Below are positions 1 through 64,000 of a stretch of 64,000 nt of DNA, piece after piece; within the stretch, counting starts at the first letter, position 1, and each line of letters begins with the position of its first letter. The notes below the pieces were generated by a model. It saw only the letters and a list, made by a program, of their open reading frames with translations, ran no database searches and was not told the DNA's origin. The translations under genes were made by a program, and so were the position numbers. Origin of the DNA: an uncultured Gammaproteobacteria bacterium (lineage in GTDB: Bacteria; Pseudomonadota; Gammaproteobacteria; Eutrophobiales; Eutrophobiaceae); the NCBI GenBank assembly GCA_943788815.1, contig CALSRS010000002.1, positions 121,062 through 185,061 on the forward strand, given 5' to 3'.

Positions 1-248
1 AAGCGCAGCGCAGCTATCCTGCCAATATTGGCTTCATCTGGTGATGGCATCACACATCCGAGGATGACTTCATCCAGTTCCGCAGGTTCAAAAGATTGGC
101 GGGCGAGTAAAGGTCTACCGGCATTAACTGCAAGGTCAGATGCCGTAAATGGTCCGGGGACACCCGTGGCCCTTAAAAAAGGCGTGCGGCTGCCGTCTAC
201 AATATAAACATACTTTTGTGATGCTGATTTTCGGGTTTTTTCTACCAT
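1..248 (-). CDS. Thiolase (acetyl-CoA C-acetyltransferase), N-terminal part only
   Basis: This is the first 82 codons of a minus-strand gene that runs off the left edge. The ATG lies at 246-248. After a short basic leader the translation contains VDGSRTPF and then a segment ending in VILGCVMPSPDEANIGR. Both match the N-terminal domain of thiolases of the FadI/FadA/AtoB superfamily, which cleave or form acetoacetyl- and 3-ketoacyl-CoA. The active-site cysteine that accepts the acyl group would lie just beyond the visible part, so the subtype (degradative beta-oxidation or biosynthetic) cannot be decided. The peptide transporter genes downstream on the same strand are separated by 54 bp and are functionally unrelated. 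Confidence 0.8.
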   Translation of the reverse strand, partial: MVEKTRKSASQKYVYIVDGSRTPFLRATGVPGPFTASDLAVNAGRPLLARQSFEPAELDEVILGCVMPSPDEANIGRIAALR

Positions 249-302
249 ATGCTACAAAATCATATCAGGTAATATAATAAATTACGCTGTTTTAGGTAAT
301 TG

Positions 303-1292
303 TTAATTAATAAAGTTTTCTTTTAAATGACAAGACACTAACCAGTTTGGATTGCTATTAGTGGTAGTTAGTTCAGGTCTTTGTTTTGTGCATATTTGTT
401 CAGCATAAGGGCAACGGGCATGAAAATGACATCCATCTGGTGGATTAATGGGGGAAGGCACTTCCCCTGTTAAAACATCATGTACCTTCTTTCTCTCCGG
501 ATCGGGGACAGGAATAGAGGATAATAATGCCCGGGTATAGGGATGCACGGGATTCTTATAAAGCGATTCTGCGTCATTCATTTCAACAATTTTACCCAGA
601 TACATAACCGCGATCCTGTCAGAAACATGCTTTACCACTGCCAGATCATGGGCGATAAACAGTAATGTTAAATCCATTTCTCGTTGCAGATCTAACAAGA
701 GGTTTAATATCTGTGACTGTATTGAAACATCCAGTGCTGACACCGGTTCGTCACAAATCAATAATTTTGGTTTTAAGGCAATAGCACGTGCAATACCAAT
801 CCGTTGCCGTTGCCCCCCTGAAAACTCATGGGGAAAACGATTTACTGAATCTGATTGTAAGCCGACCTTGTCTAGTAAGTCGGTTACCCATTTACGACGC
901 TCTGCGCGTGTTCCTTTCCCATGAATAACAAAGGGTTCTTCGAGTATTGTCCCCACAGTATGTCTGGAGTTAAGAGATTCCATGGGGTCCTGGAATATGA
1001 TCTGCATATCCTGACGTATTTCTCGGAGATCTGGTTTAGACATGTTTATGATGTCCTTGCCATCAAACTCAATCGCACCTGCTGTGGGTTCATATAATCG
1101 TAATATCGCCTTGGCCACGGTACTTTTACCGCAACCAGACTCCCCAACAATACCCAGTGTCTCGCCACGGTTAATTTCAAATGAAACACCATCAACTGCA
1201 TAGTTGTTCGCGATCTGGCGGAACAACACACCACCGCGAATTGGATAATGCATCTTTAGATCATCGACCTTTAGCAAAACATCCTGGCTCAC
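303..1292 (-). CDS. Oligopeptide ABC transporter ATP-binding protein, OppF type
   Basis: A cytoplasmic ATPase subunit that powers peptide import. It has Walker [10 protein letters not shown] at about residues 50-58, the signature FSGGQ at about 157-161, Walker B LLICDE at about 177-182 and a switch histidine in the following IAHD. Its C-terminus is the oligo_HPY extension with a Cys cluster (C-H-F-H-A-R-C-P) typical of OppD/DppD/OppF proteins. The 329-residue length is normal. The ATG overlaps the stop of the OppD-type gene by 4 bp, so the two ATPases are translationally coupled and probably form a heterodimer. It is the last gene of the minus-strand peptide transporter operon. Confidence 0.92.
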   Translation of the reverse strand: MSQDVLLKVDDLKMHYPIRGGVLFRQIANNYAVDGVSFEINRGETLGIVGESGCGKSTVAKAILRLYEPTAGAIEFDGKDIINMSKPDLREIRQDMQIIFQDPMESLNSRHTVGTILEEPFVIHGKGTRAERRKWVTDLLDKVGLQSDSVNRFPHEFSGGQRQRIGIARAIALKPKLLICDEPVSALDVSIQSQILNLLLDLQREMDLTLLFIAHDLAVVKHVSDRIAVMYLGKIVEMNDAESLYKNPVHPYTRALLSSIPVPDPERKKVHDVLTGEVPSPINPPDGCHFHARCPYAEQICTKQRPELTTTNSNPNWLVSCHLKENFIN

Positions 1293-2287
1293 TTACTCAA
1301 CTCCTTCCAGCGTATGCACGCAACTGTCCTGGACGAATCTTCGCTTATTGCCTCTACTACGGGATCCGTGACACCACATTGCTCTATCTCAAAATCACAT
1401 CGGGTTCTAAACCGACAACCTTTCGGAATATTCTTTAGATTCGGCACCAATCCCTCTATGACCTCAAGACGTGATTTAGATGGCGTATCTAACCTGGGAA
1501 TTGAGTCTAATAAACCCTTGGTATAAGGATGGCGTGGGCTTGCAAACAATTCATTCACAGATGCCTGTTCAACTATCTTACCCGCATACATAACAAGAAC
1601 ACGATCGCACATCTCTGCAATAACACCGAGATCATGGGTAATAAAAATAATAGACATTTTGATTTCACGTTGCAGTTCACGCATTAAATTCAAGATCTGA
1701 TTTTGTGTAGTAACATCCAACGCGGTAGTTGGCTCATCCGCAATTAAAATATCCGGCTTACAACTCAAGGCCATGGCGATCATGACACGTTGTCGCATAC
1801 CACCTGACAATTGGTGAGGATATTCTCGCAATCTTTTCTCCGGTGCAGGAATACCCACTTTATTTAATATATCAATCTGTGCTGTTCTGGAGTCTTCTTC
1901 CGACATATCTGGAAAATGGATCTGATAGATCTCACCCAGTTGTTTGCCAATACGGTGCACCGGATTTAAAGCTGTCATGGGTTCCTGGAAGATCATAGCA
2001 ATCTTTTTTCCACGGATGGTATGCATCTGCTTGGTAGTTAACGTCAAAATATCATCACCTTTGTAAGTGATGAAACCCTTTTCAACCTGGCCAGCAGGCT
2101 TTGGTAATAAACGCATAATAGACAGTGCAGTAACACTCTTACCGCAGCCTGACTCTCCTACTATACCCAGAGATTCCCCATGCAGTAGATTAAATGAAAT
2201 ATCATCGAGGACCGTGATCTGGTCCTCATCAGTTTTAAATGAAGTAGTAAGGTTTTCTACCTTTAGGAGTACGTCTTGCGAGGCCAT
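1289..2287 (-). CDS. Oligopeptide ABC transporter ATP-binding protein, OppD type
   Basis: The partner ATPase of the OppF-type subunit. Walker [10 protein letters not shown] lies at about residues 44-52, the signature LSGGMRQR near 160, and Walker B is followed by DEPTTALD. The Cys-containing oligo_HPY tail lies near residues 290-310. It is 332 aa, normal for OppD/DppD. It starts 2 bp after the stop of the preceding binding-protein gene and overlaps the OppF-type gene by 4 bp. YejABEF systems normally have one fused double ATPase (YejF). Here the YejBE-like permeases work with two separate ATPases, while the divergent plus-strand operon has the fused form. Confidence 0.92.
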
Positions 2288-2289
2288 AA

Positions 2290-4149
2290 TTATTGAATGC
2301 GGTAAGTCTCATCAATTATAGAGACGGGCTCGAAGGTTTTGTCCGTTTTCATGGCATCGAGTGTTTCTTTTTTAGCGTCTTCATCTATCCAGAATAAACC
2401 ACCACCTACTGGAGGAAAAAGATAGTCACTAATTCGTGTCCCGTGATGCTCTGGTAATTTTAACCATCTCCAGTAGCCCGTCCGATTAAAAGGTACACGG
2501 TATGAAGGAACATAAATACCCAGATCATGAATTTGTTGTTGAATATCTCTAGAAAGGCGTTTTCTTTCATTTTCATTTGTACTTAGTCGATATTCATCAA
2601 TCAACTCGTCTAACACTGGATCATCAACATTATTAAAATTATTGGTATTTGGTTTATGTGCATTTTCAGAATGAAATAAACTCCAATATTCAGGTCTAAA
2701 ATCAGTTGTGAGCGCGAGATAAGCTACCTGATGTTTCTTTTCCAACAAGCTATTAAACATAGTGGAACCATCCATCTGTTGTAATACAATTTCAACTCCT
2801 GCCTTCTTAGCTTCTTCAATCAAGATTACGAATCTCTCTGTTAAATTCGTTTGTGAATAGGGAATAGAAATTGACAAACGATTACCATCTTTCATACGGA
2901 TTCCATCTGGACCACGCGCGTCCCAACCAGCCGCAGTAAAATATTGTTCTGCTTTCTCTAAGTCATATTTTCGGGGCTCAATATCTGTATTGGTATATCC
3001 CGGATAACCACTAAAAACTGTTTTTTCTCTTTCATAATCACCATGAAGTATAGTCGCAATCACTTTTTCAAAATTGATTGAATGTGCAAATCCATACCTA
3101 ACATTCGTATCTTTAAATAATTCATAATCCGTATTAAGTAAAAATCCCTGAATTGATTGCGGTGACTGGTTGTAAAATTCAATTTTATGAATATAACCAT
3201 CATCAAATGCTTGTCCTTTAGCCTTTTCATGCCAGTAGTCCGGCCAGGGCATCCAGAATGTATCTATTTCACCTTTTAAAAAGTGATTGAATTCTGTTTG
3301 AATTTCTCTAAGGACAATAAGCACATACTTATCTACGTTAAAACGATTTTCAAAATATCGTTTTTCTTTGGCCCACCAGCTTTTATTTCTGGTGTACTCA
3401 ATAGACTTTCCTTTATCAACTTTTGTTATACTATATGGGCCCGTATTTGGTTCAATCAACCAATTATAATCAACGACCCAGTTTTCATCTAATCTATGAA
3501 AGTGCCTGGCGACTGGAACCACATTTGTATAATAAAGAAGATCTGTTTTTGGCCGTTCTGAAACGTATGTGACACTGAGGATATCATCAGCATATTTTCG
3601 GATATCAGTAATTTCGTTATTAAAATAATTATTAGCAAAAGGATCAACGATATATTCCGAACGCATAAATTCAACCGTAAACATAAAATCATCTGCAGTT
3701 ACTGGTTTCCCATCTGACCAGGTCGCATCGGGGTCTAATTTATAATAGACAGTCTTACCGTCATCTCCAAAAGCCCAATGGGTTGCTAGCACCGGAACAG
3801 GGTTATCAGTATTAGGATGTATATCAATAATTCCCATTTGAAAGGCATGCACATAATTTGCAAATGCATTATTTGCATCTGGACCAAAACTACGCAAAGT
3901 TAAAGGAAAACTCTGTAGTGACCCACGAAATACACCTCCTTTTTTTGCGTCTGGGGAAGAAAAAATCGGATCTTCATTATTAGTTTCCCAAACCAAACCT
4001 TCAGGCAATGGAGACATGGGATATTCTGGAAGGTCTATGACGACACTGGTTTCAGTATTTGTATTTTGAGAACTGTTGTTATTTTCTTCAGAGGTGCAAG
4101 CTGCCAATATAAATAAACAGATGCAAATCAAATAAATCTTTAACCGCAT
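2290..4149 (-). CDS. Peptide ABC transporter substrate-binding lipoprotein (family 5), copy 2
   Basis: A 619-residue extracellular/periplasmic solute-binding protein of family 5 (OppA/DppA/YejA fold). It begins with a lipoprotein signal peptide ending in the lipobox LAAC (Cys at about 18) and then an Asn/Ser/Thr-rich linker. The family-5 core includes AKKGGVFRG and WSDGKPVTADDFMFT near the N-terminal lobe. It closely parallels the next upstream gene (4150-6030) along its entire length, sharing for example the LPEGLVW, DPDATWSDG/NPDARWSDG and GLFWIDE segments. The pair therefore arose by tandem duplication. The two coding regions abut with no gap. It probably delivers peptides to the YejB/YejE-like permeases encoded upstream. 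Confidence 0.9.
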   Translation of the reverse strand: MRLKIYLICICLFILAACTSEENNNSSQNTNTETSVVIDLPEYPMSPLPEGLVWETNNEDPIFSSPDAKKGGVFRGSLQSFPLTLRSFGPDANNAFANYVHAFQMGIIDIHPNTDNPVPVLATHWAFGDDGKTVYYKLDPDATWSDGKPVTADDFMFTVEFMRSEYIVDPFANNYFNNEITDIRKYADDILSVTYVSERPKTDLLYYTNVVPVARHFHRLDENWVVDYNWLIEPNTGPYSITKVDKGKSIEYTRNKSWWAKEKRYFENRFNVDKYVLIVLREIQTEFNHFLKGEIDTFWMPWPDYWHEKAKGQAFDDGYIHKIEFYNQSPQSIQGFLLNTDYELFKDTNVRYGFAHSINFEKVIATILHGDYEREKTVFSGYPGYTNTDIEPRKYDLEKAEQYFTAAGWDARGPDGIRMKDGNRLSISIPYSQTNLTERFVILIEEAKKAGVEIVLQQMDGSTMFNSLLEKKHQVAYLALTTDFRPEYWSLFHSENAHKPNTNNFNNVDDPVLDELIDEYRLSTNENERKRLSRDIQQQIHDLGIYVPSYRVPFNRTGYWRWLKLPEHHGTRISDYLFPPVGGGLFWIDEDAKKETLDAMKTDKTFEPVSIIDETYRIQ

Positions 4150-6030
4150 CTATAATTCCACCTTATATTTATCATCAATAATGGTTACTGGCTCATAGCT
4201 TTCATTGTTTTTCATTGCTTCCAGCGTACGTTCTTTTTCTTCTTCATCGATCCAGAACAAACCTAAACCCATGGAATCAAACACTAATGTAGATAACTTG
4301 GTTCCATGCCATTCTGGTAATTTTAACCAACGCCAGAAACCTTCCCGCACATACGGCACATAATAACTTGGAACAAAGGCACCAATCTCATCTATCTTCG
4401 CCTGTATTTCACGGGACAGCAGCGCCCTCTCATTAGCATCTGATGTGTCATTATACTTGGTAATTAATAAGTCCATTTCTGAATCATCAGTATTAGTTAT
4501 ATTGTTAGTTTGAGGTTTATGAGCATTATCAGAATGAAAATGCTGCCAATATTCTGGGCGTAAACTTGGTCCCCATCCCAACCATGCTGCCTGATGTTTT
4601 TTCTCAATCATATTCTTATAAGCAGCGGAACTATCGAGCAGATTTAATTGCAAATCTACCCCTGTTTTCTTTGCTTCTTCACGAAGAACCACTAACCTGT
4701 CAGTGTGTAACTGAGTTGAATAAGTCAGAACTACTGACAGCTTTCTTCCATCTTTGACACGAATTCCATCTGGGCCTCTTTCACCCCACCCCGCAAGCTT
4801 GAAATACTCATCGGCTTTATCAATATTAAATTCACGTGCACGAACGTCCAAATTAGAATATTCACCATAACCTATGTGATAACTGTGAGCCCTTTCATAA
4901 TCACCCCTAAGGACAGTATCGATCATTTTTTGAATATTTATTGAATGTGCAAATCCATATCTAACATTTCTGTCTTTAAACAGTTCATGATCCATGTTCA
5001 AAAATATGCCGGTTTTGGGTTGTGGATAATCATTGTAGAACCAGATTTTATGCACATACCCATTTTGAAAAACATCATCGTTAGTTTTTTCATGCCAGTA
5101 ATTCGGAAATGTTAAAATCGCAGTATCCAGCTCGCCTCGAAGAAAATGTCTATATGCGGTTTCAGGGTCTCTAACAATAGTAATTCTGATTTTATCTATA
5201 TTGAACCTATGCTTGTTATATTTTTGCTCACCCCCCCACCAGTTCCAGTCACGTGTAAATTCGACATATTTTCCTTTTTCGATTGTTGTTACCTGGTATG
5301 GTCCTGAGTTTGGTTCTATTAACCACGTATAATCAGTAACCCAGTTTTCATCAAGCTTATGAAAGTGGCGTGGCGTAGGGCCTATTGCATAATATAATAA
5401 TAAATCATCTTTCGGCTTTGCAGTGCCTCCAGTCACACTGATTGTATATTCATCATATTTTTTAACTGATGTTATTTCGTTTGTATAGTAATTATTTCTA
5501 AATGGAGCGACTATAAATTCAGAACGATTAAAGTCCATTGTAAACATATAATCATCTGCAGTAATGGAATTGCCATCAGACCAACGTGCGTCAGGATTCA
5601 ACTTAAAATAAACTGTTTTACTATCTTCACCATATGCCCAATGTGTTGCCAAAGAAGGCAAATAATTCCCTGTATTTGGATGTATATCTATTAGTGACAA
5701 TTGATTCGCTAACAAGTGTGAATATAAACCCGTATTTGCATCCGGACCTGCTGTGCGTAGTGTCAATGGAAAGGATGGCAAATACTCTCGAAACGTCCCA
5801 CCTTGCTTTGCATTGGGATCAGCAAACACTGGATCTTCGTCATTTGTTAACCACACCAGACCTTCCGGTAATTCACTAACGGGATATTCAGGTAAATTAT
5901 CAACTACAGGCGTTGATTGCTGTGTTGCCTCTTCGACAGTCACGCTCCCTTCATTCCCCTCCTGGCTGGAACAGCCGGTAATTAAAACCAGAATAGATGT
6001 AAGAGTTATGTATTTAATTAATTTATTCAT
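4150..6030 (-). CDS. Peptide ABC transporter substrate-binding lipoprotein (family 5), copy 1
   Basis: A family-5 solute-binding protein of 626 aa with a lipoprotein signal sequence (MNKLIKYITL..., lipobox LITGC). I chose the ATG at 6028-6030 over the longer reading from 6054 because it places a normal signal peptide at the N-terminus and overlaps the upstream permease stop by only 8 bp. Core motifs include AKQGGTFRE and WSDGNSITADDYMFT. It is a clear paralogue of the adjacent 2290-4149 protein. Two receptors sharing one permease suggests a broadened peptide range, which is an inference. The protein is YejA-like in organisation, but the substrate cannot be read from sequence. Confidence 0.9.
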   Translation of the reverse strand: MNKLIKYITLTSILVLITGCSSQEGNEGSVTVEEATQQSTPVVDNLPEYPVSELPEGLVWLTNDEDPVFADPNAKQGGTFREYLPSFPLTLRTAGPDANTGLYSHLLANQLSLIDIHPNTGNYLPSLATHWAYGEDSKTVYFKLNPDARWSDGNSITADDYMFTMDFNRSEFIVAPFRNNYYTNEITSVKKYDEYTISVTGGTAKPKDDLLLYYAIGPTPRHFHKLDENWVTDYTWLIEPNSGPYQVTTIEKGKYVEFTRDWNWWGGEQKYNKHRFNIDKIRITIVRDPETAYRHFLRGELDTAILTFPNYWHEKTNDDVFQNGYVHKIWFYNDYPQPKTGIFLNMDHELFKDRNVRYGFAHSINIQKMIDTVLRGDYERAHSYHIGYGEYSNLDVRAREFNIDKADEYFKLAGWGERGPDGIRVKDGRKLSVVLTYSTQLHTDRLVVLREEAKKTGVDLQLNLLDSSAAYKNMIEKKHQAAWLGWGPSLRPEYWQHFHSDNAHKPQTNNITNTDDSEMDLLITKYNDTSDANERALLSREIQAKIDEIGAFVPSYYVPYVREGFWRWLKLPEWHGTKLSTLVFDSMGLGLFWIDEEEKERTLEAMKNNESYEPVTIIDDKYKVEL

Positions 6031-7075
6031 AGATAGTATGTTTCTTGGGATCATAAGCTTCTCTGATTGCCTCTCCGATAAATGTCACCATTGTTAATAC
6101 TAATATCATAGACGTCACAATTGAGGAAACTATCCATGGTGATTGCAGATTATCAATCCCCTGTCTGAGTAGTTCTCCCCAGCTTGGGGTGGGTGGCGGA
6201 AGCCCAAACCCTAAAAAATCCAATGAAGTCAGGGCGGTAATGCCACCTGCAACGGAAAATGGAATAAATGTAATGATGATGGACACCGTATTTGGAATGA
6301 TATGGTGAAAAATAATCCTGGCAGTTCCCGCTCCTAATGCTCGGGATGCCATGACATATTCACGCTCCTTTTCCTTGTAGGTGGCTGTGCGCATATACCA
6401 GGTCATCCCCATCCAGCTAAACATTAACATGACGATCACTAACGACCAGAAATTGGGCACGATAATGGAGGCAATAATCATGATGACATACAGAAAGGGG
6501 ATATTAGACCAGATTTCTATTAGTCTCTGGAACAACAAATCAAATATCCCTCCCCAGTAACCCATTAAACAACCTATTGCAGTACCAACTACGTAATTAC
6601 AGATGAGTAAGAACAAAGAGAAGAAAATGGCAATCCGAAACCCATAAACTAACCTGGCTACGACATCTCGTCCCACGGTGTCTGTACCAAGATAATGCTG
6701 TTTGGTAAACGAAGGGGCAGCAGGTGGATAATTTCCTGCTTCCAGATCTGTTTCAAAGGCATTATAGGGAACCGGCGGTAGTAATACCCAGTCATCACTC
6801 CCCTCTTCTTTAAATTTTTGTTTCAGGTCCCGGTAATTGGTTTCATATTGATAACCCAGGCCGAATTCTTCTCCAGGAATAATTGCTCCATAGGTGGGGA
6901 AATGCCACTCCCCTTCATAACTTACTATCAATGCCCGGCTATTAACAAAAACTTCTGCTACTAATGAAAGTAATATCAAACTGATAATAATAATTGCAGA
7001 CCAGTAACCTCGCTTTACTGATCGAAACCGTTTTAAGGTTTTAATTGTCAGGGGACTTAGATTCAATATTGCCAT
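6023..7075 (-). CDS. Peptide ABC transporter permease, YejE/OppC type
   Basis: An inner-membrane permease of the binding-protein-dependent transport family. After the first membrane segment there is a large periplasmic insert (EGEWHFP, then FGLGYQYETNYRDLKQKF) that is characteristic of YejE rather than OppC/DppC. This is followed by GTDTVGRDVVARLVYG and the cytoplasmic EAA loop near ASRALGAGTARIIFHHIIPN. The ATG at 7073-7075 gives an N-terminus resembling known YejE proteins (RFRSVKRGYW). A TTG at 7088-7090 is in frame and would overlap the preceding gene. With the ATG start the gene begins 4 bp after the YejB-like stop, so the two are coupled. Confidence 0.9.
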   Translation of the reverse strand: MAILNLSPLTIKTLKRFRSVKRGYWSAIIIISLILLSLVAEVFVNSRALIVSYEGEWHFPTYGAIIPGEEFGLGYQYETNYRDLKQKFKEEGSDDWVLLPPVPYNAFETDLEAGNYPPAAPSFTKQHYLGTDTVGRDVVARLVYGFRIAIFFSLFLLICNYVVGTAIGCLMGYWGGIFDLLFQRLIEIWSNIPFLYVIMIIASIIVPNFWSLVIVMLMFSWMGMTWYMRTATYKEKEREYVMASRALGAGTARIIFHHIIPNTVSIIITFIPFSVAGGITALTSLDFLGFGLPPPTPSWGELLRQGIDNLQSPWIVSSIVTSMILVLTMVTFIGEAIREAYDPKKHTIYE

Positions 7076-7079
7076 GAGT

Positions 7080-8111
7080 TTAACCACCAAACCGAACTCT
7101 CGGGTCTACGAGCGCAACAGTAATATCAGACAGAATGTTGCCGATTAAAGATAGTAATGAACCAATCACAAGAATCCCCATGACTACTGGGTAGTCTCTT
7201 TCCACCAGGGACTCATACCCCAGGAGTCCAAAGCCGTCTATATTAAAAATCTTTTCGATTAAGAAAGACCCTGCGAGGAATATTGTAATGTTCTCACCAA
7301 AATTTGTGGCTATAGGAATGATACTGTTCCGAAAAGCGTGTTTGACTACCGCAGTCTTAAATTCCAGCCCTTTCGCCATCGCAGTCCTGACATAATCCGC
7401 AGCAAGATTATCCATAAGAGAATTTTTCATGAGAAACGTCATGACAGCAAACCCACCGGACATATAAGCTATCAAAGGCAAAACAGAATGATGAATAATG
7501 TCTCCAATTTTTCCAAAAAAAGTTAACTCGTCAAAATTATTACTGGTAAATCCGCTAAGCGGAAACCACTCCAGATAAAAAGCAAAGATAGTAATAACAA
7601 TTATCCCAGCAACATAGCCTGGAATAGCATATCCAATGAAGACTAATATAGATGAGATATTATCAATGGGTGTTTTATGCTTAATAGCTTTTAAAATTCC
7701 GAGAGGAATACAAACTACATAGGTCAGCAGCATGGTCATAAAGCCATAGTAGATAGAAATAGGCAGACGTTGTTTAATGCTTTCCCAGACTGGTTCCCCA
7801 TAACGAGTTGAATAACCCAGATCCAAAAGCAGAATGTTTTTTAACCATATCCCATAGCTTTCCAGCACCGGCTTATCAAAGCCATAATATTCTTTTAATT
7901 GATTAAGTTGAGATTCAGATAACGTTGAACCCGCAATTCCCTGATTGTTACTCTGAAAACTAACCTGATCTCCAGAGGCCATTTGTGCCTCAGTGAGCAT
8001 TCTCTCTATTGGTCCGCCTGGTACCATTCGTGTCACCGTGAACACCAGGATAGTGATTCCAAGAAAGGTGGGGATAATCAGCAGGAAACGCCGAATAAAA
8101 TATGCGGTCAT
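7080..8111 (-). CDS. Peptide ABC transporter permease, YejB/OppB type
   Basis: The first gene of the minus-strand peptide transporter operon: YejB-like, YejE-like, two binding lipoproteins, OppD-like, OppF-like. The 343-residue protein starts with the usual N-terminal membrane anchor and the MVPGGPIERML segment, followed by a charged/Gln-rich periplasmic insert before YYGFDKPVLESYG, as in YejB. The EAA loop (DYVRTAMAKGLEFKTAVVKHAFRN) and C-terminal DPRVRFGG are intact. It is divergent from the second transporter operon across an 84-bp AT-rich intergenic region, which must hold promoters for both directions. Confidence 0.9.
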   Translation of the reverse strand: MTAYFIRRFLLIIPTFLGITILVFTVTRMVPGGPIERMLTEAQMASGDQVSFQSNNQGIAGSTLSESQLNQLKEYYGFDKPVLESYGIWLKNILLLDLGYSTRYGEPVWESIKQRLPISIYYGFMTMLLTYVVCIPLGILKAIKHKTPIDNISSILVFIGYAIPGYVAGIIVITIFAFYLEWFPLSGFTSNNFDELTFFGKIGDIIHHSVLPLIAYMSGGFAVMTFLMKNSLMDNLAADYVRTAMAKGLEFKTAVVKHAFRNSIIPIATNFGENITIFLAGSFLIEKIFNIDGFGLLGYESLVERDYPVVMGILVIGSLLSLIGNILSDITVALVDPRVRFGG

Positions 8112-8195
8112 AATAATTTGTGATTCTTAAATATCATGCGTAATATTATATAAGATCATTGATTTTAAAGAAATTATTCAAAATTTTACCATTAA

Positions 8196-9842
8196 ATGCA
8201 GATATACACTAAATTGACCAGTAGCTATTTCCCTTTATTTTTCCTTCTGATAATTACCATAACAGGTTGCACATCAGAGCAAACCTCGAATGTTGAATCA
8301 GGTACGCAAAACCAGATACTTCATATTGGTAATGGAACAGAGCCACAGGGTCTGGATCCTCATTTTGTTACTGGAGTTTCAGAGCATAATATTATCACTT
8401 CCTTAATCGAAGGCCTGGTTAGTAAGCATCCTGAGAATTTAACTCCAGTATCTGGTATGGCTGATTCCTGGCAAGTTAGTGAAGACGGAAAGACTTATAT
8501 TTTTCATATACGAAATGATGCGAAATGGTCTAATGGTGACTCGGTAACCGCGAATGATTTTGTATATAGCTGGAAACGTGCACTAACTCCTACATTGGGT
8601 AACCAATATGCATACATGCTATATCCAGTACAAAATGCTGAAGCGTTTAATAACGGGACTCTAAAAGAGTTTGATGAAGTGGGTATTCGGGCAATCGATT
8701 CACAAACACTTGAGGTCAACTTAAACCAATCAACGCCGTATTTCTTAGGGATTCTTGATCACTACAGTACCTTTCCAGTCCACAAAAACACTATAGAAAA
8801 ATATGGTGAAATTGACACAAGAGGCAGTGAATGGACCCGTGCTGGCAATTTTGTAGGAAACGGCCCGTTTATATTAAAAGAATGGGAACAAAATAGAATA
8901 ATCATTGTAGAGAAAAATCCCAATTATTGGGATGCTGATAATGTAAAACTGAGTGAAATACATTTTCATCCTATTGACCAACAAAATACCGAAGAAAGAT
9001 TATTTCGAACCGGTCAATTACATATTACTTATAGTACTCCACCAGAAAAAATTGAAACATACCTTAATGACAGTCCTGAATTAATTAAGATACATCCTTA
9101 TCTGGGCACATATTTTTATAGAATTAATACCACTGCACAACCACTAAATGATAAAAATATCAGGCTTGCTTTGGCTATGACAATTGACCGATCTGCAATA
9201 GTTGAAAAAATTACTAAAGGTGGACAAAATCCTGCATATACTTTAACTCCACCTGAAACATTGGGATATACCTCAAAGTCTGCAATAGCTTATGACACAG
9301 ATAAAGCGAGGCAATTATTTGCAGATGCAGGATATCCAAATGGCGAGAATTTTCCAGAGATACAAATTTTATTCAATACCCTTGACACCCACAGATTGAT
9401 TGCCGAAGCGATACAACAAATGTGGAAGAAAGAGTTAAATATAAATGTCACATTATACAATCAAGAATGGAAAGTATATCTGGATACAGAAAGTTCTATG
9501 AACTATCAAATTAGTCGAGCTGCATGGATTGGTGACTATGTAGATCCGAATACTTTTTTAAATATGTTTGTTTCAAATAGTGGAATAAATAGAACAGGCT
9601 GGTCTAATACTGAATATGATAAGCTCATCGGTTTGGCTGCCACCGAACCCAATCAAAAAAATAGATACCAATACTTTCAAGAAGCAGAAAAAATTCTTAA
9701 TGAGGAAGTCCCGATAATTCCAATATATACCTATAGTAAAGTATTCTTAAAATCTCCTGCAGTGAAAGGATGGTACCCTAACCTGCTCGATCATCACCCA
9801 TATAAATACGTTTACTTACAAACTGACGCTTCGGCATACTAA
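8196..9842 (+). CDS. oppA: Oligopeptide ABC transporter substrate-binding lipoprotein, OppA type
   Basis: A 548-residue family-5 binding protein with a lipobox (ITGC near residue 25) and the OppA-like core: GTEPQGLDPH, EGLV, WSNGDSVTANDFVYSWKRAL, GNGPFILKEW and NPNYWDA. It is closest in layout to MppA/OppA, which bind short peptides in the periplasm. It is the first gene of a plus-strand operon oppA-B-C-DF, with the permease gene starting 5 bp after its stop. It differs clearly from the two YejA-like receptors in the divergent operon, so the cell encodes two distinct peptide-uptake systems side by side. Confidence 0.92.
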   Translation: MQIYTKLTSSYFPLFFLLIITITGCTSEQTSNVESGTQNQILHIGNGTEPQGLDPHFVTGVSEHNIITSLIEGLVSKHPENLTPVSGMADSWQVSEDGKTYIFHIRNDAKWSNGDSVTANDFVYSWKRALTPTLGNQYAYMLYPVQNAEAFNNGTLKEFDEVGIRAIDSQTLEVNLNQSTPYFLGILDHYSTFPVHKNTIEKYGEIDTRGSEWTRAGNFVGNGPFILKEWEQNRIIIVEKNPNYWDADNVKLSEIHFHPIDQQNTEERLFRTGQLHITYSTPPEKIETYLNDSPELIKIHPYLGTYFYRINTTAQPLNDKNIRLALAMTIDRSAIVEKITKGGQNPAYTLTPPETLGYTSKSAIAYDTDKARQLFADAGYPNGENFPEIQILFNTLDTHRLIAEAIQQMWKKELNINVTLYNQEWKVYLDTESSMNYQISRAAWIGDYVDPNTFLNMFVSNSGINRTGWSNTEYDKLIGLAATEPNQKNRYQYFQEAEKILNEEVPIIPIYTYSKVFLKSPAVKGWYPNLLDHHPYKYVYLQTDASAY

Positions 9843-9847
9843 ATAGC

Positions 9848-10777
9848 ATGTTTCGGTTTGTCCTTGTCAGATTTTTACAGGCAATCCCAGTACTATTTTT
9901 GGTCATCAGTATTACCTTTGTAATGATACGGTCTGCACCAGGAGGACCTTTTGATAGTGAAAAAAATGCCCCGCCAGAAATAATTCAACAACTAAATGAA
10001 CGTTACCACTTAGATGATCCAATAATAAAACAACTAGGTGACTATCTAGGAAATATACTTAGAGGTGATTTTGGCCCATCATTTAGATACCCTGGCCGAA
10101 GTGTTAACGAAATTATATTTAACGGTTTACCCATAACATTGGAATTGGGGTTCTACGCAATACTTTTTGCGCTTACCATAGGTATATCAGCAGGACTTCT
10201 AGCAGCGTACAAGCCGAAATCATGGCAAGATTATCTACCCATGTCTTTCTCCATGATAGGCATATGTCTGCCTTCATTTGTACTTGGACCACTTCTAGTC
10301 TTAATTTTTTCAATTTGGTTTGAATGGTTACCTGTATCTGGCTGGGGGCAGTTTAATGGAGATAAGTTGTTACCATCAATCACGTTAGGGTCAGCTTACG
10401 CAGCCTATATATCCAGGCTAACCCGCGGTGGGATGCTGGAAGTACTGTCTCAGGACTATATTCGAACGGCCAGGGCAAAAGGCCTGTCTGAACCTCGGAT
10501 CATTCTTGTGCATGCCTTAAAAGGAGGTTTGTTACCTGTCGTTACCTTTCTCGGGCCGGCATTTGCTGGACTGTTATCAGGTTCGTTTATTATCGAAACC
10601 ATCTTCCAAATTCCTGGAATTGGCCGATTGTATATTCAAGCGGCATTCAATCGTGACTACACCATGATCATGGGAACTACGATCTTTTTTGCAGCACTGA
10701 TAGTCGTGTTTAATCTTATTTCAGACATTATCGCTGCCATGTTAAATCCTCGAATATCATATCAGGGGAAAAATTGA
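9848..10777 (+). CDS. oppB: Oligopeptide transport permease OppB
   Basis: A 309-aa inner-membrane permease, the usual size for OppB (about 306 aa). It has an N-terminal transmembrane segment, the conserved RSAPGGPFD motif, the EAA loop in DYIRTARAKGLSEPRIILVHALKGG and the C-terminal DYTMIMGTTIFFA...LNPRISYQ. It starts 5 bp after oppA and its stop abuts the start of oppC, with overlap if the upstream TTG is used. It should pair with OppC to form the peptide channel. Confidence 0.93.
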   Translation: MFRFVLVRFLQAIPVLFLVISITFVMIRSAPGGPFDSEKNAPPEIIQQLNERYHLDDPIIKQLGDYLGNILRGDFGPSFRYPGRSVNEIIFNGLPITLELGFYAILFALTIGISAGLLAAYKPKSWQDYLPMSFSMIGICLPSFVLGPLLVLIFSIWFEWLPVSGWGQFNGDKLLPSITLGSAYAAYISRLTRGGMLEVLSQDYIRTARAKGLSEPRIILVHALKGGLLPVVTFLGPAFAGLLSGSFIIETIFQIPGIGRLYIQAAFNRDYTMIMGTTIFFAALIVVFNLISDIIAAMLNPRISYQGKN

Positions 10778-10779
10778 CC

Positions 10780-11664
10780 ATGTCTACGACATCAATGGAT
10801 TTGGAGAAAATTCAGCAGGGGCGTTCTCTGTGGCAAGATGCGCTGTCTCGCCTGATGCAAAATCACCTGGCCGTATTTGGATTATGTGTTGTCATCTTAT
10901 TGATATTGGTTGCCATCTTTGCTGACGTGATAGCGCCTTATTCATATCAAGAACAAAATCTCGTGTTGGGGGCCTCACCTCCATCATCTGATCACTGGTT
11001 GGGGACCGACACATTGGGAAGGGACCTGTTTACACGAATTCTTTATGGCAGCCGGGTTTCATTGATGGTGGGGGTCCTGGCAACCTCTGTCGCACTGACT
11101 ATCGGTGTTACCTGGGGAATGATTTCTGGTTATTTAGGTGGTCGTGTGGATATGCTGATGATGCGTATCGTCGATATTTTATATGCCCTGCCCTTTACCA
11201 TTTTTATTATTCTTTTGATGGTGGTGTTTGGACGCAATATTTATTTATTGTTTTTTGCCATTGGTGCAGTTGAGTGGTTGACGATGGCCCGCATTGTACG
11301 CAGCCAGGTGATGAGTATTCGTAATCAGGAATATATAGATGCTGTAATCAGCATGGGCTTACTGAGAATAAAAATTATCGCCCGACACATACTGCCAAAT
11401 ATCATGGGGCCCATCATTGTCTATACCACCTTGACCATCCCGGGTGTGATATTGCTGGAGTCCTTTCTAAGTTTTCTTGGCCTGGGGATACAACCCCCCA
11501 TGAGTTCCTGGGGCTCATTAATCTCTAATGGTGTTGAAACCATGGAAGAATATCCCTGGTTATTGATCTACCCTGCGTTAACATTATCTATTACCTTATT
11601 CTCACTAAACTTTCTGGGTGATGGATTACGCGATGCCATTGACCCTCGATCGGCAAAGGACTGA
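10780..11664 (+). CDS. oppC: Oligopeptide transport permease OppC
   Basis: An inner-membrane permease of about 294 aa. It has an N-terminal OppC segment (SLWQDALSRLMQNHLAVFGL) and then HWLGTDTLGRDLFTRILYGSR, a hallmark of OppC/DppC. The EAA loop is near YIDAVISMGLLRIKIIARHILPN, and DAIDPRS is close to the end. I chose the ATG at 10780. An in-frame TTG at 10774 overlapping the oppB stop is also possible and would add two residues. It lacks the large YejE-type periplasmic insert, confirming that this operon is a true Opp system. Confidence 0.92.
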   Translation: MSTTSMDLEKIQQGRSLWQDALSRLMQNHLAVFGLCVVILLILVAIFADVIAPYSYQEQNLVLGASPPSSDHWLGTDTLGRDLFTRILYGSRVSLMVGVLATSVALTIGVTWGMISGYLGGRVDMLMMRIVDILYALPFTIFIILLMVVFGRNIYLLFFAIGAVEWLTMARIVRSQVMSIRNQEYIDAVISMGLLRIKIIARHILPNIMGPIIVYTTLTIPGVILLESFLSFLGLGIQPPMSSWGSLISNGVETMEEYPWLLIYPALTLSITLFSLNFLGDGLRDAIDPRSAKD

Positions 11665-11666
11665 GT

Positions 11667-13319
11667 ATGTCTTTACTCAATGTGGAAAATCTCAGTGTCA
11701 GTTTCAACACACGGGAAGGAAAAACTGAGGCGGTAAAAAATGCCAGCTTCTCGCTGCAACGAGGCGAGACATTAGGGATCGTGGGTGAGTCTGGATCGGG
11801 GAAATCCGTGCTTTGTTACAGCTTGTTGGGCTTATTACCTATGCCTCCAGCAAGTATTGATAGTGGTAAGGCACTCCTGGATGGAGAAGATTTACTGATG
11901 TGTAATAAAAAAGCCTTAAGACACATCCGTGGCAATCGGATCTCCATGATCTTTCAGGATCCCATGACATCACTCAATCCCTATTTGACGATTAGGACGC
12001 AACTCACCGAAACCTTAAGACTACACAAGGGTTTTAGCAAAAAGGCTGCCCTGATGAAGGCCATCGCATCTTTGGAGGAAGTGGGGATTGCCGATCCTGA
12101 AAAACGGATTAACAGTTATCCCCATGAACTCTCCGGCGGGATGCGTCAACGGGTCATGATCGCCATGTCTTTATTGACCGAACCTGAAATTCTGATTGCC
12201 GATGAACCCACGACCGCGCTGGATGTCACTATACAGGCCCAGATATTAAGGTTGATAAAACGCCTTCAGAATGATCATAACGTCGGTCTCATATTTATCA
12301 GCCACGACCTGGGCGTGATTGCAGGGATTGCTGATGATGTCATGGTGATGGAAAAAGGTGATATTGTCGAAACAGGAACGGCAGAAAATATCTATTACCA
12401 GACCCAACATCCCTATACAAAAAAGCTCCTTTGTTCCATTCCTATCACCGGCAAACCTTTGTCCCATCAATACAGTTTAGAAACTAACGCCCAGCCACTA
12501 TTGAAGCTTGAAGGGTTAAAGACGTATTTTCATGATAATCATGTGTTCATGACAAAGAAACAAGACGTGATAAAAGCAGTAGATGATGTATCTATTGAGA
12601 TCTATCCGGGAGAGACGCTGGGGCTTGTGGGTGAATCCGGTAGCGGCAAATCTACCATAGGCCGCTCGATCATAAACCTGGTTAATATTACCCAGGGAAA
12701 AATTATGTTCAACGACAAAGAAATTTCTACTCATGGCAATGAAGAGACTAATATTTCACGACGACAAATTCAGATGGTATTCCAGGATCCGTATTCCTCA
12801 TTAAACCCAAGAATGACAGTATTTGATACCCTGGCTGAAGCGATCAGTTTGCGAGTGAAACTAAATCGAGAAGAAATGATTTCAGAAGTCGTTAAATTAA
12901 TGGAAGACGTGGGGCTCAATGCTGATCAAATTCGTAAATATCCCCATGAGTTCTCTGGCGGACAACGGCAACGCATTGCCATCGCCCGTGCACTCGCATT
13001 GCGTCCCAGGTTGATTATTGCCGATGAACCGGTATCTGCCCTGGATGTGACCATACAGGCACAAATTCTTGACCTTTTGTTAAAGATAATTAAAAAATAC
13101 CATTTAACGATGCTTTTCATCTCTCACGACTTGTCTGTCGTCCGGTATATCAGCGACAGGGTAGCCGTCATGCAAAAAGGAAAAATCGTTGAAACCGGGG
13201 ATACAGAAGACCTTTTCTCCAATCCTCAACATCCGTACACCCGCTCGCTACTCTCTGCCATTCCCATTCCAGATCCCCGAAAAGAACGTCAACGACAAAT
13301 TGATACGTCAATCACCTGA
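11667..13319 (+). CDS. Peptide ABC transporter ATP-binding protein, fused double ATPase (OppDF/YejF type)
   Basis: One 550-residue polypeptide with two complete nucleotide-binding domains. Domain 1 has Walker A GESGSGKSV near residue 42 and signature LSGGMRQR near 155. Domain 2 has GESGSGKST near residue 325 and FSGGQRQR near 430. Each domain ends with the HPYT(K/R) motif of peptide-transport ATPases. Fusion into one chain is the YejF arrangement. Here it follows oppC by 2 bp and completes the oppABC operon. It carries both catalytic sites, so no second ATPase gene is needed. Confidence 0.93.
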   Translation: MSLLNVENLSVSFNTREGKTEAVKNASFSLQRGETLGIVGESGSGKSVLCYSLLGLLPMPPASIDSGKALLDGEDLLMCNKKALRHIRGNRISMIFQDPMTSLNPYLTIRTQLTETLRLHKGFSKKAALMKAIASLEEVGIADPEKRINSYPHELSGGMRQRVMIAMSLLTEPEILIADEPTTALDVTIQAQILRLIKRLQNDHNVGLIFISHDLGVIAGIADDVMVMEKGDIVETGTAENIYYQTQHPYTKKLLCSIPITGKPLSHQYSLETNAQPLLKLEGLKTYFHDNHVFMTKKQDVIKAVDDVSIEIYPGETLGLVGESGSGKSTIGRSIINLVNITQGKIMFNDKEISTHGNEETNISRRQIQMVFQDPYSSLNPRMTVFDTLAEAISLRVKLNREEMISEVVKLMEDVGLNADQIRKYPHEFSGGQRQRIAIARALALRPRLIIADEPVSALDVTIQAQILDLLLKIIKKYHLTMLFISHDLSVVRYISDRVAVMQKGKIVETGDTEDLFSNPQHPYTRSLLSAIPIPDPRKERQRQIDTSIT

Positions 13320-13405
13320 TAATTACTCTATTTTATTAACTGGCTGTTTTTATTCTTTTTTTTAACCCATATAATGGGTCATGATGATAAACATGGAGAT
13401 TTAAT

Positions 13406-14182
13406 ATGAGTATGTTGCAAGGTAAACGCGCTTTGATAACGGGCGTTGCGAGCAATCGATCTATTGCCTGGGGTATCGCACAAGCCATGCACCGAGAAGG
13501 CGCACAACTGGCCTTTACCTATCAGAACGATAAACTCAAAGCCAGAGTGGAAGGGTTTGCTAAAGAGTTGGACTCAACCATCACTCTTCCGTGTGAACTC
13601 ACGGATGATACCCAAATCGCAAATGTCTTTTCAGAGTTATCCAAATCCTGGGATGGCCTGGATATTCTTGTGCATTCTGCTGCATTTGCCCCAAGGGAAA
13701 TGCTGGAAGGAAGTTATCTGGAAAATTTAACCCGCGAAGGTTTTTTGATGGCGCACGATATCAGTTCCTACAGTTTTTCTGCATTGGCCAAGGCCGCCCA
13801 ACCCATGATGCAAGATAAAAACAGTGCCATGCTGACCCTGTCATATATCGGCGCTGTCATCGCGATGCCTAACTACAATGTAATGGGTGTAGCCAAGGCC
13901 AGCCTGGAGGCAAATGTAAGATATATGGCATCGAGTTTAGGGCCTGATAATATACGCGTGAATGCCATATCTGCTGGTCCTATACGTACTCTGGCCGCAT
14001 CAGGGATCAAAGGCCTAAGAGGCTTTTTAAACCATGTAGAAGAACATTCACCGTTAAGACGTAACGTTACGATTGAAGAAGTGGGTAATGTGGCGGCTTT
14101 CCTGTGCTCTGATCTTGCATCAGCTGTTACTGGAGAAATCACTTATGTTGACTGTGGCTATAATATCGCCGGATCATCCTAA
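13406..14182 (+). CDS. fabI: Enoyl-[acyl-carrier-protein] reductase (NADH), FabI
   Basis: FabI carries out the last step of the fatty-acid elongation cycle, reducing trans-2-enoyl-ACP with NAD(P)H in the cytoplasm. The protein is 258 aa (family about 260). It is an SDR-fold enzyme with the FabI nucleotide-binding segment [15 protein letters not shown] instead of the common GxxxGxG. The catalytic Tyr-x6-Lys is visible in [12 protein letters not shown], with Tyr about 157 and Lys about 164. The C-terminal [10 protein letters not shown] is typical. A purine-rich GGAG precedes the ATG by 7 bp. It sits 86 bp after the peptide transporter, so it probably has its own promoter. Confidence 0.96.
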
Positions 14183-14185
14183 CTG

Positions 14186-15397
14186 ATGAAAAATAATAAC
14201 TTACTGTTTGCAATATTAATTGGCGCCCTGGGGGGGATCTTTTGCGGTTGGTTCTTTGGAACCGCCATGATGTCCATCGCATGGGTAGGTACATTTTTTC
14301 TCAATGCATTAAAAATGCTTATCGTGCCATTAATCATTGCAGCAGTGATCACCAGTATTACTGCGATTGGTGACGTTAGGCACCTGGGTAAATTAGGTGG
14401 TTTAACGGTTCTGTATTATCTATCTACAACCGCAGTCGCGGTGCTGATTGGACTAATAGCAGTGAATATAATCAAACCTGGTGTCGGGACACAGGAACTC
14501 AGCCAAACCATACCTGATGCCATCGTTGGAAAAGATGCCACTGGTATTGCCGATATTGTACAAACACTCATTACACCCAGTCTGGTGGAATCTGCAGCGA
14601 AACTGGAACTGCTACCGATTATTGTGTTTTGTATCCTGTTTGGTATCGCTCTAACGACCATTGGGGAACGTGGCACTACCATCTCTAACTTCTTTGAAGG
14701 CCTCAATGACGTCATGATGAAACTGGTCATCTGGTTAATGTACCTGGCACCGATAGGTATTTTTTCCTTAATTGCCGCTAAACTCGGCGAATCAGGTGGT
14801 GGAGATGCTGTTTGGGGGGAAATCAAAAAAGTCGGCTGGTATATGTTCACGGTCATTTTTGCCCTGGGACTGCATTTCTTATTTCTTCTTGGAGTTTTAA
14901 AAGTCTTGGGAGGACGTGGAATAGATTACCTGCTTTCCATGCTCAGGGCATTGGTCACCGCATTTGGTACCGCCAGCTCCAGTGCAACCTTACCATTAAC
15001 AATGGAGTGTGCAATTGAAGCGGGCGTAAAAAAACGCGCTGCAAAATTTATCTTACCCCTGGGTGCCACGGTCAATATGGATGGCACAGCACTCTATGAA
15101 GCCGTTGCTGTGATGTTCATCGCCCAGGCATATGGTTTTGATATGACCTTCACACAGCAAACGATTATTTTTATCACCGCAACCCTGGCCGCAATTGGTG
15201 CAGCAGCCATTCCCCAGGCAGGTCTTGTGACTATGGCACTGGTTTTAACTGCGGTTAATCTTCCACTTGAAGGTGTTGGCCTTATCCTGGCAGTAGACTG
15301 GTTTCTGGATAGAATACGAACAACGATTAATGTCTGGGGTGATAGTGTCGGAACTGCAGTAATTCAGAATTACGCCCTGGAAGATGATATCGATTAA
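14186..15397 (+). CDS. Dicarboxylate/amino acid:cation symporter (DAACS family)
   Basis: A 403-residue secondary transporter with the GltP/DctA/Glt(Ph) fold. Visible hallmarks are the serine-rich re-entrant hairpin SSSATLPLTM near residue 268, the unwound TM7 motif NMDGTALYEA near 296, the second hairpin IPQAGL near 345, and the TM8 substrate-binding stretch DWFLDRIRTTINVWGDS near 372. These elements bind a dicarboxylate or amino acid with Na+ or H+. The exact substrate cannot be assigned. It starts 3 bp after fabI, so the two may be co-transcribed. It ends tail-to-tail with ppiD, with a 4-bp overlap of the two coding regions. Confidence 0.9.
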   Translation: MKNNNLLFAILIGALGGIFCGWFFGTAMMSIAWVGTFFLNALKMLIVPLIIAAVITSITAIGDVRHLGKLGGLTVLYYLSTTAVAVLIGLIAVNIIKPGVGTQELSQTIPDAIVGKDATGIADIVQTLITPSLVESAAKLELLPIIVFCILFGIALTTIGERGTTISNFFEGLNDVMMKLVIWLMYLAPIGIFSLIAAKLGESGGGDAVWGEIKKVGWYMFTVIFALGLHFLFLLGVLKVLGGRGIDYLLSMLRALVTAFGTASSSATLPLTMECAIEAGVKKRAAKFILPLGATVNMDGTALYEAVAVMFIAQAYGFDMTFTQQTIIFITATLAAIGAAAIPQAGLVTMALVLTAVNLPLEGVGLILAVDWFLDRIRTTINVWGDSVGTAVIQNYALEDDID

Positions 15398-17289
15398 TTT
15401 AAATTATCTTCAAAAATCTCAATTTCAGCATTGGCCTTAAGATCTGACAGTATATTTGACCATGCTCTTGATGCATTGTTTTGCATAACCCGGGTAAAAA
15501 TATCTGCGACATCTTCATCAGTCAAAGATTCAGGATCAATATCATTCACGTTCCTGATAAGCACGATACCGTAATCTCCTGATAGCAAGGGAACACCCGT
15601 GACGGTGTTTTCTCCCTCTGCAGGAGTTTCTGCAGTAAAGACCCCTTCTAGTATTTGACCATCAAGGGCGATATCAGTACGCGAGACTTCATCTTTATTT
15701 GTCCATATTACTGAATATTCCCCAGCCACAACATCAGCATCATTTCCCTGGCGGATTTTCTCAATGATTTCGTTGGCACGGGTGGCTGTTATGTCTGACA
15801 CTTTATCAAATAATAATTTTTCCCTGATGGAATCCTCAACTTCAGATAAGGACATGGTCCGCTGAGGCTGATGTTCAATAACGCGTATTACCACTATCTG
15901 ATCTGTACTGACTTCAATCAACTCACTGTTATTACCCTCAATTAACACATCATCACTAAAGGCAGCAGATAAGACCTTTTGGTTATTTAAGAGTAAATTA
16001 CTACCCCCTGCCCTGGAAATATAATCACTTTGCTGCACATCCAGGCCCAGAACTTCCGATGCGATTTCCAGTGTGTCTGGATTTTCATATGTAAGAACTG
16101 CCAATTCATCATAAATCTCAAAAAAACGTTTTTCAGCTTCGTTCCTTCGGTAGTCCGTATCGACTTCCCCACGAACATCTGATAATTCAGGTCTGACTCC
16201 ACCGGTTAGCTCATCAACTATCACTAACTGAAAGCCATAATCTGTCTGTATTGGTTCGCTTAACACGCCGATTTCAGCATTAAATACGGCTTCATCAACT
16301 TCCGTATCTAAAACCCCCTGGTTTAAAAATCCAAAGTCGCTAACTTCGACTGAAATTTCATCACCGTCATGCTGGTTACGAGCTTCTTCAAAGCTCATTC
16401 CTGAATTTATGACTTCGTCGTAAATCTGATTAGCAACACTCTCAGCCATCGCCAGTTCTTCTTCTCCTTCCGAATAAACCAGGATCTGTCTGACTTTTCT
16501 ACGTTCAGTAATACTGTATCTGTCCCTGAATGATTCAAAATACGTTACGAGGTCTTCTTCATCAACAGTGATATCCTGAGCAACATCATCAAGTGATAAT
16601 TGGATATAGGCCAATTTGACCTGCTCGGGACTGATATAACTTCCACTATTTTCGTTATAGTCTGCCTGTATTTCTTCGGGAGAGACTTCTACACCATCTC
16701 TAAAATCGCCATACTCAATAGTCGCATATCGAATATCACGAGTTTCTTGTTCAATCGCAGCTATTCTTCTTAATTCAACGGGCGTAACTATGGTGGTTTG
16801 AAGTAGACCTGTCTGCAGTTGCTCTAGACTCAAGTCTTCACGCATTTCTGCTTCAAACATGGGAGCGGTAAACCCAGACCTTAAGAGAAAATTATTATAT
16901 GCAACAGTATCAAACCCTTCTGGATTCCTGAAATTTGGAATTTCCAGTATTGCCTGTCTAATCTGTTCATTACTGACCCTGAGTCCAAGATCATTTTTGA
17001 TATCCAACAATAAAATCCTGTCTATTAATTTATCCAGGGTTTGTTGTTTTACGAATTCGTTTTCCTGTGCAAGTATTGGGCTGATGTTTTGAAATTGCCT
17101 GCGAATATTTTGATATGACTCCTGATATTCAGCGAGTGATATATCAACACCATTTACGCTAGCAGCTTCTATATTAGCGGAGTTACCGAAATAAGATGTA
17201 ATTCCCCAGAACGCAAAGGGTATAATTAACAATGCGATAAATAAAACGGCTATCCAGCCGGTAAAGATATTTCTAATGATTTGCAACAT
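15394..17289 (-). CDS. ppiD: Periplasmic folding chaperone PpiD (SurA N-terminal/parvulin family)
   Basis: A 631-aa membrane-anchored periplasmic chaperone (E. coli PpiD is 623 aa). It has a short cytoplasmic N-terminus, one transmembrane helix at about residues 12-32 (IAVLFIALLIIPFAFWGI) and a SurA-like N-domain. A parvulin domain follows near residues 265-365 (RRKVRQILV ... FGFLNQGVL ... PIQTDYGFQLVIVDE), then C-terminal chaperone lobes. It assists folding of newly translocated outer-membrane and periplasmic proteins at the Sec translocon. Its place after hupB matches the classical lon-hupB-ppiD order. A strong terminator and two tRNA genes lie between them, so ppiD needs its own promoter. 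Confidence 0.93.
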   Translation of the reverse strand: MLQIIRNIFTGWIAVLFIALLIIPFAFWGITSYFGNSANIEAASVNGVDISLAEYQESYQNIRRQFQNISPILAQENEFVKQQTLDKLIDRILLLDIKNDLGLRVSNEQIRQAILEIPNFRNPEGFDTVAYNNFLLRSGFTAPMFEAEMREDLSLEQLQTGLLQTTIVTPVELRRIAAIEQETRDIRYATIEYGDFRDGVEVSPEEIQADYNENSGSYISPEQVKLAYIQLSLDDVAQDITVDEEDLVTYFESFRDRYSITERRKVRQILVYSEGEEELAMAESVANQIYDEVINSGMSFEEARNQHDGDEISVEVSDFGFLNQGVLDTEVDEAVFNAEIGVLSEPIQTDYGFQLVIVDELTGGVRPELSDVRGEVDTDYRRNEAEKRFFEIYDELAVLTYENPDTLEIASEVLGLDVQQSDYISRAGGSNLLLNNQKVLSAAFSDDVLIEGNNSELIEVSTDQIVVIRVIEHQPQRTMSLSEVEDSIREKLLFDKVSDITATRANEIIEKIRQGNDADVVAGEYSVIWTNKDEVSRTDIALDGQILEGVFTAETPAEGENTVTGVPLLSGDYGIVLIRNVNDIDPESLTDEDVADIFTRVMQNNASRAWSNILSDLKANAEIEIFEDNLN

Positions 17290-17317
17290 AGCGTCTTATT
17301 CTAACCTAAAAATAATG

Positions 17318-17348
17318 AAAAAGGGCGTACCTTAAACCAGGTACGCCC
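17318..17348 (-). terminator. Rho-independent terminator of the hupB-tRNA-Val-tRNA-Asp unit
   Basis: On the minus strand a perfect 10-bp stem (GGGCGTACCT / AGGTACGCCC, 6-nt loop) is followed directly by TTTTT. It lies 11 bp beyond the CCA end of tRNA-Asp and before ppiD, so it should end the transcript coming from hupB and the two tRNAs. Confidence 0.9.
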
Positions 17349-17359
17349 ATCTTTCAATA

Positions 17360-17436
17360 TGGCGGAGTGGACGGGACTCGAACCCGCGACCCCCGGCGTG
17401 ACAGGCCGGTATTCTAACCAACTGAACTACCACTCC
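17360..17436 (-). tRNA. tRNA-Asp (GTC)
   Basis: A 77-nt cloverleaf on the minus strand. The acceptor stem GGAGTGG pairs with CCACTCC, the discriminator is G and CCA is encoded. The anticodon loop CTGTCAC carries anticodon GTC. The T arm is GCGGGTTCGAGTCCCGT-like and intact. It follows tRNA-Val by 6 bp on the same transcript and is followed by the strong terminator at 17318-17348. Confidence 0.97.
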
Positions 17437-17442
17437 TTAATC

Positions 17443-17518
17443 TGGTGGGTGCTGAGAGGCTCGAACTCCCGACATTCGCCTTGTAAGGGCGACGCTCTCC
17501 CAACTGAGCTAAGCACCC
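17443..17518 (-). tRNA. tRNA-Val (TAC)
   Basis: A 76-nt tRNA on the minus strand. The acceptor stem GGGTGCT pairs with AGCACCC and CCA is encoded. The anticodon loop CTTACAA gives anticodon TAC (Val). It begins 11 bp after the hupB stop codon with no terminator between, so it is probably co-transcribed with hupB and released by tRNA processing. Confidence 0.97.
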
Positions 17519-17529
17519 AGAAGTGCAAG

Positions 17530-17802
17530 CTAGTTTATGGCATCCTTAAGGGCTTTTCCAGGTTTGAATCCTGGAGCTTTAGATGCCTTGATTTTTATAG
17601 CCTCTCCAGTCCTTGGATTTCTACCCGTACGAGCATTACGCTTCCTTACGGTAAAGGTTCCAAAACCAACTAGTGTGACGCTGTCGCCTTTTTTCAAGGC
17701 CTTGGTAATTGCTGTTATGGCGCCGTCGATTGCCCTTCCGGCAGCGGCCTTGGAAATATCAGCTGAATCAGCAACAGCATCAATCAAATCAGATTTATTC
17801 AT
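17530..17802 (-). CDS. hupB: DNA-binding protein HU-beta
   Basis: A 90-residue histone-like nucleoid protein of normal size. The start [11 protein letters not shown] and the DNA-binding arm signature [22 protein letters not shown] are typical. The dimer bends and constrains DNA. I chose the ATG at 17800-17802, 10 nt after AAGGAG; an upstream in-frame TTG at 17811 would be too close to that ribosome-binding site. The gene follows lon as in E. coli, with its own promoter-like sequence at 17886-17914, and is followed by two tRNA genes before the first terminator. Confidence 0.96.
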
Positions 17803-17885
17803 GTTATTCAAACTCCTTGGCTCTTCCCCAGGAAGATAAAAATTTTGGTGAAGGATATAATTCTAGAGATGAAACTCAGACGAAT

Positions 17886-17914
17886 CTTATATCAAGCAGG
17901 ATATATAACGTCAA
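17886..17914 (-). promoter_or_regulatory. Putative sigma-70 promoter of hupB
   Basis: Reading the minus strand, TTGACG (-35) and TATAAG (-10) are separated by 17 bp, close to consensus. The site lies about 85 bp upstream of the hupB start, in the lon-hupB gap. Inferred from sequence only. Confidence 0.55.
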
Positions 17915-17971
17915 GCTATGACAAGAATTATTTAATGCATTTTCAAAAATAAAAAAATAAAAAAATCTTGA

Positions 17972-20386
17972 CTAGTGCGGCCTGATAATATCCTCATTAT
18001 TTTCGTCACTAGTAGCCTCTTCCTTTTTAGCAAGTTCTTCGTTTTTCTTGCCAGGTTGAGGCATATGTTGTAACGCTATTTCAAGCACATCATCAATCCA
18101 GCGCACAGGTCGAATATCAAGATCCTGTTTAATATTTTTTGGTATTTCTGCCAGCTCTCTTTCATTTTCCCACGGAATGAGAACCGTTTTGATTCCGCCT
18201 CTCAATGCTGCTAATAGTTTTTCCTTCAAACCACCTATTGGTAGCACTTCTCCTCTTAATGTTATTTCACCCGTCATAGCAACACTTGAACGAACGGGTA
18301 TACTAGTAAGAGCCGATACCAGGGCGGTACACATCGCCACACCAGCACTGGGACCATCTTTTGGTGTTGCCCCTTCGGGGACATGTATATGAAAGTCATT
18401 ATCACGGTAAAATTTAGGGTTTATACCTAATATTTCACTTCGGCTTCGGACAACTGTCATGGCGGCTTCTATTGATTCCTGCATAACTTCACCGAGCTTA
18501 CCGGTCCGAGTCGCTTTACCCTTTCCTGGGACAATTGCAGCTTCAATCGTGAGAAGATCACCACCGACTTCTGTCCAGGCCAACCCTGTTACCTGACCAA
18601 CTCGATCTTCTTCTTCTGCGCGACCAAATCTGAAACGTTTGACTCCCAGAAGTTTTTCGAGTTGCTTAGCTGAAATGGAGCTTTGTTTTGTATCGGGTTT
18701 TTTGAGAAGTTGTTTTACAACCTTCCTGCAAATATTTGCAATTTCCCTTTCAAGATTTCTTACTCCTGCCTCTCGTGTGTAGTATCTGATAATGTCGCGG
18801 ATTGCAGAATCATTGATAACAATTTCATCTTCCTTGAGACCATTGGCTTTTATCTGTTTAGGACTTAAATATTTCCCGGCAATCTTGACCTTTTCATCCT
18901 CGGTATATCCAGACAATCTTATCACTTCCATTCTGTCCAACAAGGCTGGTGGTATATTCAGGCTGTTTGCTGTGGTAACAAACATTACCTCAGAAAGATC
19001 ATAATCAACTTCAAGATAATGATCATTGAAGGAATTATTCTGCTCAGGATCAAGAACTTCTAGCAAGGCTGACGCAGGGTCACCACGAAAATCCATTGCC
19101 ATTTTATCTACTTCATCCAGCAAAATAAGTGGATTTTTTGTTCCGGCCTTGGAAATACTCTGAATAATTTTCCCTGGCATTGACCCGATATAAGTCCTTC
19201 TATGCCCTCTGATCTCGGCTTCATCCCGCACACCACCTAGTGACATACGAATAAATTTTCTGTTAGTTGCTCGGGCGATGGATTTCCCTAATGATGTCTT
19301 ACCGACGCCCGGAGGTCCAACAAGGCACAATATTGGCCCCTTTAACTTTTTTACTCTTTGTTGGACTGCGAGATACTCAAGAATACGATCCTTGACCTTG
19401 ACGAGACCATAATGATCTTCATCCAACACCTTCTCCGCTTTTGTAATATCTCTGAAAATCTTGCTCTTTTTCTTCCACGGCACACTCACCAACCAGTCTA
19501 TATAGTTTCTAACGACAGTGGCTTCAGCTGACATGGGAGACATCATTTTCAGTTTATTTAACTCGGATGTTGCCTTGGTACGAGTTTCCTTGGGCATACC
19601 AGAAGTTTCTATCTTCTGATTAAGATCCTCGATTTCATTCGGCACATCTTCCATATCACCGAGTTCTTTTTGTATCGCCTTCATTTGCTCATTGAGGTAA
19701 TACTCTCGTTGACTCTTTTCCATCTGTGATTTCACGCGTCCTCGAATTCGCTTTTCAACCTGTAACAGGTCAATCTCAGACTCCATAAGCTGAATGATAT
19801 GCTCAAGGCGCTCAGACACGTTAAAAAGCTCAAGTATGTGCTGTTTTTCATCAATACGTATTGCCATATGGGCCGCAATCGTATCTGCCAGTCGACTGGG
19901 CTCATCTATCCCGGCTACTGATGAGAGAATTTCTGGTGGGACTTTTTTGTTAAGCTTAATGTATTGTTCAAACTGGTGCATAGTGGACCTGCTCAACACA
20001 TCCAGTTCTTTGTCTTCAGATTCTGTTTCAGTTTCATCCACCTGCTCTACTAAGGCGGCAAACATATCTTCTTTCTCAGTAAACTCAATAATTTTTACAC
20101 GCTTCACACCCTCAACCAGAACTTTAATTGTTCCATCGGGGAGCTTTAACATTTGCAAAATATTTGAGAGAGTTCCTATTTCGTAAATCTCTTCAATCTT
20201 GGGGTCATCCTCTCCAGCTGTTTTCTGTGCTGCCAGTAGGATTTGTTTATTACCTTCCATTGCCTGATCAAGTGCCTTGATAGATTTACCCCTGCCAACA
20301 AATAGAGGGATAACCATGTGTGGATAAACCACCACATCCCTTAATGGTAATACCGGGTAAATATTGGAGGAATTATCTGATTGCAT
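17972..20386 (-). CDS. lon: ATP-dependent protease La (Lon)
   Basis: An 804-residue AAA+ protease, typical length. It has the N-terminal substrate-binding LON domain (about 1-200), the coiled-coil region and an ATPase domain with Walker A GPPGVGKTS near residue 357 and Walker B followed by DEVDK. The proteolytic domain has catalytic Ser in PKDGPSAG at about 680 and Lys in GGLKEK near 722. The hexamer degrades misfolded and regulatory proteins in the cytoplasm. It lies downstream of clpX, with about 100 bp containing a sigma-32-like promoter, so it is probably heat-inducible. The acidic/Lys-rich C-terminal tail (about 25 aa) is a common variable extension. Confidence 0.98.
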   Translation of the reverse strand: MQSDNSSNIYPVLPLRDVVVYPHMVIPLFVGRGKSIKALDQAMEGNKQILLAAQKTAGEDDPKIEEIYEIGTLSNILQMLKLPDGTIKVLVEGVKRVKIIEFTEKEDMFAALVEQVDETETESEDKELDVLSRSTMHQFEQYIKLNKKVPPEILSSVAGIDEPSRLADTIAAHMAIRIDEKQHILELFNVSERLEHIIQLMESEIDLLQVEKRIRGRVKSQMEKSQREYYLNEQMKAIQKELGDMEDVPNEIEDLNQKIETSGMPKETRTKATSELNKLKMMSPMSAEATVVRNYIDWLVSVPWKKKSKIFRDITKAEKVLDEDHYGLVKVKDRILEYLAVQQRVKKLKGPILCLVGPPGVGKTSLGKSIARATNRKFIRMSLGGVRDEAEIRGHRRTYIGSMPGKIIQSISKAGTKNPLILLDEVDKMAMDFRGDPASALLEVLDPEQNNSFNDHYLEVDYDLSEVMFVTTANSLNIPPALLDRMEVIRLSGYTEDEKVKIAGKYLSPKQIKANGLKEDEIVINDSAIRDIIRYYTREAGVRNLEREIANICRKVVKQLLKKPDTKQSSISAKQLEKLLGVKRFRFGRAEEEDRVGQVTGLAWTEVGGDLLTIEAAIVPGKGKATRTGKLGEVMQESIEAAMTVVRSRSEILGINPKFYRDNDFHIHVPEGATPKDGPSAGVAMCTALVSALTSIPVRSSVAMTGEITLRGEVLPIGGLKEKLLAALRGGIKTVLIPWENERELAEIPKNIKQDLDIRPVRWIDDVLEIALQHMPQPGKKNEELAKKEEATSDENNEDIIRPH

Positions 20387-20417
20387 AATGGCGCCTTAAT
20401 ATTGAAGAATAAACCTA

Positions 20418-20445
20418 ATATGTGGTTTAAAAACCTGATTTCAAG
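20418..20445 (-). promoter_or_regulatory. Putative heat-shock (sigma-32) promoter of lon
   Basis: On the minus strand CTTGAAA is followed after 13 bp by CCACATAT, close to the sigma-32 pattern CTTGAAA-N11-16-CCCCAT. It sits about 32 bp upstream of the lon start codon. lon is a known heat-shock gene in gammaproteobacteria. The site call itself is from pattern alone. Confidence 0.5.
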
Positions 20446-20484
20446 GTAGTGAAGCTAATATATTACCTTGTTTGCTGAATGAAA

Positions 20485-21765
20485 TCAGTCTGAAGCTACT
20501 TTAGATATCTCTGATGTTTCATAAATCATCAATGGCTTGGATTCGCCTAGTATCACACCCTCATCTACGACTACCTTCGCAAGTCCTTCAATTGATGGCA
20601 AATCATACATTGTATCTAACAAAACATTTTCCAGGATAGAACGTAGGCCTCTTGCGCCTGTTTTTCGCTCCATGGATCGGCGCGCAATCATACGCAGGGC
20701 ATCTTCACGAAATTCAATATCCACGCCTTCCATCTCAAACAACCTTGCATATTGTTTTGTGATTGCATTTTTTGGCTCAATCAGAATCTCGATTAATTGT
20801 TCAGCATCAAGTTCGTCCAGTGTCGCCGTTACTGGCATTCTTCCTACAAATTCAGGAATTAAACCATATTTGATCAGATCTTCGGGTTCGACGGTACGAA
20901 TAACCTCGCTCATACTTGCCTTGTCATCCTTACTTTTCACTTCTGCCGAAAACCCGATGCCGCCCTTCTCAGAGCGTTCACGGATAATCTTATCCAACCC
21001 GGCAAACGCACCACCACAAATAAACAGAATATTGGCCGTATTTACCTGGAGGAATTCCTGTTGCGGGTGTTTTCGTCCACCCTGAGGCGGTACAGATGCG
21101 ACAGTACCTTCAATTAGTTTAAGCAGGGCCTGCTGCACACCTTCACCTGATACATCTCTGGTAATTGATGGGTTGTCAGATTTTCTTGATATCTTGTCAA
21201 TTTCGTCAATATAGACTATGCCTGTCTGTGCCTTGTCTACGTCATAATCACATTTTTGAAGTAATTTCTGAATGATGTTTTCTACATCCTCACCGACATA
21301 ACCCGCTTCGGTTAGTGTCGTGGCATCAGCAATTGTAAACGGTACGTTTAGTAGTCGGGCAAGCGTCTCAGCTAACAATGTTTTACCACTGCCTGTTGGC
21401 CCTATTAATAAAACATTACTTTTTGTCAATTCTACATCGGACTTCTTGATACCTTGTTCTAGACGTTTGTAATGGTTATATACAGCAACAGAAAGAATTT
21501 TCTTGGCCCTTTCCTGACCAATGACATATTCATCAAGGATGGCTTTGATTTCATGGGGTATGGGTAAACTATTTCCGATACCTGAGCTGGATTTTTCCTG
21601 TATCTCTTCACGAATGATGTCATTACATAATTCAACACATTCGTCGCAGATGAATACCGAAGGCCCAGCGATCAGTTTCCTGACTTCATGCTGACTTTTG
21701 CCGCAAAAAGAACAGTACAGCAATCGATCACTTTCTGAGTTCTTGCCGTTCTTGTTATCGCTCAT
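20485..21765 (-). CDS. clpX: ATP-dependent Clp protease ATP-binding subunit ClpX
   Basis: A 426-aa AAA+ unfoldase that recognises tagged proteins and feeds them to ClpP. The N-terminal zinc-binding domain has four cysteines at about 18, 21, 40 and 43. Walker A GPTGSGKT is near residue 125 and Walker B is followed by DEIDKI. The ClpP-contact IGF loop appears as IGFSAEV near residue 270. The C-terminal small domain is complete. It follows clpP by 28 bp in the conserved tig-clpP-clpX-lon order. Confidence 0.98.
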
Positions 21766-21793
21766 TTAATTTCTCTAACAATTATCTTTTTAC

Positions 21794-22468
21794 TTATTCA
21801 GAATCATTATCTGATTGTGCATCATTTTGGATGCGAATATCGGCGATTGGTTCTGGCATTGACTTTCTTTTTTCAATGACTTCATCAATTAAACCATACT
21901 CTTTTGCTTCACTGGCATTCATAAATCGATCGCGCTCAGTATCCTGTTGAATGATATCAATTGGCTTTCCAGTATGAAATGACATAATTTTATTCAATGA
22001 TTCGCGGATTTTCAGGATTTCCTTGGCGTGAATATCAATATCACTTGCCTGCCCCTGATAACCACCTAACGGTTGATGAATCATCACTCTTGAGTGTGGC
22101 AGGCAAAATCGCTTGTTTTCTGCTCCTCCGCACAATAATAGTGCACCCATACTGGCTGCCTGTCCCACGCACATAGTGCTCACATCAGGCTTAATAAATT
22201 GCATGGTGTCATAAATTGCCAGGCCTGCAGATACGGAACCACCGGGTGAATTTATATATAAATGGATATCTTTATCTGGATTTTCAGACTCCAGAAATAA
22301 TAATTGCGCCACAATAAGATTGGCCACATTGTCCTCAACCGGCCCAACTAAAAATACGACACGTTCCTTTAAAAGCCGTGAGTATATATCGTAGGATCGT
22401 TCTCCACGGGACGTCTGTTCCACTACCATTGGGACCAGGTTCAGAGCTTTAACTTCCTCATTTTTCAT
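21794..22468 (-). CDS. clpP: ATP-dependent Clp protease proteolytic subunit ClpP
   Basis: A 224-aa serine protease; the tetradecamer forms the degradation chamber docked by ClpX. The catalytic triad is intact: Ser106 in GQAASMGA, His131 in VMIHQP and Asp180 in the TERD segment. The N-terminal propeptide region before about residue 15 fits known self-processing. The C-terminal tail after KRKSMPEP is somewhat longer than in E. coli (207 aa). It lies between tig and clpX and is probably co-transcribed with clpX. Confidence 0.98.
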
Positions 22469-22505
22469 AGTGTTATATAATTTTATTCATGCAAATAGTT
22501 AATAA

Positions 22506-23822
22506 TTAGGCAGTCTGCCCGTTATTCATCAAATCGTCAAATTTCAGAGTAACCGGTTTGATTTTCGCGTTTTCACATACCCAGTCTATGACCTGATCTT
22601 CGAGCACAACCGCTTCTATTTCAGCTAAACGATCCTTTTCCTGGTAATACCAATTTTTCACCATTTCAGGATCTTCATAGTTTCCAGCATTTTTCTCTAT
22701 TAAATCTTTCACTTTTGATTGATCTGCCTTTAAGCCCTCATTTCTGATGATTTCCATCACAATAAGCTGTAATGCCACCCTTTTTTTTGCCTGTTCTTCA
22801 AACATAGAATGATCTGAAACGACATCCTTTTGAGCATCTGGATCAACACCATAAGACCTTAATTGCTCCTTATACTGATGTTGTAACCTGTGAATTTCTT
22901 CGTGAATCAGAGATTCAGGGAGATCTAGAGGATTTTTTTCAAATAATTTGGTCATTACCGCATCACGCAAACGATTTCGCTTCGCAGTTTCGGCCTCCTT
23001 CTCCATATGATTCGTCACTTCCTTCTTAAAGGCTTCCTCGCCACCTTCTTTGACACCGAATTGCTCATAAAACTCGTCATTTAATTCTGGTAAGACAGGT
23101 TCTAATATTTTTTTGATTTCAACTTCGAACCTGACCGGTTTTCCTGCAACAGTTTCCTGATGATAGTCATCAGGAAACTTTAGATCCAAACTGACTTTAT
23201 CGCCATTATTTTTATTGACTAGTCCTTCCTCAAAACCTTCTATAAATTTGCTTTGTCCCAACTCCAATTTAAAGTCTTTAGCACTACCACCTTCAAATGG
23301 CTCATCTTCTATAAATCCCACAAAATCAATTTCCAGTGTATCCCCTGTTTTTGATTCTCGCTGCACTTCTTCAAGTGTAGTACGTTGTTTTCTAAGAACT
23401 TCCACCATCTTTTGAAAGTCATCATCAGATATCTGGCACTCAGGCTTATCTATCTCCAAATCATCCATACTTGTCAATTTTACTTCAGGCATGACTTCAA
23501 ACTCAGCGGTGTAACTCAAGCCTTTTCCATCAGTATCTACCGGATTTATTTTGGGGGAACTCGCTGGTGTTATTTTTTCCTGCTGCAAAGCCTCGTAATA
23601 ACTACTTTGAACCACTTCACCCAAAACTTCTTGCCTTACTTGCTGGCCATAACGCTTCTCAATGACCGTTATGGGAACTTTACCCTTACGAAAACCATCA
23701 ATTTTTGTTGTTTTTGACAAGGATTGGAGACGATTCTTAACTTCGCCAGCGATGCGCTCTTCAGGAACAGTGACTTTCAATTCCCTTTTCAGGGCGCCTG
23801 TCGATTCTACAGATACCTGCAT
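22506..23822 (-). CDS. tig: Trigger factor
   Basis: A ribosome-associated chaperone and prolyl isomerase of 438 aa (E. coli 432). The ribosome-docking signature GFRKGKVP lies at residues 43-50. The FKBP-type isomerase domain lies near 155-245 (GDTLEIDFVGFIEDEPFEGG), and the SurA-like helical C-terminal arms follow. It binds nascent chains at the exit tunnel. It heads the tig-clpP-clpX cluster, with clpP beginning 37 bp downstream. Confidence 0.97.
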   Translation of the reverse strand: MQVSVESTGALKRELKVTVPEERIAGEVKNRLQSLSKTTKIDGFRKGKVPITVIEKRYGQQVRQEVLGEVVQSSYYEALQQEKITPASSPKINPVDTDGKGLSYTAEFEVMPEVKLTSMDDLEIDKPECQISDDDFQKMVEVLRKQRTTLEEVQRESKTGDTLEIDFVGFIEDEPFEGGSAKDFKLELGQSKFIEGFEEGLVNKNNGDKVSLDLKFPDDYHQETVAGKPVRFEVEIKKILEPVLPELNDEFYEQFGVKEGGEEAFKKEVTNHMEKEAETAKRNRLRDAVMTKLFEKNPLDLPESLIHEEIHRLQHQYKEQLRSYGVDPDAQKDVVSDHSMFEEQAKKRVALQLIVMEIIRNEGLKADQSKVKDLIEKNAGNYEDPEMVKNWYYQEKDRLAEIEAVVLEDQVIDWVCENAKIKPVTLKFDDLMNNGQTA

Positions 23823-23869
23823 GGATTAATTTCTCACAATTTTAATAATATTTTCAGTTAGTTAGATAA

Positions 23870-23954
23870 TGGTGCGAAAGGAGAGACTCGAACTCTCAAA
23901 GGTTGCCCCGCTGGCACCTAAAGCCAGTGCGTCTACCAATTCCGCCACTTTCGC
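23870..23954 (-). tRNA. tRNA-Leu (TAG)
   Basis: An 85-nt class II tRNA on the minus strand. The acceptor stem GCGAAAG pairs with CTTTCGC, CCA is encoded and there is a long variable arm. The anticodon loop TTTAGGT region carries anticodon TAG. It lies 47 bp upstream of tig in the same orientation, as in many gammaproteobacteria. Confidence 0.96.
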
Positions 23955-24073
23955 ATTAAATCTAGATTATTGTACCCGGCATTCTACAAAGATGAGAAAA
24001 TTAGGTAAAACGAATTATTTGAATATTTTAGTGATATTTTAGTTGATATGTAGTGAAAAAGACTGCAGGGATT

Positions 24074-24430
24074 TTAAAAGCATTCCTCAGTAAATTGCTG
24101 ACAAGTCCTTCTACAACTCCGGGTCATTCCACCTGCTCCACGATTAATATACGTACAATCCTCGCCCCAGGCTGCACATACCGTCATACATTTCTTTTCA
24201 ACATTCGATGAATTGGTCAACGAATCTGGTAATAAAATTGTTCCTGAGGGTTGCGGTAGAGTCGTCTTAGGACTGGCGTTTTGAACCAAATTCAGAATTT
24301 CTTCAGATGGATTTGTAATTGAATCTTGTTTGTTTTCATTTTCCTGTGCTGCTGTGGATATACAAATCGCACTCAAAACCAGGCCAATAAACAAGGGTCC
24401 AAGATTAAAATAAGAGCTTATATTTTTCAT
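24074..24430 (-). CDS. Small exported Cys-rich protein of unknown function
   Basis: A 118-residue protein when started at the ATG at 24428-24430. This start gives a clean signal peptide (MKNISSYF..., hydrophobic core LFIGLVLSAICI, likely cleavage after STAAQ). The ATG at 24461 would add 11 residues in front. After an Asn/Ser/Pro linker the last 40 residues hold six cysteines in the pattern C-x3-C-x6-C-x14-C-x3-C-x7-C, ending one residue before the stop. Paired C-x3-C motifs suggest a disulfide-linked helical hairpin in the periplasm (inference). I do not recognise the family. Confidence 0.6.
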   Translation of the reverse strand: MKNISSYFNLGPLFIGLVLSAICISTAAQENENKQDSITNPSEEILNLVQNASPKTTLPQPSGTILLPDSLTNSSNVEKKCMTVCAAWGEDCTYINRGAGGMTRSCRRTCQQFTEECF

Positions 24431-24510
24431 ACGCGATAACTTTGACAAGTAATGCCTAAACAAGTTTCAATGGGGACATGGCATCTATATAAATGCAATT
24501 TTTAGCTCAA

Positions 24511-25575
24511 TTATGGATTGTTCTGTTTTGATAATCGATGATACTTGCGGGAGAGTTGATAGATTGGAACCGGGTTACTTAGTCCCTTTAAATTAATTAA
24601 TTGAGGATCAGATACCTGGAAATCTGAATTAGAATTCACAAAACCCATTATTTCTTTTGAAATATTGATCTCCAGTCGGTTTGCATAACCACATAAGCGG
24701 GCCGCAAGATTTACAGTCTCACCGATAGCCGAATAATCCAGATGTTCTGCAGAACCGATATTACCAATCATAACCTTGCCATAGTTAATGCCAATTCCTA
24801 CAGGTAATTTATATTTGCCCGCTACTATTTTAGACTTGGATGTAGAGTCAATAATGTCCAGAGCACAATTACACGCATCTGTGGCCATATTTTCACCATC
24901 AAAAATTGCCATAAGCCCATCGCCACCAAACTTATCAATATAACCGTTGTGTTTATGAACCATATTTACCTGCATACCAAGGTGACTGCTCAGGGCATCA
25001 AACATTGCGTCTAATGGAATTTCCTCTGATATGCTGGTAAAGCTCCTAATATCAGTAAACATGATACACACGTCCTGCAATTCGGGTCTTGGCTTAATCC
25101 CCGTTGTTGAATAAGCCTCAACTAGACGCCTGGTACGAGGCGAAATATAACTATTTGTATAATTTCGAATTTTTTCCAACTCTCGAAAATGGTCAACTTT
25201 ACGCAAATGAGATTGAAGCCTGGCCGTTAATACCACCTGATTAATTGGCTTATGAATAAAGTCAGTACCACCGCTCTTAAACGCATCGTCAAGCAACTCA
25301 TATTCAATTTCAGAGGTTATAAAAATGACAGGAGCGAGTTTATATTTCTCGATGGACCGAAGTCGATTGCATACATCCATACCTGAAAGACCTGGCATAT
25401 GGACGTCAATGACAAAGGCATCAACATCCTTCTCAAGGGCAACAAACAGACATTTTTCTCCCCTGTCTGCCTGAAGAACCTTGAAGCCTTCATTCTCAAG
25501 AATCTTTGTAATAACAGCGCGAGTTGTAGAATCGTCGTCTGCGACTAATACCGTGTATGTTTTATGTACTATCAT
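24511..25575 (-). CDS. Response regulator fused to a class III adenylate/guanylate cyclase domain
   Basis: A 354-residue soluble two-domain signalling protein. Residues about 5-120 are a receiver domain with the acidic pocket at 13-15, phospho-acceptor Asp57 in FVIDVHMPG, and Lys in HKP near 108. Residues about 160-340 are a cyclase homology domain. It has both metal-binding aspartates (FTDIRSF and FGGDGLMAIF), a Lys in DKFGGD and an Asp in HLDYSAIGETVNLAARL. Lys/Asp at the base-recognition positions favours ATP over GTP, so cAMP is the likely product. Asn and Arg of the NLAAR motif complete the site. No histidine kinase is encoded nearby. Confidence 0.88.
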   Translation of the reverse strand: MIVHKTYTVLVADDDSTTRAVITKILENEGFKVLQADRGEKCLFVALEKDVDAFVIDVHMPGLSGMDVCNRLRSIEKYKLAPVIFITSEIEYELLDDAFKSGGTDFIHKPINQVVLTARLQSHLRKVDHFRELEKIRNYTNSYISPRTRRLVEAYSTTGIKPRPELQDVCIMFTDIRSFTSISEEIPLDAMFDALSSHLGMQVNMVHKHNGYIDKFGGDGLMAIFDGENMATDACNCALDIIDSTSKSKIVAGKYKLPVGIGINYGKVMIGNIGSAEHLDYSAIGETVNLAARLCGYANRLEINISKEIMGFVNSNSDFQVSDPQLINLKGLSNPVPIYQLSRKYHRLSKQNNP

Positions 25576-25658
25576 ATTTTTATTTATAAAGGTGAATCTT
25601 CCTGAGACACCTGAGTTAAAAAACTCTACGTAATATTAAAGAATTATAATAATTTTTT

Positions 25659-25955
25659 TTAATTTAATGTATCGAGCACATCCTCATCGCCAGCCAGAAT
25701 AAAACATTCCTCTCGCATCGGTGGAGCACTCGGCGTGCCACCATAAAATCGAATTAATACATCACAGTCTGGGCTGCATGCAGGAGAAAAGTAAACTCCT
25801 ATTCTTTCATTGAGATATTCATCATCAGAAAGCAATGCCATATCAGTAGAGTCTTCGGCTTTCATATACACATTCAAAAACTGTTCCTTCAGCTTATTTA
25901 TAATACCTTCCTCTTCAATTTGCGTTTCGGACAGTATCACTCTATGCCATTCCAT
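25659..25955 (-). CDS. Conserved-looking small protein of unknown function
   Basis: A 98-residue acidic soluble protein with no signal peptide or membrane segment. It starts MEWHRVILSETQIEEEG and has a mid-region YFSPACSPDC and a C-terminal GDEDVLDTLN. A purine-rich AGGAG lies about 7 bp upstream of the ATG, and codon use fits its neighbours, supporting a real gene. It lies upstream of the response-regulator/cyclase gene on the same strand with an 83-bp gap, so the two could be co-transcribed. I do not recognise the family and infer no function. Confidence 0.6.
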   Translation of the reverse strand: MEWHRVILSETQIEEEGIINKLKEQFLNVYMKAEDSTDMALLSDDEYLNERIGVYFSPACSPDCDVLIRFYGGTPSAPPMREECFILAGDEDVLDTLN

Positions 25956-26180
25956 CTTATAACTCCTAATACAACATTAACTAATAAAAAATACAATTAA
26001 TAAGTAACTAGTAACCGTCAAAAATAAAAAATTTATCCGCCATTATATACCTAATATAATTCTACAGAATTATTTACAATACCTGCATTGTGCAATAAAC
26101 ATTAAACTAAATATCAATAAAATCCAGTAAACACAAGGTGCGATTTAGCAACGCTCTAAGCAGATTGATTGGATAAACTC

Positions 26181-27752
26181 CTAATGAGAACTACCTTCGC
26201 TACCAACCCCCGTCATAGACCTAACATATTGGTCACCGAACGCCTGTCTTTCTTCAATCGCATTTTCACTGTTATCTAAAATAGAAACAACATATACCAA
26301 TATCATAGCTGCACTCATAGAGAACAAGGCCGGATATTTGTAGGGGAAAATTGCCTCGTCATTACCTAAAATATCTACCCAGACAATTGGGCCAAGAATA
26401 ACTAGCGTAACTGCAGATATCAGCCCCACCCATCCACCAGCCATGGCTCCTCTAGTCGTCGTTTTTTCCCAAAACATTGTGAAGAAAAGTACAGGGAAAT
26501 TAGCACTAGCAGCAATGGCGAAAGCTAGACCGACCATGAATGCGATATTTTGTTGCTCAAATAATATGCCCAGGAGGATTGCGGCAACACCAAGAAAAAT
26601 TGTTGCCATTCTTGAAACCATTACCTCTGTTTCTTCATTTGCGTTGCCTTTCTTTATGCAACTAGCATACAAATCATGAGACACAGCTGCAGCGCCTGCC
26701 AGTGTTAAACCGGAAACCACAGCAAGAATAGTTGCGAATGCGACTGCCGATATAAATCCAAGCAATATATCGCCGCCCAATGCCTTGGACAGATGAACAG
26801 CAGACATGTTGTTACCACCCAGTAATGCCCCGGCATCGTCCATAAATTCAGGGTTCGTTGAAATAAAAACGATTGCACCGAATCCAATCACAAACGTTAA
26901 GATATAGAAATATCCGATAAAACCAGTGGCGAAAAATACCGATCGCCTTGCCTGCTTGGCATCAGGAACCGTAAAAAAACGCATTAGGATATGCGGTAAC
27001 CCAGCCGTACCAAACATCAACGCTAATCCCAGTGAAATCGCTGATATGGGATCTGACACCAGGGTACCCGGCGCCATTATGGCAATACCTTTATCGTGGA
27101 TATTGACAGCCTGCGTAAATAAATTATTTACAGAAAAATCGAGATTATATAAAACGAGTATCGCAAGGACGGTTGCCCCAAATAATAAAAGACATGCCTT
27201 GATTATCTGCACCCATGTCGTGGCTAACATTCCACCAATGCTGACATAGATAACCATTAGTATGCCCACAAAAACAACTGCAACTTCATAAGGCAAACCA
27301 AATAAAATCTGAATTAATTTTCCCGCCCCTACCATCTGGGCAATTAAATACAATAAAATGACCGCTAATGAACCACTTGCTGCTAATAAACGTATAGGTC
27401 TTTGTTGTAATCGGTATGACGCTACGTCTGCGTAAGTATATTTACCCAGGTTGCGTAATCGTTCTGCAATTAAAAACAAAATAACCGGCCAGCCTACAAG
27501 AAAACCAATTGAATAAATCAGACCATCAAATCCTGAAGCAAAAACCAAAGCTGAAATTCCGAGAAAGGAAGCTGCGGACATATAATCACCCGCAATTGCC
27601 AGGCCATTTTGAAATCCTGTAATACCTCCGCCGGCCGCATAATAATCACTTGCTGTTTTTGTGCGCTTCGCGGCCCAATAGGTTATACCAAGTGTTGCTG
27701 ATATGAACACCAGAAACATCACTACCGCAGTTACGTTAATATTGCTGGTCAT
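26181..27752 (-). CDS. actP: Cation:acetate symporter ActP (sodium:solute symporter family)
   Basis: A 523-aa inner-membrane transporter of the SSS family with about 13 hydrophobic segments. It contains the ActP-like N-terminus with [32 protein letters not shown], the GDYMSAA sodium-site region and [22 protein letters not shown]. It imports acetate and related short monocarboxylates with a cation. It directly abuts the DUF485 gene upstream, the conserved yjcH-actP pair; acs, the usual third member, is not in the window. The coding region ends about 225 bp from the next gene. Confidence 0.92.
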
Positions 27753-28109
27753 TTATGATTCTCCATGACTGTTAGTCTTTGCATCTTGAGAATTGACATG
27801 TTCATTGGATGCATCAATTACATCCTGTAATAAATGATCAAAACTTGTGTTGGCCTTGTGAACGTAAATGCCAGTTATGATGAATGTAAAAAAAATCACG
27901 CCGAGTCCGATAATTATGCCCCAGGTTACTGTGGAGTCATTACTTATCGGAATACCAAATAGATCAGGGGAAAATGCAATGATAAGGATAAAACTGTAGT
28001 AAACGATCAAAATTAATACTGCTAATGTCCAGCTAAGTTTTGATTGCTGCGCAACCAGATCATGGAATTTCTCATTATTCCGAATATGGTCATAGTGTTG
28101 CTTACTCAT
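27753..28109 (-). CDS. yjcH: DUF485 inner-membrane protein, YjcH type
   Basis: A 118-residue protein with two transmembrane helices (about 28-50 and 64-87) separated by a short loop, preceded by a HYDHIRNNEKFHDLVAQQSKLSW motif characteristic of DUF485. It is the usual partner of ActP, with its stop immediately before the ActP start, and probably affects ActP assembly or activity, though its exact role is unknown. Upstream lies the left boundary of the tRNA-Lys island, which may have separated this pair from other upstream genes. Confidence 0.9.
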   Translation of the reverse strand: MSKQHYDHIRNNEKFHDLVAQQSKLSWTLAVLILIVYYSFILIIAFSPDLFGIPISNDSTVTWGIIIGLGVIFFTFIITGIYVHKANTSFDHLLQDVIDASNEHVNSQDAKTNSHGES

Positions 28110-28195
28110 TATCCCCCCATTTCAGCAAATATATGTCTGTTTTTTATTATTAGCTGAAGATTATAAAGAATAATAAGAATGTTAGCAGATAAAAA

Positions 28196-28271
28196 TGGTG
28201 GGCCGTGAAGGGGTCGAACCTTCGACCTTGGGATTAAGAGTCGGATTTATCCAATTAGTCAAAATGACCCA
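28196..28271 (-). pseudogene. Truncated/degenerate tRNA-Lys copy, probable attL of the island
   Basis: Positions 28196-28242 repeat the 3' half of the intact tRNA-Lys at 35710-35756: 47 bp with only two mismatches, covering the CCA end, T arm, variable region and anticodon CTT. The 5' half (28243-28271) has diverged. The anticodon and D stems no longer pair, so it cannot be a functional tRNA. An integrated element that targets the 3' end of a tRNA leaves exactly this kind of displaced 3' copy. Confidence 0.8.
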
Positions 28272-28702
28272 CAACACCTAACAACAATAATATTAGTAAG
28301 TTAACAAAAACTCTCGGTTGTGTCATTCGGTGGATTATTGCCATTAGTTGCAGTCAATTCCCCCACCAGTCCCCCACGGAAGATAAAGCATAGACCATCA
28401 ATTTGAATCTAATAAACACACACACAAATTTTAATTCTGAGGCGGGTATGCCCCTGATACAGCCCCGTCTAGAATGTAATAGTCATTGCTAAGGGGTAAG
28501 GTAAGATTTGGGGTTATTGCTTGCTGAAAGAGCCATTTACTGGCGGATATATCTTCAACAGTTAATGTCTGCTCTGCTCCCAATAGCAGACTTTAAGACT
28601 TATAGCCTGGACTACTTGTAGTTTACTTCGGCTATGTGCCAAAAGCAGACGTAGTACTGCTCAAAAACTGTGGTCTGTCCCCAATTAATAGCCCTAGATA
28701 TA
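28272..28702. other. Gene-free left end of the island
   Basis: A 431-bp stretch without a convincing reading frame. It holds a C-rich patch near 28349-28374, a short CA-repeat near 28417-28427, the inverted-repeat arm at 28433-28544, and a GTGCCAAAAGCAGAC segment near 28635 whose core recurs at 29763. Nothing else is recognisable. Confidence 0.5.
28433..28544 (-). repeat. Left arm of a divergent inverted repeat (partner 35252-35359)
   Basis: Read on the minus strand, this segment resembles the plus strand at 35252-35359. Both contain AGTAAATG, then CAGCAAGCAATAACC, then a CTTACC-rich stretch, and about 85 bp later CCTCAGAAT. By eye the first 65 bp are about three-quarters identical. The arms lie near opposite ends of the island and may be relics of element ends or of a duplicated gene. 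Confidence 0.5.
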
Positions 28703-29206
28703 CTACCAGAATGATGAACCTGGAATACCTTTAAACGGACCGACGATATCAGGGGTGACCCATCCTCCATAAAAACCACCAGGCTGCGGTATAACCAAAT
28801 CCTGCCCGACATAACAGGCTTCCATAGCACCAGCGTATATACAAAGATGGTCTTTCAGGCAGGAGAAGTTAGGATTCGGATCAGGGTAACTCCAGGAAGC
28901 ATTTCTAGCAATTGAGCCATTGGATACCACATCATAATAGACCGCATAACCTTTCCACTCGCAGAAGCTGGATTTACCCTCTGAGACTACCAGCATGGAA
29001 AAATCAATATCATTGGGCGGCAGGTAGTAAGTTGGAGGGTGACAGGTCTCTAAAACACAAATTGCCCTGTTTGTCTCTGCCAGAATTTTACCATCAAAAA
29101 TAACTCTCACCTTCTTGTCACATTCGCGCGTCACTGGTGGCCTGGGATAGTCCCATACAGATTCCTGGCCTGGTCCTGATTGTTCGCGGTTCTGAAATGT
29201 CGTCAT
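28703..29206 (-). CDS. DUF427 domain-containing protein
   Basis: A 167-residue soluble protein. Landmarks of the DUF427 family are all visible: PGPGQESVWDYPRPP at the start, CHPPTYYLPPNDI near residue 60, SFCEWKGYAVYYDV near 85, and the C-terminal PGGFYGGWVTPDIVGPFKG. The biochemical function of this common family is not established. The ATG overlaps the stop of the DUF3429 gene upstream by 4 bp, so they are translated together. It is complete and intact within the island, unlike typical decaying cargo. Confidence 0.9.
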   Translation of the reverse strand: MTTFQNREQSGPGQESVWDYPRPPVTRECDKKVRVIFDGKILAETNRAICVLETCHPPTYYLPPNDIDFSMLVVSEGKSSFCEWKGYAVYYDVVSNGSIARNASWSYPDPNPNFSCLKDHLCIYAGAMEACYVGQDLVIPQPGGFYGGWVTPDIVGPFKGIPGSSFW

Positions 29207-29652
29207 AGAGATAAATAAAGTACTGTCAAAAGATGTATAGATACGATTATTGTCAGGTTAGTTCGTAATCGTTTATACCAATCAGGAAAGAGTAATTCCC
29301 ATAGTAAAGTTCTTTCATATACATATGTGATGATGAACCCGGAAAGCAAGATAGATAGGGCAACCTTAGTCGATAGCATGATTGCAATCCAGGACACTAT
29401 TGCTGGTACCACACTGCCGAGCATGAACCATGAACAGTTTGACGTAGATTGCATATTTATGATCAGGCCCCAGTGCACAGCACCAATGAAGGTAAGGATG
29501 ATGGCACCATAGCTTAAGAATGCATGCATGTAGAATGGAACCAGTTCCGTGTCACCGAAAACTATTCCAGCAAGGGCGCATAGGAAAGGTAATACGCCAC
29601 CATACCCCAGCAAATTTGCTATTATTTTAATGCTTAAATATTTTTCGGGCAT
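29203..29652 (-). CDS. DUF3429 family inner-membrane protein
   Basis: About 149 residues with four to five hydrophobic helices. The N-terminal LGYGGVLPFLCALAG and the FIGAVHWGL motif in the second or third helix mark the DUF3429 family, whose function is unknown. I chose the ATG at 29650-29652; the open frame extends three codons to a TTG. It overlaps the DUF427 gene by 4 bp. The preceding 298 bp carry no gene. The pair could form a membrane protein with a cytoplasmic partner (inference). Confidence 0.85.
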   Translation of the reverse strand: MPEKYLSIKIIANLLGYGGVLPFLCALAGIVFGDTELVPFYMHAFLSYGAIILTFIGAVHWGLIINMQSTSNCSWFMLGSVVPAIVSWIAIMLSTKVALSILLSGFIITYVYERTLLWELLFPDWYKRLRTNLTIIVSIHLLTVLYLSL

Positions 29653-29950
29653 GACATCCAATTATAAATTAACCGCTCAATCAAGATAAGGCATGTTCGC
29701 TTTGGGTCGGTTGCTGAAGTTATTGCGTAGAATTAGCTATTTTTCAGTATCTAGTCGCCTTCGTGCCAAAAACGGAGATTAGAACAATCGACACTAACTC
29801 TATTGATTGTTGACTGATCGTCGTATTCGCATCTTCCCTGGGCTTTCCTTGCCGGGGATATGGGGATTCCTTTCCGTTATATATTTAATGAAGTATAGGC
29901 CGCTTACTGGACTGGTGCTCCTGTTTCATGCAACCCTGCTGTAATCGCGC

Positions 29951-30103
29951 TTACGCTTCATCGTTCGACGAATCCTTTGCGGTCCCTTTTCTGATTGATG
30001 GGTCTTCTGAGACTTTAAGAAATTCACGGGCAGATAATGCAAGTCCCGTTAGCATGAGGACGAATACGACAAAAGCAAACCCTAGTATAGTCGAACTACT
30101 CAT
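29951..30103 (-). CDS. Tiny single-pass membrane protein (50 aa), third of a coupled trio
   Basis: An ATG at 30101-30103 overlaps the stop codon of the upstream small gene in an ATGA arrangement. The 50-residue product has one hydrophobic helix (about residues 6-24, ILGFAFVVFVLMLTGLAL) followed by a charged cytoplasmic-looking tail ending SSNDEA. The precise overlap with two other hydrophobic mini-genes in the same direction supports translation. No family is recognised. Confidence 0.6.
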   Translation of the reverse strand: MSSSTILGFAFVVFVLMLTGLALSAREFLKVSEDPSIRKGTAKDSSNDEA

Positions 30104-30279
30104 TGTCTACTCCCGATCATTCCCATCAATTTGAAGTAGATGCCAAAGCACAATATCGAGGGCACCCATAAAGCGGTGAAAAGACCTTCTTCACGATTCC
30201 CAGAGAACCATAAGTACCCGGACAATGCGAATGATATTGCCACTGCTAACAAGATAAACCTATCTGAATTCTTAATCAT
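30100..30279 (-). CDS. Small two-helix membrane protein (59 aa), second of a coupled trio
   Basis: It starts at the ATG at 30277-30279, which overlaps the stop of the preceding 70-aa gene by 4 bp (ATGA), and its own stop overlaps the next start in the same way. The product has two hydrophobic helices (about 8-25 and 33-50) separated by GNREEG, with LWVPSILCFGIYFK in the second. An open frame extends ten codons upstream to ATG 30309, but the coupled start is more plausible. Function unknown. Confidence 0.65.
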   Translation of the reverse strand: MIKNSDRFILLAVAISFALSGYLWFSGNREEGLFTALWVPSILCFGIYFKLMGMIGSRQ

Positions 30280-30488
30280 TTTTTTGACTCCTTTTCTAAT
30301 ATAAAACAAGCGATTGCGGCGATGATACAGCTTGCTACGGCCACGCTGGCAAGAGTTCGTTCTCCAGAACTACCGCCAATAGAGAGGTGATTTGTTGACA
30401 TTAGGCCGAACATCCCAGCCACCAACCAGGCGAGCGATGGAACTAGAAAAACTATGCTGAGGATAACTGCTACATGGGCTATTCGCAT
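30276..30488 (-). CDS. Small two-helix membrane protein (70 aa), first of a coupled trio
   Basis: A 70-residue hydrophobic protein. The first helix is at about residues 5-29 (VAVILSIVFLVPSLAWLVAGMF), then comes a loop with GGSSGER, a second helix at about 46-63 and a Lys-rich end (EKESKK). A GGAG lies 13 bp upstream of the ATG. The arrangement of this gene with the next two (ATGA, ATGA) suggests a single translationally coupled operon encoding membrane microproteins that may act together. No known family recognised; a toxin or holin-like role is possible but unsupported. Confidence 0.65.
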   Translation of the reverse strand: MRIAHVAVILSIVFLVPSLAWLVAGMFGLMSTNHLSIGGSSGERTLASVAVASCIIAAIACFILEKESKK

Positions 30489-30801
30489 AAGAAACCGATC
30501 ACTCCAAACCTGACTTTAGAAACCGCAGTATGAGTAAATTGAATTCATAGCTCATTCAATCTGTCCAAATTTTTATCACGACTAACGTTCCGTTTGGATC
30601 AAGAGCAGTAGATGACCGTTCACCTCGAAACGAAAGAGCTATGACGATGCTAATCAAAACCGGATTTGGTTCGGATATATACATTAACTTTACACGAGTA
30701 TATGAAGTATAAAAACCCTTTTCTAAATAAACTACCCTATGGCAACCCTGCATCTGGACTCGAATTCTACCTGAACTGATCACGATTCTAATTGTCCCCC
30801 G
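30489..30801. other. Gene-free spacer upstream of the IS cluster
   Basis: A 313-bp stretch with no convincing gene. A 75-codon minus-strand frame exists at 30556-30783 but shows no protein-like features. It should contain the promoter of the small-membrane-protein trio, though I cannot point to a clear -35/-10 pair. Confidence 0.4.
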
Positions 30802-30946
30802 TGTAAGTCGTCAAAAGATTTGGGACAAAATAGCGTAAATGTTAAGAGAGACTTTTAACTATTATAGTCTTGTTTCACTGATTTATATATATTCTTAAAT
30901 TTTCCTTTCTCCTCTGTTGTAATGTTTCGTATTTGATAATGGTTCT
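30802..30946 (-). mobile_element. Right-end fragment of the same IS, inverted
   Basis: These 145 bp are the reverse complement of the last 145 bp of the full IS copies (compare 32305-32449), beginning with the terminal TGTAAGTCGTC. The fragment stops exactly where full copy 1 starts, so copy 1 appears to have inserted into, or recombined with, an older copy in the opposite orientation whose remainder was deleted. Together they form a long inverted repeat flanking copy 1. Confidence 0.9.
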
Positions 30947-31033
30947 GTATCCCGTCAAAGCATATGAGACAGAATTGAGCTGATTTCTAAGAGAGACTTC
31001 TGATAAGTTAAACTTATAAATAGGAGTCTCATT

Positions 31034-31393
31034 ATGAGCAATAATAGCGAGAAATTAGTTAAAGATATACGTCGTCGTACCCGTAAGAAGTATTCCTCTG
31101 AAGAAAAGATCCGAATTGTACTGGAAGGGATGCGTGGAGAAGAAAGCATTGCCGAGCTGTGTCGCCGTGAAGGATTGAATCAAAACGTGTATTACCGCTG
31201 GAGTAAGGAGTTCCTGGAAGCGGGTAAACAGCGTCTGGCGGGCGATATAAAACGGGAAGCAAACTCCACTGAAGTGACCGACCTGAAGAAAGAAAATGAC
31301 CAGCTCAAACGCCTGGTGGCTGACATCATGCTGAAGAACGAGGTACTTAAAAAAAGTGTGCTTGGCTTGGAGTCGACCTGGGAAGACGAATGA
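31034..31393 (+). CDS. IS3-family transposase OrfA (copy 1)
   Basis: A 119-residue DNA-binding subunit. It has a helix-turn-helix of the HTH_Tnp_1 type (KYSSEEKIRIVLEG ... IAELCRREGLNQNVYYRW) followed by a leucine-zipper-like coiled coil (LKKENDQLKRLVADIMLKNEVLKK). This is the standard OrfA layout; it binds the terminal repeats. A GGAG lies about 8 bp before the ATG. Its stop overlaps the orfB start (ATGA), so OrfB can be made by re-initiation. It is identical to the copy at 33756-34115. Confidence 0.93.
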   Translation: MSNNSEKLVKDIRRRTRKKYSSEEKIRIVLEGMRGEESIAELCRREGLNQNVYYRWSKEFLEAGKQRLAGDIKREANSTEVTDLKKENDQLKRLVADIMLKNEVLKKSVLGLESTWEDE

Positions 31394-32376
31394 GTCTTTC
31401 AGCAGCTGAAAAGCTGGAAGTGATCCGCTTGGTAGAGGCGTCGGAATTACCCGTGAAACGCACTCTGGCCGAGTTAGGTGTGAGCCGCAGCAGTTTCTAT
31501 CGTTGGTATCGGCAATACCTGGATGATGGTCCAGAGGGCCTGGAGCCAGATAATCGGTCCCCGAGACAGTTCTGGAATAAGATACCTGAGATGGTGAAGG
31601 AGCAGTGTCTGGAGCTCGCGTTACAGTACCCTGACAAATCGCCTCGGGAACTTGCCTGGACCATCACCGATGAGCACAACTACTTCATCTCGGAATCCAG
31701 CGTTTATCGACTGTTAAAGCAGTACGATCTCATTACCAGTCCTGCTTATATCCTGATGCAAGCGGGTGATTCGTTTCAGAATCCAACACGACGAGTCAAC
31801 GAGCTTTGGCAGACTGACTTCACCTACTTTCGTATTGTTGGTTGGGGGTGGTATTACCTGTCCACTGTTCTAGATAATTACTCCCGCTACATCATTGCCT
31901 GGAAGTTAACAACCAGCATGGCAGCTGATGACGTGAAGCAGACGCTGGATGCGGCGATTGAGACCACGGGAGTCAACGAGATAACGGTCAAACACCGACC
32001 TCGCTTACTGAGTGATAACGGGCCTTGTTATATCTCCTCGGAATTGAAGGATTATCTGAGTAAATATCAGATGCAACACACCCGTGGCGCACCGTACCAT
32101 CCCATGACACAAGGCAAGATAGAGCGATATCACCGCTCCATGAAGAACGTCGTGAAGCTGGAGCACTATTATTATCCGTGGGAACTCGAACATGCTATCC
32201 GGCAATTTGTACAATACTACAATCATGAACGTTACCATGAGTCACTTGATAATATTACGCCGGCAGATATGTATTTTGGCCGCTATCATGAAATTATGGA
32301 TAGAAGAACCATTATCAAATACGAAACATTACAACAGAGGAGAAAGGAAAATTTAAGAATATATATAAATCAGTGA
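31390..32376 (+). CDS. IS3-family transposase OrfB, DDE integrase (copy 1)
   Basis: A 328-residue catalytic transposase. The N-terminal HTH region (LAELGVSRSSFYRWYRQY) is followed by a retroviral-type integrase core with the DDE triad visible as D in WQTDFTYF, D in LLSDNGPC and E in GKIERYHRSMK. Both active-site and structural motifs are intact, so the element may still be active. It is the same protein as copy 2. Confidence 0.94.
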   Translation: MSLSAAEKLEVIRLVEASELPVKRTLAELGVSRSSFYRWYRQYLDDGPEGLEPDNRSPRQFWNKIPEMVKEQCLELALQYPDKSPRELAWTITDEHNYFISESSVYRLLKQYDLITSPAYILMQAGDSFQNPTRRVNELWQTDFTYFRIVGWGWYYLSTVLDNYSRYIIAWKLTTSMAADDVKQTLDAAIETTGVNEITVKHRPRLLSDNGPCYISSELKDYLSKYQMQHTRGAPYHPMTQGKIERYHRSMKNVVKLEHYYYPWELEHAIRQFVQYYNHERYHESLDNITPADMYFGRYHEIMDRRTIIKYETLQQRRKENLRIYINQ

Positions 32377-32462
32377 AACAAGACTATAATAGTTAAAAGT
32401 CTCTCTTAACATTTACGCTATTTTGTCCCAAATCTTTTGACGACTTACAATTATTATAAACT

Positions 32463-33341
32463 ATGTCAACAACTAACTCGACTCTAGTATCTGTAATTAT
32501 ACCTACCTACAATCATTGGCCTAATATAAAAAAAGCTATTGCCTCATGCTTAGACCAAACACATAAGAATGTTGAAGTGGTAGTAGTTGATGATGGATCT
32601 ACAGACAATACAGTGGGTGAATTGAAAGCATTAAATTATTCCCGGGTACGTATTATCGAAAATCACCATACAGGGAAACTTGGTCTTTTAAAAAACATTG
32701 GCTTAAAAAAATCAACTGGAGATTGGATTGCATTCTTAGATTCGGACGATATTTGGAAACCTGAAAAATTAACAAAACAATTGCAGGCGCTTCAAACAAA
32801 AAATCTATTAACTTGGTGTATTACAAATTATATAATTCGATATGATGAAGGAACCTCTTTTAAAAATGATAAAGCTCCAGGGTTAAGCTTAAGCCCAGAT
32901 AATATGTTCGAAAAATTACTCTCTTATAACCACGCGGCCATGCTTCATTGCACGCTATTATCGCGAGTACTACAAAAAAAAGTAGGCTGGTTTAATGAAT
33001 CTCTATATCTTACAGATGATTACGACTATCTGATGCGTCTTGCATATCATGCCCCAGCTGTGTTGGTGGACGAACCACTATCAGTATATAACAAGTCGAG
33101 CAACCGCCCATGGTCTGCGAAACAATCACTAAACCATAATAGAGATATGCTAAAAGTCAACAAATTCGTAGTACCTTTAGCGCGTAAGCGTGGCTTATTA
33201 AAGCTAGCATATGCTAACCAAGAGTTGCATCGAAAAAGTAATCTCAATGCTGCGAAGCGAACTCGCAATCCTTTTTCAATCATCCCTGCGTATATTGATT
33301 TTTATTTCAGTAAATTTATACGACGAATAAGCCTATTATAA
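32463..33341 (+). CDS. Family 2 glycosyltransferase
   Basis: A 292-residue GT-A fold glycosyltransferase. It has the N-terminal VSVIIPTYN strand, then VVVVDDGSTDNT with the nucleotide-binding acidic pair at about 43-44, and the metal-binding FLDSDD (DxD-like) near residue 94. The C-terminal basic tail (RISLL) suggests membrane association. Such enzymes build surface polysaccharides or glycolipids from nucleotide sugars. The gene lies between two direct IS copies, and its ATG is only 14 bp after the end of IS copy 1, with no clear ribosome-binding site. It may be driven from the IS, and it is AT-rich compared with neighbours, suggesting transfer. Confidence 0.9.
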   Translation: MSTTNSTLVSVIIPTYNHWPNIKKAIASCLDQTHKNVEVVVVDDGSTDNTVGELKALNYSRVRIIENHHTGKLGLLKNIGLKKSTGDWIAFLDSDDIWKPEKLTKQLQALQTKNLLTWCITNYIIRYDEGTSFKNDKAPGLSLSPDNMFEKLLSYNHAAMLHCTLLSRVLQKKVGWFNESLYLTDDYDYLMRLAYHAPAVLVDEPLSVYNKSSNRPWSAKQSLNHNRDMLKVNKFVVPLARKRGLLKLAYANQELHRKSNLNAAKRTRNPFSIIPAYIDFYFSKFIRRISLL

Positions 33342-33444
33342 AATTAACAAACTTGTCTTAATTTAATAATTTTCAATGTCAGCTTTCGGGGGTAAAGCAG
33401 ACATAAAACCCCCATTTCTGAGGGCGGTCACATCTGTCTGGGTA

Positions 33445-33663
33445 TTAGCTAAGCCACCCTTGCTTCCACTGTTTGATGTCCTTTAGTTCTCGCCAGTCAA
33501 TGTATTCTTTTCGTTTTGAGAATACAGATTCAAATTCACATGCGCAAACTTCTCCGTCTTCGTCATATTCAACCTCGGTAACGATAAAGTGTTTTTCCTT
33601 ATTCCGAGGAATTTTCGCCGTCCATTTGCTATTTAGCAACTTTTTAGGATTTAGTTTATTCAT
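33445..33663 (-). CDS. TIGR02450/DUF2389 family small Trp-rich protein
   Basis: A 72-residue basic protein. It matches the small Trp-rich DUF2389 pattern: NPKKLLNSKWTA near the start, KHFIVTEVE, SKRKEYIDWRELKD, and the C-terminal WKQGWL. Function is unknown; members are scattered across proteobacteria and cyanobacteria. The start codon is only 4 bp from the left end of IS copy 2 at 33668, so the upstream region and native promoter have been cut off by the IS. Confidence 0.85.
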   Translation of the reverse strand: MNKLNPKKLLNSKWTAKIPRNKEKHFIVTEVEYDEDGEVCACEFESVFSKRKEYIDWRELKDIKQWKQGWLS

Positions 33664-33755
33664 TACATGTATCCCGTCAAAGCATATGAGACAGAATTGA
33701 GCTGATTTCTAAGAGAGACTTCTGATAAGTTAAACTTATAAATAGGAGTCTCATT

Positions 33756-34115
33756 ATGAGCAATAATAGCGAGAAATTAGTTAAAGATATACGTCGTCGT
33801 ACCCGTAAGAAGTATTCCTCTGAAGAAAAGATCCGAATTGTACTGGAAGGGATGCGTGGAGAAGAAAGCATTGCCGAGCTGTGTCGCCGTGAAGGATTGA
33901 ATCAAAACGTGTATTACCGCTGGAGTAAGGAGTTCCTGGAAGCGGGTAAACAGCGTCTGGCGGGCGATATAAAACGGGAAGCAAACTCCACTGAAGTGAC
34001 CGACCTGAAGAAAGAAAATGACCAGCTCAAACGCCTGGTGGCTGACATCATGCTGAAGAACGAGGTACTTAAAAAAAGTGTGCTTGGCTTGGAGTCGACC
34101 TGGGAAGACGAATGA
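33756..34115 (+). CDS. IS3-family transposase OrfA (copy 2)
   Basis: Identical in protein sequence to OrfA at 31034-31393: HTH of the HTH_Tnp_1 type followed by a leucine-rich coiled coil. It overlaps orfB of the same copy by 4 bp. The identity of both copies points to recent duplication within this genome or gene conversion between them. Confidence 0.93.
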   Translation: MSNNSEKLVKDIRRRTRKKYSSEEKIRIVLEGMRGEESIAELCRREGLNQNVYYRWSKEFLEAGKQRLAGDIKREANSTEVTDLKKENDQLKRLVADIMLKNEVLKKSVLGLESTWEDE

Positions 34116-35098
34116 GTCTTTCAGCAGCTGAAAAGCTGGAAGTGATCCGCTTGGTAGAGGCGTCGGAATTACCCGTGAAACGCACTCTGGCCGAGTTAGG
34201 TGTGAGCCGCAGCAGTTTCTATCGTTGGTATCGGCAATACCTGGATGATGGTCCAGAGGGCCTGGAGCCAGATAATCGGTCCCCGAGACAGTTCTGGAAT
34301 AAGATACCTGAGATGGTGAAGGAGCAGTGTCTGGAGCTCGCGTTACAGTACCCTGACAAATCGCCTCGGGAACTTGCCTGGACCATCACCGATGAGCACA
34401 ACTACTTCATCTCGGAATCCAGCGTTTATCGACTGTTAAAGCAGTACGATCTCATTACCAGTCCTGCTTATATCCTGATGCAAGCGGGTGATTCGTTTCA
34501 GAATCCAACACGACGAGTCAACGAGCTTTGGCAGACTGACTTCACCTACTTTCGTATTGTTGGTTGGGGGTGGTATTACCTGTCCACTGTTCTAGATAAT
34601 TACTCCCGCTACATCATTGCCTGGAAGTTAACAACCAGCATGGCAGCTGATGACGTGAAGCAGACGCTGGATGCGGCGATTGAGACCACGGGAGTCAACG
34701 AGATAACGGTCAAACACCGACCTCGCTTACTGAGTGATAACGGGCCTTGTTATATCTCCTCGGAATTGAAGGATTATCTGAGTAAATATCAGATGCAACA
34801 CACCCGTGGCGCACCGTACCATCCCATGACACAAGGCAAGATAGAGCGATATCACCGCTCCATGAAGAACGTCGTGAAGCTGGAGCACTATTATTATCCG
34901 TGGGAACTCGAACATGCTATCCGGCAATTTGTACAATACTACAATCATGAACGTTACCATGAGTCACTTGATAATATTACGCCGGCAGATATGTATTTTG
35001 GCCGCTATCATGAAATTATGGATAGAAGAACCATTATCAAATACGAAACATTACAACAGAGGAGAAAGGAAAATTTAAGAATATATATAAATCAGTGA
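34112..35098 (+). CDS. IS3-family transposase OrfB, DDE integrase (copy 2)
   Basis: Identical in protein sequence to OrfB at 31390-32376, with the full DDE catalytic triad (TDF, SDNG, KIE). No frameshift or stop, so this copy also looks functional. Confidence 0.94.
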   Translation: MSLSAAEKLEVIRLVEASELPVKRTLAELGVSRSSFYRWYRQYLDDGPEGLEPDNRSPRQFWNKIPEMVKEQCLELALQYPDKSPRELAWTITDEHNYFISESSVYRLLKQYDLITSPAYILMQAGDSFQNPTRRVNELWQTDFTYFRIVGWGWYYLSTVLDNYSRYIIAWKLTTSMAADDVKQTLDAAIETTGVNEITVKHRPRLLSDNGPCYISSELKDYLSKYQMQHTRGAPYHPMTQGKIERYHRSMKNVVKLEHYYYPWELEHAIRQFVQYYNHERYHESLDNITPADMYFGRYHEIMDRRTIIKYETLQQRRKENLRIYINQ

Positions 35099-35171
35099 AA
35101 CAAGACTATAATAGTTAAAAGTCTCTCTTAACATTTACGCTATTTTGTCCCAAATCTTTTGACGACTTACA

Positions 35172-35709
35172 GTCAGGGTAAATTCGATCAGGCAGCTTCA
35201 AGGCCCGCTTATAGGAGTAGAGCAGACAGTGGGAGTCGAGAAAATACCCCCTAGTAAATGCCACTTCCAGCAAGCAATAACCTCAACCCTTACCTCACCC
35301 TTGGTAATGTTATTAACCTCAGTATGGAGTTATTGCTCGAGTTTTCTGACCTCAGAATCGATTTTTGAATAGTAGATAACCTGTAACAACGTAATTACAA
35401 CTGTAGTTAACCCTATCATTCCATCATGAGTTTAAAAGTGATCAAAATTTAGCGGGGGGTACTATCACGTATACGGGTAAGTCAGATACATCCCCACCCC
35501 TACTCCCCAAAGAATAAGGTCACTCGGAGCCATTAGGATGCGTTTCAGGCGTTTAAATTCATTTCGGGGAAGTGTGGGAGAAGTGGGAGGGGTATTGTGA
35601 TAATTGACCCAAATTAGGCGAATTGTTACCTATATGTTACCTATGTCAAAATATACGTCTGATTGTAATTTTAAAATATTCTTAACTATTTGAATTGTAT
35701 AATAATAAA
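35172..35709. other. Gene-free right end of the island
   Basis: 538 bp between IS copy 2 and tRNA-Lys with no convincing reading frame. It contains the inverted-repeat arm at 35252-35359, a G/C-strand-skewed patch near 35555-35600 (GGGAAGTGTGGGAGAAGTGGGAG), and a tandem GTTACCTAT motif near 35626-35645. It ends in an AT-rich run just 3' of tRNA-Lys. It is probably remnant element DNA. Confidence 0.5.
35252..35359 (+). repeat. Right arm of a divergent inverted repeat (partner 28433-28544)
   Basis: It shares AGTAAATG, CAGCAAGCAATAACC, a CTTACC-rich stretch and CCTCAGAAT, in the same order and spacing, with the minus strand of 28433-28544. It lies about 350 bp inside the island's tRNA-side border. 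Confidence 0.5.
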
Positions 35710-35785
35710 TGGTGGGCCGTGAAGGGGTCGAACCGACGACCTTGGGATTAAGAGTCCCCTGCTCTACCAACTGAGCTAACGGCCC
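35710..35785 (-). tRNA. tRNA-Lys (CTT), island integration site
   Basis: A 76-nt tRNA on the minus strand. The acceptor GGGCCGT pairs with ACGGCCC and CCA is encoded. The anticodon loop CTCTTAA gives CTT. All arms pair. It is the last tRNA of a Pro-Arg-His-Lys array, and its 3' end is duplicated at 28196-28242, marking an integration event that left this copy functional. Confidence 0.96.
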
Positions 35786-35803
35786 ATATCGTACTAAAAT
35801 ACA

Positions 35804-35880
35804 TGGGGTGAGTGACGGGGCTTGAACCCGCGGCCTCCGGAGTCACAATCCAGCGCTCTACCAACTGAGCTACACCCACC
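35804..35880 (-). tRNA. tRNA-His (GTG)
   Basis: 77 positions including the extra 5' G expected for tRNA-His. The acceptor (G)GTGGGTG pairs with CACTCAC plus C73 and CCA. The anticodon loop TTGTGAC gives GTG. It lies 18 bp upstream of tRNA-Lys in the same direction. Confidence 0.96.
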
Positions 35881-35910
35881 ATTAATAAAAACTCGTCAAA
35901 AATTTTAAAT

Positions 35911-35987
35911 TGGCGCGCCCGGCAGGATTCGAACCTGCTACCCTCGGCTTAGAAGGCCGATGCTCTATCCAAATGAGCTACGGGCGC
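35911..35987 (-). tRNA. tRNA-Arg (TCT)
   Basis: A 77-nt tRNA on the minus strand. The acceptor GCGCCCG pairs with CGGGCGC and CCA is encoded. The anticodon loop TTCTAAG gives TCT. It is part of the four-tRNA array. Confidence 0.96.
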
Positions 35988-36070
35988 AATTCCAAGCCAC
36001 CTGCAACTAAATATTAATTATTAGCGGTAATAATCGACTATATAGTTTCTTGCTAATTAACTTATGAAAT

Positions 36071-36147
36071 TGGTCGGGGCAGAGAGATTCGAACTCCCGA
36101 CCCTCTGCTCCCAAAGCAGATGCGCTACCAGGCTGCGCTATGCCCCG
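36071..36147 (-). tRNA. tRNA-Pro (TGG)
   Basis: A 77-nt tRNA on the minus strand. The acceptor CGGGGCA pairs with TGCCCCG and CCA is encoded. The anticodon loop TTTGGGA gives TGG. It is the first tRNA of the Pro-Arg-His-Lys array, 83 bp beyond the cysS stop. Confidence 0.96.
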
Positions 36148-36230
36148 AACCGTGGGGATGCGATGATACGCGCGGAAGGTTTGATCGTCAATTTCCCTAT
36201 GTAAATCATACTGCCTATCGACTATTTACC

Positions 36231-37616
36231 TTATATACGACGCCATGTCGTGCCTTCAGGGGAATCTTCAATGAGTATTCCTTCTGATGTCAATTGCTCC
36301 CTAATTTCATCTGCTTTGGCGTAATCTTGGCTTTTCTTTGCTAGTTTTCGTTCTTCGATTAGTAAGTTTATTTCATCATTACCAAGCCCATTTTCAGAGC
36401 TCCCGGCTGTTAACGCAGTCTCAGGATCATCCTGTAGCAAGCCGAGTACACCTCCTAAATACGTGAGCGTGGCAGCTAATTCCAGAGTACGTAGACTACT
36501 TTTATCCTGCTGCTTGTTTATTTCGTGTGAGATTTCATGAAGCAAAGTGATGGCTTCTCGAGTGTTAAAATCATCATCCATCACATGGAAAAAACGTTTC
36601 AGATAATCTTCACAATAGTCTTGTGCTACAGGCTGAATGTTTCGAAGAGAACTGTATAGCCTCATCAAAGCAGTCTTTGCCTCATCTAAACTAGCATCAG
36701 AATAATTTAAAGGGCTTCTATAGTGACTGGATAGGATAAAAAACCGAACTACTTCTGCCTGATACTTCTTTAAAACTTCACGTACTGTAAAAAAGTTTCC
36801 CAAAGATTTAGACATCTTTTCATCATCAACCCTTACAAACCCATTATGCATCCAATAATTTACAAAGGGTTTGCCTGTTGCGCCGCACGATTGTGCAATT
36901 TCATTTTCATGATGCGGGAACTGAAGGTCTTGACCACCACCATGGATATCAAATGTTTGCCCAAGGGTATCAGTAGACATAGCTGAACATTCAATATGCC
37001 ACCCAGGCCTACCATTCCCCCATGGTGATTCCCAGCTCGGCTCATCCGGCTTTGCATTTTTCCATAAGGCAAAATCCAGCGGGTCGTCTTTAGCATCTTG
37101 AATTTCTACCCGTTCGCCTGCACGTAAATCGTCAATATTTTTGCCCGACAACTGTCCGTAATCTTTAAACTTACTGACATCGAAAAATACATCTCCATTT
37201 GATGCCGCATATCCGTATTCGTTTTTTTCTAATGCCTCAATCATATGAATGATTTGAGTCATGTATTCTGTTGCCTTAGGTTCCACATCAGGCCGAATAA
37301 TACCCAGCTCTGTTTCATCTTCGATCATTGCTTCTATAAATCTTGATGTTAAATCCTGAATCGATTCTCCATTTTCTTTTGCTCGCGCAATTATTTTGTC
37401 ATCTATATCAGTAATGTTTCTGATATAGGTAACGTCATATCCTCTTACGCGCAAATATCTGGTTACCATATCAAACACTAATAACATCCTGGCATGCCCC
37501 AGGTGACAATAATCGTATACGGTAATTCCGCAGACATAGATTTTCACTTTACCCGGTTCTATGGGAATGAATTCCTGCTTTGATCTGGTCAATGTATTGT
37601 ATATGTTCAAACTCAC
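36231..37616 (-). CDS. cysS: Cysteinyl-tRNA synthetase
   Basis: A 461-aa class I synthetase that charges tRNA-Cys. The HIGH motif is HLGH at residues 38-41. The zinc site uses Cys29 and later Cys/His (HIECSAM, HHENE region). KMSKS is complete near residue 270 ([13 protein letters not shown]). The length equals the E. coli enzyme. It is divergent from ppiB across about 98 bp, the same gene association as in E. coli. The tRNA array downstream could be on the same transcript. Confidence 0.98.
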
Positions 37617-37714
37617 GATAAATTCCTGTACAACGAAACGCGCATGTTAGCAAAAGAAACACGGTCATGAAAAAATTGTTATTATATGCTGTAAATTAAA
37701 CATGGAGAGGATGC

Positions 37715-38215
37715 ATGAAAGTAGAGATAAGCACCACTATGGGCAATATTCATCTTGAACTTGACCAGGAAAAAGCCCCAAAAACAATTGAAAACTTCAA
37801 AGCCTATATCGATTCAAGACACTATGAAGGCACAATTTTTCACCGAGTTATTGAGGATTTCATGATACAAGGTGGTGGGCTGGATGCTGATATGAACACC
37901 AAAACAACAATGGATTCAATTGAAAATGAGGCAGATAACGGTCTTAGTAACCTGGAAGGAACCGTTGCAATGGCAAGGACAGTAGAACCGCATTCAGCGT
38001 CTTCTCAGTTTTTTATTAACACCACCGACAATGCATTTCTGGATCACCGAAGTAAAACAGAAGATGGCTGGGGTTATTGTGTGTTCGGGAAAGTAGTCGA
38101 CGGCATGGATATTGTTGAAAAAATTGAAGAGACATCAACAACAAGTCGCTCAGGATATCAGGATGTCCCCGAAGAAGTGATTTTAATAGAAAAAATTAAA
38201 ATTCTAAGTGAATAA
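37715..38215 (+). CDS. ppiB: Cytoplasmic peptidyl-prolyl isomerase B (cyclophilin)
   Basis: A 166-residue cyclophilin without a signal peptide, matching cytoplasmic PpiB (164 aa). The catalytic segment FHRVIEDFMIQGGG contains the Arg, Phe, Met and Gln of the active site. SASSQFFIN and the later WGYCVFGKV complete the fold. A GGAG lies 8 bp before the ATG. It is followed 69 bp later by lpxH in the same direction. Confidence 0.96.
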   Translation: MKVEISTTMGNIHLELDQEKAPKTIENFKAYIDSRHYEGTIFHRVIEDFMIQGGGLDADMNTKTTMDSIENEADNGLSNLEGTVAMARTVEPHSASSQFFINTTDNAFLDHRSKTEDGWGYCVFGKVVDGMDIVEKIEETSTTSRSGYQDVPEEVILIEKIKILSE

Positions 38216-38284
38216 ATTAGAGCATCGCGTTGGTTCAAATATTAATCCCTCAATCGTCAATTAAATACATATAGTCGACCGACT

Positions 38285-39028
38285 ATGTCTGCCCTGTTTA
38301 TCTCTGATCTTCACCTAAGTGCGAATCAACCAGATAAAGTAGATGCATTTAAAAAATTATTAAATGGCCCTGCTAAAAATTTCGACGAACTTTATCTGCT
38401 TGGCGATCTGTTTGAGGAATTTTGGGTGGGCAACGATGATACAACTCCACCTAACCCTGAGATCCTTCAATCCTTAGCCTCTTTAGCCATCACACAAGTA
38501 AAGGTGTTTATTGTAAGGGGAAACCGAGAACTGCTACTTGATGAAAGTTTTAATGTACTCACCGGCGTTACAGTATTGCCAGATATGTCTGTAATAACTA
38601 TTAACGGTGAAAAAGCCCTGATAATGCATGGCGATCAATTGTGTACTCTGGACTGGAAATATCAATTGTTCAGAAAAATCATGATAAATAAATTTCTTCA
38701 AGCCTTAATAAAGGTCCTGCCTTATGATGTCAGAATTCAATTAGCACACGGACTTCGACCGGGAATGACTCGTCATAAAAATTTAAAAACAGATGAAATC
38801 ATGGACGTTGCACCTGAAACTGTAGAACAGATGATGAAAAAATTTAATGTTTCATTACTGATTCATGGCCATACACACAAACCAGGCGTTCATGATCTCA
38901 ATATTGATAATAAATTCACAAAGAGAATTGTCCTGGGTGATTGGTACAGAAAAGGAGAGATACTAATTAGTCGTGAAGATAAACTGGAACTTAAGGGTAT
39001 AAATGAATTTCTACATGATGCTTGTTAG
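38285..39028 (+). CDS. lpxH: UDP-2,3-diacylglucosamine diphosphatase LpxH
   Basis: LpxH hydrolyses UDP-2,3-diacylglucosamine to lipid X in lipid A synthesis, as a peripheral membrane enzyme. The 247-aa protein has the dimetal phosphoesterase motifs in order: SDLHLS (8-12), GDLFEEF, GNRE (Asn/Arg), a metal-site His in IMHGD, and HGHTHKPG near residue 198. The gene confirms a lipid-A-making Gram-negative host. The ppiB-lpxH neighbourhood matches E. coli. Confidence 0.95.
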   Translation: MSALFISDLHLSANQPDKVDAFKKLLNGPAKNFDELYLLGDLFEEFWVGNDDTTPPNPEILQSLASLAITQVKVFIVRGNRELLLDESFNVLTGVTVLPDMSVITINGEKALIMHGDQLCTLDWKYQLFRKIMINKFLQALIKVLPYDVRIQLAHGLRPGMTRHKNLKTDEIMDVAPETVEQMMKKFNVSLLIHGHTHKPGVHDLNIDNKFTKRIVLGDWYRKGEILISREDKLELKGINEFLHDAC

Positions 39029-39041
39029 TTCTAAAAAACTA

Positions 39042-39908
39042 TCAGGATAAAAATCCACCCAGCGTCAATAGTCCCAACATTGTCAACCAGACAATCAGGC
39101 TTCGATTAATCAATGCCTGGGCTTCTTTAATACATTGAATGTAATTTGATTTTGCCTCTTCTGAATCAGATGTTGGATTTTCCTCAAATTGTAATGCCCC
39201 TAATCCACTCTCCGATATAATTTGATGACTAACTTCACGAGTTTCGCCTTCAATCTTCCGCCATCTCTCAAGGGTATCTACCAAACTTCCACCTATGGCA
39301 AACCCAATTGCCAACAATCGCGATGATGGCCAGATTAATATCTTATACAGTTCTCTCCCAGCTGTTGCATAGCCGCCATGAACACCGTCATACTTATTTT
39401 TTATTAGCAAAGATAAGCTAAATAGCAAGGCTCCGGACATTCCCAGGATAATAAACCAGAATAAAACTCCGAAGATATAATCATGAGCCCTGATCAGAAT
39501 CGCAGAAATGGTTTGTGTCTCGTTATACTGATTTTCCTCTGATTTTAAATTAAGACTGGACTCAATAACGGCGATGTCCTCTTCAAGATTACCTTCCAGG
39601 GCCTGTGTATAGTTTGTTAATACAATATTGATATCAGGACCCAGACAATAAACAAATACCAGAATTGCCAAGACGAATGATAAGCCAATAAAAATTTCAC
39701 CCAGGACTAAGTCAACAAGCATTAGTATAATGATGGGGATCGCTATCGAGATGATCACACCCAGGTTGCTATCCCAAAATGTGTGGCGTTGAAATTTTAT
39801 CTCAAGCCAATTAATGTAATTTTCAAACCATTGAAAATTGCGGAACCGATCCATAGGTCCGAGAAAATATTCCAAAGCTAGAGCAAGTAAGATGCTAATC
39901 AGCGTCAT
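39042..39908 (-). CDS. ampE: AmpE-like inner-membrane regulatory protein
   Basis: A 288-aa membrane protein with about four transmembrane segments. The N-terminal LALALEYFLGPMDRFRNFQWFENYINWLE and the loop with HDYIFGVLFWFIILGMSGALLFSL are typical of AmpE/CobD-like proteins. AmpE is linked to beta-lactamase induction and is usually co-encoded with ampD. Here it lies 36 bp downstream of ampD on the same strand, consistent with an ampDE operon. The exact biochemical role is unsettled. Confidence 0.88.
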   Translation of the reverse strand: MTLISILLALALEYFLGPMDRFRNFQWFENYINWLEIKFQRHTFWDSNLGVIISIAIPIIILMLVDLVLGEIFIGLSFVLAILVFVYCLGPDINIVLTNYTQALEGNLEEDIAVIESSLNLKSEENQYNETQTISAILIRAHDYIFGVLFWFIILGMSGALLFSLSLLIKNKYDGVHGGYATAGRELYKILIWPSSRLLAIGFAIGGSLVDTLERWRKIEGETREVSHQIISESGLGALQFEENPTSDSEEAKSNYIQCIKEAQALINRSLIVWLTMLGLLTLGGFLS

Positions 39909-39944
39909 TAATTTAATCCTGATTTCATGTTTTGCAGTATACCT

Positions 39945-40493
39945 TTAATCAAGACATTTATAAAAATAATCCCAGTCAAAACCTGGACCAGGGTCAGTTT
40001 TTCTCCCCGGTGCGATATCGCAGTGTCCCACTATTCGTTCTCGAGTGACCTCAGTCCAGACTGACATAATTACGTTTGTTGCTTCTAATAGGCGGGAATA
40101 CTGGATGAGTTCGTATGGGGCATCGTCTACCCCTTCCAGTTCAATACCGATGGAATAATCGTTACAATTTGGACAATTATCAAACTCAGATGCTCCTGCA
40201 TGCCATGCGCGTTTATCAAAAGGGACATATTGTGTCATTCTTCCCTTACGGTCGATGAGCAGATGTGAAGAAACGCGTAAATCTTTTATCTCCTGAAAAT
40301 AAGCATGTTCCTCGGGATCCAGGCTGTTGGTAAATAGCTGATCAATAAATTCTCCTCCATATTGTCCTGGTGGAAGGCTAATTCCATGGATTACGAGTAG
40401 TCTGATCTCAGTATTTTCAGGGCGATTATCACAATTTGGTGACTTTATGCGCCTGATATTTCTGAGCCATTGATTTTTATCATCCAGTTCTAT
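39945..40493 (-). CDS. ampD: 1,6-anhydro-N-acetylmuramyl-L-alanine amidase AmpD with a non-canonical start
   Basis: AmpD cleaves the peptide from anhydro-muropeptides in the cytoplasm during cell-wall recycling. The full frame encodes about 182 aa, matching E. coli AmpD (183). Zinc ligands are His36 (LVIHG), His157 and Asp167 (GHCDIAPGRKTDPGP), with catalytic Glu118 (IGIELEG). The first in-frame ATG (40238) lies inside the domain and would remove His36. No ATG, GTG or TTG exists between that point and the upstream stop at 40497-40499. ATA at 40491-40493 is best placed, 9 bp after GAGG, and gives (M)ELDDKNQWL; CTG at 40485-40487 is the alternative. A decayed start is also possible. Confidence 0.85.
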   Translation of the reverse strand: MELDDKNQWLRNIRRIKSPNCDNRPENTEIRLLVIHGISLPPGQYGGEFIDQLFTNSLDPEEHAYFQEIKDLRVSSHLLIDRKGRMTQYVPFDKRAWHAGASEFDNCPNCNDYSIGIELEGVDDAPYELIQYSRLLEATNVIMSVWTEVTRERIVGHCDIAPGRKTDPGPGFDWDYFYKCLD

Positions 40494-40603
40494 TTGTTAT
40501 TTCCTCAATGAAAAACGTAAACTGACTATTCTTTTTGTATGTTGGTACTTGAGTATAAATTCAATTATCGAAATCTGTCTATTCCACATATCAAAAAAAC
40601 TAC

Positions 40604-41137
40604 ATGTCTAAACAAGGTAACAATGACAACACAAGCGGTAAAATTGGGACAAGAATGACCCTGTCTGCCTGGATAATAGCCCTAGCAATGCTCACAATTA
40701 TTTTCAGTGGGCATCTTGAAAAGCAAAGAAACCCAAACCAAACAGTCAATAGTTCGATTAATAGTAATGAAACTGAAGTTACACTTAGGCAAAATCGATA
40801 TGGCCATTACATAGCAACTGCAGAATTTAATCATATCCCCGTGGATGTTATTGTTGATACTGGAGCAACAAATGTAAGTGTCCCTTTAACCATTGCTAGA
40901 CAATTGGGACTCAAACAAGGAACTAAAATGGATGTTTCAACAGCGAATGGTACTATCTCAGTATATTCAACAAGAATTGATTCGATTAAACTGGGAGATA
41001 TTATCGTGCATAACGTTCGTGCAGGTATAAATCCACATATGGACGATGACGTTGTGTTACTGGGCATGAGCTTTCTGGATCAACTTGAATTTTCTCATTC
41101 AAACAACGAGCTTGTCCTGAAACAGATTTATAAGTGA
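40604..41137 (+). CDS. Membrane-anchored retropepsin-like aspartic protease (TIGR02281 family)
   Basis: A 177-residue protein with one N-terminal transmembrane helix (about 18-37), a Ser/Asn linker and a clan AA aspartic-protease domain. The catalytic DTGAT is in VIVDTGATNVSVP near residue 86, and the flap and C-terminal LLGMSFLDQLEF are present. Only one catalytic Asp is encoded, so the enzyme must act as a homodimer, as in retropepsins. The active domain probably faces the periplasm. It is divergent from ampD and starts the plus-strand run to nadC. Confidence 0.88.
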   Translation: MSKQGNNDNTSGKIGTRMTLSAWIIALAMLTIIFSGHLEKQRNPNQTVNSSINSNETEVTLRQNRYGHYIATAEFNHIPVDVIVDTGATNVSVPLTIARQLGLKQGTKMDVSTANGTISVYSTRIDSIKLGDIIVHNVRAGINPHMDDDVVLLGMSFLDQLEFSHSNNELVLKQIYK

Positions 41138-41150
41138 GTCAGTCATAAAC

Positions 41151-42518
41151 ATGGAAATATTTAAAAACTTTATTGAATTGTTGAACAGTATCTTGTGGGG
41201 AGACAAACTTGGCTTCCCCTTACTGATTCCCTTGCTAGGACTGGTGGGCATTTATCTTACCGTGGGATTACGTTTTCTCACCTGGCATAAATTAGTCTAC
41301 GCAGCTGGCCTATTATGGAAAGGTCGCCATCCTCAACAGGGAGCATCTGGAGACATTTCCCCCTTCCAGGCACTCATGACGGCATTATCTGCAACAATTG
41401 GGACCGGAAATATTGCCGGGGTTGCAACTGCCATCTATTTCGGTGGACCAGGTGCTATTTTCTGGATGTGGGTCATTGCCCTGTTTGGTATGGCGACAAA
41501 ATATGCCGAAGCCGTCCTCGCGGTGAAGTATCGAGAAGTAGATGAAATTGGCAACTACGTGGGCGGTCCCATGTACTACATCAAAAATGGCCTAAAGGAA
41601 AAATGGCATTGGTTGGGGGGAGCATTTGCATTTTTTGGAATGATTGCCGGTTTTGGTCTAGGAAATATGGTCCAATCCAACAGCGTCGCTGATGAGATTC
41701 ATAATACGTTCAACATCAGTCCCTGGATAAGTGGCTTGATATTAGCCGCACTCGTTGCCAGTGTCATTCTTGGCGGTATTAAACGTATTGCAGAAGTTGC
41801 GGGAAAAGTTGTACCTGTGATGGCAAGTGCTTATTTTATCGCGGCATTAAGCATAATATTACTGCATTTTAATGAAATCCCAGACGCCCTTGCCTTGATA
41901 GTCAATAGCGCATTTAGTAACACGGCTGCAAGTGGTGGATTTGCTGGCGCAACTATCATGATGGCCATCAGGTGGGGAGTCGCCAGAGGAATATTTTCCA
42001 ATGAATCAGGATTAGGCAGTGCACCTATCGCTCATGCCGCAGCCAGGACTAATGACCCTGTCCGTCAAGGCTTAATTGCGATGATGGGCACATTTATTGA
42101 TACCATCATTATCTGCTCCATGACCGCACTGGTCATCATTCTTACCGGGGTATGGGACAGCGGTGTGACCGGGGCGCCACTATCGTCTCTTGCCTTTGAT
42201 ACAGGTTTACCCGGCGCCGGAAAATATATCGTTTCCTTTGGTATTCTTGTGTTTGCATTTACTACTATGCTGGGCTGGAGTTATTACGGTGAACGATGCG
42301 GCGAATACCTTTTTGGTGTCAGGATAATCATACCCTTTCGGATTGCATGGGTAACTGCGGTATTTGTTGGATCTATTTTTGATCTGGAATTTGTCTGGTT
42401 GCTGGCTGACGCACTTAATGGCTTGATGGCTATTCCTAATCTGATTGCATTATTACTATTGAGTCCTGTAATTTTTCAGGTAACCCGCGAGTATTTTAAT
42501 AAACCCTCTGGAAATTAA
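41151..42518 (+). CDS. Alanine/glycine:cation symporter (AGCS family)
   Basis: A 455-residue inner-membrane transporter with about 11 hydrophobic segments. AGCS hallmarks are seen: SPFQALMTALSATIGTGNIAGVATAI in TM3, FGMATKYAEAVLAVKYRE, and VARGIFSNESGLGSAPIAHAAA. It imports alanine or glycine with Na+ (or H+). The gene starts 13 bp after the aspartic protease stop and is followed by nadC after 24 bp, so these three are probably co-transcribed. No glycine riboswitch is visible in the short spacer. Confidence 0.93.
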   Translation: MEIFKNFIELLNSILWGDKLGFPLLIPLLGLVGIYLTVGLRFLTWHKLVYAAGLLWKGRHPQQGASGDISPFQALMTALSATIGTGNIAGVATAIYFGGPGAIFWMWVIALFGMATKYAEAVLAVKYREVDEIGNYVGGPMYYIKNGLKEKWHWLGGAFAFFGMIAGFGLGNMVQSNSVADEIHNTFNISPWISGLILAALVASVILGGIKRIAEVAGKVVPVMASAYFIAALSIILLHFNEIPDALALIVNSAFSNTAASGGFAGATIMMAIRWGVARGIFSNESGLGSAPIAHAAARTNDPVRQGLIAMMGTFIDTIIICSMTALVIILTGVWDSGVTGAPLSSLAFDTGLPGAGKYIVSFGILVFAFTTMLGWSYYGERCGEYLFGVRIIIPFRIAWVTAVFVGSIFDLEFVWLLADALNGLMAIPNLIALLLLSPVIFQVTREYFNKPSGN

Positions 42519-42542
42519 TTATAAATCCCCTGTGATCTTTTT

Positions 42543-43382
42543 ATGAGCTTAGCAAAGATACCTGACAACCTGGAATTAACAGTACAACAAGCCCTTGAAG
42601 AAGATATTGGGACAGGTGATTTAACATCCCAACTACTCCCTCAAGATAAAATATCATCAGCAAAAGTGATATGCCGCGAAAATGCCATCATGTGTGGTAT
42701 TCCCTGGTTTAATGAGGTCTACCGCCAACTGGATTCAGGCTTTCATATCAGTTGGCATGTAAATGATGGTGATATGCTCAAAAAAGATACCGTCATTTGT
42801 GAACTCAATGGCTTAGCTCGAACCATGGTGACCGGCGAGCGTGCAGCACTCAATTTCATTCAATTGCTATCATCAACAGCAACCATAACTAACGAGTATA
42901 TGCAGTTAATTAAAGGGACCAATACCCAACTACTTGATACTCGAAAAACCATACCTGGCCTACGAACGGCTCAAAAGTATGCAGTTGTATGTGGGGGCGG
43001 GAAAAATCATCGGATGGGCTTATATGATGCCATTTTAATAAAGGAAAATCATATTAGTGCTAGCGGCAGCATTGCTGATGCATATGGGAGTGCATTGCAA
43101 ATTCATGACAATGTGGAAATTGAAGTGGAAACCCTCGATGAGTTACAACAAGCCCTTGATGCGGGCGCCAAACAAATATTACTGGATAATTTTGATCTGG
43201 AGATGATGCGCCAGGCGGTAAAACTAAGCGCTGGTAAATCTAAACTTGAAGTCTCTGGTAGCGTAACACGAGAGACCATAAAATCATTCGCAGATACAGG
43301 AGTCGATTATATTTCTGTGGGCGCATTAACAAAGAATGTTAGGGCGATAGACTTTTCAATGCGCATCGAATCGTCATCATAA
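42543..43382 (+). CDS. nadC: Quinolinate phosphoribosyltransferase (nicotinate-nucleotide pyrophosphorylase)
   Basis: NadC makes nicotinate mononucleotide from quinolinate and PRPP in de novo NAD synthesis. The 279-aa protein carries the signatures ALEEDIGTGDLTS, GERAALNFIQLLS, DTRKTIPGLRTAQKYAVVCGGGKNHR (PRPP and quinolinate site) and EVSGSV...VDYISVGALT. Complete and normal length. nadC next to ampD/ampE is a conserved gammaproteobacterial neighbourhood; here the protease and AGCS genes intervene. Confidence 0.97.
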   Translation: MSLAKIPDNLELTVQQALEEDIGTGDLTSQLLPQDKISSAKVICRENAIMCGIPWFNEVYRQLDSGFHISWHVNDGDMLKKDTVICELNGLARTMVTGERAALNFIQLLSSTATITNEYMQLIKGTNTQLLDTRKTIPGLRTAQKYAVVCGGGKNHRMGLYDAILIKENHISASGSIADAYGSALQIHDNVEIEVETLDELQQALDAGAKQILLDNFDLEMMRQAVKLSAGKSKLEVSGSVTRETIKSFADTGVDYISVGALTKNVRAIDFSMRIESSS

Positions 43383-43392
43383 AAAACCCAAG

Positions 43393-44025
43393 CTATTTTC
43401 TCTCTACTTTTTGTTTCACCAGGGCATAGACCTGTTCTGTTAATGGTGCACTGGCATTTAGAATACCCTCAAGGCGCTTTCTACTATCTTCTGCAAAATC
43501 ATCATCTTTGATATTAGCAATATTGATGTACACATTTAATGCGGCACTGCCTAAAGCCGCTTCGGCTGCAAGCACAGCAACACCTGCATCACTGATGACA
43601 TTAGCATTTCCTTTTTCTGCCACCAACCTGGACAATTCAATAACATCAAGACAAAGTACAGCACATCCCAATGGCACCTCTGTCGCTTTTTTCAAGGCTT
43701 CCTGGATGGCACTGGAGCGCAATTCTTTTTCTTCATCTGTATCACGCGACATACCGTAAGCAGCCATCACTCCGTTAAACACATCTACATCATCTTGAAT
43801 CATGTCGACAAACAAGGCCCTGTATTTTTCCGAACGTGCCAGTATGGATTGCATTTCATCATTTACTGATTCATAACCTTTTTTCCCAGCGGTAAAATTT
43901 GCTACCATACTCACCAGCGCAGCGCCCATCGCCCCAATTACAGCAGCGGCACTTCCGCCACCAGGTGTGGATGATTTTCCTGCAAGATCCTCTAGAAACT
44001 GCTCTATACTGCTGTCTTTAATCAT
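43393..44025 (-). CDS. Cyclodeaminase/cyclohydrolase family protein (FchA-like)
   Basis: A 210-residue all-helical protein of the FTCD-C / FchA family. The N-terminal SSTPGGGSAAAVIGAMGAALVSMVA is the family's folate-binding signature. FchA in methylotrophs converts methenyl-tetrahydrofolate to 10-formyl-tetrahydrofolate; relatives are formimino-THF cyclodeaminases. The divergent neighbour encodes an MtdA-like dehydrogenase that makes methenyl-THF, strongly suggesting the cyclohydrolase role. It is convergent with nadC. No folD is in this window. Confidence 0.85.
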   Translation of the reverse strand: MIKDSSIEQFLEDLAGKSSTPGGGSAAAVIGAMGAALVSMVANFTAGKKGYESVNDEMQSILARSEKYRALFVDMIQDDVDVFNGVMAAYGMSRDTDEEKELRSSAIQEALKKATEVPLGCAVLCLDVIELSRLVAEKGNANVISDAGVAVLAAEAALGSAALNVYINIANIKDDDFAEDSRKRLEGILNASAPLTEQVYALVKQKVERK

Positions 44026-44182
44026 TTATAAGTCCCGTTAATTTTTCTTAATCGTTAGATGATACCGGTAGATAACTTAAATCACTAACCAACACACCAA
44101 AATAATAAAAAATTTATTATAGGTTTAACCAGTATCGATTTGTTTAACGTATAATAGTGGAAACAACAAAAATAGTACTGCC

Positions 44183-45040
44183 ATGAAAAAACTCTTATAT
44201 CAGTTTGATACAGATCCACAAGCTTCGGTATTTGATAATGTCGTTGCCTACGATGGCGGCGCCGATCATGTTACAGCATATGCTAATTGCAACGCAGATA
44301 TGATAACGCCACTCGTAGAAGGTGCAATATTTACTCGCTCTGGTTCTAATAAGAAAAACACCGCCATATTTGTCGGCGGCAGTGATATCAACACCGGGGA
44401 TAAGTTATTCGATACAATTCAAAAATACTTTTTTGACGGTTTTCGAGTATCAACCATGCTCGATAGTAATGGTTGTAATACAACCGCTGCGGCCGCTGTT
44501 GCCTGTATTTTAAAAAATGGAGTGATTTTGGGAAAAAATGTGGTGATTCTGGCGGGAACTGGTCCTGTTGGTGGGCGTGCAGCAGTAATTATGGCGAAGC
44601 TCGGCGCCAAAGTTTGTATTTCATCCAGAGGAATGCAGCGTTCTGAACAGGCTTGTAATTACCTCAATCAACGATTTGGTGTTGAAATCGAACCTCGGGA
44701 AGCCAAAACTAATGAAAATCGTGCTAAATTGATAGAAAATGCACAGATTGTTCTGGCGACAGGGGCAGCTGGTGTGGAGTTATTAAGTGAAGATGACTGG
44801 AGAAATAATTCCAGTATCGAGATAATGGTAGATGCAAATGCCGTTCCCCCTGCTGGGATAAAAGGTATTAAAATGACCGATAAAGGGGAATCTCGGCATG
44901 GGAAAACGACCTGGGGATCGATTGGTTTTGGTCCCGCCAAGCTTGCATTACAACGTCAATGTATTGGAAGATTGTTTGAACAAAATGACCTTATCCTGGA
45001 TGTAGATGAAATATTTAATATCGCTACAGAGATAATATAA
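44183..45040 (+). CDS. NAD(P)-dependent methylene-tetrahydrofolate / methylene-tetrahydromethanopterin dehydrogenase (MtdA-like)
   Basis: A 285-residue enzyme. The N-terminus KKLLYQFDTDPQASVFDNVVAYDGGADHV and PLVEGAIFTR match MtdA/MtdB, and SNGCNTTAAAAVA is the catalytic/pterin region. The nucleotide-binding Rossmann motif is ILAGTGPVGGRAAVIMAKLGAKV near residue 125. These enzymes oxidise methylene-H4F (MtdA) or methylene-H4MPT (MtdB), and are best known in methylotrophs. The divergent FchA-like gene favours H4F. A TATAAT lies at 44150-44155, about 28 bp upstream. Confidence 0.9.
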   Translation: MKKLLYQFDTDPQASVFDNVVAYDGGADHVTAYANCNADMITPLVEGAIFTRSGSNKKNTAIFVGGSDINTGDKLFDTIQKYFFDGFRVSTMLDSNGCNTTAAAAVACILKNGVILGKNVVILAGTGPVGGRAAVIMAKLGAKVCISSRGMQRSEQACNYLNQRFGVEIEPREAKTNENRAKLIENAQIVLATGAAGVELLSEDDWRNNSSIEIMVDANAVPPAGIKGIKMTDKGESRHGKTTWGSIGFGPAKLALQRQCIGRLFEQNDLILDVDEIFNIATEII

Positions 45041-45070
45041 AATTATCTAAGCCAATTATTAAAACCATTT

Positions 45071-46228
45071 ATGAATCAATATATAAAAAACTGGAAATAT
45101 ACTTTTTTCCTTATTAGTTGCCAGATTTTTTTATCTGCGGCTCTCCATGCACAATCATATGAAGAAGGCCGATCTGCATATATTAATGGTGACTACAGCA
45201 CAGCCATGAATATATTGAGTCCCATGGCTGAAGCAGGGGATGCCGAAGCACAAAAAATGTTAGGCATTATGTATGATTATGGGCAAGGGGTTGATGAGGA
45301 TCCAAACACAGCATTACAGTGGTATATACGCTCAGCAGAACAAGGTCAAACTGCTGTTCAATACCAGGTAGGTGCAAAATATTTCAAAGGAGAAACCATT
45401 CCTCAAGACTATAACGAGGCGGCGAGATGGTGGCAGATGGCAGCAGATGGTGGTCAGGTTGATGCCCAATTTAATCTGGGACTCATGTATTTCAGAGGAA
45501 TGGGAATTACACAAGATGATGTAACCGCAGCTGGCATGTTTCAACAGGCAGCAGAACAAGGCCATGGAAATGCACAATACAGCTTAGGTGTAATGTTTGC
45601 ATTCGGACGAGGTGTAGATAGAGATTATCAAATTGCCAGAGAATGGTTTGTACAGGCAGCTGATAAGGGAGTAGCTCAGGCGCAATATAACCTTGGAATA
45701 TTTTATGAAAATGGTAACGGTGTTGAGCAAAATATTGAACAGGCAAAAAACTGGTACCAGCTTGCAGCAGATCAAGGATTAAATGAAGCTATAGCAAAAC
45801 TAGATTCCCTGAATGTCACTGGCTCAAATTATGAAATGCAAGATGTAATATCGACTGATTCAAATGATAACCTGGAGTCTTCTGCAACTGTTTCTAGTAC
45901 CTCTAGCTATGATTACGCGGAAATTGCAACAACAGGCGTAAAGCGGGAAAGCTGGTTACGTGATCAATCTCCTGATTACTATACGATTCAGATTGGTAGT
46001 GTATTGAATGAAGATGACCTGGTAAGTTATCTAAAACGACATAATATTGAAAACAATTACGCATATATTCAGGTGGATATAAATGGAACAACTCGATATA
46101 ACGCATTTTATGGGATATTCGGCACATATCAGGATGCGCAATCTGCGGTAAACGAACTTCCAGGTGAAATTCAACGCTCAAGTCCCTGGATTAGAAATAT
46201 TCGCATACTCCAGGACATGATTAATTAA
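45071..46228 (+). CDS. Exported Sel1-like repeat protein with C-terminal SPOR-like domain
   Basis: A 385-aa protein with an N-terminal signal peptide (cleavage likely after LHAQS). About six Sel1-type repeats (TPR-like, each about 36 aa with a G-x-x-Y-x-x-G-x-G-V pattern) run from residue 30 to 240, then a Ser/Thr linker. The C-terminal YTIQIGSVLNEDDLVSYLKRH ... YNAFYGIFGTYQDAQSAV is a SPOR-like fold near residues 300-385. SPOR domains bind denuded peptidoglycan, so it may act at the cell wall or septum (inference). It starts 30 bp after the MtdA-like gene. Confidence 0.85.
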   Translation: MNQYIKNWKYTFFLISCQIFLSAALHAQSYEEGRSAYINGDYSTAMNILSPMAEAGDAEAQKMLGIMYDYGQGVDEDPNTALQWYIRSAEQGQTAVQYQVGAKYFKGETIPQDYNEAARWWQMAADGGQVDAQFNLGLMYFRGMGITQDDVTAAGMFQQAAEQGHGNAQYSLGVMFAFGRGVDRDYQIAREWFVQAADKGVAQAQYNLGIFYENGNGVEQNIEQAKNWYQLAADQGLNEAIAKLDSLNVTGSNYEMQDVISTDSNDNLESSATVSSTSSYDYAEIATTGVKRESWLRDQSPDYYTIQIGSVLNEDDLVSYLKRHNIENNYAYIQVDINGTTRYNAFYGIFGTYQDAQSAVNELPGEIQRSSPWIRNIRILQDMIN

Positions 46229-46288
46229 TTAATTACTAATCAGAAATAACATTTTCTTTCAAACAACTACTTCCTGGTCGAAACATTA

Positions 46289-47014
46289 ATGTCAATATTT
46301 GATGACATATTATCCGATAGTGAGGAAGGATTACTTCAACGTTTTTATAAATTCAAATCCACACCCAACACACCTGCAAGCTCCATTTCTGATATTGCAA
46401 AAAGCCTTACCCTCCGCAAAGAGCAATTGATTTGCGCATTGGGCTTTAACCCCGATGCCAGGCTGTTGATTGAAATATTACCTACTTTTGGATATGCCAC
46501 ATTTAATGAGCTAGACCAGGAAAGGAACGAAATTTTTATTTCAGATATATATAAAAAAATACCACTGGATAATATTGAAAAAATTTATGAAAGAATAAAA
46601 AGTAATCAAAATATGCTGGAAGCGATGCAATATTTGCTTAAAAGTCGTCTTGAAAAAGTTGAGAGCGAAATTGAAACTACGGTCAATTCTATGATAATAG
46701 AAAAATACAAATCTGAAATGCGCGCAGTTTATAGCCTGGGAATTGCCAGTATAGATTTCACAGAAGCGAGACTTGATAAACGAGACAGTGGTTTTCGGGC
46801 ATTACTGAATGAAGTAACTATGATAGTAGAAAATAAATTAATGCCTGTGGGCGAAATCTTCTTCAGAGACACAATATTACCGCAGGAGAAGCAAAAGTTA
46901 CTTAACAAAGGTCTCATTCCAAAAGAACTGGTACAATTGCGACTCAATGAATCGGATATTAACCCTCAAGAAAAGAAAGTTCTGAATGACTATCTTAGAA
47001 CGAATAAAGATTAG
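46289..47014 (+). CDS. Unknown protein, tandem paralogue 1
   Basis: A 241-residue soluble, mostly helical protein without a signal peptide. Landmarks are ISDIAKSLTLRKEQLICALGFNPDAR near residue 30, a charged middle with YKSEMRAVYSLGIASIDFTEARL near 150, and DTILPQEKQKLLNKGLIPKELVQLRL near the end. The next gene encodes a clear paralogue with the same motifs in order, 12 bp downstream, so the pair was duplicated and is co-transcribed. The first 40 residues could be a small DNA-binding-like helix pair, but I see no recognised domain. Confidence 0.7.
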   Translation: MSIFDDILSDSEEGLLQRFYKFKSTPNTPASSISDIAKSLTLRKEQLICALGFNPDARLLIEILPTFGYATFNELDQERNEIFISDIYKKIPLDNIEKIYERIKSNQNMLEAMQYLLKSRLEKVESEIETTVNSMIIEKYKSEMRAVYSLGIASIDFTEARLDKRDSGFRALLNEVTMIVENKLMPVGEIFFRDTILPQEKQKLLNKGLIPKELVQLRLNESDINPQEKKVLNDYLRTNKD

Positions 47015-47026
47015 GAATCTGTATAT

Positions 47027-47740
47027 ATGTTAAGTTTCACGGAGTTGTTAACAGCATCTGATTCTGATCTAGTAAAAACATTTTACAAAATCAGTGTCGA
47101 TGAAAATGACGACTTTATTATCAAAATAAACAAGACAGCAGCACAGATAGGTTTAAACCATACCCAACTGGTTTGCGCTCTGGGTTTTAATAAACATATC
47201 CGTGAACTGGTTGATATTTATTCAACATTGGGTTTTCGTTCATACAAGCTTTTATCATATCGTTGTAATGAATTATTCAGCACGGACACTTACAATCAAT
47301 TACAGATAGATAATATTCTTGATATTTACTCCGAACGTCTGGAAGACGAACAGATTCTTGATAGCATTAAGGAACTGATAAGTCCCCGATTAGGAAATAT
47401 AGAAGCATATATTGATAAACATGACGATCCTACTCATGTATTTAGTTACAGAATGGAAATTCAATCTATCTATTCCGCAGGCATTGTGGGTAAGGAATTT
47501 GCGGAACAACGATTAAAAATGAATAACGGTAAATTCAGAATCATATCTGATGAAGTCAATGCTATTGTTCTGGCTGGTTTTTTTCCACCCAGTAATCTTT
47601 TTTTTACCGACGACGTTATTCCAGAAGAAAAAAAATTACTGATCGAAAGCAAACAAATTTCACAAGATATGATAAAAAACAGATTGCAAAATAAAAATAT
47701 CTCAGAGGATGAGAGAGATATGCTGGAATCTTATATATAG
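47027..47740 (+). CDS. Unknown protein, tandem paralogue 2
   Basis: A 237-residue homologue of the preceding protein. Shared blocks include AAQIGLNHTQLVCALGFN, FSYRMEIQSIYSAGIVGKEFAEQRL, DEVNAIVLAGFFPPSNLFF and DVIPEEKKLL. Overall divergence is considerable, so the duplication is old or the two are specialised. No signal peptide or membrane segment. It is convergent with the macro-domain gene, ending 22 bp before that gene's stop. Function unknown. Confidence 0.7.
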   Translation: MLSFTELLTASDSDLVKTFYKISVDENDDFIIKINKTAAQIGLNHTQLVCALGFNKHIRELVDIYSTLGFRSYKLLSYRCNELFSTDTYNQLQIDNILDIYSERLEDEQILDSIKELISPRLGNIEAYIDKHDDPTHVFSYRMEIQSIYSAGIVGKEFAEQRLKMNNGKFRIISDEVNAIVLAGFFPPSNLFFTDDVIPEEKKLLIESKQISQDMIKNRLQNKNISEDERDMLESYI

Positions 47741-47762
47741 AGTTATAAGATATATCTTTCAC

Positions 47763-48254
47763 CTAAGTATGTTTTTCATTCGCTTTCTCCCCTGCTTTAA
47801 ACACTACATATAAATAAACCGGAATATCCAACTCACCCAGTTGTGATTTTATCAATGGATATACCTGACCCCAATCTAAACCACCTACTCCGGTTGCCAG
47901 TTTTGGCAAGGCTACTGAGCTAAATTCTTCTTTTTGAATTATCTTTTTAAGTGCACGCAAGCTATGATTAACGTTCACTTCTGTTGCCTTACCTGGCTTC
48001 TTATCAGCCCCGTATCCTCCTTCCTGAGTTAATAAATTAACAATTCTTACGCCATCGGCACCACCCCACACCCAGGCATCACCAGTTTTCGGATGAGTAG
48101 TGTGACACCAATGATGGAAATCCTTGTGCATGGCGGGATATCGTTCATGTAATGCTAAAGCCAAGCCCTGGTTCATAGGATCATTTGGTGCAACTCCATG
48201 AGCAATCACCTGCGCAGATGTCAATACGATATCACCTTCAACTTCAATAATCAT
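47763..48254 (-). CDS. Macro-domain protein (ADP-ribose binding, TARG1/OARD1-like)
   Basis: A 163-residue single-domain protein. The macro fold is indicated by GDIVLTSAQVIAHGVAPNDPMNQGLALALHERYP at the start and by VALPKLATGVGGLDWGQVYPLI near residue 125, which resembles the TARG1/OARD1 and ALC1-like branch. Such proteins bind ADP-ribose derivatives or remove ADP-ribose from proteins. The family is often linked to toxin-antitoxin or stress modules, but here no obvious ADP-ribosyltransferase is adjacent. The catalytic residues cannot be assigned by eye. Confidence 0.88.
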   Translation of the reverse strand: MIIEVEGDIVLTSAQVIAHGVAPNDPMNQGLALALHERYPAMHKDFHHWCHTTHPKTGDAWVWGGADGVRIVNLLTQEGGYGADKKPGKATEVNVNHSLRALKKIIQKEEFSSVALPKLATGVGGLDWGQVYPLIKSQLGELDIPVYLYVVFKAGEKANEKHT

Positions 48255-48405
48255 AGATTGTGCTCTCCATATAATTCCAATTTTATAAACTATATTTTTT
48301 TACTACGAATGTACAATATGACATATTTAGTGATTGTTCTTTATGACATACATCAAACCTGTCAAACAAAATGTTTGCTTTCATCAAGTTGCCGTCATAA
48401 TTGAT

Positions 48406-50025
48406 CTAATCGTTACACAAGGTAATGATGTCTGCAGATAATTCACTTGCTATTTCTTCAGTAAATTTATTTGATTTCAAGATTACACAGGCTGCCTGCA
48501 TGTTGTCTTGCGCAAGATATAATTTGGTCAAATTAAGATAAGGACCTGAAAAACCAGGGTCACCTTCAATCGCAATATGAAATTTTTCTTCAGCAGCATC
48601 TAATTCACCTACCTCTGCAAGCAATATTCCCAGATTATTATTAGCTCGTGCATGGAAAGGCTCTAGCTGTATTGTTTTTTCATAATAAAATTTAGCTTCA
48701 TTAGTTTCACCAGAACGTTCGAGGATATTCGCAAGATTATAATATGCCGCGGTGTATAAAGGATTTTTGTTAATCGCGGCTTTATTTTCAAAGATCGCAT
48801 CTTCCTTCCTCCCCAGACTATCTAATGCAATAGCTAAATTAAAATTGGGAAACGCATCAGTCGGGTTGAGAGTCATGGCAATTTTGTAATGAAATATTGC
48901 CATTTGGATATTCCCCTGCTTATTAAATGCAATTCCCAGATTATTGTGCGCATTGGAATACGCCGGGTTAATCGAAAGTGCTTGTTGATAATATTCAATG
49001 GCCTCACCTATTTTCCCCGAGTCTGTCTTAATGTTGCCTAAGTTATAAAATGCTCGGTAACTGGATTGATTCTTACTAGCCACATCCATCCAAAGAGTTT
49101 CCTCACTGGCCCAGGTTTGATTTCGAACAATGGTGCCAACGGCAAGTGAAATTACCAGCACTATACTAATAACTCTCGGTAATATTTTATTCTGATAAAG
49201 CACCTCATTTAGAACATAACTTAACAGTAGACTCAAGCCGACCATGGGAAGATAAAGCCGATGCTCAAATATTATTTCAAGACCAATAAATGACGACTCT
49301 ATTAATAAATGCAAAAAGAACCAGAAAATACAAAAAGTTACTATTTTGTTTTTATTCACCATTCTAATTGCAAAAAATAATGCACTTATTATAAGCATCA
49401 AGCTGAGTATGGTAGTAACAGGCTGAAATAAAGATTGGGAGATTTCAAATTCATGAATTAGATTTAACCTTGAAGGCAATGGAAATATAACCAGACTGAC
49501 ATAAAAAACAACCACCCTTAACTCTGTTAACAACCTTTCACCAAGAGAAAAGTTTCTATAAATGTAATCAACTAAAATCCGATCAACAGGATTCTCTCCA
49601 AGAAAAACTAATGCCACTAAAATACTTACACACACAAGCAGAAGAACCTTACTAAGGTTTGTTCTAGTAAATTGCTTAAAAGATTGATTAAATATTAGCC
49701 ATTCCGACATAATGATAGTAACTGGCAATATTGCAGCAATTTCTTTGCTTGATATAGCAAATACAAATCCCGCCAATGAAATCAAGTAACATATATAGCT
49801 TTGCGATTTGTTGTTGTTCACTCTTCCATACAAATACGCCAACAATGCCATTAAATAAAACATGGTTGCAAGACTATTCATTCTCTGCACAACATAGGTA
49901 ACAGACTGAATTTGGACAGGGTGAGCTACAAAAATACAAGCAGCAATTATTGATATAAAATGTACTCTATAAACCTTAAGCTCTTCACCAGTATGGTTTG
50001 ATTTTTTGCCAAGATGACATAACAA
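48406..50025 (-). CDS. TMTC-like membrane protein with C-terminal TPRs, main part (gene interrupted by frameshift)
   Basis: About 540 residues. The N-terminal 300 contain about nine hydrophobic helices; the C-terminal part from about residue 310 is a chain of TPR repeats (for example YNLGNIKTDSGKIGEAIEYYQQAL). This matches TMTC/O-mannosyltransferase-like TPR proteins. The first membrane segments and the acidic loop motif FDDIPN are encoded in another frame at 49947-50360. The two frames overlap and switch at a run of eight T (minus strand) at 50024-50031; one more T would join them into a single protein of about 650 aa. Confidence 0.8.
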   Translation of the reverse strand: MLCHLGKKSNHTGEELKVYRVHFISIIAACIFVAHPVQIQSVTYVVQRMNSLATMFYLMALLAYLYGRVNNNKSQSYICYLISLAGFVFAISSKEIAAILPVTIIMSEWLIFNQSFKQFTRTNLSKVLLLVCVSILVALVFLGENPVDRILVDYIYRNFSLGERLLTELRVVVFYVSLVIFPLPSRLNLIHEFEISQSLFQPVTTILSLMLIISALFFAIRMVNKNKIVTFCIFWFFLHLLIESSFIGLEIIFEHRLYLPMVGLSLLLSYVLNEVLYQNKILPRVISIVLVISLAVGTIVRNQTWASEETLWMDVASKNQSSYRAFYNLGNIKTDSGKIGEAIEYYQQALSINPAYSNAHNNLGIAFNKQGNIQMAIFHYKIAMTLNPTDAFPNFNLAIALDSLGRKEDAIFENKAAINKNPLYTAAYYNLANILERSGETNEAKFYYEKTIQLEPFHARANNNLGILLAEVGELDAAEEKFHIAIEGDPGFSGPYLNLTKLYLAQDNMQAACVILKSNKFTEEIASELSADIITLCND

Positions 50026-50360
50026 AAAAAAGCTAACAAATAAACTAATACTCCATTAACAGCATGGATAAATATATTCATCAGGTGATACCCGGTCACA
50101 TCCAGATTTCCAAATTCATGATTAAGCGCAAAACTAATATTGGCCAGAGGACGACTTGGCATCAAACTACCAAATCCGGCATTTCTAAGGTTTTCTAAAT
50201 TCAATACATTAACGTGTATGGCTTTGTTCTCGACTATATTGGGAATATCATCGAATACAAATGGAACATTCAGTGTGTTCGCATAGCAAATTACAGTTAA
50301 TACTATTAGTATAAACACAGGGAATAAATGGACAGATAGTTTTGTAGGACAATTACTCAT
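49947..50360 (-). CDS. N-terminal part of the same TMTC-like protein (before the frameshift)
   Basis: About 137 codons starting at the ATG at 50358-50360; a TTG lies three codons upstream. It has a signal-like first helix, then PFVFDDIPNIVENKAI, the acidic loop motif of GT-C glycosyltransferases such as TMTC and PMT proteins, and a helix at HLMNIFIHAVNGVLVYLLAFF. After that helix the frame continues into non-homologous sequence (CYVILAKNQT...) and stops at 49947. The homologous sequence resumes in the next frame, so on its own this is truncated. Confidence 0.65.
   Translation of the reverse strand: MSNCPTKLSVHLFPVFILIVLTVICYANTLNVPFVFDDIPNIVENKAIHVNVLNLENLRNAGFGSLMPSRPLANISFALNHEFGNLDVTGYHLMNIFIHAVNGVLVYLLAFFCYVILAKNQTILVKSLRFIEYILYQ
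50024..50031 (-). other. Homopolymer run (T8 on the coding strand) where the reading frame breaks
   Basis: Eight T on the minus strand, between GC and GTT. In the upstream frame it is read GCT TTT TTT TGT; adding one T gives GCT TTT TTT TTG TTA TGT CAT, which joins the downstream frame. It may be a true mutation, slippage during transcription or translation, or an assembly or read error. Confidence 0.7.
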
Positions 50361-50491
50361 AATCAGCAATAAAAATTATTTCTTAGCTTTTCCTTTCTAT
50401 TGTATGATTTGCCAGATATTAGTTCCTAATCCTTATTGTAATATCACGTCCTGACTATCCATACCTAATTCAAATGAAATTCTAGACCAGC

Positions 50492-52282
50492 ATGATAATT
50501 ATTACTTCGATAGTCTTATTAATCGTTTTCATTGCCCTGATATTTTGGGAACGATCCCCGGATATTACGCTATGGACAGGTGTATTAGCTCTATTGGTTT
50601 GTCCGTATAAAATTGAAGATGAATGGGTAATTGGCGTCCTTCAGTCTGATATTGTTTTAAATAACTTTGCAAATGAAGGTGTGATTACCATTGCCGCATT
50701 TTTTATAATAGCTGCAGGATTACGTGAAACAGGCTTTTTACAGATTGTTTCCCAAAATATCCTCAAGTTTCCTAAATCAATTTTATCCGCACAAAACAGA
50801 ATAATTTGGCCTACGGCGCTAATCAGCGCTTTTATGAATAACACACCGGTAGTCGCCATGCTGTTACCTGCAATTGATGAATGGGCAAGACGAAATGGCT
50901 TGTCTATCTCAAAATTATTAATCCCGTTGTCTTATGCCTCAATTCTGGGTGGGGCATGCACATTAATTGGCACTAGTTCTAACCTGATTGTAAATGGATG
51001 GCTCATTAATGAACTTGGGCATAGTGGTTTAGGTATTTTTGAAATCAGCATGGTGGGCATACCCATTGCCATCTTTGGTTTGTTATATATTTTGATATCA
51101 AGCCATTGGCTACTTATCGATCGCACACCTGTGATTGATCAAGATGACGACTCTCGACAATACACTGTTGAAATGATCGTTGAGGACAATGGCATTCTTG
51201 CTGGAAAATCTATTGAAAACGCGGGTCTACGTGGACTAAATGGCTTATATCTAATAGAAATAGATCGTGACGGTGAAATCTTGCCCGCTGTTTCTTCTGA
51301 GATAATTTTACACGGTAATGACAGGTTGGTATTTGCCGGCATAATAGATTCGGTAGTTGACCTTCAAAATCTTCGAGGACTAATACCCGCTACCAATCAA
51401 ATTTTCAAACTATCAGAACCACGGCGTAGAAGACATCTTATAGAAGCTGTAGTTAGTAATAAATGTCCCCTTGTTGGCAAGTCTATACGGGAAGGAAAAT
51501 TCAGGACAAATTATAATGCAGCAGTAATTGCAGTTGCGCGAAGTGGAGAAAGAATAAATAAAAAAATAGGTGACATTGTACTAAAAGTTGGGGACGTTCT
51601 TTTGCTGGAGGCGCGTTCTAATTTTCTGGAACAACAAAAAAACAGTGCTGATTTTTACCTGGTTAGTAGCGTGTCAGATTCTCCATTCATAGAACACAAA
51701 CTGGGATATCTTTCTATTACCCTACTGGGAACCATGGTAATAACAGTGAGCACAGGAGTGGTGTCGATATTAACAGGTGCCTTACTAACAGCAACATTAA
51801 TGATACTAACGGGGTGCTGCACCCCCACTCAGGCTAGACGCGCAATAGATCTAGAAACAGTTCTTGTTATTGTCGCTGCATTATGTCTTGGAAAAGCAAT
51901 CGAAATTAGCGGCCTGGCTCATAATTTTTCCAATATCATGCTGTCGACCTTTGGAGATAGTCCTGAAGTAATGTTATCAACTATATTTATCACCACGATG
52001 ATACTTGGCAACTTGATTACATCTAAAGCATCGGCCGTATTAATGCTGCCGATTGTGCTTGCCATTTCTGAATCTATGGGCGTATCCATAATGCCATTCA
52101 TAATTGCTGTCATGATTGCATCTGCAACTGCCTTGGCGACACCAATTGGTTATCCTACGAATTTAATGATATTCGGAATTGGTGGATACAAATTTAAAGA
52201 TTATCTTACTATGGGCATTCCATTGTCTATTGGGATTTGGGTCATTGCCTCGCTATTAATTCCCATATTCTGGCCATTTTGA
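50492..52282 (+). CDS. SLC13/CitT-type anion permease with RCK_C (TrkA-C) domains
   Basis: A 596-residue membrane protein of the ion-transporter superfamily. The two re-entrant hairpin signatures are FMNNTPVVAMLLPA near residue 113 and ATALATPIGYPTNLMI near 547, with SNLIVNGWLI in the first half. Between the halves lie two RCK_C domains (residues about 215-400, for example GNDRLVFAG and GDVLLLEARSNFLE), as in sulfate or di/tricarboxylate transporters of the SLC13/DASS-like group. The substrate is uncertain. It is convergent with tRNA-Thr. Confidence 0.88.
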   Translation: MIIITSIVLLIVFIALIFWERSPDITLWTGVLALLVCPYKIEDEWVIGVLQSDIVLNNFANEGVITIAAFFIIAAGLRETGFLQIVSQNILKFPKSILSAQNRIIWPTALISAFMNNTPVVAMLLPAIDEWARRNGLSISKLLIPLSYASILGGACTLIGTSSNLIVNGWLINELGHSGLGIFEISMVGIPIAIFGLLYILISSHWLLIDRTPVIDQDDDSRQYTVEMIVEDNGILAGKSIENAGLRGLNGLYLIEIDRDGEILPAVSSEIILHGNDRLVFAGIIDSVVDLQNLRGLIPATNQIFKLSEPRRRRHLIEAVVSNKCPLVGKSIREGKFRTNYNAAVIAVARSGERINKKIGDIVLKVGDVLLLEARSNFLEQQKNSADFYLVSSVSDSPFIEHKLGYLSITLLGTMVITVSTGVVSILTGALLTATLMILTGCCTPTQARRAIDLETVLVIVAALCLGKAIEISGLAHNFSNIMLSTFGDSPEVMLSTIFITTMILGNLITSKASAVLMLPIVLAISESMGVSIMPFIIAVMIASATALATPIGYPTNLMIFGIGGYKFKDYLTMGIPLSIGIWVIASLLIPIFWPF

Positions 52283-52386
52283 AATTTCTGACAAAAACAG
52301 GAGTGGTCCATGGAGGTAGTCAGCCTTCGACCTATATTAAGTAATGCGAAGATCGACAGATATATCAATCAATACACACACAAAAA

Positions 52387-52462
52387 TGGTGCCGGAAAGA
52401 GGATTCGAACCTCCGACCTACGCATTACGAATGCGCCGCTCTACCAACTGAGCTATCCCGGC
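52387..52462 (-). tRNA. tRNA-Thr (CGT)
   Basis: A 76-nt tRNA on the minus strand. The acceptor GCCGGGA pairs with the 3' strand TTCCGGC (one G-T pair) and CCA is encoded. The anticodon loop TTCGTAA between stems GCGCA/TGCGT gives CGT. It is a stand-alone gene between the permease and the pilin genes. Confidence 0.93.
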
Positions 52463-52741
52463 ATAATCATTCCAAATTACCGTACTTGCCTGTAACTACT
52501 CACGATCCAGGCTACTGACTCGTGACTACCCTCCTAAAAAGTGCGCATAGTATAAGTTAGCCACGATTTTCACTCAATCGAAGACAGGTAAGATTGTTAA
52601 AAAGCTGATTTCAGTCGATAATGTTAACTGGTTCACATTACTGTTTTTGCGATGTAGTTATGCGTGCCATTCATCGGGAAACTGGTGCCGTTTATCCAGT
52701 AACCCTTAATCTACCCATAAATTATTGCTATAGGTATCATC

Positions 52742-53158
52742 ATGAAAAAACAGAAAGGTTTTACCCTGACAGAAATTATGATAGTTGTCACCGTGGTGGG
52801 CATCATTTCCATGATCGCGATTCCATCATACAACAGCTATTCACGTAAGGCCAAAAGGTCTGATGCTCAGCAGTTAATGATGGATATTTCTAGTCGACAG
52901 ACACAGTTTCTGCTAAACGCCCGTCAATATACCGCTAATCCGGGGACTGGCGGCTTGAGTACAACTAAAGATGGCTGGACCTGTGACACTGATAGCTGTG
53001 ATAACAATTTTTATGCTGTTACTATCGCTGTTGATAATAGTGCTACACCTCCAACATTTACAATAACTGGAACCGCAATTAACAGTCAGCTGCTCGATGG
53101 TAACTTAACTTTAACCAGCACCGGCGCAAGGACACTTGCAGGCAATTCCGGTTGGTAA
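52742..53158 (+). CDS. pilE: Type IV pilin-like protein PilE
   Basis: A 138-aa class III prepilin. The short leader MKKQKG ends at the prepilin peptidase (PilD) cleavage site before FTLTEIMIVVTVVGIISMIAIPSY, which holds Phe1 and Glu5 of mature pilin. The C-terminal region has a Cys pair (TCDTDSC). It most resembles PilE of the P. aeruginosa minor-pilin operon or ComE-like pilins. Here it sits first in the operon, before fimT. Its stop is 22 bp before the fimT start. Confidence 0.88.
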   Translation: MKKQKGFTLTEIMIVVTVVGIISMIAIPSYNSYSRKAKRSDAQQLMMDISSRQTQFLLNARQYTANPGTGGLSTTKDGWTCDTDSCDNNFYAVTIAVDNSATPPTFTITGTAINSQLLDGNLTLTSTGARTLAGNSGW

Positions 53159-53180
53159 CTGGTTGACGGCACCTATATCC

Positions 53181-53717
53181 ATGTATATCACCCAAGATAA
53201 AAAATTTAGTCGCGACCCGTATCAGTCAGGCTTTACTCTCATTGAAATCATGCTGGCTATCACCATCGCGGGAATACTTGCAATGATGGCTATTCCTGAA
53301 ATGAATTATGCCATGGATAACTCCAGAGTCAGAACAGCAACATCTGATATACACACGACTTTATTACTAGCCCGAAGTGAGGCCATAAAAAGAAATGGAA
53401 GCATCACGATCAACCGAGGTGGTGCTGCATGGACCGATGGCTGGGAAGTAAAAACCGGAAGTACCATCCTGCCAAATGGAAAACAGGAGGCCATAGGTGG
53501 TGTGGATATCCTCTGCTTTACCAATACTGCAGGATCCACGCCCTGTGGCGCAACACTGACATTTGAACGAACTGGCCGTTCCTCCTCCTATATTGAATTC
53601 AGGATGTACAACAGTACAGATACAAACATTCCTATGCGTTGTGTCAAGGTGAGTCTGAGTGGTCGTCCTGGTTCTAGTGTCGATTCCGACAATAACGCTG
53701 CAGATGGATGTGACTAG
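53181..53717 (+). CDS. fimT: Minor pseudopilin FimT/FimU (GspH-like)
   Basis: About 178 residues from the ATG at 53181. A 16-residue leader ends at QSG before FTLIEIMLAITIAGILAMMAIPE (cleavage before Phe1, Glu5 present). The GspH/FimT C-domain is indicated by DIHTTLLLARSEAIKRNGSITI and the closing VSLSGRPGSSV, a FimT hallmark. The protein is a minor pilin that primes type IV pilus assembly. A longer in-frame reading from 53136 would overlap pilE and bury the leader. Confidence 0.9.
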   Translation: MYITQDKKFSRDPYQSGFTLIEIMLAITIAGILAMMAIPEMNYAMDNSRVRTATSDIHTTLLLARSEAIKRNGSITINRGGAAWTDGWEVKTGSTILPNGKQEAIGGVDILCFTNTAGSTPCGATLTFERTGRSSSYIEFRMYNSTDTNIPMRCVKVSLSGRPGSSVDSDNNAADGCD

Positions 53718-53720
53718 GCT

Positions 53721-54332
53721 ATGCATATACAAAACATAAATAAGAATTCTGGTTTTTCGATGATTGAAGTCCTGGTCACCATGATTATTATTCTTGTGGG
53801 ATTACTTGGCATTGCAGGCTTGCAGATACGTGCCCAGTTAACGGAGATGGAATCCTATCAACGGGCGCAGGCGTTAATTATTATGTCTGATATTACGGAC
53901 AAAATGTATATTAACCGTGAGACCGCAGACTGTTTTGCAATTACGAGCAATACAACATCTGGTACACCCTATCTTGGGACAGCCGGGGCCAACCACATTG
54001 GAACACCGACCTGCACCTCCAGTACTTCTGCCTATAACACCCAGGCAGTCAATACGATGCAAATGATAAATACCCAATTAACTGGTGCCGCAGAAACCTT
54101 TGGAGGAAATAACGTCGGCTCTATGATCGGTGCGCGGGCATGTGTTAGTTATGACAATACTGATTTAATCAATGGCAGACCAGGGACAGGACCATATACG
54201 CTTATCGTCACCTGGCAAGGTTTGGCAGATATTGTGGCACCGACAAACATGAATTGCGGTGTGGGCTTATATGGTAACGAAACAAACCGACGAGCTGTGT
54301 CGACTACAATCCGTTTAGGCGCATTAAATTAA
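53721..54332 (+). CDS. pilV: Minor pilin PilV
   Basis: A 203-aa prepilin: leader ending at NSG, then FSMIEVLVTMIIILVGLLGIAGLQ (Phe1, Glu5), the PilV/GspI-type start. The segment RAQALIIMSDITDKMYINR is characteristic of PilV. Extra cysteines occur in the C-terminal domain (DCFAIT, ARACVSY, NMNCGVG). It starts 3 bp after fimT and forms the tip-priming complex with FimT, PilW, PilX and PilE. Confidence 0.92.
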   Translation: MHIQNINKNSGFSMIEVLVTMIIILVGLLGIAGLQIRAQLTEMESYQRAQALIIMSDITDKMYINRETADCFAITSNTTSGTPYLGTAGANHIGTPTCTSSTSAYNTQAVNTMQMINTQLTGAAETFGGNNVGSMIGARACVSYDNTDLINGRPGTGPYTLIVTWQGLADIVAPTNMNCGVGLYGNETNRRAVSTTIRLGALN

Positions 54333-54333
54333 A

Positions 54334-55509
54334 ATGACCATGAAGATGACATTCAAAAACCAGCTGGGACTCTCTTTAATTGAACTGATGGTTGCCCTTG
54401 GCATTGGATCGGTATTAATGCTTGGCCTTACAACAACTTTTCAGAATTCCAGTAATACACAAAGGGATATGGAACGCACCGGAAGACTCATAGAAAATGG
54501 TCGATATGCTATTGACTTACTCAGCGGTGACCTGCGACACGCGGGATTTTATGGTTATTACTTTGCATCGCTTGCAACACCAGGTGCATTACCTGATCCT
54601 TGCGAAATTGCAGATGTTGCAACTGGAACACCGCCGTTAGCAACTAATAATTTAGCCACGGCAATGGCACTGCCCATACAGGGTTATAATGCCGCCAGTT
54701 TAACCGTAAGGCCCGTGATTTCTGCGACGAGTTGCGTTACCCAGGGGCTGCTTGTAAATGCCAATTTAAAACCCGGTTCCGACATCGTTGTAGTTCGTCG
54801 CGCCAGTACAGACGTGTATACCGGAACAATTGCCAGTGACGACAACGATAAGGTCTATATTCAGGCCAATCCCCGCACTATCAACCTCCTGCTTGCAAAC
54901 ACCGGAAGCAATGTACCAACCGTTGCCGTTGATGGTAGCGCCCCGTTAATGAAATATCCATACGATCCCTCCATTACGACGCCTGCGGATACTTATGAAT
55001 ATTTTGTCCATGTGTATTTTGTCGCACCCTGCAGTTTCGGAACGGGGGCAAATGATATTTGTACTAATTCAGATGACGAAGTGCCCACACTAAAACGGCT
55101 TGAACTTTCAACAAACGGCACCAGTACCAAAATGAAAATCGTACCGCTGGTAGAAGGTGTTGAATATATGAAAGTGGAATACGGAATCGATAATAGCCCA
55201 GCCACGGTCAGCCTGGTTACCGGATTTGCAGGCGATGGTATCCCAGACACCTATACGGCCACGCCCACACTGGCACAATGGGAGCAGGTCGTCTCAGTAC
55301 GAGTCTATACCTTGATTGCCTCTACTCAGGAAACGCCTAATTTTACTGATACCAAACAATATATATTTCCGCTTGCTGCCGGCAATCTTACGATAACGCC
55401 AACCGATGATGCCGGAACAACCAATACCGACGAAACGGGTTTAAAGCGTCACGTCTATTCAACAGAAGTCAGGCCCATGAATCTGGGCGGACGACGGGAG
55501 ATTCCATAA
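54334..55509 (+). CDS. pilW: Minor pilin PilW
   Basis: A 391-residue prepilin, the expected large size for PilW. Leader MTMKMTFKNQLG, then LSLIELMVALGIGSVLMLGLTTTFQ (cleaved class III type with Leu at +1 and Glu5). The N-terminal RTGRLIENGRYAIDLLSGDLRHAGFYG is typical of PilW. The C-terminal domain is variable and rich in Thr/Asn. It starts 1 bp after pilV and overlaps the pilX start by 1 bp. Confidence 0.92.
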   Translation: MTMKMTFKNQLGLSLIELMVALGIGSVLMLGLTTTFQNSSNTQRDMERTGRLIENGRYAIDLLSGDLRHAGFYGYYFASLATPGALPDPCEIADVATGTPPLATNNLATAMALPIQGYNAASLTVRPVISATSCVTQGLLVNANLKPGSDIVVVRRASTDVYTGTIASDDNDKVYIQANPRTINLLLANTGSNVPTVAVDGSAPLMKYPYDPSITTPADTYEYFVHVYFVAPCSFGTGANDICTNSDDEVPTLKRLELSTNGTSTKMKIVPLVEGVEYMKVEYGIDNSPATVSLVTGFAGDGIPDTYTATPTLAQWEQVVSVRVYTLIASTQETPNFTDTKQYIFPLAAGNLTITPTDDAGTTNTDETGLKRHVYSTEVRPMNLGGRREIP

Positions 55510-55955
55510 TGAGGATGATTCGTAAGCAACGCGGTGCAACTCTGTTTGTGGCCCTCATATTCCTGTTAATCATGACCCTGTTTGCTATTACGTCTATTAA
55601 CATGAGTACGGTCAATCTCAGGATTGTGGGGAATATGCAGGCGGTGAAATACATGGATTCCGCGGCTCAAGAAGCCATAGAACAAAAGATCAGTAATAGC
55701 GACAGTTTTGCGTCATCCGTCGGTGCAACCACCGTCAACAGTACGATTAGTGGCACCAACTTTACAGTGAATGTTGCTGCCCCTGACTGTATAGACAGTC
55801 AAGTTGCTGCGGGCTACAGCGCCGTCGTTGAAAATGTTATACCGGAGGACAATACCTGGGAGATTTCCGCCACGGTCACCGATAACGTCACGGGAGCCAC
55901 CTCTACCATTCATCAGGGAGTTGAAATGCGCATGCTCGCAGGAAACTGCGGCTAG
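55509..55955 (+). CDS. pilX: Minor pilin PilX
   Basis: A 148-aa minor pilin. It has the PilX-type N-terminus MRMIRKQRGATLFVALIFLLIMTLFAITSINMS, with a G/A cleavage site; the Glu5 of other pilins is absent, as is normal for PilX/GspK-like subunits. It overlaps pilW by one base. The position between pilW and pilY1 is conserved. Confidence 0.9.
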   Translation: MRMIRKQRGATLFVALIFLLIMTLFAITSINMSTVNLRIVGNMQAVKYMDSAAQEAIEQKISNSDSFASSVGATTVNSTISGTNFTVNVAAPDCIDSQVAAGYSAVVENVIPEDNTWEISATVTDNVTGATSTIHQGVEMRMLAGNCG

Positions 55956-55984
55956 TCCACACAACGTAATCTTTGGAGTTTATT

Positions 55985-58900
55985 ATGTACAATCTGGTTA
56001 ATACATTAAGACAAATCAACATCAGGACCCTGATGATGACCATGAGTATTTGCATGGTAACTGGCATACCCCAGACCTATGCCGACTTTGACCCGGTGAA
56101 CGATGATACTGATATCTTTCTGGCCAACCCAAGTATCATTTCCAACCGGCCCAATGTCCTTCTCTATATTGACAACACCGCCAACTGGAACACGGCGTTT
56201 GCGAATGAGAAAACCGCTCTCGTCAACGTGGTTCAGAATCTGTCAGACGGGTTTAACGTGGGACTAATAACATATCCAGAGACGGGTGGTGGCAATGACA
56301 ATATCGATGGTGCTACCCTGCGATTTGCCGTGCGACAGATGGTGGGTGACAACAAAACTACCCTTGCATCTCTGGTTAACGGTTGGAACGTAAATACTGA
56401 CAAAGGTAATAACTCTACTCTCTCGGAAGGCATGGTAGAGATCTTCCGTTATTTTAACGGCGCGACCTCTTACTCCAGCTTTGGCAAGGAAAAAACTGAC
56501 TATACAAACAATACTTCAGCAGATCCGGGGAATAATTTTAACCATGAGGCCACGGCAGCAGGACTCAGTGATTATGCCCTTGAAGCGACACCGAATTCCA
56601 GTTCCGTATTCAACTCTCCTATTGCCGATGCCTGCCAGAAGAACTTTGTCATTTACCTCAGTAATGGACCGGCCAACGAGAATAGCTCATCGCTCTCCAA
56701 TGCTGAGGCTGAACTAGCGGCGCAGGGTTATGATACCAGCTCCACGATTTCGCTCAGCCGGTCCGGTGCAGAAGGTAGCTGGGCCGACGAGTGGGCACAG
56801 TATATGAACAACGCCGATGTTAATTCTGCTACAGGGACACAGAACGTCACTTTTTACACCGTGGAAGTAGACCCCGGAACGCAAAATTCCGACCTGGACA
56901 TGACGGCGTTAATGAAAAGTGTTGCCTTACACGGAGGGGGGGAATATTTTGAGACCTCCAGCGCTAACGGTGGTCAGGCAATACTTAATGCCCTGAATAC
57001 GATATTTACCGAGATTCAGGCAGTGAACAGTGTATTTGCCTCCACAACCCTGCCCGTCAGTGTTAACGTCCGCGGAACCAACCTCAACCAGGTGTATATC
57101 GGTGTGTTTCGTCCGGATGAAAACAAGGACCCACGCTGGTTTGGGAATCTGAAGATGTACAAGCTGGGGTTTGATAGTGATACCAGCACCCTGTTCCTGG
57201 CGGATGCCGCCGGCACGCCGGCAGAAAATCCTGCAACTGGTTTTATCAATGCCAGCTCCGCCAGTTTCTGGACTGCCAACTCAAGTTTCTGGGGTTATCG
57301 TACTGCCGAGGAAAACGGCACCGGTGGTAATTCTGATTCCCCTGATGGTGATCTCGTAGAAAAAGGTGGGGCCGCCCAAAAAATCCGTGATGCCTATCCC
57401 ACGAACCCCAGTGCCTCGTCCAACAGGACGCTTTATACCTGTACCGGGTCGTGTGCCACGGGGAGTTCCTTGTCCTCGACACCGTTTGAAACCACTAATT
57501 CTGATATCTCCAATGCCAGTCTGGGTCTGGGAACGACCGCTATCTCCTCTTTGACGGGATTTGTTGAGCAGCCTGTCACAGCTATAACGGATGTCTTTGA
57601 TATCACCGCCGCCACCACCGCTGCCGGCGGTGTAGCGGTTACCAGTATCGATTCCGCTGCCGTGGGTCAGACGACCGCCAGCCTGACGTCTATCAATACC
57701 CAGGCCATTACTGCCTTGAACAATAGCCCGGTGGTGCAAACGTTCACAAATTTAAACCGGGCGTCAGGTAACCCCAAAGACCCGGTTATTGCTACGGTGA
57801 ATGGCCATGGCTACAGTGATAACCAGACGGTTTTTATCGCTGGCGTAGTCAGTGGTACAGCGGGGTACAACGGTCAAAAGACGATTGATGTTACCGGCGC
57901 TAACACCTTCAAATATTCCACCGGGACCAGTAATCCGTCACCTAATCCTGATTACAGTAGTGGAACCATTTCCACCACGACCACCATTGTCACAGCCACG
58001 GTGGCAAACCATGGTCTTAATACAAGTGATAGCGTTACCATCACCGGTGTGGTTCCGTCGGCTTTCAATGGCACTTACAATATCAACAAGATCAATGACG
58101 ATACGTTTACTTTTGTCACCTCTTCTGCTCTGGCGCCGGTCACGGACGTCAGTAGTGCTACCGTATCGGCCAGGTCCACTGTTGCCACTGCCACGGCTGC
58201 AAGCCACGGCTTTAGTGTCTCCGACAGTATTATTGTCTCAGGGGCAACAGTAAGCGGTTATAACGGGACCTATACCGTCACTCGCGCAACGACTAATTTG
58301 TTTAGTTTCGTCATACCCGTTTCACAAGCCGACGATAACAGTGGTACAGCCGTGGTCTATGCTGGGACATCCGTTGCAACCGCTACGGCGCCCAGCCATG
58401 GTTTTGCCGACGGGGCCCTGGTGTCCATCTCCGGTGCCAACCCCAGTACCTTAAATGGCACCTATAATATTACTTTTGTTGATGGCAATACATTTTCGTA
58501 CACTACCATCAGCTCTGCTGATGATACTGATGGCGGCATTATGGCGTCAGACGGGACATCCAATCAGGCCACGGTGACGATCCCCGGGCACCCCTTCAGT
58601 GTGGGGGATTTTATTACCGTCACCGGTGTGACACCCGGCGACTATAACGTCAGTAATGAAATGGTCGATACGGTGATCGATGGCAATACGATTACTTACA
58701 CCGTCACTAACACGCCAAGCCCGGCGTCTGATGTGAGTTCGGCGGCTGCAAAATTCAATAGCGCGACGGCTGTGGTGACATTGCCAACACATGGGTATTC
58801 CACCGCCAATCAGATCACCATCGAAGGGGCAACTCCCACGGAATATAATAAATCGGATGTATCAATTACAGTCATTGATACAGACACCTTCAAATATTCC

Positions 58901-60973
58901 ATCTCCAGCTCTCAGGATGCTGATGCCACCGGAACTATTACCGCGAAAATCAAGACTACAACGGCCCAGGCACGGGCAGTGGATCATGGTTTTTCCACCA
59001 GTGATGTCGTCCAGATTGCAGGCGTTTCACCTTCTGCATTTAACGGTTCTACCTTTAGTATCACCAGGGTGGATGACGATAACTTTACCTATACCATTCC
59101 ATCTGCCCAGGGAGATGGCACTGGCACCATGACGGCTTCCAGCGGGTCCGGATCTTCTAGTGCCCGTTCCACCCTGATCAACTGGGTGCGGGGCGATGAC
59201 AATCAGGAAGATGAGAATGCCAATGCCTCGACTACCGACGTCCGTGCCTCCATACACGGCGACGTGCTGCATTCAAGACCGGCAGTGGTCAATTACAACC
59301 GCCATGGCAATGACGATGATGTGTACGTCTATTATGGTAGTAACGATGGTGTCCTTCGTGCCGTTAAAGGTGGCTTTGATCAAAGTGATGCCGCTACCAC
59401 TGCCGCCGAACCGCTTCCTGGTCAAGAGGCCTGGGGGTTTATACCGGAAGAATTCTTCTCAAAATTTCAACGCCTGAGAAACAATGAACCCAATATCGGC
59501 AGTAATAACAAGAAACCTTATTTTATGGATGGCACCATTGGGGTACTGGTAGAAGACAACAGTGGACCTGGTGGTGAGTTTGTCCCCGATGATTTGATCG
59601 ATGTGACGGTGGATGATAACAATAATCCAGATAAGGTCCATCTCTTCATTTCCATGCGCCGTGGCGGACGGTTTATCTATGCCCTGGACGTTAGTGCCCC
59701 CGCTGATCCCAAACTTCTCTGGAAGAAGAGCAGTAGCGACGCGGGTTTTGGCGAACTGGGTTATACCTGGTCTGCCCCTAATGTCTTTAGGGCGGCTGCT
59801 AACAGTGGTGACCCCATGATAATCTTTGGCGCAGGTTATGACCCGGATGTTGAGGACATCGACCCAGCCGAAATTGACGCCCGAACAGCTACCACGGTGA
59901 CCCATACAGGTGGTGCAGTGGAGACCCGTACCATGGGCCGGGGTATCTTTGTTGTTGATGCGGATGATGGTGATATTATCTGGCAAGCCGGTCCCAGCAG
60001 TGTTACACCGGTTGGAAGTCACCCCTATGTGGTGGTCGATGGCATGGACTATGCCATACCTTCAGATGTGGTCGTCATTAGCAACCGTGTCGGATCGGTC
60101 GATAACCGTGCCTATGTAGGAGATACCGGCGGCAACATGTGGCGTATCGACATGGACGACGTCGATCCCGATGAGTGGAAGGTCACCAAGCTAGCATCCA
60201 TAGCCGATGAATCTGGTCTTGCTGATGCTGATCCCGATCCCAGCGGCCTGCGTAAATTTCTGTTTCCCCCTGACGTGGTGTATTCCGATGACGGCTATGA
60301 CGCGGTACTGGTCGGCTCTGGTGACCGTGAACACCCCTTTGATGAGACGGTGGTCAATCGATTCTATATGTTCAAGGATGTCGGCACAGACGCTGATACA
60401 CCTCTCATCGATACGACTGTTGATGATGATGGGGGTATCACTGTACAAATCACTAATGATAGTACCCTGTCTGAATCGGATCTATTTGATGCCACCTCAA
60501 ATTGCATACAGAGTGGAGCTGACTGTTCGGGCTCAGGGGACGAAGCCGATTCGACTACTGCAGCTAGCGCCCTGGCCAGTGCCAATGGCTGGTTCATCAC
60601 ACTAGGGACAGGTGAAAAGGTCGTCGGCAACTCGGTCACCCTGAACAACATTACCTTTTTCAATACCAACCAACCGGAAACGGCAGTGGTCTCCACCGAC
60701 TGTTCCAGCAACCTGGGTGTGGCCCGACAATACAAAGTTTCATTTGATGATGCCACTGCATTTGAAGATCAAAACATCGATGGTAGTACGGATGCTGCAG
60801 ACCGATACACCACGCATGTGGGTGGTGGTTACCTGCCCTCACCTGTGCCAGTAGTGGTGGAGATTGATGGTGAGATCCATGAAGGTGTCATCTCTGGTGT
60901 AGCAGTGGATCAACCACCGGGCTCCGTACTTAACGCCCGCCTGAGAAAGTTTTGGTATAAGGAGATGGATTAG
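55985..60973 (+). CDS. pilY1: Type IV pilus tip adhesin PilY1 with tandem repeat insertion
   Basis: A 1662-residue secreted pilus-tip/biogenesis protein, well above the roughly 1150 aa of P. aeruginosa PilY1. It has a signal peptide (about 1-32), an N-terminal VWA-like domain (PNVLLYIDNTANW near 50, with a degenerate metal-site motif) and then an insertion of seven repeats at about residues 603-1055. The C-terminal PilY1 beta-propeller follows from about 1060 (DVLHSRPAVVNY, GRGIFVVDADDG, YVGDTGGNMWRIDMDD), with an Asp-rich calcium-loop-like stretch. I chose the ATG at 55985, after GGAG; the open frame extends four codons to a TTG. The last gene of the pilus operon. Confidence 0.93.
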   Translation: MYNLVNTLRQINIRTLMMTMSICMVTGIPQTYADFDPVNDDTDIFLANPSIISNRPNVLLYIDNTANWNTAFANEKTALVNVVQNLSDGFNVGLITYPETGGGNDNIDGATLRFAVRQMVGDNKTTLASLVNGWNVNTDKGNNSTLSEGMVEIFRYFNGATSYSSFGKEKTDYTNNTSADPGNNFNHEATAAGLSDYALEATPNSSSVFNSPIADACQKNFVIYLSNGPANENSSSLSNAEAELAAQGYDTSSTISLSRSGAEGSWADEWAQYMNNADVNSATGTQNVTFYTVEVDPGTQNSDLDMTALMKSVALHGGGEYFETSSANGGQAILNALNTIFTEIQAVNSVFASTTLPVSVNVRGTNLNQVYIGVFRPDENKDPRWFGNLKMYKLGFDSDTSTLFLADAAGTPAENPATGFINASSASFWTANSSFWGYRTAEENGTGGNSDSPDGDLVEKGGAAQKIRDAYPTNPSASSNRTLYTCTGSCATGSSLSSTPFETTNSDISNASLGLGTTAISSLTGFVEQPVTAITDVFDITAATTAAGGVAVTSIDSAAVGQTTASLTSINTQAITALNNSPVVQTFTNLNRASGNPKDPVIATVNGHGYSDNQTVFIAGVVSGTAGYNGQKTIDVTGANTFKYSTGTSNPSPNPDYSSGTISTTTTIVTATVANHGLNTSDSVTITGVVPSAFNGTYNINKINDDTFTFVTSSALAPVTDVSSATVSARSTVATATAASHGFSVSDSIIVSGATVSGYNGTYTVTRATTNLFSFVIPVSQADDNSGTAVVYAGTSVATATAPSHGFADGALVSISGANPSTLNGTYNITFVDGNTFSYTTISSADDTDGGIMASDGTSNQATVTIPGHPFSVGDFITVTGVTPGDYNVSNEMVDTVIDGNTITYTVTNTPSPASDVSSAAAKFNSATAVVTLPTHGYSTANQITIEGATPTEYNKSDVSITVIDTDTFKYSISSSQDADATGTITAKIKTTTAQARAVDHGFSTSDVVQIAGVSPSAFNGSTFSITRVDDDNFTYTIPSAQGDGTGTMTASSGSGSSSARSTLINWVRGDDNQEDENANASTTDVRASIHGDVLHSRPAVVNYNRHGNDDDVYVYYGSNDGVLRAVKGGFDQSDAATTAAEPLPGQEAWGFIPEEFFSKFQRLRNNEPNIGSNNKKPYFMDGTIGVLVEDNSGPGGEFVPDDLIDVTVDDNNNPDKVHLFISMRRGGRFIYALDVSAPADPKLLWKKSSSDAGFGELGYTWSAPNVFRAAANSGDPMIIFGAGYDPDVEDIDPAEIDARTATTVTHTGGAVETRTMGRGIFVVDADDGDIIWQAGPSSVTPVGSHPYVVVDGMDYAIPSDVVVISNRVGSVDNRAYVGDTGGNMWRIDMDDVDPDEWKVTKLASIADESGLADADPDPSGLRKFLFPPDVVYSDDGYDAVLVGSGDREHPFDETVVNRFYMFKDVGTDADTPLIDTTVDDDGGITVQITNDSTLSESDLFDATSNCIQSGADCSGSGDEADSTTAASALASANGWFITLGTGEKVVGNSVTLNNITFFNTNQPETAVVSTDCSSNLGVARQYKVSFDDATAFEDQNIDGSTDAADRYTTHVGGGYLPSPVPVVVEIDGEIHEGVISGVAVDQPPGSVLNARLRKFWYKEMD
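57791..59150 (+). repeat. Seven tandem FCCH-like repeats inside pilY1
   Basis: Seven imperfect repeats of about 60-67 residues, each starting with the pattern A-T/V-x-x-x-H-G/P-x-x-x-x-D/N-x-V/I-x-I-x-G and followed by NGTYNI-like and T-F-x-Y/F segments (for example NHGLNTSD, SHGFSVSD, SHGFADGA, GHPFSVGD, THGYSTAN, DHGFSTSD). The layout resembles FCCH-like beta domains repeated in phage tail and surface proteins. DNA-level identity between repeats is low, so the expansion is not recent. Confidence 0.75.
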
Positions 60974-60991
60974 CTGGGCTCCAGCTAATCC
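60967..60991 (+). terminator. Strong hairpin at the pilY1 stop codon, possible terminator
   Basis: A perfect 10-bp stem (GGATTAGCTG / CAGCTAATCC) with a 5-nt loop; the TAG stop at 60971-60973 lies inside the stem. A second small stem (ACTTAC/GTAAGT) at 60992-61010 is followed by seven A. There is no T-run after the first hairpin, so intrinsic termination is uncertain. It separates convergent pilY1 and the DUF4124 gene. Confidence 0.4.
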
Positions 60992-61018
60992 ACTTACCCA
61001 TAACGTAAGTAAAAAAAG

Positions 61019-61489
61019 CTAGTTAGGTGGAACGTATTCGGTACAGTATTTTTTGATCAATGCCTGGGTTGCTACCAGTTCCCTTTGACGTGTATCTTCA
61101 TCAACCCGGACACGACTACCATCGGATTGCAGAATAAGGGCATTAGGCACAGAGTAACTTGCAAGTTGTTGATGCGATCTCTGACAATTTTCTGCCTGGA
61201 CAGTGGCATTTTCTTTATCAATCTGTTTATTTTGTTCTTCGATTAACCTGGCCTCACGCTCTAAATTTAGCCGTCTAATACGGTTTTCCATATCTCTAAC
61301 AGCTGAAGCACTGGTAGATCGAGTCTGAATTTCCAGGGTTTCTGTTTGAATATCACCCGGCGGTGGTGTCTGGGAATACTGGGTAACACCGTCCTCATCC
61401 ACCCATTTATATAACTCGGCATGTGACGAAAGAGTCACTCCCATCAGACAAAGCCAGGAAATTGTAAGAATTTTGTTGAAATTACGCAT
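61019..61489 (-). CDS. Exported DUF4124 protein
   Basis: A 156-residue periplasmic protein. It has a signal peptide (MRNFNKILTISWLCLMGVTLSSHA), then the DUF4124 core ELYKWVDEDGVTQYSQTPPPGD near residues 25-46, a long charged coiled coil (about 65-105, ENRIRRLNLEREARLIEEQ) and a C-terminal part with two cysteines. I chose the ATG at 61489 because it starts the signal peptide; a longer frame exists to 61540. DUF4124 proteins are common beside pilus and envelope genes but have no assigned function. Confidence 0.85.
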   Translation of the reverse strand: MRNFNKILTISWLCLMGVTLSSHAELYKWVDEDGVTQYSQTPPPGDIQTETLEIQTRSTSASAVRDMENRIRRLNLEREARLIEEQNKQIDKENATVQAENCQRSHQQLASYSVPNALILQSDGSRVRVDEDTRQRELVATQALIKKYCTEYVPPN

Positions 61490-61667
61490 ATATCTTGGCC
61501 TTTGGTATATACTTAATAGTGCATAAAGTATACGTTGCAAACATGAATAATGTAAATAAATTTAACAGCTTATGACATCATTTGACCTATTTAGTTCAAA
61601 TTGTAAAAATTCACATGCAACTGAATAAAATCTATAAAGGAAATAATTTAAATATAGGGTATCCGAT

Positions 61668-62117
61668 ATGAAACTGACTGGACTGGCTATTTTACTATTC
61701 ATTACCATCCCACTGCAGGCGGCAGTAACCATAGTTGAGTGTGAAGATGCTGATGGCGAACGAACTTTTCAGGCCACATGCTCACCCGGGACGACCCAGG
61801 TAAACAAACGCGAAATTCTGACAGGCCCCTCAACAGGTGGAGCGGTAAATTCGGGAGATACAGTTGTCAAAGCAACTCTGTATTCAGTTCCTGAATGTGT
61901 CGTTTGTGGTGATGTACGTGAATTTCTCGAATCGCGCAAAGTCGTGGTCAACGAAAAAGATGCTAGTAATGAACAATTGATCCAGGAAGAATTAAAAGCA
62001 CTGACAGGTGTACTTCGGGTACCTGTCATTGTCATTGGAGATACCGTAATATCTGGCTATCAACGTGACCAATTGACCGCCGCATTAATGGCAGCGGGCT
62101 ACAATCCTAATAAATAA
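61668..62117 (+). CDS. Exported glutaredoxin-like protein (CVVC)
   Basis: A 149-aa protein with a signal peptide (cleavage likely after LQA), a short N-terminal segment with two cysteines (VECEDADGERTFQATC, reminiscent of DUF4124) and a C-terminal glutaredoxin domain from about residue 68. The active site CVVC sits in YSVPECVVCGDVREFL, the cis-proline in LRVPVIVIGD, and GYQRDQL resembles the glutathione-binding end. It is divergent from the DUF4124 gene and likely works on periplasmic thiols (inference). Confidence 0.8.
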   Translation: MKLTGLAILLFITIPLQAAVTIVECEDADGERTFQATCSPGTTQVNKREILTGPSTGGAVNSGDTVVKATLYSVPECVVCGDVREFLESRKVVVNEKDASNEQLIQEELKALTGVLRVPVIVIGDTVISGYQRDQLTAALMAAGYNPNK

Positions 62118-62138
62118 AGTCTATTAATTGATAGTTGC

Positions 62139-63089
62139 TTAACTGGTCGCTTCTCTGGCCAGTTCTTTAGGTAATGAGAAGACTACCTGTTCCTTGATGC
62201 CTGGTGCATTAATCACCTCTGCATTACTTAAGCTTTGTATACGATTAATAACCTCTTCAACCAATACTTCTGGTGCAGATGCACCTGCAGTCAAGCCAAC
62301 ATTCTTAACACCATCCAACCATTCTTCCTTAATTTCACTGGCATTGTCGATTAGATAGGAAGGCACGCCCTTCTTCTGAGAGATTTCCATCAATCGTGTA
62401 GAATTTGAACTGTTCTGAGACCCCACCACCAGGATCAAGTCACAATCCTTCGTCAGCTTTTTAACGGCATCCTGTCGATTCTGCGTGGCGTAACAAATAT
62501 CTTCCTTTTTAGGACCATGGATACTGGGGAAACGCTCACGTAATGCATTGATGACTAACGCGGTATCATCCATAGATAAGGTAGTTTGAGTAACATAGGC
62601 AAGAAAATCTGGTTTTTGAACTTCCATTTCCCAAACATCCTCAACAGATTCCACAAGATACATCCCACCTGCCCCATTTTTTTTATGATACTGGCCTAGG
62701 GTCCCCTCGACTTCGGGATGTCCAGCATGTCCTATCAAGATGCATTCCCTGCCTTCTTGCTGATAGCGGCTAACCTCCATATGCACCTTCGTAACCAGTG
62801 GACAAATAGCATCAAATACCTGGAGTTTTCGTCTGGAGGCTTCCTCTCTAACGGCAATGGATACACCATGGGCACTGAATATGACCGTAGAATTATCCGG
62901 TACTTCGTCTAATTCTTCGACAAATACTGCGCCCATTTTTCGTAGGGTATCAACCACATATTTGTTATGTACCACTTCGTGGCGTACATAAACGGGGGCA
63001 CCAAAAATTTCCAGGGCACGTTCAACAATCTCAATTGCCCGGTCCACACCTGCACAAAATCCTCTGGGATTTGCAAGGGTTATTTGCAT
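62139..63089 (-). CDS. ispH: 4-hydroxy-3-methylbut-2-enyl diphosphate reductase
   Basis: The last enzyme of the MEP isoprenoid pathway, a 4Fe-4S protein that reduces HMBPP to IPP and DMAPP. The 316-aa length is standard. The three cluster cysteines are visible: Cys12 in GFCAGVDRA, one in [11 protein letters not shown] near 96, and one in [10 protein letters not shown] near 198. His and Glu of the active site (VRHEVVHNK, HGHxEV as [11 protein letters not shown]) are present. It is downstream of lspA, and fkpB, usually between them, is absent. Confidence 0.97.
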
Positions 63090-63161
63090 ACTATTCTCCT
63101 GTCATTAATATTCATGATCATACACGGTCGATATTCATCTTCACACCATTGTATTTAATGG

Positions 63162-63668
63162 TTATTTTTTTATGTCTCCAGAATGTGTCGATACTTCTGC
63201 ATGGTCAAACCAGAATGAATCGATAATTAACATCACCACACCGATACTGATAGCAGAATCAGCAACATTAAATGCTGGCCAGTACCAGCTTTCATAATAA
63301 ACAACAATAAAATCAATAACATAACCAAACATTATTCTATCAGCAAGATTTCCCACTGCACCACCAAGGACCAAAGCCAGTGCAATCGCAAGCCAGAGAT
63401 CAGTCGCTGGATGTTTCTTCAGCCAGGATAAGAGTACGACACTGATAATTGAGCTTAAGGTGATAAATAACCACCGTTGCCAGCCACCCGCATCACTTAA
63501 AAAACTAAATGCTGCCCCCGTATTATGGACATAGGTTAATTTCAGGCCCGGAATAATTGGTAGCGATTCGAATAATGCAAACTGGTGGCTGATGTAATAT
63601 TTTGTTATCTGATCCAGGATAACAATCAACAACGACAACCAAACCCATTTGATGGCACTGGATTTCAT
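63162..63668 (-). CDS. lspA: Lipoprotein signal peptidase (signal peptidase II)
   Basis: A 168-residue inner-membrane aspartyl protease that removes signal peptides from prolipoproteins. It has four hydrophobic helices. Family motifs are seen in VHNTGAAFSFL, GGAVGNLADRIMFGYVIDFI (catalytic Asp) and FNVADSAISIGV (second catalytic Asp). It lies between ileS and ispH, the standard order. The window encodes several lipoproteins (three peptide-binding proteins) that depend on it. Confidence 0.96.
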   Translation of the reverse strand: MKSSAIKWVWLSLLIVILDQITKYYISHQFALFESLPIIPGLKLTYVHNTGAAFSFLSDAGGWQRWLFITLSSIISVVLLSWLKKHPATDLWLAIALALVLGGAVGNLADRIMFGYVIDFIVVYYESWYWPAFNVADSAISIGVVMLIIDSFWFDHAEVSTHSGDIKK

Positions 63669-63737
63669 TTTTTCATACTTTTAATAATAATTAATTTTTT
63701 ACACACAAAAGCGATTTGAACTTCACAATATTACTAC

Positions 63738-64000
63738 TCAGGCAAAGTTACGCGTTTCACCATCGCCATCGACATTAACGATACAACGAGAACATAATTC
63801 CGGATGCTCATTGTGGTTACCAACATCCTCTTGGTGATGCCAACAACGAATACATTTATCATGTTCTGAAGGAACAGCTTTTATCCATACATCAGAAATT
63901 CCTGTTTCAACAGCATCGTCAGTTTTCTCATCTATGGGTTTAACATCGGCATTTGAAGTAATCAAAACGAAATGTAATTCATCTTCTATAGACAAAAGCG
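63738..64000 (-). CDS. ileS: Isoleucyl-tRNA synthetase, C-terminal end only
   Basis: The last 87 codons of a minus-strand gene that runs off the right edge; the frame is open to position 64000. The end carries the C-terminal zinc finger of IleS: KCIRCWHHQEDVGNHNEHPELCSRC, followed by the NVDGDGETRNFA terminus, close to the E. coli NVAGDGEKRKFA ending. Ile-tRNA charging enzyme, class I. It precedes lspA in the usual order. Confidence 0.93.
   Translation of the reverse strand, partial: LLSIEDELHFVLITSNADVKPIDEKTDDAVETGISDVWIKAVPSEHDKCIRCWHHQEDVGNHNEHPELCSRCIVNVDGDGETRNFA

Follow-up and report, generated by a model that had tools for sequence, protein, structure and literature searches.

The 64,000-nucleotide stretch of DNA analysed here (the window) carries on its forward strand a pilY1 gene, the sole PilY1-like match in its own genome (Table 1). 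Its position is that of a PilY1 gene within a minor-pilin cluster: five pilin-like genes lie directly upstream, one of the five exceeding the PilV cut-off (TIGR02523, 68.1 bits against 52.2) and four carrying the TIGR02532 prepilin signal. On the reverse strand at 48406-50369 two overlapping open reading frames in different frames resemble one membrane TPR-repeat protein, possibly split by a frameshift.

The C-terminal domain is recognized as the PilY1 beta-propeller both by sequence (PF05567 T4P_PilY1, 38.9 bits, cut-off 28.1) and by structure (3HX6, Foldseek E 9.1e-15; Z 20.4 over 382 residues). The N-terminal region gives no Pfam VWA match, and phmmer and hmmsearch comparisons with PDB sequences returned nothing for the N-terminal part or for the whole PilY1; the region aligns with relatives that match VWA_2 and on that basis appears to be VWA-like. 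The motif that replaces its MIDAS takes the form DN[TS][AS]NW throughout the PilY1 subfamily of the window, with or without the repeat array described below, and the other PilY1 group found in this bacterial family has DTS[GS]SM at that place. A further observation concerns the other PilY1 type of that family (L034, L035, L038 and L041, with L044 of the same class), in which an insertion of ~600 aa lies within the VWA and consists, by appearance, of about three repeats of ~180 aa; in L035 and L044, the two scanned, this insertion has no Pfam match.

Table 1. Features of the pilY1 locus, in window positions
Feature	Position	Strand	Remarks
Five pilin-like genes directly 5' of pilY1	52742..55955	+	minor-pilin cluster
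pilY1	55985..60973	+	1662 aa; alternative TTG start at 55973
N-terminal VWA-like region, aa 34-520	56084..57544	+	aligned at its start with VWA_2-matching relatives
D-N-T-A-N-W in place of MIDAS DxSxS, aa 63-68	56171..56188	+
Tract of seven beta1-like segments, aa 515-592	57527..57760	+	beta-strand PSSM; AF2 strands; alignment ranges
R1, aa 596-663	57770..57973	+	beta1 from segment 7 directly upstream
R2, aa 664-728	57974..58168	+	putative donor segment 6; model range 60/61..220 aligned to UBA1/UBA6 FCCH
R3, aa 729-792	58169..58360	+	putative donor segment 5; model range 50..286 aligned to endosialidase barrel and S. pombe Uba1
R4, aa 793-856	58361..58552	+	putative donor segment 4, by order
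R5, aa 857-923	58553..58753	+	putative donor segment 3, by order
R6, aa 924-988	58754..58948	+	putative donor segment 2, by order
R7, aa 989-1053	58949..59143	+	putative donor segment 1; most conserved repeat; model range 6..545 aligned to 4P22 FCCH
Beta-propeller, PilY1 C-terminal domain, aa 1058-1662	59156..60970	+

A block of seven repeats inserted into PilY1

Alignment with the relative L013 reveals a single block of ~530 aa (aa ~524-1053) inserted between 'TNSDISNASLGLG' and 'LINWVRG'. In three proteins that lack the insert (L013, L089 and L091) the flanking sequences join within a few residues at that same point, and the insertion at the junction of VWA-like region and propeller is clean. 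An insertion of about 450 residues had been placed here in the initial annotation; its position stands, and its size has to be raised, since the insertion also takes in the ~75 aa ahead of the first repeat. The block belongs neither to the ordinary VWA fold nor to that of the propeller: by alignment it appears to lie outside the VWA-like region, and the 3HX6 propeller match starts at aa ~1099. The repeats diverge faster than the flanking parts: identity to orthologues is 42% for the repeats and 35% for the tract before them, but reaches 62% for the VWA-like part and 67% for the propeller.

Seven tandem repeats of 64-68 aa occupy aa 596-1053 (57770-59143), a range that differs slightly from the 57791-59150 originally given for seven FCCH-like repeats, and their H anchors fall at aa 608, 676, 741, 805, 869, 936 and 1001, spaced by 64-68. 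The BLOSUM62 self-similarity at lags 65 and 64 (+0.22 and +0.15) lies above all 200 shuffles, in which the maximum over lags 40-89 was -0.26 +/- 0.05 and the top value -0.08. Tandem repeats are no longer detectable at the DNA level in the array, which is therefore old. Family membership is clear from curated profiles: E1_FCCH (PF16190, cut-off 29.5) scores 37.0 bits with the whole protein and 49.4 bits with the insert alone, and End_beta_barrel (PF12195, cut-off 35), for which R5 is the best stretch, scores 37.6 bits with the insert alone and 15.4 bits with the whole protein. phrog_9998 matches five stretches (E 5.6e-24). A resemblance to repeats of phage tail proteins, proposed earlier, is borne out by an E1_FCCH search across Pseudomonadota, which finds the module in phage-like tail proteins as well (L102, L105, L112 and L116). 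A tblastn search of a phage collection with the repeats, and with one phage-like module, returned nothing, and a profile of the array gave only weak endosialidase matches among PDB sequences.

The FCCH-type barrel fold of the repeats is well supported by structure prediction. An AF2 model of aa 510-1072 (mean pLDDT 86.5) aligns with the solved FCCH domains of UBA6 and UBA1 (Z 9-10 over 72-75 residues, 1.8-2.2 A), with a Foldseek probability of 1.00 to E1 enzymes, and with the endosialidase barrels of phi92 and K1F/NF (Z 9.6-11.0). The overall shape of the predicted arm is uncertain because of the pTM of 0.50. A closed ring or eighth propeller-like structure, considered as a reason for exactly seven repeats, was set aside on the grounds that individual barrels of the model align with FCCH domains.

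Apparently displaced first strands and a fixed copy number

The canonical FCCH barrel has six strands. In the FCCH modules of phage-like tail proteins, CpaL-like proteins and mouse E1 a beta1 of the KTITGVT type stands ~20 residues before the H-G strand, whereas in the window R2-R7 lack a preceding beta1, the last strand of each repeat running into beta2 of the next. Only R1 has a beta1, and a contiguous six-strand module is thus absent from R2-R7. The repeats of the window are a module class with displaced beta1 and not canonical members of E1_FCCH, the topology differing and the fold being the same.

The missing strands seem to be supplied by the tract before R1, a feature absent from the initial annotation, which is predicted as short strands with good pLDDT in both AF2 runs. 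Seven beta1-like segments are found there at about aa 518-525, 529-536, 538-545, 550-557, 562-569, 573-580 and 585-592. A beta1 PSSM built from phage and CpaL-like FCCH modules, with PilY1 excluded, detects 3-7 segments per linker against shuffled means of 0.8-2.1, counts to be read with the limited specificity of a matrix that responds to beta3 (VTITGxxP) too and for which, on single linkers, shuffles sometimes equal the observed number; in the pooled profile only five of the seven segments stand out. The L067 linker yields all seven at a spacing of 9-12 aa (QSVSSLTG, QTITELTD, KSVTSLST, VNVSSLTN, QTISSLTT, KPITSLTN and KTITQLTQ). Structural alignments of R1, R2, R3 and R7 begin at model residues 73, 60/61, 50/51 and 6, which just precede segments 7, 6, 5 and 1. 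The simplest reading of the model is that the tract would act as a strand donor in reverse order, segment 7 pairing with R1 and so on to segment 1 with R7, a pairing taken from the residues at which structural alignments start and stop and from strand counting, and for R4-R6 from order.

Among genomes of the bacterial family of the window 10 of 53 carry the insert; in a sample of the class only 2 of 369 do, namely the window's own genome and one of the same family, and a GTDB scan extends the insert beyond Gammaproteobacteria to Magnetococcales, Betaproteobacteria and one acidobacterial MAG. A tree of the propeller contains a clade of 30 rows (100/99 support) that spans Gammaproteobacteria, Magnetococcales and Betaproteobacteria and whose complete members all have seven repeats, detected or reconstructable; three further loci also have seven. 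Apparent six-copy arrays in L007, L071, L075 and L080 each contain an unmatched stretch of repeat length at the expected place and were read as seven. R2-R7 correspond by position between Gammaproteobacteria and Magnetococcales, the best match being the repeat of the same position in 41-86% of cases against 14% by chance, and R1 shows no such correspondence; with Betaproteobacteria the correspondence is weaker and is strong for R7 only. Two records in this material call for separate remark: pilY1 of the betaproteobacterial L082 is split into two open reading frames inside the insertion, possibly through a frameshift or assembly error, and the MAG records L074 and L080, titled Bordetella parapertussis, group with Betaproteobacteria MAGs, so that their titles resemble misassignments.

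Sister clades, read by eye, appear to show a strand displacement that differs from that of the window and is likewise balanced. In L086, L088, L093, L095 and L099 the second and the fourth barrel have no beta1, and two surplus beta1-like strands lie between array and propeller; the four barrels of L098 have all retained theirs. The spacing of the barrels agrees with these strand assignments, alternating between 52-55 and 72-90 in L086 and L088, and amounting to 82-95 in L098 and 64-68 in the window.

A candidate arm at the pilus tip and its alternatives

The reading that we favour, and consider probable as a whole, is that seven FCCH-type barrels would form an arm protruding from the type IV pilus-tip PilY1 at the junction of VWA-like region and propeller. 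R2-R7 would have lost their own beta1, and seven beta1-like segments would be gathered in the stretch of ~75 residues that precedes R1; having run outward as a strip, the chain would come back as R1 to R7, one segment completing one barrel in reverse order. Such pairing would bring both ends of the insertion to the R7 end, the base of an out-and-back rod, and with both ends there a module of ~530 aa would fit a loop without separating VWA and propeller. A gain or loss of repeats would require the strip to change to match, and the count would therefore be locked at seven. Such an arm would most likely extend sideways at the pilus tip, serving both as spacer and for adhesion and presenting fast-evolving barrel surfaces. 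The narrower proposition of an intramolecular strand-donor zipper, with its reverse order, out-and-back rod, topologically locked count and a second displaced solution in the sister clade, is on balance likely.

The evidence for strand donation bears directly on a plainer arrangement, rather unlikely in our judgement, in which seven five-stranded FCCH-like barrels would be strung out as nothing more than a spacer, behind an independent beta-rich linker of ~75 aa that does not complete them. The repeats give strong family matches without that linker, the model pTM is only 0.50, and the linker has diverged no less than the repeats (35% versus 42% identity), all of which would suit such a string. 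It leaves aside, however, that segments and repeats are equal in number, that linker residues fall within the alignment ranges in the expected reverse order, that canonical FCCH modules have the beta1 that R2-R7 lack, and that the sister clade balances its displaced strands at the opposite end of the array. Donated strands might also serve a mechanical end, tension between a surface-bound VWA and a pilus-bound propeller unzipping the segments barrel by barrel to give a stepwise extensible tether. The fixed copy number and the insert ends, which the proposed topology places in an unzipping geometry, would agree with this force buffer, as would the response to force described for the PilY1 VWA of P. 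aeruginosa (PMC12607857), but direct packing of VWA against propeller might let the load pass around the arm, and we regard the buffer as unlikely.

What the arm might bind raises two further possibilities. By analogy with the endosialidase beta-barrel every barrel might bind sugar, seven of them giving avidity for a polysaccharide; such a glycan-binding array is somewhat unlikely. Endosialidase barrels, in which one of the three polysialic acid sites is located (PMC12632334), are among the best structural matches, and the End_beta_barrel match of the insert alone and the fast divergence of the repeats point the same way. Against this, the conserved repeat positions look like fold positions. 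The same barrel is found in tail tubes and E1 enzymes too, where we know of no case of its acting as a lectin. The initial annotation had suggested that the repeat insertion could diversify binding and that repeat number be compared across strains and relatives, a proposal that can be taken to mean an array that expands and contracts. More distant relatives do have detected counts of 3-6, and some have none, but throughout the clade of the window the count is seven, with repeats in register between Gammaproteobacteria and Magnetococcales, which contradicts the proposal at clade level and makes it highly improbable; diversification of the repeats by substitution is possible. The favoured reading of a strand-donated arm would show concretely how a large insertion in the PilY1 tip is built and would explain by topology why a repeat array keeps an exact copy number. 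Variable copy number is usual in the repeat arrays of adhesins.

Relation to known pilus, phage and E1 proteins

Published work describes PilY1 tips that differ in their N-terminal domains and in insertions (PMC13190605, PMC10374093), and no paper naming both PilY1 and FCCH was found in the literature. The window protein resembles the P. aeruginosa PilY1/PilC tip of type IVa pili (3HX6) in its propeller, minor-pilin cluster and N-terminal VWA-like part, and differs from it in the ~530-aa FCCH insertion and in the DNTANW that replaces the MIDAS motif. The VWA "finger" variants of Acinetobacter ComC are, like the array, lineage-specific insertions that alter the PilY1 tip, but the finger is of ~100 aa, lies inside the VWA and has no barrel array (PMC10374093).

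With the E1_FCCH of ubiquitin-activating enzymes the repeats share barrel fold and sequence family, although the window has seven tandem copies, six of them with displaced beta1, in an extracellular pilus protein with no link to ubiquitin. The phage endosialidase beta-barrel has the same fold (Z reaching 11.0), and its profile matches the sequence of the insert, taken alone, over cut-off; unlike the endosialidase and tail modules, the array of the window is long, fixed in copy number and provided with a shared strand tract, and glycan binding by it is only putative.

The E1_FCCH search across Pseudomonadota also found the module in CpaL/TadG-like proteins with a Tad motif and VWA (L103, L106 and L107, also L108, L110, L113, L114, L124 and L125), in which one or two E1_FCCH barrels lie in the VWA after DxTxS; a Caulobacter vibrioides control genome likewise exceeds the E1_FCCH cut-off. 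CpaL has been described with two six-stranded beta-barrels at residues 204-384, inside the vWA domain and with no strong Dali match (PMC12607857), and from this published description the barrels of C. crescentus CpaL are probably FCCH modules. One barrel module, which phage tails have as well, would connect the tip VWA proteins of type IVa pili (PilY1) with those of Tad pili (CpaL/TadG), two different pilus classes. The CpaL/TadG-like Tad-pilus proteins (L103, L106 and L107; PMC12607857) and the PilY1 of the window are both pilus proteins that combine a VWA with FCCH barrels; unlike the latter, the former belong to another pilus class without a propeller, and their one or two barrels lie inside the VWA, each with a beta1-like strand of its own.
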